From a virus, in the IMG/VR virus record IMGVR_UViG_3300042465_003237, positions 1-35,830 of that record: a stretch of DNA of 35,830 bases. One strand, written 5' to 3'. Position numbers and translations under genes: made by a program. The notes under the pieces are model-generated. The model ran no database searches. It was not told the DNA's origin and worked only from the letters and a program-made list of their open reading frames with translations. Positions 1-35,830 of this stretch are shown piece after piece; position 1 is the first letter of the stretch; every line of letters starts with the position of its first letter.

Positions 1-548
1 CAGGTGCAACTTTTGCTGATGTGTATCCAGCAGCTGCTTCTACTCAAGGTTTAACTCTGATCAATACAACTAGTTTTAGTGGAGTAACCAGCGTATCTTT
101 ACCAGCAAGTACTTTTACTACAACTTACGATAGATATTTAATTCAAGGCAACTTAAGTTGTGCTAATGCTGCAGTTACTGTCAATGGTAGATTGCGAACA
201 GCAGGAACAGATAATTCAGGAACAATCTATAATTATCAGTACATTTCAGCAGGTGGAGCTGGAACTGGCGCTGCGCGTGGGCTTAGTCAAAATATTATTG
301 CTGATATGGGTGGTTATTATGCCACCGCAAATAGAGATAACTCATATATCAATATTGAAATCCGAAAGCCTGCACAAACGGATTACACAACAGGTAAATA
401 TGACTACACTACTATTTCAGAGGGCGCTTTGAATTGGAGCTCTTATTTCTTTGGGACAACAGGAACTACCTCATTTGATTCTTTAAGTTTAATTGCAAGC
501 GCAGGAAATTTTTCAGGCACAATTTCTTGTTACGCATACAACCTTTAA
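1..548 (+). CDS. Tail fibre / receptor-binding protein, C-terminal part (5' truncated by window edge)
   Basis: The reading frame is open from base 3, so the gene begins before the window. The GTG at 21 is an internal Val codon, because the full homologue at 32495-33232 reads through the same place. About the first 126 bases are identical to 32685-32810, then the two diverge, yet both reach their stop at the same length (constant offset 32684). The conserved core has a Tyr-Asp-Arg-Tyr strand, an RLRTAGTDNSGTIYNY segment and a Thr/Ser/Gly-rich beta end typical of fibre tips. Sequence alone does not show the receptor. AAGGAG at its stop serves the next gene. The virion-tip role is inferred from position after tail genes in the homologous copy. 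Confidence 0.75.
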   Translation, partial: GATFADVYPAAASTQGLTLINTTSFSGVTSVSLPASTFTTTYDRYLIQGNLSCANAAVTVNGRLRTAGTDNSGTIYNYQYISAGGAGTGAARGLSQNIIADMGGYYATANRDNSYINIEIRKPAQTDYTTGKYDYTTISEGALNWSSYFFGTTGTTSFDSLSLIASAGNFSGTISCYAYNL

Positions 549-560
549 GGAGTAATGACA

Positions 561-782
561 ATGACTAAAACTGAAACAATTAAAATACAAGACGGAGACC
601 AAGTTATTGAATTAACTGGTGCTGACAAAGAAGCATTTTTGGCTGATAGAGAAGCATCATTAGAAGCCAAACGCCTACTTGAAGCCGAGTATGAGGCAAA
701 AAGAACTGCAAGAGCAAACGCAATAACCAAACTTGCTGAAATTGCTGGTTTAACAGAAGAAGAAATTAATTCCATTTTGTAA
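561..782 (+). CDS. Small fibre-partner protein (possible tail-fibre chaperone), copy A
   Basis: A 73-residue acidic, mostly helical protein. The start at 561 is preferred over the ATG at 555: AAGGAG at 547-552 lies 8 nt from 561 but only 2 nt from 555, and 561 aligns exactly with the start of the paralogue at 33245. A short N-terminal strand (IKIQDGDQVIEL) is followed by a charged helix and a C-terminal AITKL..GLTEEEINSIL motif. Three paralogues occur in the window (here, 33245 and reverse 33464), each directly behind a fibre C-terminal module. This pairing resembles tail-fibre assembly chaperones that travel with their fibre tip, such as phage Mu U. That role is inference from position. Confidence 0.7.
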   Translation: MTKTETIKIQDGDQVIELTGADKEAFLADREASLEAKRLLEAEYEAKRTARANAITKLAEIAGLTEEEINSIL

Positions 783-802
783 TATATAGTTTTGGCTATC
801 AG

Positions 803-825
803 TCCTGCGCTCAAACAACGCAGGA
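803..825 (+). promoter_or_regulatory. 7-bp inverted repeat over ribosome site, copy A
   Basis: TCCTGCG (803-809), 9-nt spacer, CGCAGGA (819-825). The right arm contains the AGGAG ribosome site of the secreted-protein gene, so an RNA hairpin could mask it. The same element occurs at 34161-34183. Copies A and B become alignable again exactly at its left arm, so it also marks the edge of the variable block and could be a recombination site. Confidence 0.55.
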
Positions 826-831
826 GACAAA

Positions 832-1299
832 ATGCGTTTCAAAATAACTGCAATAACAATCACTTGCGCACTAATCGCAACACCAGCAATCGCATTCACA
901 GAACCATACCCAGGAAGTTACCGCGAAACACGCGACATAACTTGCCCTGCACAATACCCAATCAAAACAGGTGAGGGTGTAATGGGTGGTGGGTACATAA
1001 CAACCTGCTGGACACAACAAGCCTGGAATCTACAAATGGCAGGTGGAGATGATTGGACAGCGTGGCTTAACGGCACATACACGCCAGCACCAACACCAAC
1101 ACCAACAATCACAATCACACCTGAACCAGTTGTAGTTGAGCGCGTAGTTTCTGGTGGCACACAAATTGTTGTGAAAGAAGTCGCAGCAGCACAACCTGAA
1201 TTATCAACTGCTAAAAGCATCAGAGCAGAAATAAAAAGGTTGAAAAAAGAAATAACAAAACTCACAAACAAATTAAACAAACTGAAGAAAGATAAGTAA
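832..1299 (+). CDS. Secreted coiled-coil protein, copy A
   Basis: This 155-residue protein has an N-terminal signal peptide (about residues 1-21, basic start, hydrophobic core, AIA cleavage-like site). Next comes a domain of about 55 residues with two Cys (TCPAQ and TTCW) that could form a disulfide, then a Thr-Pro linker (PAPTPTPT) and a Lys-rich C-terminal heptad coiled coil. It is likely exported and attached at the cell surface or wall. The family is not recognised. It lies between the fibre/partner genes and the recombinase, in both copies. Possible roles are superinfection exclusion or a lysis accessory such as a spanin-like factor; neither is shown by the sequence. Confidence 0.75.
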   Translation: MRFKITAITITCALIATPAIAFTEPYPGSYRETRDITCPAQYPIKTGEGVMGGGYITTCWTQQAWNLQMAGGDDWTAWLNGTYTPAPTPTPTITITPEPVVVERVVSGGTQIVVKEVAAAQPELSTAKSIRAEIKRLKKEITKLTNKLNKLKKDK

Positions 1300-1306
1300 A
1301 CAAATT

Positions 1307-2140
1307 ATGGAGCAAGAACAACCTTGGTTTACGATTCAAGAAATACTAAGTGTTTACGAAAAACGTTTTACTGTTTTGGGTCACAAAAGACAACTTTGGC
1401 TGACCGATAAACATTTAATAAATCGGATCAACAAGATTGCTCACCCACAATTTGCAACCACAGAGGATTTAGAAGCAGCAGTTATGCTTTCACCTGCGCA
1501 ATCCACACGCAAAGGCAATATCAACCGATACAAAATGATTTATCGTCATTTGATGTACTTAAAACTTATTCCTGAACGTGAATCACCAGCAGAGAAACTT
1601 CCAAAGTTACGAAAACCAAAATCAATGCCAAGACCTTTTACCCATACCGAGGTGGCTTTGATTATGACTGAAGCTAAAGAACCACAGAAGCATTGGTTTG
1701 TACTTTCGTGCTTCGCAGGGTTAAGGGCCGCAGAAATTTCTTTATGTTCTGGTTCTGACCTTGAAGAAGTCGGTGATAGTTATATGATCCGTATTCCCAA
1801 AGGCAAAGGTGACACTAACTTGGCTTTGCCAGCGCATCCTGTTGTTGTCGAAATGATTAAATCGTATAACACTCTTGGTAGGTTGTGGCCAACAATGAAA
1901 CCTCACTCATTATCTGTTGCCGCTTGTAAAGAATTAAAACGCTTAGGGATAAATAAAAAGTTGCATTCTGGTAGGCACTATTTTGCGACAAGTGCTTATT
2001 CTGTTTCAAATGGTGATATTTTGGCTGTGTCTAAACTTATGCGCCACGCTTCTCCTGCGACCACCGCGATTTACGCGGAGTTAGCTTCACCTGTTGCAAA
2101 AGCGGTTGTAAATGCAATGCAAACTCCAGGTATAGAATAA
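1307..2140 (+). CDS. int: Tyrosine recombinase / integrase, copy A
   Basis: This 277-residue protein has the catalytic set of tyrosine recombinases: Arg140 in FAGLRAAEI, Lys in the IPKGKGD hairpin (165/167), His220 and Arg223 in HSGRH, His247 in LMRHASP and nucleophile Tyr256 in AIYAE. Residues 1-110 form a helical core-binding region with no long arm-binding domain. The gene starts 7 nt after the secreted-protein stop and precedes the holin, so it lies in the late, fibre/lysis region. No adjacent repressor, excisionase or tRNA-like attP is seen. It may integrate the phage or rearrange the neighbouring fibre cassette. Copy B differs by only a handful of residues despite many silent changes, so both are under purifying selection. 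Confidence 0.9.
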   Translation: MEQEQPWFTIQEILSVYEKRFTVLGHKRQLWLTDKHLINRINKIAHPQFATTEDLEAAVMLSPAQSTRKGNINRYKMIYRHLMYLKLIPERESPAEKLPKLRKPKSMPRPFTHTEVALIMTEAKEPQKHWFVLSCFAGLRAAEISLCSGSDLEEVGDSYMIRIPKGKGDTNLALPAHPVVVEMIKSYNTLGRLWPTMKPHSLSVAACKELKRLGINKKLHSGRHYFATSAYSVSNGDILAVSKLMRHASPATTAIYAELASPVAKAVVNAMQTPGIE

Positions 2141-2144
2141 GAAC

Positions 2145-2177
2145 AAGAACCTGCGCAAATACCCTTGAAAGGTTCTT
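2145..2177 (+). promoter_or_regulatory. Hairpin covering holin ribosome site, copy A
   Basis: AAGAACCT (2145-2152) pairs with AGGTTCTT (2170-2177) around a 17-nt loop. It ends one base before the holin ATG at 2179, so the AAAGG ribosome site is partly inside the stem. The arms are conserved at 35515-35547 although the loop has changed. This suggests translational control of holin onset, which is inference. Confidence 0.55.
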
Positions 2178-2178
2178 T

Positions 2179-2430
2179 ATGAATTTGAAAGTTACAAAAG
2201 ACGTTATTTTAAGAAGCGTTGCTTTATTTTTAGTTACAGCTTTACCTGCCATTGGTGCAGGATCATTTATTGGAGTTGAACCTTTAAATTCTGCTGTTAT
2301 TGCAGGGGCGTTAGCCGTGAGTCGTATTGTGACAGATTTAGCCAAAGCATTTTTGGATGATGGAAAATTAACGCAAGAAGAAGTTGATGCCATATTCAAA
2401 AAGGCTAACAAAAAAGAAGAAACCAAATAA
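2179..2430 (+). CDS. Holin-like membrane protein, copy A
   Basis: This 83-residue protein has two hydrophobic stretches (about residues 10-30 and 36-60) and a charged, Lys-rich C-terminus with DGKLTQEEVDAIF, a form common in small phage holins of Gram-positive hosts. It directly precedes the M23 peptidase, with the TAA at 2428-2430 touching the ATG at 2431, giving a holin-endolysin pair. Holins permeabilise the membrane to release or trigger endolysin. Assignment rests on size, topology and position, not on a family signature. Confidence 0.7.
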   Translation: MNLKVTKDVILRSVALFLVTALPAIGAGSFIGVEPLNSAVIAGALAVSRIVTDLAKAFLDDGKLTQEEVDAIFKKANKKEETK

Positions 2431-2820
2431 ATGGGTTTACCAATTGCTAACGGAAAAATTACAACTGCCTATAAGAAAAAAGGCAAGATGTGGTCAAAGG
2501 GTTATCATACTGGAATAGATATGGCAGTCCCAGTTGGAACAAAAATTATTGCTGTTGCTGATGGCAAAATTGAACCTGCAAACTGGGGAAAAAGTTATGG
2601 AACTCAAGCAGTACAAAAAGTTGAGGGTGGATGGGTTATTTATGCTCATCTTTCAAAACTTGATGTCAAACCTAGTGACAAAGTAACCAAAGGCCAACAA
2701 ATCGGTTTAAGTGGCAATACTGGTAATTCATCTGGTCCACATTTGCATTTTGAAATGCGTGACAACATTAGATGGTCTGCTGGTAAAGACATTGATCCAA
2801 AAGGAATCTTGGAAGCCTAA
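2431..2820 (+). CDS. M23/LytM-type peptidoglycan endopeptidase (endolysin)
   Basis: The 129 residues form a single M23 catalytic domain. Zn ligands are visible as His26 and Asp30 (HTGID) and the His-x-His pair 104/106 in GPHLHFE, with His73 in YAHLS. M23 enzymes cut peptide cross-bridges of peptidoglycan. There is no signal peptide and no separate wall-binding domain, so export would rely on the holin just upstream. The start is coupled to the holin stop. In copy B of the repeat, sequence after the holin is unrelated to this gene, so the lytic enzyme appears to be an exchangeable slot. Confidence 0.88.
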   Translation: MGLPIANGKITTAYKKKGKMWSKGYHTGIDMAVPVGTKIIAVADGKIEPANWGKSYGTQAVQKVEGGWVIYAHLSKLDVKPSDKVTKGQQIGLSGNTGNSSGPHLHFEMRDNIRWSAGKDIDPKGILEA

Positions 2821-3861
2821 TTGAAAAAGCGCACAAAACTGCGCTTAACTTTGTTTGCCTCAATGCTTGTTGTTGTTTCGATTTCACCAAGTTTTGCTGA
2901 CGAACAAACCATTGAACTCTCACCGAGTGTTCCTTATGTTGATATTGCTATTGAGGCCACAGAGCCAACAACTTTAACTGTACAAACAACAAATGGGACA
3001 CCACAAACAAATCCTGGTTTTATTGATTCTTGGATTGAACTTTGGCAAGATACAACAAAACTTCGCGCTGATGATGATGGCGCTCACTCTGGCACAAATG
3101 TTTTGGCTTCAATAATTACAGCACCTATTGAAACAGGTTTTTATTTTATTCGTGCAACTTCTTTTGGTTGGATGGCAAGCAATCAAACACAATTTCCAAC
3201 AGGAACATATCTTTTAACTTGGTCTGGTGTTACAACCATTCCAACAGCCACGCCAACACCAACAACAACCCCACAGCCGACAGCAGAGCCGACTCCCACA
3301 AGTGAGCCAACTCCCACCGCAACACCCGAACCAACACCGACAGAAGTTTCACCTACACCAACCCCAACACAAGAACCAACGACAGAACCAACCCAAGAAC
3401 CAGCAGCGAATAACTCAAATAGCGAAGAGATTTCAGTTGTGGAATCTCCATTGCCAACACCAACACTAGACCTGACAAACTTAGAAGAGCAAGAACCAGA
3501 AATAGTTGAAGAAATAGTTGAACCAGAAACAATTGAAACTCCTATTGTTGAACCTGAGTTAAGTGTAGAGGAACTAGAAGAACAAATACAAGAACAAATT
3601 AACTTAGAATACATTGCTGAAAATACAATAGAATTAGAGCTACCAAATGCGCTTGAAGCAATACCTGGACTTGCTGAAGTTTTTGCGGCAACTGAAGCAA
3701 TCTTAAATGTTGGATCAGATATGACTCAAGAACAACGCGAGGAATCACAATCCGTTGTTGTTGGCGCAATTGTTGTTACACAAATTGCTTCTATGGCCTC
3801 TGCTGCATCCATTCAGGCTTCTAGTAAACGAAATGAAACAAAAAGGATTAAACGTAAATGA
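2821..3861 (+). CDS. Secreted, Pro/Thr-linker surface protein with PPC-like domain
   Basis: The gene starts at TTG 2821, touching the endolysin stop, with GGAAG about 6 nt upstream. A basic n-region and hydrophobic core ending near SFADE form a signal peptide. Residues of about 28-140 look like a beta-rich pre-peptidase C-terminal (PPC) type domain (SWIELW, DDDG, GFYFIRATS, GTYLLTW). Then follow a long Thr/Pro/Glu linker (about 141-200), an acidic stretch, and a hydrophobic segment near 315-335 with a basic tail (KRNETKRIKRK) that could anchor it in the membrane. It may be a host-surface protein made late in infection. The function is unknown. Confidence 0.75.
   Translation: MKKRTKLRLTLFASMLVVVSISPSFADEQTIELSPSVPYVDIAIEATEPTTLTVQTTNGTPQTNPGFIDSWIELWQDTTKLRADDDGAHSGTNVLASIITAPIETGFYFIRATSFGWMASNQTQFPTGTYLLTWSGVTTIPTATPTPTTTPQPTAEPTPTSEPTPTATPEPTPTEVSPTPTPTQEPTTEPTQEPAANNSNSEEISVVESPLPTPTLDLTNLEEQEPEIVEEIVEPETIETPIVEPELSVEELEEQIQEQINLEYIAENTIELELPNALEAIPGLAEVFAATEAILNVGSDMTQEQREESQSVVVGAIVVTQIASMASAASIQASSKRNETKRIKRK
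2827..2846 (+). terminator. Perfect 7-bp hairpin at start of surface-protein gene
   Basis: AAGCGCA, loop of 6, TGCGCTT, lying in the first codons of the gene that begins at 2821 and just after the endolysin stop. There is no U-tract. It could attenuate transcription or translation after the lysis genes, or be incidental to the basic signal-peptide start. Confidence 0.3.
3235..3415 (+). repeat. Low-complexity ACNCC/CCNAC tract encoding Thr-Pro linker
   Basis: Short irregular repeats coding TPTP, EPTP and QEPT units inside the surface protein. They have no regular spacer, so this is coding low complexity and not a CRISPR array. Confidence 0.7.
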
Positions 3862-4037
3862 TGAATTGGATTCGTAAATATGCTATTGCCATTACAGGTG
3901 ACACTTGGACTTATGTGGGTTTGCTTATTGCTTATTTCACTTTGGATGGGTCAGCAAAACAAGTGACTGGTTTTCTGATCATAGGTGGTTTTGTAATATG
4001 GTTGATAACATTACCCATAAGGGATACTGATGACTGA
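3858..4037 (+). CDS. Small two-helix membrane protein
   Basis: A 59-residue frame starts at tandem ATGATG (3858/3861) overlapping the previous TGA, and ends 8 nt inside the next gene. Two hydrophobic helices are visible (about residues 17-28 with YVGLLIAYFTL and 36-52 with FLIIGGFVIWLITL), separated by a short polar turn. Tight coupling on both sides supports translation. It may be an accessory holin subunit beside the protein at 4030. No family is recognised. Confidence 0.65.
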   Translation: MMNWIRKYAIAITGDTWTYVGLLIAYFTLDGSAKQVTGFLIIGGFVIWLITLPIRDTDD

Positions 4038-4296
4038 AGCAATTATTATGGGTGGCCAAATCGCAGGTGCTTTATCTGCCATTGGTGGGGTAGTGTTCAT
4101 TATTGCCAAATATGCAGTTGTCAGACCAATTCAAAACTATATTGATGGCCGTACCGAGCAAATTCAATTAACAAGCAATGGTGGGCATTCATTAACAGAT
4201 GTGGCCTTGGGCGTTGCCAGGGTTGAACGCAAACTTGAAACCATAGGTAAAAGGGTAAATACCCTAGAAAACACGCTTAAAATCCCTAAAATCTGA
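4030..4296 (+). CDS. Membrane-anchored coiled-coil protein, putative second holin (DUF2746-like)
   Basis: An 88-residue protein with one N-terminal transmembrane helix (about residues 8-30), a linker containing NGGHSLTDV, and a C-terminal helix with heptads (VERKLETIGKRVNTLEN). This topology and the N-G-G-x-S-L-x-D motif resemble actinophage holin-like membrane proteins of the DUF2746 type. It overlaps the small membrane gene before it by 8 nt, suggesting the two act together in lysis. Confidence 0.55.
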   Translation: MTEAIIMGGQIAGALSAIGGVVFIIAKYAVVRPIQNYIDGRTEQIQLTSNGGHSLTDVALGVARVERKLETIGKRVNTLENTLKIPKI

Positions 4297-4299
4297 GGT

Positions 4300-4329
4300 T
4301 TGTCAGACTACCCTTGTAATGTCTGTTAT
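4300..4329 (+). promoter_or_regulatory. Possible promoter
   Basis: TTGTCA at 4300-4305, 18-nt spacer, TGTTAT at 4324-4329, upstream of the strong ribosome site of the gene at 4351. It would start a transcript separating lysis genes from the following DNA-metabolism genes. The match is by eye only. Confidence 0.25.
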
Positions 4330-4350
4330 ACAGGCAATCGAGAGGACAAA

Positions 4351-4494
4351 ATGCCAAATATAACTGATCCCGAAATTTGGGACAAACTATCAATACAAGC
4401 CAAAACTAAATGGTTATCTTGGCAAGCGGATTTGGCTGAGGCCAGATGTACAACTTGCTACCATTACGTTTGTGTCTGCGGAGAGGACTTCTAA
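4351..4494 (+). CDS. Small Cys-rich protein (possible zinc binder)
   Basis: A 47-residue protein with a C-terminal CTTC...CVCGEDF cluster. The start at ATG 4351 has a canonical GAGGA ribosome site, in the same GAGGACAAA-ATG setting as the gene at 9699. The frame stays open back to TTG 4300 and would add a CNVC pair, which might complete a zinc site, but that start has no properly spaced ribosome site. It abuts the next gene (stop 4494, ATG 4495). Function unknown. Confidence 0.6.
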   Translation: MPNITDPEIWDKLSIQAKTKWLSWQADLAEARCTTCYHYVCVCGEDF

Positions 4495-5142
4495 ATGGGT
4501 TTTGATTTAAGTTCGTATGCCACAGTTCAAGAAAGAATTGCCGAATTTTGGTCTTTGTATCCTCAAGGCCGATTGGAAACAGAACTTGTCTTTCATTCCG
4601 AGACTTCTTACATTGTGAAAGCATCAGCATACAAAAATGCTACTGATCAGTTTCCTAGTGCCACAGATTATGCACAAGAAACAGTTGGTGCATCTATGAC
4701 TACAAAGAATTTTCCGCTGGAAACTTGCAGCACTTCTGCAATTGGTCGTTGCATTGCAACCCTTGGTCTTTCCACACGCAAAGGTGAGCCAAGACCATCA
4801 CGCGAAGAAATGGAACGTGTGGTTGCGAAAGACTCAAGACCAATAACTGTTGCAGATGGCCCTATGGGTCGTGCTAAAGCTACAGAAAAACAAATAGGTT
4901 TTGCAATCTCAATGCTGAAAGAAATCGCACAACGATTGGAGTTCAGCAACGAGGATGTAATGAAATGGGCGTGTGAGGAATACAAGTGCCAAACACTTGA
5001 AGATTTCTCTATGAAACAAATTTCACATTTTATTGCAGATTTGCAAAAGACAAAACAGCAAGGTGAATCTTCTGTGTTCTATAACTTGGTGAGAGCCAAA
5101 AAAGGTGCAGATTATGATCCTTGGCAAACGCCAAACAACTAA
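4495..5142 (+). CDS. Probable ssDNA-annealing recombination protein (ERF/Rad52-like)
   Basis: The 215-residue protein has an N-terminal half with the pattern SYIVKASAY...DYAQE...LETCSTSAIGRCIATLGL. The TSAIGR-x-IA motif after a Cys recurs in phage single-strand annealing proteins of the ERF/Rad52 group. The C-terminal half (from about residue 125, ATEKQIGFAISML) is a helical ATxKQ-type domain often appended to such proteins. It would anneal complementary single strands in phage recombination or replication. SSB and a resolvase-like nuclease are encoded in the same region. The family call is from motif memory and needs a profile search. Confidence 0.5.
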   Translation: MGFDLSSYATVQERIAEFWSLYPQGRLETELVFHSETSYIVKASAYKNATDQFPSATDYAQETVGASMTTKNFPLETCSTSAIGRCIATLGLSTRKGEPRPSREEMERVVAKDSRPITVADGPMGRAKATEKQIGFAISMLKEIAQRLEFSNEDVMKWACEEYKCQTLEDFSMKQISHFIADLQKTKQQGESSVFYNLVRAKKGADYDPWQTPNN

Positions 5143-5154
5143 CAAAGGAAACTA

Positions 5155-5520
5155 TTGCTAGAAGCTATCCTTGCTATGCTTGCGCCAACTTATGTTGAAC
5201 AAGAATCAAGAATGGAAATTTCAGTAGTTAGGCAGTACGTCAAATCTAAATACGATTCTCAGCAATGGGAATGTATTGATGAACTTTGGCAAAGAGAGTC
5301 ATCTTGGCAAACCAAACGTTATCCTTGGTTGGCTAAAAATTCTCGCAGTAGAGCTTATGGGATACCACAATCTTTACCAGCAGAAAAGATGGAAACTCAC
5401 GGATGGGATTATTTAACTAATCCCATAGTCCAGGTAAATTGGGGAATGGAATATATTTTGAAGCGATATAAAACACCTTGTGCCGCTTTAGAGTTCCATA
5501 ATCGGAAGAACTGGTACTAA
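5155..5520 (+). CDS. Transglycosylase-like peptidoglycan hydrolase
   Basis: The gene starts at TTG 5155 with AAAGGA upstream and encodes 121 residues. Residues of about 40-121 follow the lysozyme-like/SLT pattern seen in actinobacterial aggregation-promoting-factor type domains: LWQRESSW (likely catalytic Glu), a SRAYGIPQSLP loop, NPIVQVNWGMEYILKRY, and a C-terminal NWY. These enzymes cut the glycan strand. With the M23 peptidase it gives the phage two complementary wall-cutting activities. There is no signal peptide, so it acts either after holin triggering or from the virion. Confidence 0.75.
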   Translation: MLEAILAMLAPTYVEQESRMEISVVRQYVKSKYDSQQWECIDELWQRESSWQTKRYPWLAKNSRSRAYGIPQSLPAEKMETHGWDYLTNPIVQVNWGMEYILKRYKTPCAALEFHNRKNWY

Positions 5521-5522
5521 AG

Positions 5523-5642
5523 GTGAATCCTGCGCTCATCTTTCAAGGCGTTGTTTTAATTTTTCTTGGAATCGCAGGCTTTATTGTAGTTTTTTACAAC
5601 TTCAAACGCTATTGTGATTTATCTGAGAAAGAGGATAAATGA
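5523..5642 (+). CDS. Tiny single-pass membrane protein
   Basis: A 39-residue frame from GTG 5523 (AAAGG two bases upstream) to TGA 5640-5642, overlapping the next ATG (5639) by 4 nt. Residues of about 8-26 form one hydrophobic helix (VVLIFLGIAGFIVVF), then a basic/acidic tail. The overlap at its end and the spacing after 5520 argue that it is translated. Function unknown; it could be a holin-associated or antiholin-like peptide. Confidence 0.55.
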   Translation: MNPALIFQGVVLIFLGIAGFIVVFYNFKRYCDLSEKEDK

Positions 5643-6997
5643 AAGAAGTTCGACCTTATGGCACAGTTGAGAAACGTGCAAACAATCGTTACCGAGTAAG
5701 AATTGGTAAGAAGCACGGACACACAACTCTTGGCACTTTTGATTCCAAGATTGAGGCTGAGGAAGCCCTTAAAGCATTTATTAGAGAAGAACATATACAG
5801 GAAGAAAAATACAAAAACGTTCCAACGAATACAGCTACAAAACCTTACGCGGAGATTGGACCTGATGGCGGAGAACTTGCAACTGGGGTTTTAACAGAAG
5901 CAATCGGTGATGATTGGTCAATTGTTCTTAAATCTTTTGGTCTTGATCCTAATGTTTTTGAAGTGGTTGGTGACAAAGTTCGAATGTCAAAATGGCAGTC
6001 ATCAAAACGTTTGGATAATGGGGACAGAGATTTGATTTGGTTATATTCGTATAGAGCCACTTTTGCTCGCAAAATTACGCCAACCATAGATGACAGTGAC
6101 ATAAATCAAATTCGTGCCAACATTAGGGCTTTTAAGCCGTTTAAGGGCAATGCCACAAAAACGATTCAAGAGCCATCAACCTTTGTTTTCTTAGCTTCAG
6201 ATTGGCAGTTGGGTAAATCTGCTTCGGGTGGGCCAGATGCAACAATTAAACGTGTTCTTGATTCATTTGAAAAAACTGTTAAACGCATTGAAGAATTGCA
6301 AAAGACTGGTCGCAACATTGAGCAGATTGCTTTTGTAAATATGGGTGATCCTGTTGAGGGATGTTCTAACGAATTTTATCCAAGCCAACTTTTCAGTGTG
6401 CAACTAACTCAAAGAGAACAATTGTTGTTGGCTTTAGATTTGTGGACAACAGGTGTAACAATGTTTGCTGGCCTTGCACCGAAAATAAAATTTATTTCAA
6501 CCTTGTCCAATCACGGGGAATGGAACAGGCGCAACGGAAAAAGCCAAAGCACCGACAGCGATTCTGCTGATGGGTTTTTATCTGACACTTTGAAACGAAT
6601 TCTTGACGATAAAAAGATTGTTGATGAATGGGTTATTCCACACGATCAAATGTCTGTGACAAGTGATTTATCTGGGATGGAATGTGCCTTCACTCACGGA
6701 CACAAAATTTCTAGAAACGAATTTGAATGGTTACGCGGCCAATCTTTAAGACTGTTAAGAGACAATGGAAAAGAACCAAAAATTTGGTTTACGGGACACC
6801 GACACCACATAAAGATTGATGATTTTGGTGTATTCACGCGCTTTCAATGCCCAAGCCAAGAATCAGATGGTTTGAGCAGTAGCTCAGGTTCAAAATATTA
6901 CACAGATGCAAGCGGTAAATGGAGTTCCCCTGGTTCTATGACTTTGCTTGTTGGTAAACACGATTTGCGTGGCTGGTCAGACTTGGCTGTTTTATGA
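5639..6997 (+). CDS. Metallophosphoesterase with N-terminal AP2/arm-type DNA-binding domain
   Basis: A 452-residue protein. Residues of about 6-50 (GTVEKRANNRYRVRI ... LGTFDSKIEAEEA) look like the three-stranded AP2/integrase-arm DNA-binding fold. Residues of about 185-430 carry calcineurin-like metallophosphoesterase motifs in order: SDWQLGK, MGDPVEG, SNHGEW, THGH and GHRHH. Such enzymes include SbcD/Mre11 nucleases. The added DNA-binding fold suggests a DNA-directed nuclease or phosphatase. No partner SbcC-like ATPase is in the window. Start ATG 5639 overlaps the previous stop. The exact substrate is unknown. Confidence 0.75.
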   Translation: MKEVRPYGTVEKRANNRYRVRIGKKHGHTTLGTFDSKIEAEEALKAFIREEHIQEEKYKNVPTNTATKPYAEIGPDGGELATGVLTEAIGDDWSIVLKSFGLDPNVFEVVGDKVRMSKWQSSKRLDNGDRDLIWLYSYRATFARKITPTIDDSDINQIRANIRAFKPFKGNATKTIQEPSTFVFLASDWQLGKSASGGPDATIKRVLDSFEKTVKRIEELQKTGRNIEQIAFVNMGDPVEGCSNEFYPSQLFSVQLTQREQLLLALDLWTTGVTMFAGLAPKIKFISTLSNHGEWNRRNGKSQSTDSDSADGFLSDTLKRILDDKKIVDEWVIPHDQMSVTSDLSGMECAFTHGHKISRNEFEWLRGQSLRLLRDNGKEPKIWFTGHRHHIKIDDFGVFTRFQCPSQESDGLSSSSGSKYYTDASGKWSSPGSMTLLVGKHDLRGWSDLAVL

Positions 6998-7230
6998 CAA
7001 GTGAGCAACTAGCAAAAGCGATTAGTCACGCAATAAAAAATGTGGAAAAAAGGATTCTTAATATAGGTGCAGCACAATATGATAAAGGTGCTACACAAAA
7101 AATTGAGGATAAATCTGTAGCACAAGTTTTGGATGATGCTTTAGAAGAACTTGATGATTGTCTGGCGTATGTTGCTTGGACTAGAATCAGAGTTCAAAAG
7201 ATTAGAGCTAATCTAAAAGATGTCATCTGA
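6994..7230 (+). CDS. Small helical protein, possibly MazG-like
   Basis: This 78-residue all-helical protein overlaps the phosphoesterase gene by 4 nt. The segment ALEELDDCLAYVAWTRIR resembles the second metal-binding helix (E-E-x-x-D) of MazG-type nucleotide pyrophosphohydrolases, preceded by an N-terminal helix. Phage MazG-like proteins hydrolyse (d)NTPs, but the first ExxE motif is not clear here. The call is tentative. Confidence 0.4.
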   Translation: MTSEQLAKAISHAIKNVEKRILNIGAAQYDKGATQKIEDKSVAQVLDDALEELDDCLAYVAWTRIRVQKIRANLKDVI

Positions 7231-7327
7231 GCCGCTCCCTAGTGGCTTGGATGTCGCACCGAGACACCCTGGCGGGGTCTCTTGTGTCGGGGTGGTTTTA
7301 AGTCCTCTTTCCACCATCCCGACACAA
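7231..7327 (+). ncRNA. GC-rich triple-hairpin element (candidate structured RNA)
   Basis: Three consecutive stems lie directly after a stop codon: 7231-7246 (GCCGCT/AGTGGC, loop 4, one G-U pair), 7261-7281 (GAGAC+CCC/GGG+GTCTC with one bulged A), and 7282-7327 (TTGTGTCGGG/CCCGACACAA, 10 bp). The tract is clearly richer in GC than its surroundings. No U-tract follows any stem. It could be a transcription stop, a leader regulating the RHH gene at 7377, or a small RNA. Confidence 0.45.
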
Positions 7328-7376
7328 TCTCAAAAAACAGTTCGTATAACATTGCCTTAACTGCGAAAGGAAAAGA

Positions 7377-7532
7377 ATGTCAGATAAATCAAGCAAAGAC
7401 AATTTAATTGCTTTGCGTTTGAACAATACACAAATGCGTGCATTGAAAGCATTTGCAAAACAACATAACGCATCAATATCTGAAGTCATAAGGATTTCTG
7501 TGGAGATGATGATTCCAGAGGCCAAAAGATGA
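7377..7532 (+). CDS. Ribbon-helix-helix (CopG/Arc-type) DNA-binding protein
   Basis: A 51-residue protein starting at ATG 7377 with GAAAGGA upstream. It has the RHH pattern: a strand (NLIALRLN), helix 1 (TQMRALKAFAKQHN), a turn and helix 2 (SISEVIRISVEMMI). RHH proteins bind operators as dimers, with the strand in the major groove. It is the best candidate repressor in the window. It overlaps the following gene by 4 nt and is preceded by the GC-rich hairpin element, which may contribute to its control. Confidence 0.7.
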   Translation: MSDKSSKDNLIALRLNNTQMRALKAFAKQHNASISEVIRISVEMMIPEAKR

Positions 7533-7822
7533 ATAGAGCAAAAGTTGCATCTAGTTTAGTGAAGATGACTTGGTTACGCGATCATCCAGCGTTACTTACA
7601 ACTGATTTGGATATAAACCAGATTGATTGGAAAACAATTGATTCTTTTGAATGGAATCGTTCACAAAAAGTTTTAGTTGAGGTTTTAAGATTTATTAACT
7701 GTGGTGAGTCTTTGATTCGTTTGTCAGAAATAAATATGCTGACTGAAGATGAAAAACGTATTGTGGCATTGTCTTTAAATATGTTGTACAACGATTTAGG
7801 GCTGGAAGAAAATTTAGTGTGA
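7529..7822 (+). CDS. Hypothetical protein
   Basis: A 97-residue, helix-rich protein with an ATGA overlap with the RHH gene. It has no transmembrane segment, Cys cluster or recognised motif. The N-terminus is basic (NRAKVASSLVKMTWLRDHP), and several Trp and Leu-rich helices follow (SQKVLVEVLRFI, DEKRIVALSLNMLY). Coupling to the RHH gene suggests a shared control or toxin/antitoxin-like pairing, but no toxin fold is recognised. Confidence 0.55.
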   Translation: MNRAKVASSLVKMTWLRDHPALLTTDLDINQIDWKTIDSFEWNRSQKVLVEVLRFINCGESLIRLSEINMLTEDEKRIVALSLNMLYNDLGLEENLV

Positions 7823-7832
7823 AATCCATCAA

Positions 7833-8474
7833 ATGAAAGTCTTAGATTTGTTTGCGGGAACAGGATCAGCAACTAAAGCCTTTGAAGATGCTGGGCATCA
7901 AGTTATCAAAGTTGAATTAGACAAATACTTTGAAGCACACGAAAGAGATGTGTTGGAATTAACAGCTGAATATTTAACAAACAAATATGGACAATTTGAT
8001 TTTATATGGGCTAGTCCACCTTGTACAACATTTAGTGTAGCTTCAATACGGCATTATTGGAAATACGAAAATGGACAAGCAATTCCAAAAAATGATAAAA
8101 CTTTACACGGACTTAAATTGGTAGAACAGACAATTAAACTGATTCAAGAACTTAAACCAACTATAGGTTTTGTTATGGAAAACCCTAGAGGTATGTTAAG
8201 GAAACAAAAAGTTGTTGAAAACTTAACTCGCAAAACAATCACTTATTGTCAATATGGTGCAAAGAATCAAAAACCAACAGACTTATGGACGAATTTATCT
8301 AATTGGATACCAAGACCAATGTGTAAACCTGGAGCAACTTGTCATAACTCAGCTAAAAGAGGTTCAGATACTGGGACTCAAGGTATGGGTGGTGGTGGGA
8401 AAGACGGCGCAGTCAAACGTTCAATGATTCCTTACGATTTAGGAAAGGAAATATATGAAGTTTGCTTACGCTGA
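7833..8474 (+). CDS. C5-cytosine DNA methyltransferase-like protein
   Basis: A 213-residue protein with motif I at the N-terminus (LDLFAGTGSATKAF, S-adenosylmethionine binding), motif IV SPPCTTFS with the catalytic Cys, and motif VI ENPRG. It is short for a C5 methyltransferase; the target-recognition region is reduced and ends in a Gly-rich stretch. This compact form is known in actinophages. It likely methylates phage DNA against host restriction. It overlaps the next gene by 20 nt. Confidence 0.8.
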   Translation: MKVLDLFAGTGSATKAFEDAGHQVIKVELDKYFEAHERDVLELTAEYLTNKYGQFDFIWASPPCTTFSVASIRHYWKYENGQAIPKNDKTLHGLKLVEQTIKLIQELKPTIGFVMENPRGMLRKQKVVENLTRKTITYCQYGAKNQKPTDLWTNLSNWIPRPMCKPGATCHNSAKRGSDTGTQGMGGGGKDGAVKRSMIPYDLGKEIYEVCLR

Positions 8475-8958
8475 TCCACCATATTTAGGAATGGGTAAAA
8501 AAATGTATGGCAAATTACATTCAGAGGCAGCGGTGTGGGACAAAGTTGAGAGCCAACAAAACTTGGTTCGCAAACTTATTTTAGATTATCCTGATGGTTG
8601 GGCTATGTCTTGCAATCCAAAAGATTTACAATTTTTATTGATAGAGCCAAACATTAGAGTTTGTGCTTGGACTAAAACGTTTCATCAGATAAGAAAAACA
8701 ACAGTTCAATATGCTTGGGAAGCTGTCTTGCTTTATGGCGGCAGAATAGATGGTGCTCGTAAACCAATGGTGAGAGATTGGATAAGTGGTGTGATTGCAA
8801 TGCGTAAAGGTTTGCAAGGTGCTAAGCCTGATTACTTTAACGATTGGATTTTAGATCTGTTAAATTATCGGGTGGGGGAAGACACCTTAGATGATTTGTT
8901 TCCTGGCACAAATGGTATGGCAGAGGCGATTAAGCGGGTTGAATCAAGACTGTTGTAA
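8455..8958 (+). CDS. DPPY-type adenine/N4-cytosine DNA methyltransferase-like protein
   Basis: A 167-residue protein beginning with FAYADPPYLGMG, in which the catalytic D-P-P-Y motif IV lies at the very N-terminus. A late DDLFPGTNGM segment takes the place of the Gly-rich motif I, the order expected of a circularly permuted N6-adenine or N4-cytosine methyltransferase. It is coupled to the C5-type enzyme by a 20-nt overlap and has its own AGGAAA ribosome site, giving a two-gene modification unit. Confidence 0.65.
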   Translation: MKFAYADPPYLGMGKKMYGKLHSEAAVWDKVESQQNLVRKLILDYPDGWAMSCNPKDLQFLLIEPNIRVCAWTKTFHQIRKTTVQYAWEAVLLYGGRIDGARKPMVRDWISGVIAMRKGLQGAKPDYFNDWILDLLNYRVGEDTLDDLFPGTNGMAEAIKRVESRLL

Positions 8959-9282
8959 ATAGTGTGGTAAAACTTGTAGTCGAGTGACAGAGGCTCGTTA
9001 AATTCTCTGGGCGTGTTAATCACACGTTAAATCTGGGTTTGAGCCAGATGTGTTGTCTTGCAAGAAAATAATCAAGCGAGCACAAAATCGTTAATGTGCG
9101 AGAAGCTAAAGGAATGCCAAAACTGGTTGCCTGGCATTGAATTCAAACTTTTATCTTCATATGGCGCAATCGTGGTCGAAAGGCCACCCATCCGAAAGCC
9201 TCAGTTCCATACTGGGCGTTATTCGGGGTTGGTGGGGTTTTCCCTGCCATCCTCTGCCTAGATTTCCGCCTGAACGTTAAAC

Positions 9283-9296
9283 CGAACAAATGTTCT
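9283..9296 (+). promoter_or_regulatory. LexA (SOS) box-like operator
   Basis: The site CGAACAAATGTTCT matches the Gram-positive/actinobacterial LexA consensus CGAACRNRYGTTYC/G at 13 of 14 positions (dyad GAAC-N4-GTTC). It lies about 26 bases before a good -35/-10 pair, so it could tie transcription of the genes from 9423 onward (resolvase-like nuclease, WhiB, SSB) to host DNA damage. Confidence 0.5.
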
Positions 9297-9321
9297 AATA
9301 AATTTTAGACATTATGGACTT

Positions 9322-9350
9322 TTGTTACCAAACTGTGACCTAAATATGTT
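9322..9350 (+). promoter_or_regulatory. Probable sigma-70-type promoter
   Basis: TTGTTA (9322-9327), exactly 17 nt, TATGTT (9345-9350), in a locally AT-rich tract. The downstream leader ends at the AAAGGGG ribosome site of the 9423 gene. A second weaker pair (TTGTAT...AATAAT) lies just downstream. Confidence 0.45.
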
Positions 9351-9422
9351 AAATAATCTTGTATTTGTATAACAGAAATGCAATAATAGTTATGTAAGCA
9401 AGACCTTTGGAAAGGGGTCAAA

Positions 9423-9626
9423 ATGAAGTTCACAAAGAATGAGGGCAAGAAAGCACTTGCCATCTATCAAGAATGGTTAGCTGCAGGAGTTCCACAAGAT
9501 ATAACTAAATACGAAGCATTTAATTTGACTGATGGTTTAGTTGGTGATCCTTATGGAAAGAATCATTCTTACACAGGTGTTCGTTTAATTGATGTTGCAG
9601 TTAAGTTTGCAAAGAAATCTAAGTAA
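9423..9626 (+). CDS. Hypothetical protein
   Basis: A 67-residue soluble protein with a strong AAAGGGG ribosome site. It has an N-terminal helix (EGKKALAIYQEWLAAG) and a Gly-rich middle (DGLVGDPYGKNHSYTG) before a basic C-terminus. It is the first gene after the putative LexA box and promoter and is followed by a strong hairpin at 9638, so it may be a separately expressed early protein. No family is recognised. Confidence 0.6.
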   Translation: MKFTKNEGKKALAIYQEWLAAGVPQDITKYEAFNLTDGLVGDPYGKNHSYTGVRLIDVAVKFAKKSK

Positions 9627-9637
9627 TAAAGATAATC

Positions 9638-9675
9638 TTCTGCTGGTCGGATACCTGCGTAATCGGCCAGCAGAA
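9638..9675 (+). terminator. Strong 11-bp hairpin without U-tract
   Basis: TTCTGCTGGTC (9638-9648) pairs with GGCCAGCAGAA (9665-9675), with one G-U pair and a 16-nt loop. It lies 12 bases after the stop of the 9423 gene. No T-run follows. It is compatible with a U-less terminator or mRNA-end stabiliser, either of which would make the upstream gene more abundant than the downstream ones. Confidence 0.5.
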
Positions 9676-9698
9676 CCCTACAAAAGAAAGAGGACAAA

Positions 9699-9920
9699 AT
9701 GAGTAGAACCAAAGAAGCATTACCTGATGCAATTTATGAGAACTTTGATTTGTTTGCATCAATTTTAGATCATTCAGTTAATCCTGATTGTGAGCTTGTG
9801 TGTTTGGAATGTGGTTTTGGTTTTAAGCACGATAACTCTTGGAGTGGTCAGGTGATGGCTGGAACAGTTGTTATTGATCATTATTTTGCTACGCATCCTG
9901 CTAACCAAAGGGACTTCTAA
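9699..9920 (+). CDS. Small zinc-finger-like protein
   Basis: A 73-residue protein with a CLECGFGF knuckle (C-x2-C) and a distal VIDHYFATHP (H-x4-H), a spacing consistent with one C2H2-like zinc site. The start has GAGGACAAA-ATG. It is acidic overall. The stop overlaps the next ATG by one base. It might bind DNA or a host protein; nothing more specific can be said. Confidence 0.6.
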   Translation: MSRTKEALPDAIYENFDLFASILDHSVNPDCELVCLECGFGFKHDNSWSGQVMAGTVVIDHYFATHPANQRDF

Positions 9921-10324
9921 TGCTCAAGGTCAAACGTGATGGTGATTTTATTTTGATTGATGTGCCGTCAAAAGATTTACAATCAATGGGACGTTTCATA
10001 GCTCATCAGGTTGTGGCAAAGTTTGTTGAGATTGACAAATTGGCTCACAAAATTTGTTTCGGTAATTTAGATCAACAGGATAAAAATGTTGAAACCCTTT
10101 TAGAACTTTTGGAGTTCAAAGACTGGGTTATGGTTTTTGACGCACCTGAAGCCTTAGCTTTATGTGATGAGTTGGCTGATGTGATTTACGAAGAGGTCGG
10201 TCAAAAGTTTGGTCCTGTTCTAAAACAGCAGAACCAGAATCATTTGAGGTTGGTCAAGATTTGTGTTGATTGCCATAAAGGTTTTGTGAAAGGTGAATCT
10301 CACGATTGCGGGGTAACTAAGTGA
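9920..10324 (+). CDS. Hypothetical protein with C-terminal Cys/His cluster
   Basis: A 134-residue protein with an N-terminal strand pair (LKVKRDGDFILIDVP), a helical middle rich in Asp/Glu/Leu, and a C-terminal CVDCHKG...SHDC cluster that could bind zinc. It sits in a chain of overlapping early genes (TAATG with 9699, GTGA with 10321). Family not recognised. Confidence 0.55.
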   Translation: MLKVKRDGDFILIDVPSKDLQSMGRFIAHQVVAKFVEIDKLAHKICFGNLDQQDKNVETLLELLEFKDWVMVFDAPEALALCDELADVIYEEVGQKFGPVLKQQNQNHLRLVKICVDCHKGFVKGESHDCGVTK

Positions 10325-10413
10325 CTGCCTACGATTTTATTGTTTACGGCACTTGGTTGTTTCTTTTAACACTTCCTTGGACTATTCATAAACTTCCAGG
10401 GAGAAACAAATGA
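10321..10413 (+). CDS. Tiny membrane peptide
   Basis: A 30-residue frame from GTG 10321, overlapping the previous stop (GTGA) and the next ATG (10410). The central YGTWLFLLTLPW stretch could span the membrane, and the tail is basic (HKLPGRNK). Support is the perfect overlap chain and topology only. Confidence 0.4.
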   Translation: MTAYDFIVYGTWLFLLTLPWTIHKLPGRNK

Positions 10414-10553
10414 TTACAAGGAATAATGCTGATGGTTCAGTGACTTTTATTTTTGAGTCTTGGGATGAATATTTGAAGTCTGAACCATCTTGGCAACCTG
10501 ATGCTGATTTAGCTTCTAAAGATCGTGCTGACGAAAGAATTTGGGGTTACTGA
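10410..10553 (+). CDS. Small acidic hypothetical protein
   Basis: A 47-residue frame from ATG 10410 with AGGGAGA upstream, ending TGA 10551-10553 where the next tiny frame begins. It is acidic and Trp-containing (FIFESWDEYLKSEPSW). Strong ribosome site and chain overlaps support it. Function unknown. Confidence 0.55.
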   Translation: MITRNNADGSVTFIFESWDEYLKSEPSWQPDADLASKDRADERIWGY

Positions 10554-10621
10554 TGGAAGCGATAATCATTGGGATGCAAGTTGTGATTATGTATTTATTG
10601 GTTAAGTTGCTTGCTAAATGA
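10553..10621 (+). CDS. Tiny hydrophobic peptide
   Basis: A 22-residue frame from ATG 10553 (TGATG overlap) to TGA 10619-10621, overlapping the next ATG at 10618. Most of it is one hydrophobic helix (IIIGMQVVIMYLLVKLL). It has no own ribosome site and relies on coupling. Its existence is plausible because it fills the gap exactly between two genes. Confidence 0.35.
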   Translation: MEAIIIGMQVVIMYLLVKLLAK

Positions 10622-10983
10622 GTAAATCTAAACAGAAAGGAACACTTGCTGAAACCGCTGTTGCTGACTTTTTAAAGCAAACTTTCCCAGCGGTGGAGAG
10701 AAGAACCTTGTCAGGTAAAAATGATAAGGGAGACATTGCAGGTGTTCCTAGCTCTGTCGTTGAAGTTAAGAATCAAAGGTCATACAAAATTCACGAATGG
10801 ATCAAAGAAACCGAAATCGAAAGAATTAACGCGAGCGCAGATATTGGGATTCTTGTGATTAAACCGAATGGTGTGGGAGTGTCCAAGGTTAATGAGTGGT
10901 GGGCTGTTGTATCTTTAGAAACTATTACAAAACTTATTAAGGATTTAGAAATTGCTCAAAGACTGCGGGCATCCCGTGATTGA
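10618..10983 (+). CDS. Holliday-junction-resolvase-like PD-(D/E)XK nuclease
   Basis: A 121-residue basic protein with the nuclease core GTLAETAVADFL (N-terminal Glu), KGDIAGVP (Asp) and VVEVKNQ (E-x-K), spaced as in Hjc-like/PD-(D/E)XK resolvases. It may resolve recombination or replication branches in phage DNA before packaging, alongside the annealing protein at 4495 and SSB at 11697. The 3' end overlaps the WhiB gene by 32 nt. Confidence 0.7.
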   Translation: MSKSKQKGTLAETAVADFLKQTFPAVERRTLSGKNDKGDIAGVPSSVVEVKNQRSYKIHEWIKETEIERINASADIGILVIKPNGVGVSKVNEWWAVVSLETITKLIKDLEIAQRLRASRD

Positions 10984-11296
10984 GGGAACAAAGATTTGTG
11001 CAACTTGCGTAAGGCCAGATGATTGGCAAACCCACGCCAAATGTCTTGACGCTGATCCTGAAATGTTCTTCCCTGAAGCAGATGACATTCCTGGTACTAG
11101 GGCCGCAATCAAAATGTGTTTGAGCTGTGATGTTCGCGGTTTCTGTTTAGAAGATGCTTGGATTTCAAAACAAAAGTTTGGTGTCTGGGGAAGTTTCAGC
11201 GCAATGGAAAGAGAACGTCTCAAGAAAGCATTTAGGCTTCCAGATGATGTTAAAGATAAAAGAAAAGTTATTCGAGTGATTGCGCACCGACTATGA
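10952..11296 (+). CDS. whiB: WhiB-family iron-sulfur transcription regulator
   Basis: A 114-residue protein with the WhiB signature: Cys31 in HAKCLDADPEMFF, then Cys56, Cys59 and Cys65 in MCLSCDVRGFC to hold a 4Fe-4S cluster, followed by FGVWGSFS turn and a basic SAMERERLKKAF helix. An N-terminal CGH...CATC adds a second Cys group. WhiB proteins occur only in actinobacteria and their phages, so this is the main host clue. They bind the primary sigma factor to redirect transcription. The start at TTG 10952 has AAGGA about 9 nt upstream and lies inside the resolvase gene. Confidence 0.88.
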   Translation: MLKDCGHPVIEGTKICATCVRPDDWQTHAKCLDADPEMFFPEADDIPGTRAAIKMCLSCDVRGFCLEDAWISKQKFGVWGSFSAMERERLKKAFRLPDDVKDKRKVIRVIAHRL

Positions 11297-11697
11297 ACGA
11301 AAAAGAATTGTTTTTAAAACTTAAAGAGTTCTATATGCCTGATTTAGTTAAATCATCAGGTGTTTACGATTCGTATGATTGTTTCTCAATTCAAAGACAA
11401 CTATTTATTGAGTTGAAATGCCGTCATTCACATTATGAGAATCTTATGATTGAGCAATCAAAATATGCTCGCGTTAAATATGAGGCTGGTGAACGTGGAA
11501 TGATTCCTACCTACATTTGTTCAACACCTCAAGGTGTTTGGGCTTTTGATTTACGTTTATTTGAACCTCAATGGAAAGACCAAACTGATCTCCCGACCAC
11601 TACAGAGTTTGAAAACACAAGCAAAAGAACTAAATCAGTAGGTTTCTTTCCTATAACTCAGGGAAGCAGATTAACAAAAATCAAAGGAGAAAAATAA
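11293..11697 (+). CDS. Putative PD-(D/E)XK-like nuclease
   Basis: A 134-residue protein; the pattern SYDCFS...LFIELKCR...NLMIEQSKY carries an Asp followed by E-x-K and a downstream Gln-Lys, as in small PD-(D/E)XK nucleases. It has ATGA-type coupling to WhiB and its stop overlaps the SSB start. The C-terminus is basic and probably flexible. Role in DNA processing is inferred from motif and neighbours. Confidence 0.5.
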   Translation: MNEKELFLKLKEFYMPDLVKSSGVYDSYDCFSIQRQLFIELKCRHSHYENLMIEQSKYARVKYEAGERGMIPTYICSTPQGVWAFDLRLFEPQWKDQTDLPTTTEFENTSKRTKSVGFFPITQGSRLTKIKGEK

Positions 11698-12116
11698 TGC
11701 CATTACCAACAATAATTATCGTAGGTAACTTAACAGCAGACCCAGAACTACGTTTCACCACAACAGGTAAATCAGTTGCATCACTTCGTGTTGCCTGCTC
11801 TGAGAGAAAGAAAGACCCCGCAGGTCAATGGGTTGATGGTGACAAAGTATTTTTGAATGTTAATTGTTGGAACGAGACAGCAGAAAACATTACAGCCACC
11901 TGCCAAAAAGGTGACACAGTTGTTGTGACAGGTAAGTACAAACAAAGAAGCTACACAGCCAAAGATGGTCAAGAGAAAACAGTTTACGAAGTTGAGGCTG
12001 ACTCTGTTGGCGCTGAACTTAGAAGAAAGTCTTACTCACCAAATTCAGCAATTATGAGGGATAAGCCTGCTGCAACTCAATCAGATAACAACCCTTGGGT
12101 CGCAACTACCTTTTAG
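11697..12116 (+). CDS. ssb: Single-stranded DNA-binding protein
   Basis: A 139-residue SSB with the OB-fold landmarks IIIVGNLTADPELRFT, SVASLRVACSERKK, FLNVNCWNETAENI, GDTVVVTGKYKQRSYT and KTVYEVEADSVGAELR (residues 1-110). It coats single strands in replication and recombination. The C-terminal tip ends NNPWVATTF and lacks the acidic DDDIPF-type tail used to recruit host partners, so it may work mainly with phage proteins. Confidence 0.92.
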   Translation: MPLPTIIIVGNLTADPELRFTTTGKSVASLRVACSERKKDPAGQWVDGDKVFLNVNCWNETAENITATCQKGDTVVVTGKYKQRSYTAKDGQEKTVYEVEADSVGAELRRKSYSPNSAIMRDKPAATQSDNNPWVATTF

Positions 12117-12125
12117 AATAAAGGT

Positions 12126-12407
12126 ATGAACAAGAAACCAATCAGACAACGATCAGCCAAAATGGAAAAACTTTATGCAACCAAACGCAGAAACATTGTT
12201 CGTAAACTTTTGGCTGACAGACCTATTTGTCAAAGATGTTTGGCTGATAGAAGTCACGACATACACGAGCTAAAGAGTCGTGCAAGAGGTGGGTCAATAA
12301 CAGAATTAGAAAACCTTGTGGCATTGTGTCGGCCTTGTCACACTTGGGTGACACAGAATCCAAAGGAAGCACACGAGCAAGGATGGTCGAAACAATCGTG
12401 GGAGTAG
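12126..12407 (+). CDS. HNH endonuclease-like protein
   Basis: A 93-residue protein with a basic N-terminus and an HNH core: CQRC, DIHELKSRARGG, NLVALCRPCHTWV. It has two Cys pairs for structural zinc plus the His and Asn of the betabetaalpha-metal site. The AAAGG start is 9 nt after SSB. HNH proteins of this size act as nicking or packaging endonucleases. A second HNH gene at 13582 lies nearer to the terminase, so this one may have a recombination or homing role. Confidence 0.75.
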   Translation: MNKKPIRQRSAKMEKLYATKRRNIVRKLLADRPICQRCLADRSHDIHELKSRARGGSITELENLVALCRPCHTWVTQNPKEAHEQGWSKQSWE

Positions 12408-12697
12408 AAGTATTCAATGATCCTGTTGGGCAACGTATCAAAGCGTTGCTTATGAACTATGCAATGGAACATTACAACAGAACACCTGAACAACTTGAAC
12501 CAGGTATTGACCAAACACATTTGATTGTTGGCTTCACACGTCAAGCGATCATTGATTCTTTAATGGCTGAGGTTGAGGTTATGACTTTCAGGAATGTTAA
12601 TGATGAGCATCAGATTCCAACTTTGTTCATTGCTGGTGTTTTGCACGCTGTTGATGTCGCTGGTGGTAAAGGTTCAGTTATAGGAAAGGGCGAGTAG
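12383..12697 (+). CDS. Hypothetical protein
   Basis: A 104-residue protein with start ATG 12383 overlapping the HNH gene by 25 nt. The frame is open further back to GTG 12326, but that would extend the overlap without a ribosome site. The middle (HYNRTPEQLEPGIDQ, LIVGFTRQAIIDSLMAEVEV) is helical and the C-terminus Gly-rich. No motif is recognised. Confidence 0.5.
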   Translation: MVETIVGVEVFNDPVGQRIKALLMNYAMEHYNRTPEQLEPGIDQTHLIVGFTRQAIIDSLMAEVEVMTFRNVNDEHQIPTLFIAGVLHAVDVAGGKGSVIGKGE

Positions 12698-12889
12698 ATG
12701 TCCAAAGGTAAAGGTAAGTCTGGTGGTAGTAGGAACGACAACCGCAAGTGTGGTAAGGCTTGGAAAAAGAAAGCACGCAAACAACGCAAGACTGGCAGAA
12801 CTGTAGGTGGATACTCTCCAACAAAGATAAACATTCGTAAGCAGAAAAGACTTCAACCTTACATTGCGCCAAAGGAAACTGATGAGTAA
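12698..12889 (+). CDS. Small, very basic protein
   Basis: A 63-residue protein, one-third Lys/Arg, starting directly at the previous stop (TAG-ATG). Composition (GKGKSGGSRNDNRK, KKKARKQRKTGR) suggests nucleic-acid binding or charge neutralisation. It overlaps the next gene by 8 nt. No specific family. Confidence 0.5.
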   Translation: MSKGKGKSGGSRNDNRKCGKAWKKKARKQRKTGRTVGGYSPTKINIRKQKRLQPYIAPKETDE

Positions 12890-12989
12890 CTGCCGTTCAG
12901 GTTGCGAAACACAAGACCACAACTCTTACGCTGAATGTTTACAAGCAGCAAACATAAGCATTGACAGAGAAAGCCTGAAAGTTAAATGA
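12882..12989 (+). CDS. Small Cys-containing phage protein
   Basis: A 35-residue frame from ATG 12882 with AAAGGA 7 nt upstream, ending TGA 12987-12989 over the next ATG (12986). The motif C-R-S-G-C-x-T-Q-D-H-x-S-Y-x-E-C-L has the look of a small motif that recurs in actinophage proteins (from memory). Three Cys and a His could bind a metal. Function unknown. Confidence 0.6.
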   Translation: MSNCRSGCETQDHNSYAECLQAANISIDRESLKVK

Positions 12990-13741
12990 CAACCATTGGA
13001 ATTGCAACAACTAACAAACAATGCGTGATGATGTCTGAGAGTGGAATAACAGATGAAAATTTTGTAACTTCAATGCCTATGAACAAAATCATTCGCCAAG
13101 GTGATTTTCTAATTGCAGCGGCAGGCTCAGATCGTGTTTGTGATGTGTTGCAGTACATAGTTAAATATCCAGCAGTTCCACCACAACTGAAGAAGAAAGA
13201 GGACTATATGAGTTGGTATCAATGGATAGCGAAAAGAATTATTCCTTTGATTAGAAAGGTTGCACAAGAACAACTAACACTTGATGTCAAGGATGGTGTT
13301 GCAGAGTTACCTGACTCAGAACTTTTGTTAGTAACACACGGCAAAGCATTCAGCATAAGCAACACACTCGGTATATCCAGATGCACACCATATTGGGCAA
13401 TCGGTTCAGGTGGATCACTAGCACTCGGATCACTAGCAACAGCATTCAGAACAAACAAAGACTGGGAAACAAACCATTCCCATTATCTTTATCAAGCAAT
13501 CGAAACAGCAGTAACCCACGACAGTTTCTCCCACCCACCAATCTACGGATGGGTATCCAATACCAATGGCACAATAAAGGAATGGGATTCAAAAGACCTT
13601 GTATTAACTGCGGCACACTCGTTGAAAAAGGAAACCGCTGCCAAACACACCAAAGCCAATACATTGCCAAACTTGACGAAAGACGCAAACCAAACAGAAC
13701 ACATTATTCAGGTGATTACAGAAGAAGATCAAAACAAGTAA
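12986..13741 (+). CDS. Proteasome/HslV-like Ntn hydrolase
   Basis: A 251-residue protein starting MTTIGIA, so removal of Met exposes a Thr nucleophile as in proteasome beta subunits and HslV. Further family-like features are the MMSESGIT strand pair, a Lys in MNKIIRQGDFLIAAAGSDRV and the YWAIGSGGSLALGSLAT segment near residues 138-155. The fold cleaves peptide bonds in ring-shaped complexes. A phage copy could degrade host factors or process phage proteins. No unfoldase partner is in the window. The last 70 codons are Lys/Thr-rich and overlap an HNH gene, so the C-terminus may be dispensable. Confidence 0.7.
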   Translation: MTTIGIATTNKQCVMMSESGITDENFVTSMPMNKIIRQGDFLIAAAGSDRVCDVLQYIVKYPAVPPQLKKKEDYMSWYQWIAKRIIPLIRKVAQEQLTLDVKDGVAELPDSELLLVTHGKAFSISNTLGISRCTPYWAIGSGGSLALGSLATAFRTNKDWETNHSHYLYQAIETAVTHDSFSHPPIYGWVSNTNGTIKEWDSKDLVLTAAHSLKKETAAKHTKANTLPNLTKDANQTEHIIQVITEEDQNK

Positions 13742-13899
13742 GAGATAACGCAACAATATGTTGGATATGTAAACAACCATTCACAGATCAAAAACAAATA
13801 ACTGCTGATCATTACTTTCCAGGTGTAGCACAATCCCCACTTTTACCAGCTCATAAATCCTGCAACTCACGCAGAGGCAATAACCCCCCACCGCAATAG
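13582..13899 (+). CDS. HNH endonuclease, terminase-proximal
   Basis: The likely start is ATG 13582, giving 105 residues: an N-terminal zinc knuckle (CINCGTLV, RCQTH), a basic linker, then the HNH core CWICKQPF, ITADHYFP and HKSCNSRRGN. It overlaps the Ntn hydrolase gene by 160 nt in another frame. HNH proteins encoded next to terminases are known to be needed for cos cleavage in HK97-like phages. Position just before a structured gap and the packaging genes fits that role. Confidence 0.7.
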   Translation: MGFKRPCINCGTLVEKGNRCQTHQSQYIAKLDERRKPNRTHYSGDYRRRSKQVRDNATICWICKQPFTDQKQITADHYFPGVAQSPLLPAHKSCNSRRGNNPPPQ

Positions 13900-14009
13900 C
13901 CCTAGGGTAGGCACAAAACTGCCGTACCCTAAGGCAGCAACACCCCGCGCCCAACTGCCTGTGCATCTGCGCGAAAGTCAGGATTCGGAAAACTGATAAC
14001 ATAAGCGTT
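13900..14009 (+). other. Structured GC-rich gap before packaging genes (possible cos region)
   Basis: The 110-base gap between HNH and the ParB-methyltransferase contains a stem TAGGGTA+GGCA / TGCC-G-TACCCTA (13903-13931, one bulge) and a GC-rich stretch with CCCCGCGCCC and TGCGCG. A cos or pac site commonly lies here in HNH-terminase phages. No cleavage site can be read from the sequence itself. Confidence 0.4.
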
Positions 14010-15086
14010 ATGACTAACCTGCGAATTGAAACTGTAAACATTTCAGCTTTATCTTTTGATCCTACGAATGCGCGTAAGCACGATAGTAAAAACCTTGATG
14101 CGATTGCTGGAAGTTTGAAGTTGTTTGGTCAGCGTAAGCCGATTGTTGTGACCGCTGCGAATGTGATTGTTGCTGGTAATGGAACTGTTGAGGCTGCTAA
14201 GAGTTTAGGTTGGTCTGAGGTTTCTATTGTTCGTATTCCTGTTGATTGGACTCCTGAGATGGTTAAGGCTTATGCCCTTGCTGATAATAGAACGGCTGAG
14301 CTAGCCGAGTGGGATGCAAAAATTTTGGCTGACCAATTGATTGAGTTGGATGCGGTTGGTTGGGATGTTTCTGAGTTTGGTTTTGAGCCTATGAATCCTG
14401 CTGCTGATGTTAATGATGATGAGCCTTTAAGTTTTGATGAAGTGCCAACGAGAGCAAAGTTGGGAGATTATTGGGTTGTTGGAAATCATCACATAATTTG
14501 TGGGGACTCTTCAGATAAAGCAACGCGTAAAAGATTTAATAAAGATTTTCAATATATAGTTACTGACCCTCCTTATGGAATTAGTGCCGAAAAAATGGTT
14601 TTAGGAAATGGTAAAAAAGATTTCCATAGAGGGGATTGGGATTCATTCAAACCAGATTTGAAGTGGTTACTTGATGAGGCAAAAACTTTAATTATTTGGG
14701 GAGGGAATTATTTTGCTAATTCGTTACCTGAAACAAATCATTGGCTATGTTGGTATAAAAAAATAGCAAATGTTTCATTCAGTGAATTTGAATTAGCGTG
14801 GACAAATCTTGGCAAGCAAGCAAGAATTTTTTCTCATCATTGGTCTGGCGAGAAAAAGAATCATCCAACTATGAAACCATTGCCTGTGATGATTTGGTGT
14901 CTAGATTTTCTTCCAAGCGGGGTTGATGTTTTTGATCCTTTTGCAGGATCTGGTTCTACATTGGTTGCTTGTGAAAGAACTAAAAGAAATGGTTACGCAA
15001 TTGAACTTGATCCACAATATGTTGATGTCATACTTGATAGACTAGAAAAAGAAACAGGACTAGAAGCCTCACGCTTGGAACAATAA
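14010..15086 (+). CDS. ParB-N domain / DNA methyltransferase fusion
   Basis: A 358-residue protein. Residues 1-100 form a ParB/Srx-like domain (NARKHDSKNLDAIAGSL, GQRKPIVV, VAGNGTVEAAKSLG, ADNRTAELA). The rest is an N6-adenine/N4-cytosine methyltransferase with DPPYG (186-190) before FDPFAGSGST (about 310-320), the beta-class motif order. Such fusions are frequent beside phage terminases and modify the phage genome, possibly in step with packaging. It is the third methyltransferase of the window. Confidence 0.88.
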   Translation: MTNLRIETVNISALSFDPTNARKHDSKNLDAIAGSLKLFGQRKPIVVTAANVIVAGNGTVEAAKSLGWSEVSIVRIPVDWTPEMVKAYALADNRTAELAEWDAKILADQLIELDAVGWDVSEFGFEPMNPAADVNDDEPLSFDEVPTRAKLGDYWVVGNHHIICGDSSDKATRKRFNKDFQYIVTDPPYGISAEKMVLGNGKKDFHRGDWDSFKPDLKWLLDEAKTLIIWGGNYFANSLPETNHWLCWYKKIANVSFSEFELAWTNLGKQARIFSHHWSGEKKNHPTMKPLPVMIWCLDFLPSGVDVFDPFAGSGSTLVACERTKRNGYAIELDPQYVDVILDRLEKETGLEASRLEQ

Positions 15087-15545
15087 ATGTCACATATGGG
15101 AAGACCGCCTAAACCTATTGAACAAAAACGTGCGCTCGGAAACCCAGGTCGTAGACCTTTGCCAACTGAGGGTTCACTTGTCCTGCTGCCATCAATGTAT
15201 GAAATACCCGAACCACCAAGACCAATCGTTACAGAGGCCGCTAAAGCCCTTTGGAATAGAACTTGGAGTATGGGTCAAACTTGGTTAAGTCCACAAACAG
15301 ATATTGAGCTATTGTTGATGACTTGTGAGATGGTTGATGAACGTTGGAATCTACGAATAAAAGTTTTACAAGATAACAGACCAGAGGAAAGAAAAGGTTT
15401 AAGAGATTTAGAAAGACAACTTATTGGCAATCTTTCACTTCTTGGTTTCACACCAACGGATCGTTCAAGACTTGGTGTAGCTGAGGTTAAAAAGATTTCT
15501 AAACTAGAGGCTCTGCGTGAACAACAAAACAAACCTAGAGATTAA
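15087..15545 (+). CDS. terS: Terminase small subunit (P27-like)
   Basis: A 152-residue protein beginning with the GRPPKPIEQKRALGNPGRRPLP signature split by a Pro-rich linker, followed by helices and the LLGFTPTDRSRLGV C-terminal motif of P27-type small terminases. It recognises packaging sites and regulates the large subunit. The start abuts the methyltransferase stop and the end overlaps the large subunit by 29 nt. Confidence 0.85.
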   Translation: MSHMGRPPKPIEQKRALGNPGRRPLPTEGSLVLLPSMYEIPEPPRPIVTEAAKALWNRTWSMGQTWLSPQTDIELLLMTCEMVDERWNLRIKVLQDNRPEERKGLRDLERQLIGNLSLLGFTPTDRSRLGVAEVKKISKLEALREQQNKPRD

Positions 15546-17046
15546 AGGTTGGCCACCGCGTTGGGTCACACCTCTTACAGAACAAGAGTTGGCTGATTCA
15601 AAAGGTTGGCAAGTTTCAGATTTTATCAACGCTTTATGTATTCAAACTAAAGATACTGTTGCTGGTCGCGCTGGTGAACCTTTAGTTTTAAGGGATTGGC
15701 AAACACAATTATTAAATAATGTTTTTGCTGTTCGTGAAGATGGAATGTTTAAGCACCGCACAGCCCTGGTAGGAATGGCCAGGAAGAATGGAAAATCGGC
15801 TTTGTCATCTGGTATTGCCCTTTGGGGTTTGTTTATGGGTGAGCAAGGTGGAGAAATTTATTCTTGTGCCGCTGATAGAGATCAAGCAAGAATTGTTTTT
15901 GGTGACGCAAAGAGAATGATTGAAGCTGAACCTGAGTTAATGTCTCAAGCTAAGTTGTATCGTGATGCAATTGAGATTCCTGCAACTGGTTCAATTTATC
16001 GTGTGCTTTCATCTGAGGCTTACACGAAAGAGGGTTTGTCACCAACTCTTGTAATTATGGATGAGTTGCACGCTTTACCTAATCGTGAACTGTTTGACGT
16101 TATGCAACTTGGTATGGGTGCTAGACGTGAGCCGCTGTTGTTGTCTATTACAACTGCTGGTGTTAAAACTGATTCAACTGGTCAAGATTCAATCGCTTAT
16201 TCTTTGTACCAGTATGGACAAAAAGTTATTCGCGGTGAATATGATGACCCATCTTTTTTTATGGCTTGGTGGGAAGCATCTATTGAATCTGATCATAGAG
16301 ACCCTGAGACTTGGAAACTTGCTAATCCTGCGTTTGGTGATTTGAACTCTGAAGAAGATTTTGAGTCTGCTGTTAAAAGAACTCCTGAATCAGAATTTAG
16401 AACTAAAAGAACTAATGCTTGGGTTTCTTCTCAAACGGCTTGGCTTCCAAATGGTGTTTGGGAAGCGCGTGAAAGCAAACGTGAAGTTAATAAAAATGTC
16501 CCAGTCATTCTTGGATTTGATGGAAGTTTCTCAGGTGATGCTTCTGTAATTATTGGTGTCACTATTGAAGAAACACCACACGTTTTTATGATTGAGGCTT
16601 ATGAGAAACAACCTGAAGATGACGACACTTGGCGAGTGGATTCCTTAACAGTAGAAAATGCAATTATTGAGGCTTGCAATAAATACAATGTTTTAGAGAT
16701 TGCCTGTGATCCTTTTCGTTGGCAAAGAAGTATGCAGGTTTTACAGGATGCTGGTCTACCTGTTGTGGAATGGCCATCAACCTCAGCGGCAAGAATGATT
16801 CCCGCTTGCGCCAAATTTTATGACGCTGTTGTTGGAGAAAAACTCACGCAAGATGGCAACGCACTTTTGACAAGACACATTTCCAATGCTGTTGTAAAAG
16901 TTGATAGACTTGGCCCTAGGATTGTTAAAGAACACAGAGGGAGTCCAAGAAAAATTGACGCTGCTGTTGCAAGCATAATTGCTTTCGATAGAGCTACAGT
17001 TTCTCGGACCAATCCTGAAACAATAGTCCCAGAGTTTTTCTTTTAG
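15517..17046 (+). CDS. terL: Terminase large subunit
   Basis: A 509-residue protein. The ATPase domain has a Walker-A-like GMARKNGKSAL (86-96) and Walker B LVIMDELH with Asp182-Glu183; the SYSCAADRDQAR-type segment and ITTAG coupling motif follow. The C-terminal nuclease domain starts near GFDGSFSGD (about 330) with a later CDPFRWQ acidic site. It translocates and cuts DNA into proheads. The start at GTG 15517 is inside the small-subunit gene. Confidence 0.92.
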   Translation: MNNKTNLEIKGWPPRWVTPLTEQELADSKGWQVSDFINALCIQTKDTVAGRAGEPLVLRDWQTQLLNNVFAVREDGMFKHRTALVGMARKNGKSALSSGIALWGLFMGEQGGEIYSCAADRDQARIVFGDAKRMIEAEPELMSQAKLYRDAIEIPATGSIYRVLSSEAYTKEGLSPTLVIMDELHALPNRELFDVMQLGMGARREPLLLSITTAGVKTDSTGQDSIAYSLYQYGQKVIRGEYDDPSFFMAWWEASIESDHRDPETWKLANPAFGDLNSEEDFESAVKRTPESEFRTKRTNAWVSSQTAWLPNGVWEARESKREVNKNVPVILGFDGSFSGDASVIIGVTIEETPHVFMIEAYEKQPEDDDTWRVDSLTVENAIIEACNKYNVLEIACDPFRWQRSMQVLQDAGLPVVEWPSTSAARMIPACAKFYDAVVGEKLTQDGNALLTRHISNAVVKVDRLGPRIVKEHRGSPRKIDAAVASIIAFDRATVSRTNPETIVPEFFF

Positions 17047-17054
17047 GAGATTTT

Positions 17055-17192
17055 TTGATATCATCAATTATTCAAGCAGTCGGACTTCTTACAGTTTCTT
17101 TAGGTCTTGGACTCATATTTATTCCAGCGGGTATAACTGCCTTAGGTGTTTCTTTAATTTTATTTGGCCTTGCGCTTGAGAAAGGTAAATGA
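17055..17192 (+). CDS. Small two-helix membrane protein between terminase and portal
   Basis: A 45-residue frame from TTG 17055 (AGGAGA upstream at 17045-17050) to TGA 17190-17192, overlapping the portal start. It is nearly all hydrophobic (GLLTVSLGLGLIFIP, TALGVSLILFGLAL) with Pro-Ala-Gly between two helices and a Glu-Lys tail. Small membrane proteins occur at this place in other actinophages. Its role is unknown. Confidence 0.6.
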   Translation: MISSIIQAVGLLTVSLGLGLIFIPAGITALGVSLILFGLALEKGK

Positions 17193-18724
17193 TGTTAGGT
17201 AATCTTTTTAATCTTGGCGAGAACAGAGCAATTTCGTTCCAATCCATTTGGGGCGCAGGTGACACTTTTGCTTTTGAAACACAATCAGGTGCACCGATAG
17301 ACGAAAATTCATCAATGACAATTGGTGCTTTCTATGCCTGTGTGCTTCTAATCTCTGACACCATTTCAACACTTCCAGTTGATTCTTTTATCAGACGTGA
17401 TGGCAATCGTTTACCTTACAGACCAAAACCTGAATGGGTACAAAAACCAGATATTGATTTATTAAGAAGCGAACACTATCAACAAATTCTTATCTCACTT
17501 CTTTTAGACGGAAACTCTTTCACAAGAATTTATCGTGATGGTCGCGGAGATGTTGCAAACCTTGTTTGCCTTGATCCTCTACGAGTCACAGTTCAAAGAA
17601 ATCCTGTGACAAGAGAAATTGAATATGTTGTTGATAATTCCAATGCTGGAGTTGTCCAAGCAAGAGATATGTTACACATAACAGAAATCCGTAAACCTGG
17701 TGCTCTGCGTGGAACTTCAAGAGTAACTGAACTTAAAGAAAACTTAGGACTAGCTTCAGCGTTACAAAGTTTCGCTGCAAGATTCTTCGGTCAAGGTGCA
17801 ACCACACAAGGCATAATTGAGTTCCCTGGTGCATTAACCAGTCAGCAAGCAAAAGATCTACAAGCAGGATTTGATAACGCACACAAAGGATATAAGAAAG
17901 CACACAAAACAGGTGTTCTATCTGCTGGTGCAAAATATGTTAAAACTGGTGTAAACCCTGACGAAGCACAAATGCTTGATTCACAAAAATTTGCTGTTGA
18001 ATCAATTGCAAGAATGTTCCGCGTTCCTCTTCATATGCTCCAAATTTCAACACCTGGCGCAATGTCTTACGCAAGTGTGGAAGCAAACGCTATCCAATTT
18101 GTGACACACACTTTAAGACCATATATTGAAAAAATTGAATACGCTTATTCAACACTTCTTCCAGCTGAAGCATTCCTAAAGTTTAATGTTGATGGTTTAC
18201 TTCGCGGTGATTTCACAACCCGAATCCAAGGCTACTCAATTGGTTTGCAGGCAGGTTTTTATTCCGTGAATGATGTTAGAAGATTTGAGGATTTGAGACC
18301 TGTTGATGCAGGTGATCAGTTCCGTGTTCCCCTTGCAAATATTAACTTAGCTGAGGCAGATGTTATAGAACAAGATAAACGTGTATCTATGGCAACAAGA
18401 CTTGTGCAAACAGGTTTCGACCCTGCCCAAGTATTGTCAGCACTTGGACTTCCAAAGATTGCGCACACAGGAGTTCCATCAACACAGTTACAGCAGGTTG
18501 CACAAATAGATGCTAATGATCCGTCAAGTGTTTATGACATAACAAGATCATCAGAAATAAATGTTCAAATACCTGAAACAATTGTTAATGTGCCACCAGC
18601 AGTTATTAATGTTGCACCACCAACAGTTAATATCAACACACCTGAATCAAAGCCTTTAATTAGAACTGTTGAACGTGATGAGAACAATCACATTGTCAGA
18701 ATTATTGAAAGCAACGGAGAATAA
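17189..18724 (+). CDS. Portal protein (HK97 family)
   Basis: A 511-residue protein with portal features: an N-terminal FYACVLLISDTISTLPV helix, YQQILISLLLDGNSFTRIYRD, LDPLRVTVQRNP, a long helical stem with SVEANAIQFVTHTLRPYIEKIE, and a variable C-terminus with repeated INV.PP segments. The dodecameric ring is the DNA gateway and head-tail joint. Tandem ATGs lie at 17189 and 17192; the second is better spaced from AAAGG. Confidence 0.88.
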   Translation: MMLGNLFNLGENRAISFQSIWGAGDTFAFETQSGAPIDENSSMTIGAFYACVLLISDTISTLPVDSFIRRDGNRLPYRPKPEWVQKPDIDLLRSEHYQQILISLLLDGNSFTRIYRDGRGDVANLVCLDPLRVTVQRNPVTREIEYVVDNSNAGVVQARDMLHITEIRKPGALRGTSRVTELKENLGLASALQSFAARFFGQGATTQGIIEFPGALTSQQAKDLQAGFDNAHKGYKKAHKTGVLSAGAKYVKTGVNPDEAQMLDSQKFAVESIARMFRVPLHMLQISTPGAMSYASVEANAIQFVTHTLRPYIEKIEYAYSTLLPAEAFLKFNVDGLLRGDFTTRIQGYSIGLQAGFYSVNDVRRFEDLRPVDAGDQFRVPLANINLAEADVIEQDKRVSMATRLVQTGFDPAQVLSALGLPKIAHTGVPSTQLQQVAQIDANDPSSVYDITRSSEINVQIPETIVNVPPAVINVAPPTVNINTPESKPLIRTVERDENNHIVRIIESNGE

Positions 18725-18726
18725 AA

Positions 18727-19110
18727 ATGGCAACTGGTTTAAGTGCATACACAGCAAATAAATTTCTTGATGCTTTAGGTAACGCAACAGCCTTTTCTGT
18801 AACAGATGTTTACATAAAATTACACGTTGGAGACCCAGGCGCAAACGGCACAAGTAATCCTGCCACTGAAACTACAAGAAAAGTTGTGACATTCGCAGCA
18901 GCATCAAATGGAACGATTGCATCAGATTCAGCAGCAACTTGGACAAACATTGCAGGCTCACAAGATGCAACACATTTTACTTCTTGGGACAATTTAACAA
19001 CAGGTAACTTTTTATTCTCAGGAACAATTACCTCAAATCCTTACACAGCAGGAGACACAGTAACAATTGCTTCAGGTTCTTTAACTGCATCTCTAACAGT
19101 CGCAAGTTAA
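18727..19110 (+). CDS. Virion-associated protein (decoration/fibre-like)
   Basis: A 127-residue Thr/Ala/Ser-rich beta protein with a VYIKLHVGDPGANGTSNPA motif, known from small structural proteins of actinophages that begin with a L-H-x-G-D-P-G turn. It lies 2 nt after the portal stop with a GGAG ribosome site. It has no transmembrane or catalytic features. A head surface role is inferred from the location in the head module. Confidence 0.6.
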   Translation: MATGLSAYTANKFLDALGNATAFSVTDVYIKLHVGDPGANGTSNPATETTRKVVTFAAASNGTIASDSAATWTNIAGSQDATHFTSWDNLTTGNFLFSGTITSNPYTAGDTVTIASGSLTASLTVAS

Positions 19111-19114
19111 AACA

Positions 19115-19753
19115 ATGAGTGCCACAGGCTCACTCATTCTAGATTCCGAAGTCAGAGGAATTTTAGACAGCAACACTTTGTATGGCACAACTGAAAACAT
19201 TTCAGCAACAGGATCATCAAACCTTGATGGTCTTTCTTCATCAGCCACAGCCTTTGTTTCTAATCCTCAAACAGCTCAAGCCTCACTTGGTGCTATCAGT
19301 TCACTAGCATCAGCAGATGTATCACATTTTGCTGAGAGTGCTACAAATCTTGGAATACTTGAATCTTTAATTCAAACAGTTGTTACAAAAACAGCATCAG
19401 CACAATCATTGTTTGATTTACTTCAAAGTTCAGCAACTCTTGGTGTAGTTCTTGATGCTTCAGGTGAAGCCAATCTTGGTGGTCTATCTGCATCAGGAAC
19501 AGCAACAGGTGGAGAACCACCAGCCCCACCTGAACCTCAATATGGTTCGAGAGGTCCTTATCAAAGAAAAGTTAAACCTAAAGTTGTTCCTGTTTTTGAA
19601 CCTGAGATTCCTAAAATTGTTAAAACAAAACCAGTAAGTAAAATTGTTTTTATTAAGACCGACACCTTAGCACCAAATTTTGTTGCTTCTGCTGAAATTC
19701 GTATAGACTTTTCAATAAGACAGGATGAAGCAGACCTGTTACTAATCCTTTAG
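19115..19753 (+). CDS. Ser/Ala-rich repeat protein, probable virion component
   Basis: A 212-residue protein. Residues 1-130 carry loose repeats of the type SATxxLxxLxSSA, as in repetitive phage structural proteins. A Pro/Lys linker (EPPAPPEPQYGSRGPYQRK) follows, then a short beta C-terminus. It is codirectional with the head genes. It starts 4 nt after the previous stop with only a weak ribosome site, so translation is probably coupled. The exact role is not recognised. Confidence 0.5.
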   Translation: MSATGSLILDSEVRGILDSNTLYGTTENISATGSSNLDGLSSSATAFVSNPQTAQASLGAISSLASADVSHFAESATNLGILESLIQTVVTKTASAQSLFDLLQSSATLGVVLDASGEANLGGLSASGTATGGEPPAPPEPQYGSRGPYQRKVKPKVVPVFEPEIPKIVKTKPVSKIVFIKTDTLAPNFVASAEIRIDFSIRQDEADLLLIL

Positions 19754-19762
19754 GATGGTCTA

Positions 19763-20029
19763 ATGCCTTTAACAAGTGGCGTAGTTTCAGTAGGTACAGC
19801 AGCAACACTTATAGATGGAACTGCCTCATCAAACCCAATACATTTACATATTCATAATAACGATAATTCAGACGCTATTTATATTGGTGGTTCAGATGTC
19901 ACAACCACCACAGGTTTGCAATTGGTGAAACTTGATAGCCTTGATTTAATTTTAAGACCAGGGAACACAGTTTATGGAGTATCAACTAAATCAGGTCATT
20001 CTATTTCTTTTATAAAACAGGATAATTGA
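19763..20029 (+). CDS. Small beta-rich head protein (decoration-like)
   Basis: An 88-residue beta protein with LHIHNNDNSDAIYIGGSDVT and LILRPGNTVYGVST, the N-x-D...IYIGGSDVTTTTG pattern typical of small phage decoration or head-accessory proteins. Its TGA overlaps the next gene. It could cap capsid surface sites; no direct evidence is available. Confidence 0.55.
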   Translation: MPLTSGVVSVGTAATLIDGTASSNPIHLHIHNNDNSDAIYIGGSDVTTTTGLQLVKLDSLDLILRPGNTVYGVSTKSGHSISFIKQDN

Positions 20030-21999
20030 TGCCTTATTTTATAACAGATGATGCTGATGGTTGTGATGGGTTTGCCACAATAAAAGAAGATGGCGAAGTT
20101 ATTGGTTGTCATCAAACAAAACAGGAAGCCATTGATCAGATGGTTGCTGTTTCCATTGCTGAGGACATTGAACCTGGTGGTGAAAGAATTAAAAAAAAGA
20201 AAATGAAAATAAGTTATCGTGTTTTGCCTGACAATTACAGACCATCTTTGAGTGAGGATGTTCCAGAGGGTCGCGCTTGTGGTAATTGTATTTTTTACAA
20301 AGAAGATGATGTTAAAGAATTTGCTAATGGTGAACTTCGTGCTTGGTGTGAGAAATGGGATGATTATGTCAATGGTGCATATTATTGCAACGCTTGGCAA
20401 CCTGAAGAGCAAATCGAAGAAGATTTAGAAGATCAATTGGATGAAGATTTAGAAAATGAGTTGGATGAAGAGTTACGCGCACCAGCCCCGAAGAAAGAGC
20501 AAATAAAAGGTAGCGATACAAATAAACCTGGTAGTGCAAAAGGTGGTGGCGCAGATATTGTTTTCAGCGAAGCCACAACAACTGCTCTAACAAATAAAGT
20601 TTCAGATCATAACGAAAGAATGACACAGTTATCAAAACCTGACTGGACAAGAACAACTTTGGGAACACTTAAATCTGTTTACAGAAGAGGATCAGGTGCT
20701 TATTCAACTTCTTTCAGACCAGGTGTTTCAAGAGCGGCTTGGTCAATGGCAAGAGTGAATGCTTTTCTTTATCTTTTAAGAAATGGCAGACCAGCGAATG
20801 CAAAATATGTTACTGACAATGATTTACTGCCAAGTGGTCATCCGAAATCATCTAGATCAATTGATGCAATGGCTGTTGAGGAAAGACAAGTTAATTTAAC
20901 TCCACCCGCTTATATGCGTGCTGCTGCTCGCAGAGGGCTTGAGTTAAATCGTCAAGGTTTCGGTGGAGATGGTTTGACAGATAAAACTAAACAAGAAGCA
21001 CGAGATATGGCTGATGGCCGTGTGTCTGAAGATAAGTGGCGCAGAATTGCCCCTTGGATTGCTCGTCATCTTGTTGATTTAGATTCACCTGATGCAAAAC
21101 CAACTTCCGATAACTATCCATCTCCAGGAGTCGTAGCACATTTTCTTTGGGGAAGTGGAGCGACTAAAAGGGCAGCACAAAGAACTCTTGATTACGCCCA
21201 AGGAGTTGTTGAAAGATTAGATATGGAAGAAAATCAATCTCGCTGGTCCTCAGTTAATGTAAACTTAAATCACAATGAAAAGGAAAACCAAGTGAATAAA
21301 ATTGAACGCAGAGTTAAAAATGATGTTGATTTTGAATTAAGACTTTTAACCACAGAGTCAGATGGAATGCAGTTCTCAGGATACGCAGCAGTTTTTGACA
21401 GCGACTCAGAACCACTACCTTTCATTGAAAGAATTTTGCCTGGTGCTTTCAAACGTTCACTTAAAGCACGCAACGAAGTTAAACTTTTCAAGAATCACAA
21501 TATGGATGAAGTTTTAGCATCCACACGTTCAAAAACTCTAAGACTCACAGAAGATTCAAAGGGTTTATTAGCTGAAGCCACATTGCCTGACACAACCGCT
21601 GGTCGTGACTTGGCTGTGCTTATGAAGCGTGGAGATGTTCACTCAATGTCTTTCGGTTTCTCTGTACCACCTAAAGGTGATGTTTTCTCAGGTGATGGAA
21701 TGACAAGACAGTTAAAAGAAATTCGTTTACACGAAGTTTCAATTGTTACAGGTTTTCCAGCGTACACAGCAACAACAGCCTCAGTAAGAAGTCTAGATAT
21801 TCTTGCAACTAGAACCAATGTTGATATTGATGCCTTGGCTGACGCAATGGTAAAACTTGAAGCAGGCGAACAGTTACAAAACTCTGATGCTGATTTATTG
21901 CAAGAAGTTGTCAGCAAGCTAAGAGAAAACACTCCATCAACAGATGATCTGTTAGACCTTAAGCGTAAGCATCTAGACCTACTATTCAAGGCGGTATAA
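20029..21999 (+). CDS. Multidomain head protein fused to HK97-type prohead protease
   Basis: A 656-residue frame. ATG 20029 is preferred (AGGA 6 nt upstream) over TTG 20026. Domains: residues 1-45 a small PYFITDDADGCDGF module; about 80-125 a Cys cluster (ACGNCIFYKED, WCEKWDD, YYCNAWQP) resembling a HiPIP-type metal site; an acidic Asp/Glu/Leu stretch; about 200-395 a helical region (SVYRRGSGAYSTSFRPG, RRIAPWIARHLVDL). From about 422 follows the prohead protease with FSGYAAVFD, RILPGAFKRSL, catalytic His in FKNHNMDEVL and Ser in HSMSFGF. Proteases of this family trim capsid protein. An internal start at 21292 may also yield the protease alone. Confidence 0.82.
   Translation: MPYFITDDADGCDGFATIKEDGEVIGCHQTKQEAIDQMVAVSIAEDIEPGGERIKKKKMKISYRVLPDNYRPSLSEDVPEGRACGNCIFYKEDDVKEFANGELRAWCEKWDDYVNGAYYCNAWQPEEQIEEDLEDQLDEDLENELDEELRAPAPKKEQIKGSDTNKPGSAKGGGADIVFSEATTTALTNKVSDHNERMTQLSKPDWTRTTLGTLKSVYRRGSGAYSTSFRPGVSRAAWSMARVNAFLYLLRNGRPANAKYVTDNDLLPSGHPKSSRSIDAMAVEERQVNLTPPAYMRAAARRGLELNRQGFGGDGLTDKTKQEARDMADGRVSEDKWRRIAPWIARHLVDLDSPDAKPTSDNYPSPGVVAHFLWGSGATKRAAQRTLDYAQGVVERLDMEENQSRWSSVNVNLNHNEKENQVNKIERRVKNDVDFELRLLTTESDGMQFSGYAAVFDSDSEPLPFIERILPGAFKRSLKARNEVKLFKNHNMDEVLASTRSKTLRLTEDSKGLLAEATLPDTTAGRDLAVLMKRGDVHSMSFGFSVPPKGDVFSGDGMTRQLKEIRLHEVSIVTGFPAYTATTASVRSLDILATRTNVDIDALADAMVKLEAGEQLQNSDADLLQEVVSKLRENTPSTDDLLDLKRKHLDLLFKAV
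21278..21294 (+). promoter_or_regulatory. Internal ribosome site and GTG start for stand-alone protease
   Basis: AAAAGGA (21278-21284), 7-nt spacer, GTG at 21292-21294, in frame with the long gene and directly before the protease domain. Initiation here gives a 235-residue product beginning MNKIERRV, the usual size of free HK97-type proteases. No stop separates the two parts, so two overlapping products are predicted. Confidence 0.5.
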
Positions 22000-22002
22000 C
22001 AA

Positions 22003-22185
22003 ATGGAAAAAGATAAAATAAAAGACGCAATTCTTAAAACAGCAGGTTATCCACAATCAGGTGTTATCGCTGAAATGGCTGATGCAATGGCTGAAGCAAT
22101 TGCTAATCTTGGCAAACCAATTGAAACCAAAAAATTTGAACCAGTCCAAGAAACCAGAATTACAGAAATAAAAGAGACACGTTAA
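22003..22185 (+). CDS. Small head-assembly protein
   Basis: A 60-residue helical protein (KDKIKDAILKTAGYPQSG, AEMADAMAEAIANLG) with a charged C-terminus (ETRITEIKETR). Small proteins with an AGxPxSG turn and an A-rich helix are common between protease and capsid genes in actinophages. It might act as a scaffold or capsid-assembly factor. It starts 3 nt after the protease stop. Confidence 0.55.
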   Translation: MEKDKIKDAILKTAGYPQSGVIAEMADAMAEAIANLGKPIETKKFEPVQETRITEIKETR

Positions 22186-22204
22186 ATCTTTGTTAGACTA
22201 ATAG

Positions 22205-22232
22205 TGGTTGCGTGGAAGCCACCACCATTTTT
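22205..22232 (+). terminator. Rho-independent terminator-like hairpin before capsid gene
   Basis: GTGGT (22204-22208) pairs with ACCAC (22221-22225), extended by GC/GC after one mismatch, then CATTTTTA with five Ts. This is the only hairpin in the window followed by a T-run. It would end the portal-protease transcript, so the capsid gene would need its own promoter or read-through. Confidence 0.45.
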
Positions 22233-22236
22233 ACTG

Positions 22237-22263
22237 TCGAGTGAGCCTCGCAGGTGCTCGTTA
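22237..22263 (+). promoter_or_regulatory. CGAGTGA...CTCGTTA element upstream of capsid gene
   Basis: GTCGAGTGA and GCTCGTTA flank a short GC-rich loop. Alternative pairings (CGAG/CTCG within 22239-22251, or GAGC/GCTC) make it potentially bistable. A related GTCGAGTGA...GCTCGTTA is found at 8979-9000. It lies about 28 nt before the capsid start and could be a regulatory leader or promoter-associated element. Confidence 0.4.
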
Positions 22264-22290
22264 CCAAAAACAATTATATAAGGAGTATTC

Positions 22291-23472
22291 GTGGAATACA
22301 TTAAACAACAACACGAAGCACGTCAAAAGTCTTGGCACGAAGCCAAAGAACTTCTTGATAATGCTGCGTCAGAAAAACGCGATCTAACAGCAGAAGAAAA
22401 CGAAAAATACAATCGTATCTCCGCTGATCTAGATGCACGCGCAAAAGTAATCGAAACCTTAAAAGCAGATGCAGATCGCGAAGTTCGCGCTGTCGAAGCA
22501 ATGAGAGGTATGGAAAACCAAGCAAGACCAGTCGTAGAATCCGTACAAGAAAAAAATGATGCAGATGCCATCCGTGCTTTAGCACGCGGTGAAATCCGTT
22601 CATACAATTTCGAAAAACGCGATATTACAAAAGGTTCAACTGGTTCACCAGTTCCAACCTCTTTCTATGATCAAGTAATTTTACTTGCTCGTACAGTTGG
22701 TCCAATGTTAGAAACTTCAACAATTCTGAATACTGCTTCAGGTGAGAATTTACAAATCCCATCACTAAGCACATACAGCGTTGGAACTGTTACAACTGAG
22801 GGCAACGCAATTGGCGAAAGCGATCCAGTTTTCAATTCATTTAGAACTCTTGGTGCATACAAGTACTCATTCTTGACACAAGTTTCTAGAGAATTAGTTG
22901 AAGATGCAGGAATTGATATTTTGTCATTTCTTGCTGTTCAAACAGGAAACGCTCTTGGATTTGCAATCAATGAGGGACTAACAACAGGTACAGGAACAGT
23001 TCAACCAAACGGAATTGTTACTCGTGCAGGTTCAGCTGTAACTGGAACTTCATTAAATCCAACAGCAGATAACCTAATTGATTTGGTTTACTCAGTTGAT
23101 ACAGTAGGTCGCAGACTTCCTGGAACTGGTTTCCAAATGAACTCAAGTTCAATCGCAAACGTTCGTAAGTTGAAAGATAATGCTGGACAATATTTGTTCA
23201 CACCAGCACTTTCAGCAGATGCACGCGATTTGTTACTTGGTTATCCAATATTCGAAAACCCAGCAATGGCTACAGCAGCATCAGCCGTTAAACCTGTGAT
23301 TTTCGGAAACCTACCAAGTTATTATGTGCGTTCAGTTGGTGGAATTAAATTAGATCGTTCTGATGATTTTGCATTCAGCAATGATTTAATTACGTTCCGT
23401 GCGACAGCACGCTATGACGGAGACCTAATTCAAACAAGTCACGTCAAGTTCTTTAAGTCAAGCAACTCCTAA
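22291..23472 (+). CDS. Major capsid protein (HK97 fold)
   Basis: A 393-residue protein starting at GTG 22291 with AGGAG upstream. Residues 1-105 form a charged coiled-coil delta domain (KSWHEAKELLDNAA, ADLDARAKVIETLKADADRE) normally cleaved by the prohead protease. The HK97 body follows: SFYDQVILLARTVGPM, QIPSLST, YSFLTQVSRELVEDAGID, GRRLPGTGFQMN, LLGYPIFEN, and a C-terminal DDFAFSNDLITFRATARYDGD. It builds the icosahedral shell. Confidence 0.92.
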   Translation: MEYIKQQHEARQKSWHEAKELLDNAASEKRDLTAEENEKYNRISADLDARAKVIETLKADADREVRAVEAMRGMENQARPVVESVQEKNDADAIRALARGEIRSYNFEKRDITKGSTGSPVPTSFYDQVILLARTVGPMLETSTILNTASGENLQIPSLSTYSVGTVTTEGNAIGESDPVFNSFRTLGAYKYSFLTQVSRELVEDAGIDILSFLAVQTGNALGFAINEGLTTGTGTVQPNGIVTRAGSAVTGTSLNPTADNLIDLVYSVDTVGRRLPGTGFQMNSSSIANVRKLKDNAGQYLFTPALSADARDLLLGYPIFENPAMATAASAVKPVIFGNLPSYYVRSVGGIKLDRSDDFAFSNDLITFRATARYDGDLIQTSHVKFFKSSNS

Positions 23473-23501
23473 ACCGAGTTTTTGATTTAATAAAAGTTCT
23501 G

Positions 23502-23525
23502 GGACACGGAGCGCAGGCCGTGTCC
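23502..23525 (+). terminator. Perfect 8-bp GC hairpin after capsid gene
   Basis: GGACACGG, loop AGCGCAGG, CCGTGTCC. It lies 30 bases downstream of the capsid stop with no T-run behind it. Likely a U-less terminator or a 3'-end protector for the abundant capsid message. Inference from position. Confidence 0.5.
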
Positions 23526-23537
23526 TAGACATAACTC

Positions 23538-23565
23538 GTCTCCTATCTGTAATAAGGTAGGAGAC
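23538..23565 (+). terminator. 10-bp hairpin, second after capsid gene
   Basis: GTCTCCTATC (23538-23547), loop TGTAATAA, GGTAGGAGAC (23556-23565), with one G-U pair. It is tandem with the preceding hairpin and lies 26 nt before the GTG of the glycosyltransferase, too far to mask its ribosome site. Double hairpins at this point should separate capsid from the glycosylation cassette. Confidence 0.5.
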
Positions 23566-23591
23566 AACCTGCGAACATATGGAGTTCTTGC

Positions 23592-24884
23592 GTGAATCGT
23601 GAACAAAGAAGAGCATTAGAAAAACAAAGCAAAAATTCAAACGTACAAAATCTTGTACAACACCCAAGACGAATCCTCTGGGTATCAAACGCTCCTTGGG
23701 CCACAACTGGCTACGGACAACAAACAGCACAACTAACAACAAGACTTAAAGCCAATGGTGATGAAGTTGCCATTGCTGCAAATTATGGTTTAGAAGCAGC
23801 ATCAACTGTTTGGAATAGTGCAGCGGGTGGCATTCCTGTTTATCCTCGTGGAACTGAAACTTGGTCTAATGATGTGATTCCTGCTCATATGTACGATTGG
23901 GCTTCTAGAGATAAAGATGCAGAACATTTATTGATGACTCTTTTTGATGTTTGGGTTTTCCGTGGTGACAAGTGGAAAGAGTTTCCTGTTGCTTCTTGGA
24001 CTCCTATTGATCACACACCAGCACCACCTGAAGTTGCCGCTTGGTGCAGACTCCCAAATGTTTACCCAATTGCAATGAGCAAGTTTGGTAAAGCAATGTT
24101 AGAAAATGTTGGTATCCAATCTTGGTATGTGCCACACGCAATTGAACCTGTTTTCAAACCAACCAAAACTTTTAAGACCATTGATGGTGATGAAATGACT
24201 GGTCGTGAGTTTATCGGGGTAAGCGAAGATAAATTTATTGTTGGAATGAATGCAGCGAACAAAGGTGTGATGCCTAACAGAAAAGCGTTTGGCGAAAATC
24301 TTTTAGCCTTTTCAATGTTTGCACAAAAATATGATGATGCTGTTTTGTATATACACACTGAAGCATCTGGTTCTCTTGGTGGAATTAAATTAAATGATTT
24401 GATTTTGTCTTGTGGTATTGATCCTAAGAAAGTTATTTTTCCTGATCCTTATTTGTTACGTTCAGGAATCAGTCAAGACATTATGGCAAGCATTTATACA
24501 GCTATGGATGTTTTGCTTGCAACAAGTTACGGAGAGGGTTTCGGAGTTCCAACTTTAGAGAGCCTAGCTTGTTCTACACCTGTAATTGTTTCTAACTTTG
24601 CGGCCTCAACTGAACTGTGCGGTGATGGCTATTTAATTGGTGGGCAACCTCTTTGGGATGCACCACAAAAGGCTTGGTTTCATTTGCCATCTGTTCCAGA
24701 AATTATTGATGCACTAGAACAGGCGTATAACAAAGGCAGAGTCAAAAGTGAAAAGGCTGTTGAGTTTGCAAAACAATACAACGCTGATTTAGTTTTTGAA
24801 ACACAATGGAAACCAACCTTAGATAGTATTTTGCAAAGAGTGGCTTCAGATGGGTCTAGAAACGCCTTAAACGGCAAAATTTAG
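23592..24884 (+). CDS. GT-B fold glycosyltransferase (GT4-like)
   Basis: A 430-residue protein with a basic NREQRRALEKQ start, an N-terminal Rossmann part (RILWVSNAPWATTGYGQQT) and a C-terminal nucleotide-sugar site with SYGEGFGVPTLESLACSTPVIVSN split over the E-x7-E motif. GT4 enzymes transfer sugars retaining configuration. It leads a four-gene cassette inserted between capsid and connector genes. Targets could be capsid or tail proteins, phage DNA or host surface polymer. Confidence 0.8.
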   Translation: MNREQRRALEKQSKNSNVQNLVQHPRRILWVSNAPWATTGYGQQTAQLTTRLKANGDEVAIAANYGLEAASTVWNSAAGGIPVYPRGTETWSNDVIPAHMYDWASRDKDAEHLLMTLFDVWVFRGDKWKEFPVASWTPIDHTPAPPEVAAWCRLPNVYPIAMSKFGKAMLENVGIQSWYVPHAIEPVFKPTKTFKTIDGDEMTGREFIGVSEDKFIVGMNAANKGVMPNRKAFGENLLAFSMFAQKYDDAVLYIHTEASGSLGGIKLNDLILSCGIDPKKVIFPDPYLLRSGISQDIMASIYTAMDVLLATSYGEGFGVPTLESLACSTPVIVSNFAASTELCGDGYLIGGQPLWDAPQKAWFHLPSVPEIIDALEQAYNKGRVKSEKAVEFAKQYNADLVFETQWKPTLDSILQRVASDGSRNALNGKI

Positions 24885-24910
24885 CGTTTTATAGAAGAGG
24901 AGAACCTGTT

Positions 24911-25561
24911 TTGATACCAGCAATGATTGTTCCTGTTTTAACCAGGTATGAACTTTTAGACCGAATGATTCAATCCATAAATTACCCAATCAAGGACTTG
25001 GTGATTGTTGATAATGGGGCTAAACAACAAGACTGGTCTCCAACTTGGAATCAATGGGTAAACAAAATTTGGCATCTTAAATTCCCTAGCAACCTTGGTG
25101 TTCCTGGTTCTTGGAATCTTGGAATCAAATCTTTACCTTTTGCTGATTATTGGTTGGTAACAAATTTTGATGTTGAGTGGGGTGGGGACTCCTTAAAGAT
25201 GTTTCAAGAAATTTCCAGAAAAGATAAATTGGTTTTATCAAATGGTTCACCTGCTTGGTGTGCTTTTTCTTTGGGTTGGGAAGTTGTGCAAAAGGTCGGA
25301 TTGTTTGATGAATCTTTTGTTCCCGCATATTTTGAGGACAATGATTATCAAAGGCGTTGTGAGCACAAAAATATAGAAGTGTTAAGTTCTTTTATTCCTC
25401 TAGCTCACGATAATTCTTCAACTTTAAATGCTGGTTTCAGGAAACAAAACGATTTATCTTTTGAAGCCAATTCGCAATACAACGAATACAAAATCAAAAC
25501 AAAAGACTTTACTGAGGGAAAATGGTCAATTAAGCGTAGGAGACAATTAAGTTGGGATTAA
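24911..25561 (+). CDS. GT-A fold glycosyltransferase (GT2-like)
   Basis: A 216-residue protein with start TTG 24911 behind GAGGAGAA. It has an N-terminal nucleotide-binding strand (AMIVPVLTRYELLDRMIQS, LVIVDNGA), NLGVPGSWNLGI, NFDVEW as the D-x-D-like metal site, and FEDNDYQRR as the catalytic E-D motif of GT2 enzymes. Overlaps the TagD-like gene by 10 nt. It probably works in series with the other cassette enzymes. Confidence 0.75.
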   Translation: MIPAMIVPVLTRYELLDRMIQSINYPIKDLVIVDNGAKQQDWSPTWNQWVNKIWHLKFPSNLGVPGSWNLGIKSLPFADYWLVTNFDVEWGGDSLKMFQEISRKDKLVLSNGSPAWCAFSLGWEVVQKVGLFDESFVPAYFEDNDYQRRCEHKNIEVLSSFIPLAHDNSSTLNAGFRKQNDLSFEANSQYNEYKIKTKDFTEGKWSIKRRRQLSWD

Positions 25562-25980
25562 AAGTTTATACTGGCGGAACTTTTGATTTGTTTCATTCTG
25601 GACACGTTAATTTTTTGAAGCGCTGTCAGCAGATTGCTGGTGTGGATGGTCTGGTTGTTGTGGCTTTGAATACTGATGAGTTTATTTATGATTACAAAAA
25701 GAAGAAACCTGTATTGACTTTTGATCAGAGAAAAGATGTTTTAGAGTCTTGTAGATACGTTAGTCAAGTTGTTGCAAACGTGGGTGGTTCGGATTCTAAA
25801 AAAACTATTGAAATGCTTGACTCGGTTGATGTGATTGCAATTGGTTCTGATTGGGCGAGGAAAGATTATTATGCTCAGATGGAGTTTGATCAAGATTGGT
25901 TAGATGAAAAAAATATTAGTTTGATTTACATTCCCTATACCAAAGGCATTTCGAGCACATTCATTAAAGGCAATTTGTGA
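25552..25980 (+). CDS. Cytidylyltransferase, TagD-like (glycerol-3-phosphate type)
   Basis: A 142-residue protein with YTGGTFDLFHSGHVNFLKRC, the HxGH-type nucleotidyltransferase motif, and a C-terminal GISSTFIK matching the ISTTxIK motif. RSEVV-type loop is replaced by DQRKDVLESC. Members make CDP-glycerol or related CDP-alcohols for teichoic-acid-like polymers or decorated sugars. With two or three glycosyltransferases, it suggests a glycerol-phosphate or sugar modification. It begins at TTG 25552. Confidence 0.8.
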   Translation: MGLKVYTGGTFDLFHSGHVNFLKRCQQIAGVDGLVVVALNTDEFIYDYKKKKPVLTFDQRKDVLESCRYVSQVVANVGGSDSKKTIEMLDSVDVIAIGSDWARKDYYAQMEFDQDWLDEKNISLIYIPYTKGISSTFIKGNL

Positions 25981-26486
25981 TTGTTGTTGCAACAACTCCT
26001 GGTAGGGAGAACTGGTTAAAACAATGCTTGGAGTCTATTGAAAGACCAGTTATGGTTTTATCGGATTTTACGTTTGAATTAGGTAAAATTAAGTGGGTGT
26101 TTGAGAACACAAAAATTGAAAGGTTTATGTTTTTACAGGATTCAGTTGTAATCAAAAATCAGAAAATCTTTGAACTTTTGGATGACGATAAAGGTTCAAT
26201 TGCTTTGACTAATGATCCTTGTATGTATGGGATGTATCTAGGTGTTTACGAAAGAAAGATTTTACAAATGGTTGATATTCCGCTTCCGAAATTAAAAGCC
26301 GAATCTATTGCGTTTGAACTTTCTTGGACTGAAAGCTACTGTCGAGCCGCAAGAAACGTACGCTTGGCTTTCACGGATTTTACTGATTCAAGAGCGAAAA
26401 GAAAAGAAGTTCTTTTTGGTAGGGAGAATCTTGTTTTGGAGAATGAGTTTTTAATCAAATACAAAGGAAACTGGGGTCAGGTTTAG
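25977..26486 (+). CDS. Glycosyltransferase-like protein
   Basis: A 169-residue protein starting at GTG 25977, overlapping the TagD-like gene by 4 nt. The start IVVATTPGRENWLKQCLESI resembles the first strand-helix of GT-A enzymes and RFMFLQDSVVI occupies the place of a metal motif with a single Asp. The rest is not recognised. It could be a reduced glycosyltransferase or a partner of the GT2-like enzyme. Confidence 0.5.
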   Translation: MIVVATTPGRENWLKQCLESIERPVMVLSDFTFELGKIKWVFENTKIERFMFLQDSVVIKNQKIFELLDDDKGSIALTNDPCMYGMYLGVYERKILQMVDIPLPKLKAESIAFELSWTESYCRAARNVRLAFTDFTDSRAKRKEVLFGRENLVLENEFLIKYKGNWGQV

Positions 26487-26496
26487 TACACTAAAC
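26481..26496 (+). repeat. Short palindrome between cassette and connector genes
   Basis: GTTTAGT-AC-ACTAAAC spans the stop codon of the preceding gene. A second small dyad CTAAG...CTTAG follows. It could be an operator or weak terminator at the 3' boundary of the glycosylation cassette. Confidence 0.35.
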
Positions 26497-26521
26497 TAAG
26501 ACTTAGAACTTAGGAGTTATT

Positions 26522-27127
26522 TTGGCAATTACAAACGGATACGCCTCTTTAGCAGAGGTCAAAGCCGCGCTTCGTATAACAGATTCAATTGATGATTCTT
26601 TATTGGAGATGGCTGTTGAATCAGCCTCAAGACTTATAGACGGATTTGCGGCAAGACAATTTTATTCTCAAGGTACTGCTACAAGATATTTTGTTGCCCA
26701 AGATGATTTCGTTGTTGAAGTTGATGATCTTTCGAGTGGAACAGTAACAATTACAACAGCCCAAGATGCTGATGGTGTCTTTGATACAACTTGGGGTACA
26801 GATGATTATCAACTTGAACCGCTGAATGGTGTTCTTGATGGTATTCCTTGGCCTTTTAATCAAATTCGCGCAGTCGGAGATTATTTATGGCCTATCAGCG
26901 GTGGAGAAGCGTTAATTAAAGTTGTTGGTGTTTATGGTTGGCCCTCTATACCAATTGCAATTAAACAGGCTTGCATTATTCAAGCATCAAGAATTTACAA
27001 ACGTTTAGACAGCCCTATGGGAATTGTTGGCTTCGGAGATATGGGAGCAATTCGCGTATCTAATCAACTTGATCCAGATGTAGCACAACTTGTTATGCCA
27101 TATAAAAGAATGCGAACATTCATTTAA
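26522..27127 (+). CDS. Head-tail connector (gp6-like adaptor)
   Basis: A 201-residue protein starting at TTG 26522 with TAGGAG upstream. The N-terminal helices (SLAEVKAALRITDSIDDSLLEMAVESASRLID, interrupted here for length) match the gp6/gp15-like head-completion fold, and IKQACIIQASRIYKRLDSP is the typical C-terminal helix. It sits under the portal and joins head to tail. Confidence 0.75.
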   Translation: MAITNGYASLAEVKAALRITDSIDDSLLEMAVESASRLIDGFAARQFYSQGTATRYFVAQDDFVVEVDDLSSGTVTITTAQDADGVFDTTWGTDDYQLEPLNGVLDGIPWPFNQIRAVGDYLWPISGGEALIKVVGVYGWPSIPIAIKQACIIQASRIYKRLDSPMGIVGFGDMGAIRVSNQLDPDVAQLVMPYKRMRTFI

Positions 27128-27534
27128 TGGCCTCAGTATCCGAGTTAAGAACAGGCATTGCAAATAACCTTGCGACAATAACTGGTTTGAGAACTTCTGC
27201 TTTTATGCCAGACAACCCAAATCCCCCAATCGCTGTTGTAATGCCCTCCAGCATTTCCTATGACGACACTTTTAATAGAGGGATGCAAACATATGTTTTC
27301 AATGTGTTGGTCATTGTTGGCAGAGTTGATGAAAGAACCGCTCAATCAAACCTTGATGCTTTTGTTTCGGGCACAGGATCATCCAGCGTAAAAAGAGCAA
27401 TTGAGGTAGATAAAACTCTTGGTGGCAAAGCCTTTGATACCAGGGTTACTGAGATGAGAAATTACGGACAACTATCTATACAAGATATACTTTATCTCAC
27501 AGGAGAATTTACAGTTCTCGTGTACGCAGACTAG
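27127..27534 (+). CDS. Head-tail joining / tail terminator-type protein
   Basis: A 135-residue protein coupled by a 1-nt overlap. The pattern ELRTGIANNLATITGLRTSAF...PPIAVVMP...YVFNVLVIVGRVDERTAQSNLD matches small tail-terminator or connector proteins, with a C-terminal strand that reads YLTGEFTVLVYAD. The position between the adaptor and tail tube genes supports it. Confidence 0.65.
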   Translation: MASVSELRTGIANNLATITGLRTSAFMPDNPNPPIAVVMPSSISYDDTFNRGMQTYVFNVLVIVGRVDERTAQSNLDAFVSGTGSSSVKRAIEVDKTLGGKAFDTRVTEMRNYGQLSIQDILYLTGEFTVLVYAD

Positions 27535-27545
27535 GAGAAATATAA

Positions 27546-27953
27546 ATGGCAAAATTTGCTGCAACAGATTATTTTGTTTCCATCAACGGAACAAACTTTT
27601 CTACAAGCTTAAACTCAGTTGAACTCGCAATCGAGGCTGACGATTTAGAAACAACCGCTTTTGGTGAAACTTTCAGAACCAGAATCGGTGGATTAAAACA
27701 AGCATCACTAACACTAAACTTTATGCAAGACTTTGCAGCAGGTTCTGTGGATGCAGTACTTTCACCATTGCTTGCAACATTGGCAACAGTTGTGATCAAA
27801 CCAACCAGCGGAACAGTAACTGCAACTAACCCAAGTTACACAATGACAGCATTAGTAACTCAATACAGTCCGTTTGCTTCATCCGTAGGCGATATTGCAA
27901 GCCTAAGTGTAACTTTCCCAATTTCAGGAACAGTAACCAGGGCCACAGCCTAA
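27546..27953 (+). CDS. Major tail tube protein
   Basis: A 135-residue beta protein with AATDYFVSINGTNFSTSLNS, ELAIEADDLETTAFG and SLSVTFPISGTVTRA. The I-E-A-D-x-L-E-T-T-x-F-G turn is a common feature of small actinophage tail tube proteins. Strong GGAGAAA ribosome site. It precedes the frameshifted chaperone genes, the invariant place of the tail tube gene in siphoviruses. Confidence 0.75.
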   Translation: MAKFAATDYFVSINGTNFSTSLNSVELAIEADDLETTAFGETFRTRIGGLKQASLTLNFMQDFAAGSVDAVLSPLLATLATVVIKPTSGTVTATNPSYTMTALVTQYSPFASSVGDIASLSVTFPISGTVTRATA

Positions 27954-27973
27954 AACAAAAAAAAAGGAAACAA

Positions 27974-28225
27974 ATGAAAATCAACTTGCGCGTGAAATAC
28001 AATGATGGTGTTTCAAAAGAAATAGTTTGTTCAGCAAGAGACTTAGTTGCGTTTGAGGAAAAATACAGCAGGTCAGTTGCAAAACTCGAATCAGAGTTCA
28101 AATTAACTGATCTGCTTTTCCTAGCGTGGCATAGTGAAAAAAGAACCAACGCTGTCAAAAAAGAATTTGATAACTGGTTAGATGAAGTTGATGAGATTGG
28201 TGTAAGCGAACAAGACCCAAAATAA
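27974..28225 (+). CDS. Tail assembly chaperone G
   Basis: An 83-residue acidic helical protein (RDLVAFEEKYSRSVAKLES, TDLLFLAWHSEKR). Ribosome site AAAAGGAAA. It lies between tail tube and tape measure genes and ends with a CCCAAAA-TAA slip site, the hallmark of G proteins of G/GT pairs. G and GT coat the tape-measure protein during tail assembly. Confidence 0.82.
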   Translation: MKINLRVKYNDGVSKEIVCSARDLVAFEEKYSRSVAKLESEFKLTDLLFLAWHSEKRTNAVKKEFDNWLDEVDEIGVSEQDPK

Positions 28226-28380
28226 AGCCGCTGGGAGAGAACTCTCAGCATTGGTTCATTGCTTATCTTTCCTGCGAAACAGGAATTGCTCCCTCTTTGC
28301 TATTACAAGAGAGTGATCGTATGCTTTTCACAATGGGTATGTATCTGCGTTGGAGAGCAACAGAACAAAACAAGAGGTAA
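27974..28380 (+). CDS. Tail assembly chaperone GT (-1 frameshift product)
   Basis: A -1 shift at CCCAAAA (28216-28222) joins 27974..28222 with 28222..28380, giving 135 residues. The T part continues IKPLGENSQHWFIAYLS and ends in MYLRWRATEQNKR, containing the Gln-His-Trp and Y-L-R-W patterns usual in phage T domains. It has no own ribosome site or start. Frame continuity across the slip is exact. Confidence 0.85.
28216..28248 (+). promoter_or_regulatory. Programmed -1 ribosomal frameshift signal
   Basis: The heptamer C-CCA-AAA is in the zero frame immediately before TAA (28223-28225). Eight nt downstream a hairpin CTGGGAG (28231-28237), loop AGAA, CTCTCAG (28242-28248) with one G-U pair is positioned to stall ribosomes. 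Heptamer, stop, spacing and stem all fit the established X-XXY-YYZ model. Confidence 0.85.
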
Positions 28381-28383
28381 TTT

Positions 28384-28947
28384 TTGGTTAATTTATCTGT
28401 AACGACAGAGGTTCGCGGTTTACGAGAAACCCTTTTAGAACTTAAACAATTAGATAAGACTCTTTACGATCAACTTAATACTGATGTAAAAAATTTTGCT
28501 TTACCTTTTGCTTTGAGTATTCAAAATGCTTTACCTAGAAGTGCACCATTATCAGGTTTCACCCATAATGGGGCAACCGCTTTCAGAACTTCAGATAACA
28601 AAGCCGAAGTTAAAACAAGTACAAAAAAACCAAGTGCAGGCAAACCAACTTCCCTTTTGAAAGTCATTATCAAAGGACGTGGGATGGCCATTGTCGATAT
28701 GGCTGGACGTAAAAAAACTTCAGGTAGAGTTTCTGGTCGTTCAAAATCATTCAATCGCAGACCAAATGGTTATTCCCTCAATGGACAAGGAACAGCTTTA
28801 ATCAGGAACTTAAACAGAGTTTCTGGTGCATCACGTTTTATTTGGCCTGCCGCTTTGAAAAATCAAAAATTGATTGATAATAGTATTGAGCGATCTTTAC
28901 AGGAAGCATCCGCAAAAGTAAACAGGAATTTATTGGTGGTTAAATAA
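28384..28947 (+). CDS. Minor tail/neck protein (HK97 gp10-like)
   Basis: A 187-residue basic protein starting at TTG 28384 with AGAGG upstream. The N-terminal helices (GLRETLLELKQLDKTLYDQL) and ARSAPLSG-like loop (PRSAPLSGFTHNG) resemble gp10-type connector proteins. A Lys/Arg/Ser-rich central linker (GRKKTSGRVSGRSKSFNRR) follows. Its place after the chaperones and before the tape measure is unusual for gp10, so it may be tail-associated. Confidence 0.5.
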   Translation: MVNLSVTTEVRGLRETLLELKQLDKTLYDQLNTDVKNFALPFALSIQNALPRSAPLSGFTHNGATAFRTSDNKAEVKTSTKKPSAGKPTSLLKVIIKGRGMAIVDMAGRKKTSGRVSGRSKSFNRRPNGYSLNGQGTALIRNLNRVSGASRFIWPAALKNQKLIDNSIERSLQEASAKVNRNLLVVK

Positions 28948-31259
28948 TGGCAATTATTGTCCCGATTCTTACGCAGTTTGATGACAAGGGAATCAAGTCT
29001 GCTATCAGAGAATTTGAAAGAGCCAAAACAGGTTTAGATAAATTTGGTGCTTCAGGAAAAATCTTTACACAATTTGGTGAATCTTTAACAAAGAATCTTA
29101 CAATCCCAATTTTGGGTGTTGGTGCGGCTTTAGGTGTGTTTGTCAAAGATGCTATTGAGGCTGAGGCAGCAACTTCAAGACTTAGACAAATTCTTTTAAC
29201 AACTGGTGGTGCAACACAACAAGGTGTTGATGCGTTACTTAAACAGGCTTCGGCTTTAGAAAAGGTTGGTGTTGCTTCTAGGGAAAGCATTGTTACAACA
29301 CAATCACAGTTAGCAACTTTTGATTTACAAGGTGAGACAATTCAAAAACTTACACCAGCAATTTTAGATTATGTGCTTGCAGAGAAAGGCGCTTCTGCTA
29401 CTGGTGAAGATTTCAAGTCAATGACAAATGGTTTGGCCCAAGCATTGAACGGCCAGTTTGCTTCTTTGACAAGAGTTGGATTTGTTTTAGATGAGGATAC
29501 TAAAAAGAAAATTGCCAACGGAACAGAATCCGAACGTGCTGCTGCACTCGTTGAAGTTCTTAACTCAACATACAAAGGTTTCAATGAAGCTTTAGCGCAA
29601 ACCCCAGAGGGAAGAATCATTCTCTTGGGCAGAGAATTTCAACAAATCAAAGAAGATATTGGATCAGTTCTTTTGCCTGTGGTGTTACAAGTTAGTGATG
29701 TTATCAAGAATCAAGTCATTCCTGAAATACAAAAATTGGTTGATAAATTCAAAGCACTAAGTCCTGAAACAATTAACACAGGACTAAAGATTCTTGGCTT
29801 GCTTGCTGTTCTTGGGCCATTGTTAATTGTGATTGGAAAGATTATTGGGGCAATTCAAATATTCATTGGGGTTTTCAAAGTCCTTTCAACAGTCTTACTG
29901 ACAAATCCTGTTTATTTAGTAGCCGCTGGTATAGCCCTTTTAGTTGTTGCTTTGATTCACGCATTTCAGACTTCAGATAAATTCCGTCAAGGTATTCAAA
30001 AACTTGGTAATGCTTTCATTGTTTTTGCTGAAACAGGAATAAATTTTGTTATTAGTGAAATGAATCGTTTTATAGACGGAATGAACATAATCATCAAAGT
30101 TTTGAAAATGTTTGGTGTTGATGTTAATGAAGTTGGCAAGATTGCCCCTGTTGCTTTCAAACGAATAAGTCTTTCCACAGTTGAGGCTTCAAATAATATG
30201 GGTGCTTTAGCAGCACAAACAGATACATTAAGCACAGACATTTCTACTCAACTTGTACCAAGTGTAGCTAATATGAATAAAGGATTAGAGAAGTCATCTG
30301 AAGAACTTAAAAAAGTTAAAGATGCTGCAAAGAACGCTGCACAAGTTGTTGTGGATAATCTTGAGAACGCTTTACGAAAAGCAGAATCAGCATTGGAAGA
30401 TGTGCGTGGAAAATTCAATAACTTTAAGACAGCAATTGGAAGCACCATTTCTGGAATCCTTAATTTCGGCAAAGCCGCTGAATCAGAAAATTTCTTAAAA
30501 GGTTTAGCAGATCAAGCAACTCAAGCAACACTTTTTGCTGACAAAGTCAAACAATTGGTTGTTCTTGGATTGAATGAACGTGGTATCAGACAAGTTCTTG
30601 ATGCAGGTTTTGAGGCAGGTTCAAAGATTGCTGACAACATAATAAGTGGTGGTGCAACTGTTGTTCAGCAGGTAAATACTTTAGTTGATTCAATTTTTAA
30701 CGTTGCTGAACAAGTTGGTGAATTTGGTGCTGTTGCTTTTTATGATGCTGGTGTCAAACAAGCAGAGGCAATGGTTGATGGAATTAAAGTTGCTTTAGAA
30801 CGAGCACGCGGTGAACTTAAATCAATTGTTGATAGTTTAGGTACAGGTCAAGGTGCTGGTGAAACAGTTGCAGCAGGCGCAGAACCAACACCACCGCCAC
30901 CAAAAGCAGAACAGAAAAAACTTTTAACACCTAAACAATTTGAAATTGCTTCCAATTTAACAAAACAATTTGGAACAGCAGCAGGTTCGTATCAAGCCTT
31001 GGCTTTTGCATTACAGAATAAAAGTATTCGTATGGCTAAAGGTGGAATTGTTACAGGACCTACCAACGCAATTATCGGAGAAGCAGGACCAGAGGCCGTT
31101 GTTCCTTTATCTGGTGCTAACTCAGCAAAACTTGGTACAACTTACAACATTGTTGTTAATGCTGGAATGGGAACTTCAGGATCACAAGTTGGAAAAGAAA
31201 TAGTAGATGCAATAAAAAGATTTGAAAAGACTTCTGGTCCAGTCTTTGCGAGCGCATAA
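28947..31259 (+). CDS. Tape measure protein
   Basis: A 770-residue protein, the longest in the window. N-terminal coiled coils (IKSAIREFERAKTGLDKFG), hydrophobic segments at about 270-338 (LGLLAVLGPLLIVIGKIIG, NPVYLVAAGIALLVVALI), a further coiled coil (SSEELKKVKDAAKNAA), a Pro-rich linker near 648 and a C-terminal beta end. Tape measures set tail length at roughly 1.5 angstrom per residue, which predicts a tail of about 110-120 nm. It follows the chaperones that fold it. Confidence 0.9.
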   Translation: MAIIVPILTQFDDKGIKSAIREFERAKTGLDKFGASGKIFTQFGESLTKNLTIPILGVGAALGVFVKDAIEAEAATSRLRQILLTTGGATQQGVDALLKQASALEKVGVASRESIVTTQSQLATFDLQGETIQKLTPAILDYVLAEKGASATGEDFKSMTNGLAQALNGQFASLTRVGFVLDEDTKKKIANGTESERAAALVEVLNSTYKGFNEALAQTPEGRIILLGREFQQIKEDIGSVLLPVVLQVSDVIKNQVIPEIQKLVDKFKALSPETINTGLKILGLLAVLGPLLIVIGKIIGAIQIFIGVFKVLSTVLLTNPVYLVAAGIALLVVALIHAFQTSDKFRQGIQKLGNAFIVFAETGINFVISEMNRFIDGMNIIIKVLKMFGVDVNEVGKIAPVAFKRISLSTVEASNNMGALAAQTDTLSTDISTQLVPSVANMNKGLEKSSEELKKVKDAAKNAAQVVVDNLENALRKAESALEDVRGKFNNFKTAIGSTISGILNFGKAAESENFLKGLADQATQATLFADKVKQLVVLGLNERGIRQVLDAGFEAGSKIADNIISGGATVVQQVNTLVDSIFNVAEQVGEFGAVAFYDAGVKQAEAMVDGIKVALERARGELKSIVDSLGTGQGAGETVAAGAEPTPPPPKAEQKKLLTPKQFEIASNLTKQFGTAAGSYQALAFALQNKSIRMAKGGIVTGPTNAIIGEAGPEAVVPLSGANSAKLGTTYNIVVNAGMGTSGSQVGKEIVDAIKRFEKTSGPVFASA

Positions 31260-32485
31260 TGTCAATTCCTGCAACAACTGTTGAATTAGGTTTTGATTTA
31301 TCTGCTCTTGGTGGACCTTTCTTTATTCTTGATGATGCTGTTCAAGGTGTTTTAGATAATACGGAATATACACTTGGCGGAACGTTGTTTTATGACGTTT
31401 CGGAGTATGTGCGTTCTGTTTCAGTTAGACGTGGTAAATCACGACAGTTAGATAGATTTACTGCTGGTGGTGCTTCAATTGAATTGAATAATAATTCTAG
31501 GGCTTTTGATCCTGAGAATCTTGCAAGCCCTTTCTATGGGCAAATCATTCCTAAAAGAACTATCAAAGTTGAAACAGGTGGTTCAGCAGTTTTTTATGGC
31601 GTTGTGGATGACTGGAATCTAAATTACGATTTATCAGGTCTTTCAACCACTAATGCTGATTGTGTTGATGGTTTCACTTTGTTGGCTCAGAGAGCATTGT
31701 CCGCACATACAGCAACCTCACAACTAACTGGTGCAAGAGTGAATGCTGTTTTGGATAGATCAGAAGTTGATTGGCCGTCATCTTTGCGTGATATTGATAC
31801 TGGTTCACAATTATTGCAAGCAGATGTTGTAGCAGACGGAACAAATGTTTTAGAGTATTTGCAAACTGTAACCAATACTGAACCTGGTTCAATTTTTATT
31901 GGCTCTGATGGTTTCATTGTTTTCAAAGATAGAACTGTTGCTCCTATTTCTGGTTCTCAAGTTGTTTTTGCGGATGATAATTCTGGGGTTCAATTCAGCG
32001 AAGTGCAAGTGATTTATGGTTCAGAACTTTTGTATAACTATATTCAGATTCAAAGAAACAATGGTGGAACAGCCATAGCCCAAGATAATGATTCCATTAA
32101 CAGTTATGGTCAGCAGGCTTTGATCCAGTCAGGTTTGTTGATGAACTCTGATGCTGATGCTTTATCTTTAGCAAACTATTTGTTGGGTGAGTTGTCTGAA
32201 CCTGAGTATCGTTTTGAGACCCTCACAGTCCAATTAGAGGCTTTATCTGGGGTAAATCAAACTAAGGTGCTTGGATTAGAAATTGGTGATGTTTGCCAAA
32301 TAAAATTCACACCTAATAATGTTGGAACGCAGATAGACAAATTTGCTTCTATTATTAGAATTGATCACGATATACAACCAGCATCACACAGCATTACTTT
32401 CGGATTCCAAACCTTAGATTATGCTAGCCTTGTGCTAGATGATCTTGAGTTTGGTATCTTAGATACAGGCAGACTAGGGTTTTAA
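31259..32485 (+). CDS. Distal tail / tail-hub minor protein
   Basis: A 408-residue protein coupled to the tape measure (TAATG). Features include VSVRRGKSRQLDRFTAGGASIEL, NNSRAFDPEN, a Y-G-x-V-x-D-W strand, and a C-terminal SITFGFQTLDY with VLDDLEFGILDTGRLGF. The R-G-K-S-R-x-L-D-R-F...N-x-R-x-F-D-P pattern is common in minor tail proteins of actinophages that occupy the baseplate hub. No lytic domain is seen. Confidence 0.7.
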   Translation: MSIPATTVELGFDLSALGGPFFILDDAVQGVLDNTEYTLGGTLFYDVSEYVRSVSVRRGKSRQLDRFTAGGASIELNNNSRAFDPENLASPFYGQIIPKRTIKVETGGSAVFYGVVDDWNLNYDLSGLSTTNADCVDGFTLLAQRALSAHTATSQLTGARVNAVLDRSEVDWPSSLRDIDTGSQLLQADVVADGTNVLEYLQTVTNTEPGSIFIGSDGFIVFKDRTVAPISGSQVVFADDNSGVQFSEVQVIYGSELLYNYIQIQRNNGGTAIAQDNDSINSYGQQALIQSGLLMNSDADALSLANYLLGELSEPEYRFETLTVQLEALSGVNQTKVLGLEIGDVCQIKFTPNNVGTQIDKFASIIRIDHDIQPASHSITFGFQTLDYASLVLDDLEFGILDTGRLGF

Positions 32486-32494
32486 GGAGTTTTA

Positions 32495-33232
32495 ATGGGT
32501 TCTGGTTACAGAACGTTTACAGCAGGAGAAGTTTTAACTGCATCTAATGTTCAAAATTATTTGCAAGATCAAGCCGTTATGGTTTTCGCTGGTACTGCTG
32601 CTCGTTCATCTGCTATTGGTACAGCAAACTTTGAAGAGGGAATGCTCACATATTTAACTGACGTTGATAAACTTCAGGTTTACACAGGTGCAACTTTTGC
32701 TGATGTGTATCCAGCAGCTGCTTCTACTCAAGGTTTAACTCTGATCAATACAACTAGTTTTAGTGGAGTAACCAGCGTATCTTTACCAGCAAGTACTTTT
32801 ACTACAACTTATGACAGATATTTAATTAAAGGCAATTTAAGTTGTTCTAATGCCACTGTAGATATAAATGGCAGATTACGAACAGCAGGAACAGATAATT
32901 CAGGAACAATTTATAATTATCAGTACCTTAGTTCGAGTGGAGTTGGTGTTGGCGCAGGGCGTGCAACTTCTCAAAATTTAATTAGTGGAATGGGTGGTTA
33001 TTATCCAACAGCAGGTAGAGACAATTCTGATATCAACATTGAAATTCGCAAACCTGCTCAAACAGATTACACATTAGGATATTACCAATATCCAACAGTT
33101 ACAGAAGGCAACATTGGTCAAATTCTTTATTTGTTTGGAACAACTGGAACTACATCATTTGATTCGCTGAGTTTAATTGCAAGTGCTGGAACAATTACAG
33201 GCACTATTTATTGTTACGCATATAACGATTAA
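32495..33232 (+). CDS. Tail fibre / receptor-binding protein, full length (copy B)
   Basis: A 245-residue protein with AAGGAG ribosome site. Residues 1-75 (YRTFTAGEVLTASNVQNYL, LTYLTDVDKLQVYTG) are a virion-attachment module common in actinophage fibre proteins. From about residue 80 the beta-rich C-terminal module begins. Nucleotides 32685-32810 match 1-126 exactly; beyond them copies A and B diverge. A third version of the same C-terminal module lies on the opposite strand at 33684-34139. Constant N-terminus plus variable tip is the design expected for host-range variation. Confidence 0.8.
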   Translation: MGSGYRTFTAGEVLTASNVQNYLQDQAVMVFAGTAARSSAIGTANFEEGMLTYLTDVDKLQVYTGATFADVYPAAASTQGLTLINTTSFSGVTSVSLPASTFTTTYDRYLIKGNLSCSNATVDINGRLRTAGTDNSGTIYNYQYLSSSGVGVGAGRATSQNLISGMGGYYPTAGRDNSDINIEIRKPAQTDYTLGYYQYPTVTEGNIGQILYLFGTTGTTSFDSLSLIASAGTITGTIYCYAYND

Positions 33233-33244
33233 GGAACAATAACA

Positions 33245-33475
33245 ATGGCTAAAAAAGAAGAAACAATTAAAATACAAGATGGTGAAACAGTTATTGAACT
33301 TACTGGGGATGACAAAGAAACTTTTATTGCCGATAGAGAGCAAATGGTAGAAGCCAAAGCATTACTTGAAAGCGAAGCACAAGCCAAGAAACAAGCGCGT
33401 ATTGATGCAATAACTAAATTAGGTCAGGCTTCAGGATTAACAACAGAAGAAATAGAATCAATCTTAAATATTTAG
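33245..33475 (+). CDS. Small fibre-partner protein, copy B
   Basis: A 76-residue paralogue of the proteins at 561 and reverse 33464. AAGGA precedes the start. The N-terminal IKIQDGETVIELTGDDKE and C-terminal AITKLGQASGLTTEEIESILNI are separated by a charged helix. It directly follows the fibre gene and its 3' end overlaps the reverse paralogue by 12 nt. Probable fibre-tip chaperone by position. Confidence 0.7.
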   Translation: MAKKEETIKIQDGETVIELTGDDKETFIADREQMVEAKALLESEAQAKKQARIDAITKLGQASGLTTEEIESILNI

Positions 33476-33481
33476 TATTGA
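33458..33481. repeat. Near-palindrome where two partner genes converge
   Basis: A 24-bp dyad with 10 of 12 pairs matching (core TTAAATATTTA, arms TCAAT/ATTGA). Both strands encode the same last residues SILNI and stop within it (TAG at 33473-33475 on +, TAA at 33466-33464 on -). It may be a bidirectional terminator or the symmetric centre of an inversion cassette. Confidence 0.65.
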
Positions 33482-33700
33482 GTTAATTTCTGCTTCAGAT
33501 AGACCAGATGCTGCACCTAGTTTGGTAATCGCATCTATTCTTAGTTGCTTCTTTGCCTCATACTCGGCTTCAAGTATCGCTGATTCTTGGATACGAATTT
33601 CTCTTTCAGCGATAAAGGCTTCTTTTTCAGCACCTAAAAGTTCAACCACTTCATCATTAAAACCAATAAGAATTTTTTCTGTTTTATTTAGCGTAGCCAT
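33464..33700 (-). CDS. Small fibre-partner protein, reverse copy C
   Basis: A 78-residue paralogue on the minus strand (MATLNKTEKILIGFNDEVVEL ... AITKLGAASGLSEAEINSILNI, positions as described). The start at 33700 overlaps the end of the reverse fibre module by 17 nt, so the pair is arranged like the forward fibre-partner pair. It is one of only two minus-strand coding segments of the window. It is probably silent in this orientation, since no promoter or constant fibre part precedes it. Confidence 0.65.
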   Translation of the reverse strand: MATLNKTEKILIGFNDEVVELLGAEKEAFIAEREIRIQESAILEAEYEAKKQLRIDAITKLGAASGLSEAEINSILNI

Positions 33701-34139
33701 ACACACTCACAGTTCCTGTCATTGTTCCTGATACTGGATAAATTCTTATTCCATCAAATTGGCTTGTGAGTCCGTGATTCAAAGATACAATATTTAATGT
33801 ATTTGCCCCACGACTTTGCGTTGCAATACCTGTTGTTATTTCTGCAACATTTGGTCCACCAAGTTCAATTACTATTTGAGATTTGTTTGAAAATGTTTCA
33901 GCAATAAACCAATCGGTAGTAAAAGTACGGGCAGCACTTACTGAAGTAAGGTCTCCTCTAACTGTTTGATAACCATAATCTGTTGCAATAGTTGTACCAG
34001 CAACTCTGCCTTGCATTTTTATGTCGCCACCCGAATGTGATGCTCTAATAATAATTTTGTAATTTTCATAAGTTGAACTAAAAAGTGAATCAACATTTTG
34101 AGCCGCTACTGCACTAATCCTAATTAAATTTATGCTAAA
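33684..34139 (-). CDS. Silent alternative tail-fibre C-terminal module, reverse strand
   Basis: The minus-strand frame is open from 34139 (just after an in-frame TAA) to the stop at 33684, 151 residues. It begins FSINLIRISAVAAQ and aligns with the forward module: LIRIS with LINTT, SSTYENYKI with TTTYDRYLI, KMQGRVAGT with DINGRLRTAGT, and GTMTGTVSVYGYA with GTITGTIYCYAY. The tip sequence between is quite different. No N-terminal attachment domain and no credible start upstream; the ATG at 34016 is internal to the homology. It looks like a stored receptor-binding variant that needs DNA rearrangement for expression. Confidence 0.65.
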   Translation of the reverse strand, partial: FSINLIRISAVAAQNVDSLFSSTYENYKIIIRASHSGGDIKMQGRVAGTTIATDYGYQTVRGDLTSVSAARTFTTDWFIAETFSNKSQIVIELGGPNVAEITTGIATQSRGANTLNIVSLNHGLTSQFDGIRIYPVSGTMTGTVSVYGYAK

Positions 34140-34160
34140 TTACATTCAAGCAAGTTAAGT

Positions 34161-34183
34161 TCCTGCGCTCAAACAACGCAGGA
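34161..34183 (+). promoter_or_regulatory. 7-bp inverted repeat over ribosome site, copy B
   Basis: TCCTGCG (34161-34167), 9-nt spacer, CGCAGGA (34177-34183), as at 803-825. The extra reverse module ends shortly upstream and A/B identity resumes at this dyad. Arm and spacer sizes are compatible with either an RNA hairpin or a tyrosine-recombinase core-type site. Confidence 0.55.
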
Positions 34184-34189
34184 GACAAA

Positions 34190-34669
34190 ATGCGTTTCAA
34201 AATAACTGCAATAACAATCACTTGCGCACTAATCGCAACACCAGCAATCGCATTCACAGAACCATACCCAGGAAGTTATCGCGAAACACGCGACATAACT
34301 TGCCCTGCACAATACCCAATCAAAACAGGTGAGGGTGTAATGGGTGGTGGCTACATAACAACCTGCTGGACACAACAAGCCTGGAATCTACAAATGGCAG
34401 GTGGAGATGATTGGACAGCGTGGCTTAACGGCACATACACGCCAGCACCAACACCAACACCAACGATCACAATCACACCTGAACCAGTTGTGGTTGAGCG
34501 CGTAGTTGAGCGCGTAGTTTCTGGTGGCACACAAATTGTTGTGAAAGAAGTTCCAGTAGCACAACCTGAGTTATCTACTGCTAAAAGCATCAGAGCAGAA
34601 ATAAAAAGGTTAAAGAAAGAAATAACAAAACTCACAAAGAAATTAAACAAACTGAAGAAAGATAAGTAA
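34190..34669 (+). CDS. Secreted coiled-coil protein, copy B
   Basis: A 159-residue version of the protein at 832, nearly identical through signal peptide, Cys domain and Thr-Pro linker. It contains four extra residues (VVER repeated) from an in-frame 12-bp tandem duplication near 34492-34515, and small changes before the coiled coil (EVPVAQ versus EVAAAQ). The repeat lengthens the linker before the coil. Same uncertain surface role. Confidence 0.75.
   Translation: MRFKITAITITCALIATPAIAFTEPYPGSYRETRDITCPAQYPIKTGEGVMGGGYITTCWTQQAWNLQMAGGDDWTAWLNGTYTPAPTPTPTITITPEPVVVERVVERVVSGGTQIVVKEVPVAQPELSTAKSIRAEIKRLKKEITKLTKKLNKLKKDK
34492..34515 (+). repeat. 12-bp in-frame tandem duplication
   Basis: GTTGAGCGCGTA occurs twice in tandem here but once at 1135-1146. 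It adds Val-Glu-Arg-Val and explains the shift of alignment offset from 33358 to 33370. Confidence 0.85.
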
Positions 34670-34676
34670 ACAAATT

Positions 34677-35510
34677 ATGGAGCAAGAACAGCCTTGGTTT
34701 ACGATTGAAGAAATACTAAGTGTTTATGAAAAACGTTTTATTGTTTTAGGTCATAAAAGACAACTTTGGCTGACTGATAAACATTTAATAAATCGGATCA
34801 ACAAGATTGTTCATCCACAATTTGCAACAACAGAGGATTTAGAAGCAGCAGTTATGCTGTCACCTGCGCAATCCACACGCAAAGGAAATATCAACCGATA
34901 CAAGATGATTTATCGTCACTTGATGTATTTGAAACTTATTCCTGAACGTGAATCACCAGCAGAAAAACTACCTAAATTACGTAAACCAAAATCAATGCCA
35001 AGACCTTTTACCCATACCGAGGTGGCTTTAATTATGAAAGAAGCCAAAGAACCTCAAAGGCATTGGTTCATACTTTCGTGCTTCGCAGGCTTGAGGGCCG
35101 CAGAAATTTCTTTATGTTCAGGTTCTGACCTTGAAGAAGTTGGTGATAGTTATATGATCCGTATTCCTAAAGGCAAAGGAGATACAAATCTGGCTTTACC
35201 AGCGCATCCTGTGGTTGTCGAAATGATCAAATCGTATAACACTTTTGGTAGGTTATGGCCAACAATGAAACCTCACTCATTATCTGTTGCCGCTTGTAAA
35301 GAATTAAAAAGATTAGGTATAAACAAAAAGTTGCATTCTGGTAGGCACTATTTTGCAACAAGTGCTTATTCTGTTTCCAATGGAGATATTTTGGCTGTAT
35401 CAAAATTGATGAGACACGCATCACCTGCAACCACAGCGATTTATGCTGAGTTGGCCTCACCTGTTGCAAAAGCCGTTGTAAACGCAATGCAAACTCCAGG
35501 TATAGAATAG
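34677..35510 (+). CDS. int: Tyrosine recombinase / integrase, copy B
   Basis: A 277-residue protein collinear with the copy at 1307, with all catalytic residues intact (Arg140, Lys165/167, His220, Arg223, His247, Tyr256). Amino-acid changes are few and conservative (for example Gln to Glu at 11, Thr to Lys at 121, Leu to Phe at 190) against numerous third-position changes. It is the closest recombinase to the reverse fibre module, so it is the natural candidate to act on it. Confidence 0.9.
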   Translation: MEQEQPWFTIEEILSVYEKRFIVLGHKRQLWLTDKHLINRINKIVHPQFATTEDLEAAVMLSPAQSTRKGNINRYKMIYRHLMYLKLIPERESPAEKLPKLRKPKSMPRPFTHTEVALIMKEAKEPQRHWFILSCFAGLRAAEISLCSGSDLEEVGDSYMIRIPKGKGDTNLALPAHPVVVEMIKSYNTFGRLWPTMKPHSLSVAACKELKRLGINKKLHSGRHYFATSAYSVSNGDILAVSKLMRHASPATTAIYAELASPVAKAVVNAMQTPGIE

Positions 35511-35514
35511 AACT

Positions 35515-35547
35515 AAGAACCTGCGCAAACACCATTGAAAGGTTCTT
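35515..35547 (+). promoter_or_regulatory. Hairpin covering holin ribosome site, copy B
   Basis: AAGAACCT (35515-35522) pairs with AGGTTCTT (35540-35547), ending one base before the holin ATG. Arms are identical to copy A while the loop has changed, which supports selection on pairing. Confidence 0.55.
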
Positions 35548-35548
35548 T

Positions 35549-35800
35549 ATGAATTTGAAAATTACAAAAGATGTTATTTTAAGAAGCGTTGCTTTGTTTT
35601 TAGTTACAGCCTTACCTGCTATCGGTGCAGGATCATTTATTGGAGTTGAACCTATCAATTCTGCTGTTATTGCAGGGGCATTAGCCGTGAGCCGTATTGT
35701 TACAGATTTGGCCAAAGCATTTTTGGATGATGGAAAATTAACGCAAGAAGAAGTTGATGCCATATTCAAAAAGGCTAACAAAAAAGAAGAAACCAAGTAA
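35549..35800 (+). CDS. Holin-like membrane protein, copy B
   Basis: An 83-residue protein differing from the copy at 2179 at only a few positions (Val to Ile at 5, Leu to Ile near 36), with the same two hydrophobic stretches and charged tail. It ends the repeated block. The 30 bases after it are not the M23 gene; they leave a short open frame from TTG 35803 that runs off the window and might begin a different lytic enzyme. Confidence 0.7.
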   Translation: MNLKITKDVILRSVALFLVTALPAIGAGSFIGVEPINSAVIAGALAVSRIVTDLAKAFLDDGKLTQEEVDAIFKKANKKEETK

Positions 35801-35830
35801 CCTTGTATATCCAATGGAAAGACGACAAAG

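Follow-up and report, generated by a model that had tools for sequence, protein, structure and literature searches.

The window, our term for the whole virus record of 35,830 bases that was analysed, very probably carries between positions 32760 and 34117 an invertible tail-fibre cassette of 1.36 kb, which holds two versions of a fibre tip with its partner gene and is flipped at the short sequence TTAGTGSAGTA (S = G or C), most likely by the adjacent recombinase. Since a near-identical relative was found with the segment flipped, the most likely reading is that these phages swap their host-recognition molecule by turning a genome segment around. We propose that a site-specific recombinase, for which the adjacent armless tyrosine enzyme is the likeliest candidate, would act on two sites, one where the constant N-terminus ends within the fibre gene and a second, inverted one just ahead of the silent tip; by exchanging strands within TTAGTG it would flip the 1.36-kb segment. 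The flip would fuse the constant N-terminus in frame with the other tip and place the cognate partner directly behind it, while the first pair of tip and partner would fall silent. Receptors are probably bound by the tip end of the fibre, so that flipping would alter the host surface that is recognised, and with it presumably the host range.

On the plus strand of the window, the tape-measure gene is followed by the gene of a 408-aa tail protein, the fibre gene and its partner gene; the parts of the locus, including its second copy at the other end of the window, are as follows:

1-2430, plus strand: second copy of the locus, from another strain, with a site at 76, a different tip, one partner gene and a recombinase, and with no reverse pair
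32495-33232, plus strand: tail-fibre gene in the expressed position, an open reading frame in which the constant N-terminus is joined to tip A
32495-32761, plus strand: constant N-terminus of the fibre, 89 aa, conserved in relatives
32760-32770, plus strand: inner crossover site TTAGTGGAGTA, an exact match and the breakpoint in contigs L006 and L091
32762-33229, plus strand: tip A, the variable C-terminal domain of the fibre
33245-33475, plus strand: partner gene of tip A, 76 aa, with an alpha-type C-terminus, from its open reading frame and paralogy
33464-33475, no strand: tail-to-tail overlap of both partner genes, the centre of the cassette, from comparison of a 51-bp centre
33464-33700, minus strand: partner gene of tip C, 78 aa from the ATG at 33700, with a beta-type C-terminus, from its open reading frame and paralogy
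33684-34115, minus strand: tip C, an alternative fibre tip lacking a start codon, its frame open over 143 codons counted from the site; from frame and fold
34107-34117, minus strand: outer crossover site TTAGTGCAGTA, inverted with respect to the inner site, from a motif match
34118-34189, plus strand: outer flank with a hairpin, TCCTGCG-(loop)-CGCAGGA, ahead of the next gene
34190-34669, plus strand: 159-aa gene between cassette and recombinase, an open reading frame with a hydrophobic N-terminal segment
about 34677-35510, plus strand: putatively armless tyrosine recombinase of 277 aa, the proposed invertase, from PHROG and Gp33 matches and catalytic residues

An earlier note on this DNA had described a forward fibre tip and partner followed by a reverse partner and a startless tip, and all four frames are indeed present; the reverse open frame spans 33684-34139 (minus strand), with no ATG upstream of tip C. 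It had also taken the two tips for alternatives, each with its own partner paralogue, which agrees with the homology of tips A and C at the protein level (31% identity, E 6e-6) and with the paralogy of the two partner genes of the window, and it had correctly placed the recombinase two genes downstream of the cassette, a single gene (34190-34669) lying between them. Among relatives the fibre N-terminus is conserved, and the tips are 20-35% identical to one another. The names 'tail fibre', 'partner' and 'host range' are given here on the strength of position, homology and fold.

TTAGTGSAGTA occurs in exactly three copies in the window, at 76 (plus strand), 32760 (plus) and 34117 (minus), and all of them sit at tip boundaries. 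The inner site (32760-32770) and the outer site (34107-34117) form a short inverted repeat, and the copy at 76 is the equivalent site within the second, divergent copy of the locus. The earlier note had cautioned that no long inverted repeat was visible at the junctions; this part of the caveat stands, no long one being found in the region, but a short one exists, and a search of the junctions places TTAGTGSAGTA within about 35 bp of the two positions, 32736 and 34139, that the note had named. The longest inverted pair (32 nt, 75%, 32797-32828 and 34052-34083) was rejected as a site, as it reflects the homology of the tips.

In the contigs found through the recombinase, the site is present in every fibre gene that covers the boundary, and the inverted site at every reverse tip that covers its own; 11 further contigs with a related recombinase show the same head-to-head layout, with the site at every covered edge of the cassette. 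When forward and reverse sites were compared in 10 two-pair loci, agreement was 100% at ten of the 11 columns and 50% at the S column, and it was 10-20% in the two columns left of the site. The four site codons, TTT AGT GSA GTA, are invariant in 15 of 15 fibres, while codon choice differs at nearly all other invariant residues of the same fibres, which argues that the site is constrained at the DNA level and not by the protein alone. The outer site, although it lies in untranslated DNA, is conserved as well.

Beyond this set, an unaltered copy of the boundary sequence ACTAGTTTTAGTGSAGTA is found in more than 100 IMG/VR contigs (L035-L150), within a fibre gene that has a single partner gene behind it; in most of these contigs no recombinase is in view. 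A scan for contexts of the outer site returned mostly unrelated phage DNA (the AGACCCCTATGATTAGGATTAGTG family) and zero new flips; many unrelated viral contigs (L151-L180) have AGACCCCTATGATTAGGATTAGTGCAGTAACGAAGCGGATCTGC, a conserved stretch of another gene that was picked up by the outer-site pattern.

The most direct evidence for inversion comes from the contigs L006 and L091. Upstream of the fibre site the two agree in every one of the 2,275 bases that L006 provides. Their 1,385-base cassettes, measured from site to site, are likewise identical but inverted with respect to each other: what is the forward tip in one contig is the startless reverse tip in the other. The breakpoint falls inside TTAGTG: the base at S moves with the tip, those to the left of TTAGTG remain in place, and the crossover thus lies within these six bases. 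L091 stops exactly at the outer site and leaves the far junction uncovered, an ending that resembles an assembly branch and is suggestive only. A further mark of orientation is the asymmetric 51-bp centre at which the partner genes end tail to tail; the window shares it unchanged with seven other loci, and L030 has its reverse complement. With a longer comparison, the centre was found reversed in L008, L013, L020, L030 and L091, and 7 other cassettes, complete or partial, have it in the orientation of the window. In L020 it is reversed although the downstream flank matches L019 in the same direction.

The inversion that had been suggested for this cassette is thus borne out at the level of the group, by the direct flip between L006 and L091, by the reversed centre in five contigs (L091 included) and by the inverted sites at both ends; the window's own cassette was not seen flipped. 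Both orientations, with breaks at inverted sites, occur in the group and were not observed for the window's tips, which were found in no other contig searched, in any orientation. No fusion of the constant N-terminus to tip C was found in the contigs searched, and a search of IMG/VR for close relatives of tip C gave one weak match only.

The silent tips appear to be kept in working order. Counted from the site, every one of the 12 complete reverse tips stays open over 143-158 codons in the frame of the fibre, with no upstream ATG; when DNA of equal composition is shuffled, a stretch remains open over such a length in about 1 case in 10,000. The model of tip C is a confident beta-sandwich (pLDDT 93.8), whose best match among predicted viral proteins is a 'tail fiber protein' (E 2.6e-16, TM 0.91). 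Matches of this fold in the PDB are weak and partly galectin-like, and the fibre gave no profile match to the PDB. Position and predicted fold together suggest a receptor-binding role for the tip.

The recombinase beside the cassette matches PHROG integrases (E 2e-24) and Xer-type models, and its nearest solved relative is Gp33 (PDB 5vfz, E 3e-13). Gp33 (5vfz) is the armless Brujita integrase, an enzyme with no arm-binding domain. With an Xer-like core and catalytic region in 277 aa, the recombinase of the window also seems to be armless, judging from its length and the span of the alignment. Its catalytic residues R140, K167, H220, R223, H247 and Y256 are invariant in 33 of 33 copies. Among the window proteins scanned, Pfam recognised no other site-specific recombinase and no resolvase/invertase (serine) domain. 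In L007, L008 and L013, from which the 159-aa gene is missing, the recombinase lies directly beyond the outer site. Among contigs that extend 2.2 kb past the fibre site, two pairs are present in 8 of 18 with the recombinase and in 0 of 49 without it (Fisher 7e-6, uncorrected for ancestry). Along the recombinase tree the state changes between one pair and two at least 5 times. These findings suggest that the adjacent armless tyrosine recombinase is most likely the invertase of the cassette. For the tyrosine recombinase named in the earlier note, this means that it is the best candidate, given its intact catalytic residues, its standing as the only one recognised by Pfam and its link to two-pair loci, and that its catalysis of the flip is a matter of inference.

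One may ask whether the cassette is inverted by another enzyme, the adjacent recombinase being a lysogeny integrase whose attachment site lies elsewhere. The protein does resemble actinophage lysogeny integrases: Gp33 is its nearest solved relative, and its relatives in isolated phages are annotated as tyrosine integrases. It also occurs with one pair only, in 10 of the 18 recombinase-bearing contigs and in the 5' copy of the window, so that it is kept where there is nothing to flip, and in one group of Bifidobacterium prophages an inversion is reported with no recombinase adjacent (PMC6109161). Nevertheless, we regard this reading as unlikely, since the scanned window proteins offer Pfam no other candidate, the enzyme sits right beside the outer site in the three contigs named above, and two-pair cassettes with enough downstream sequence are found only alongside it. 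Moreover, a search of 84,980 bacterial and archaeal genomes (GTDB), which reaches close relatives only, found no relative of the recombinase, such as prophages would give.

The adjacent recombinase as invertase has also to be weighed against readings in which no site-specific system is at work. Ordinary homologous recombination between similar sequences might turn the segment, given that tips and partners are homologous and that tip swaps between phages break near the conserved boundary; yet what the two outer sites have in common amounts to no more than 6-11 bp, ending abruptly on the left, and the site is conserved at the DNA level. Such a length is too short for efficient general recombination, and we judge this origin of the inversions very unlikely. 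Alternatively, the reverse pair could be a frozen inverted duplication, left over from a rearrangement long ago and no longer functional; this would fit a reverse tip with no start codon and the failure to find a promoter above chance (no terminator, promoter or RNA-structure signal near the cassette exceeded shuffled sequence). Against it stand the 12 complete reverse tips, which are all intact with protein identities of about 30%, an outer site that is conserved although untranslated, and the existence of both orientations in nature, a point on which L006 and L091 contradict it for the group; we therefore hold it to be extremely improbable.

Tips also move between phages, as three comparisons show. 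L014 and L017 are 99% identical on both sides of unrelated tips and partner N-halves; L018, with two pairs, and L017, with one, match at 99% identity over the DNA that begins immediately beyond the outer site; and L021 (1185-1619) and L035 (5412-5846) share a tip that is 99% identical in DNA on backbones of different phage lineages, the identity beginning about 19 bases before the site. The segments L014 6736-7327 and L017 3300-3875 have the appearance of a wholesale swap of the tip module. This movement may proceed by homologous exchange or possibly at the site. The site and the recombinase might even act together as an integron-like exchange port, at which pairs of tip and partner are gained and lost at TTAGTGSAGTA; the repeated state changes (at least 5), the unrelated tips of L014 and L017 and the tip shared by L021 and L035 hint at it. 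We think such a port quite improbable, plain homologous exchange being simpler, because the forward site is found in more than 100 contigs, most with no recombinase in view.

As to known systems, in the G segment of phage Mu and the Cin segment of P1 an alternative fibre C-terminus and its cognate partner (S/U versus S'/U') are stored head to head and flipped as a unit. Gin is a serine recombinase that acts at 26-bp gix sites with a Fis-bound enhancer, and inversion as a means of receptor switching in phages is classically associated with the serine recombinases of enterobacterial ones. The cassette had been called Mu G-like, which holds for layout and logic: two pairs of fibre C-terminus and partner lie head to head, one fused to a constant N-terminus, with a recombinase adjacent. 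It does not hold for family. The recombinase of the window is of the tyrosine family, unlike the serine recombinase Gin of Mu, and the site appears to be a different one, the conserved inverted repeat shared by both cassette ends being only 11 bp; as the serine recombinase, the defining part of the Mu G family, was looked for and not recognised by Pfam among the window proteins scanned, the cassette is no member of it. The Rci shufflon of IncI plasmids, which varies a pilus protein through many segments with a tyrosine recombinase, is like our cassette in the type of enzyme, the short asymmetric sites and the interchangeable C-terminal adhesin tips, and unlike it in acting on a plasmid pilus protein, in its many segments and in the sequence of its site. 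Brujita-type integrases provide in Gp33 the nearest solved relative of the recombinase (E 3e-13), but they are known for prophage integration, and no link of theirs to the inversion of fibre genes is known.

Of the systems described so far, the putative Rin shufflon of Bifidobacterium dnaJ2 prophages (Mavrich et al. 2018, PMC6109161) comes nearest, a proposal of receptor switching by a tyrosine recombinase in a paper that also names the Gin and Cin systems of Mu and P1. Rin has an XerD-like armless tyrosine recombinase, an 11-bp asymmetric rix site, TTCCCTAACCC, and several alternative segments with several rix sites, the alternative tips being about 6-30% identical. Both systems belong to actinobacterial phages and combine a constant receptor-binding N-terminus with interchangeable C-termini, an armless tyrosine recombinase beside the locus, an asymmetric 11-bp site and naturally inverted variants. 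Our cassette differs in having exactly two pairs of tip and partner head to head between two TTAGTGSAGTA sites, and in a partner gene for each tip, partner genes not being described for Rin in the text consulted. The rix site has no match in the window with up to 1 mismatch, and mapped recombinase-bearing relatives carry at most two tips per locus, whereas a Rin-type shufflon would have more than two segments. Here the system takes a compact shape, with two versions and an 11-bp site of its own, in actinophage-like siphoviruses that form an uncultured group, and a natural flip is seen on comparing two contigs that are otherwise almost the same. The recombinase offers a testable, minimal candidate inversion system, and with the fibre boundary site in over 100 public contigs, the metagenomes already available allow both the switching and the swapping of tips to be quantified.

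Regarding the second copy of the locus, bases 1-127 of the window are identical to 32685-32811, and the fibre segment of the 5' copy is about 80% identical in protein to that of the 3' copy; from the 159-aa gene through the end of the next small gene, the two copies (1-2430 and 32685-35800) share about 93% DNA identity. The length of this exact overlap, 127 bases, is a common maximum for assembly k-mers. With its ends overlapping in this way, the contig probably represents a closed loop of about 32.7 kb that was left in linear form, the assembler having crossed between two strain variants; consequently, one-pair and two-pair forms probably coexist in the sample. The hairpin TCCTGCG/CGCAGGA stands just 5' of the 159-aa gene in both copies (about 34160-34185, and 803-827) and is present, with changes, in many relatives; the fold of the outer-flank hairpin is no better than that of shuffled sequence (z -0.7).

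The window encodes an HK97-type capsid protein, a portal protein, a large terminase, an M23 peptidase and a WhiB protein. Among isolated phages, Pontimonas phage phiPsal1 is the closest, at 58% for the terminase and 55% for the N-terminus of the fibre; it is a circular 31-kb actinophage in which TTAGTGSAGTA is absent and no recombinase of comparable kind is annotated. The host is presumably actinobacterial, and the relatives of such phages suggest a freshwater habitat. Between the capsid and tail genes, at 23592-25980, the window has glycosyltransferase and cytidylyltransferase-like genes; phiPsal1 likewise has glycosyltransferases between its capsid and tail genes, and the region may possibly serve glycosylation of the virion.
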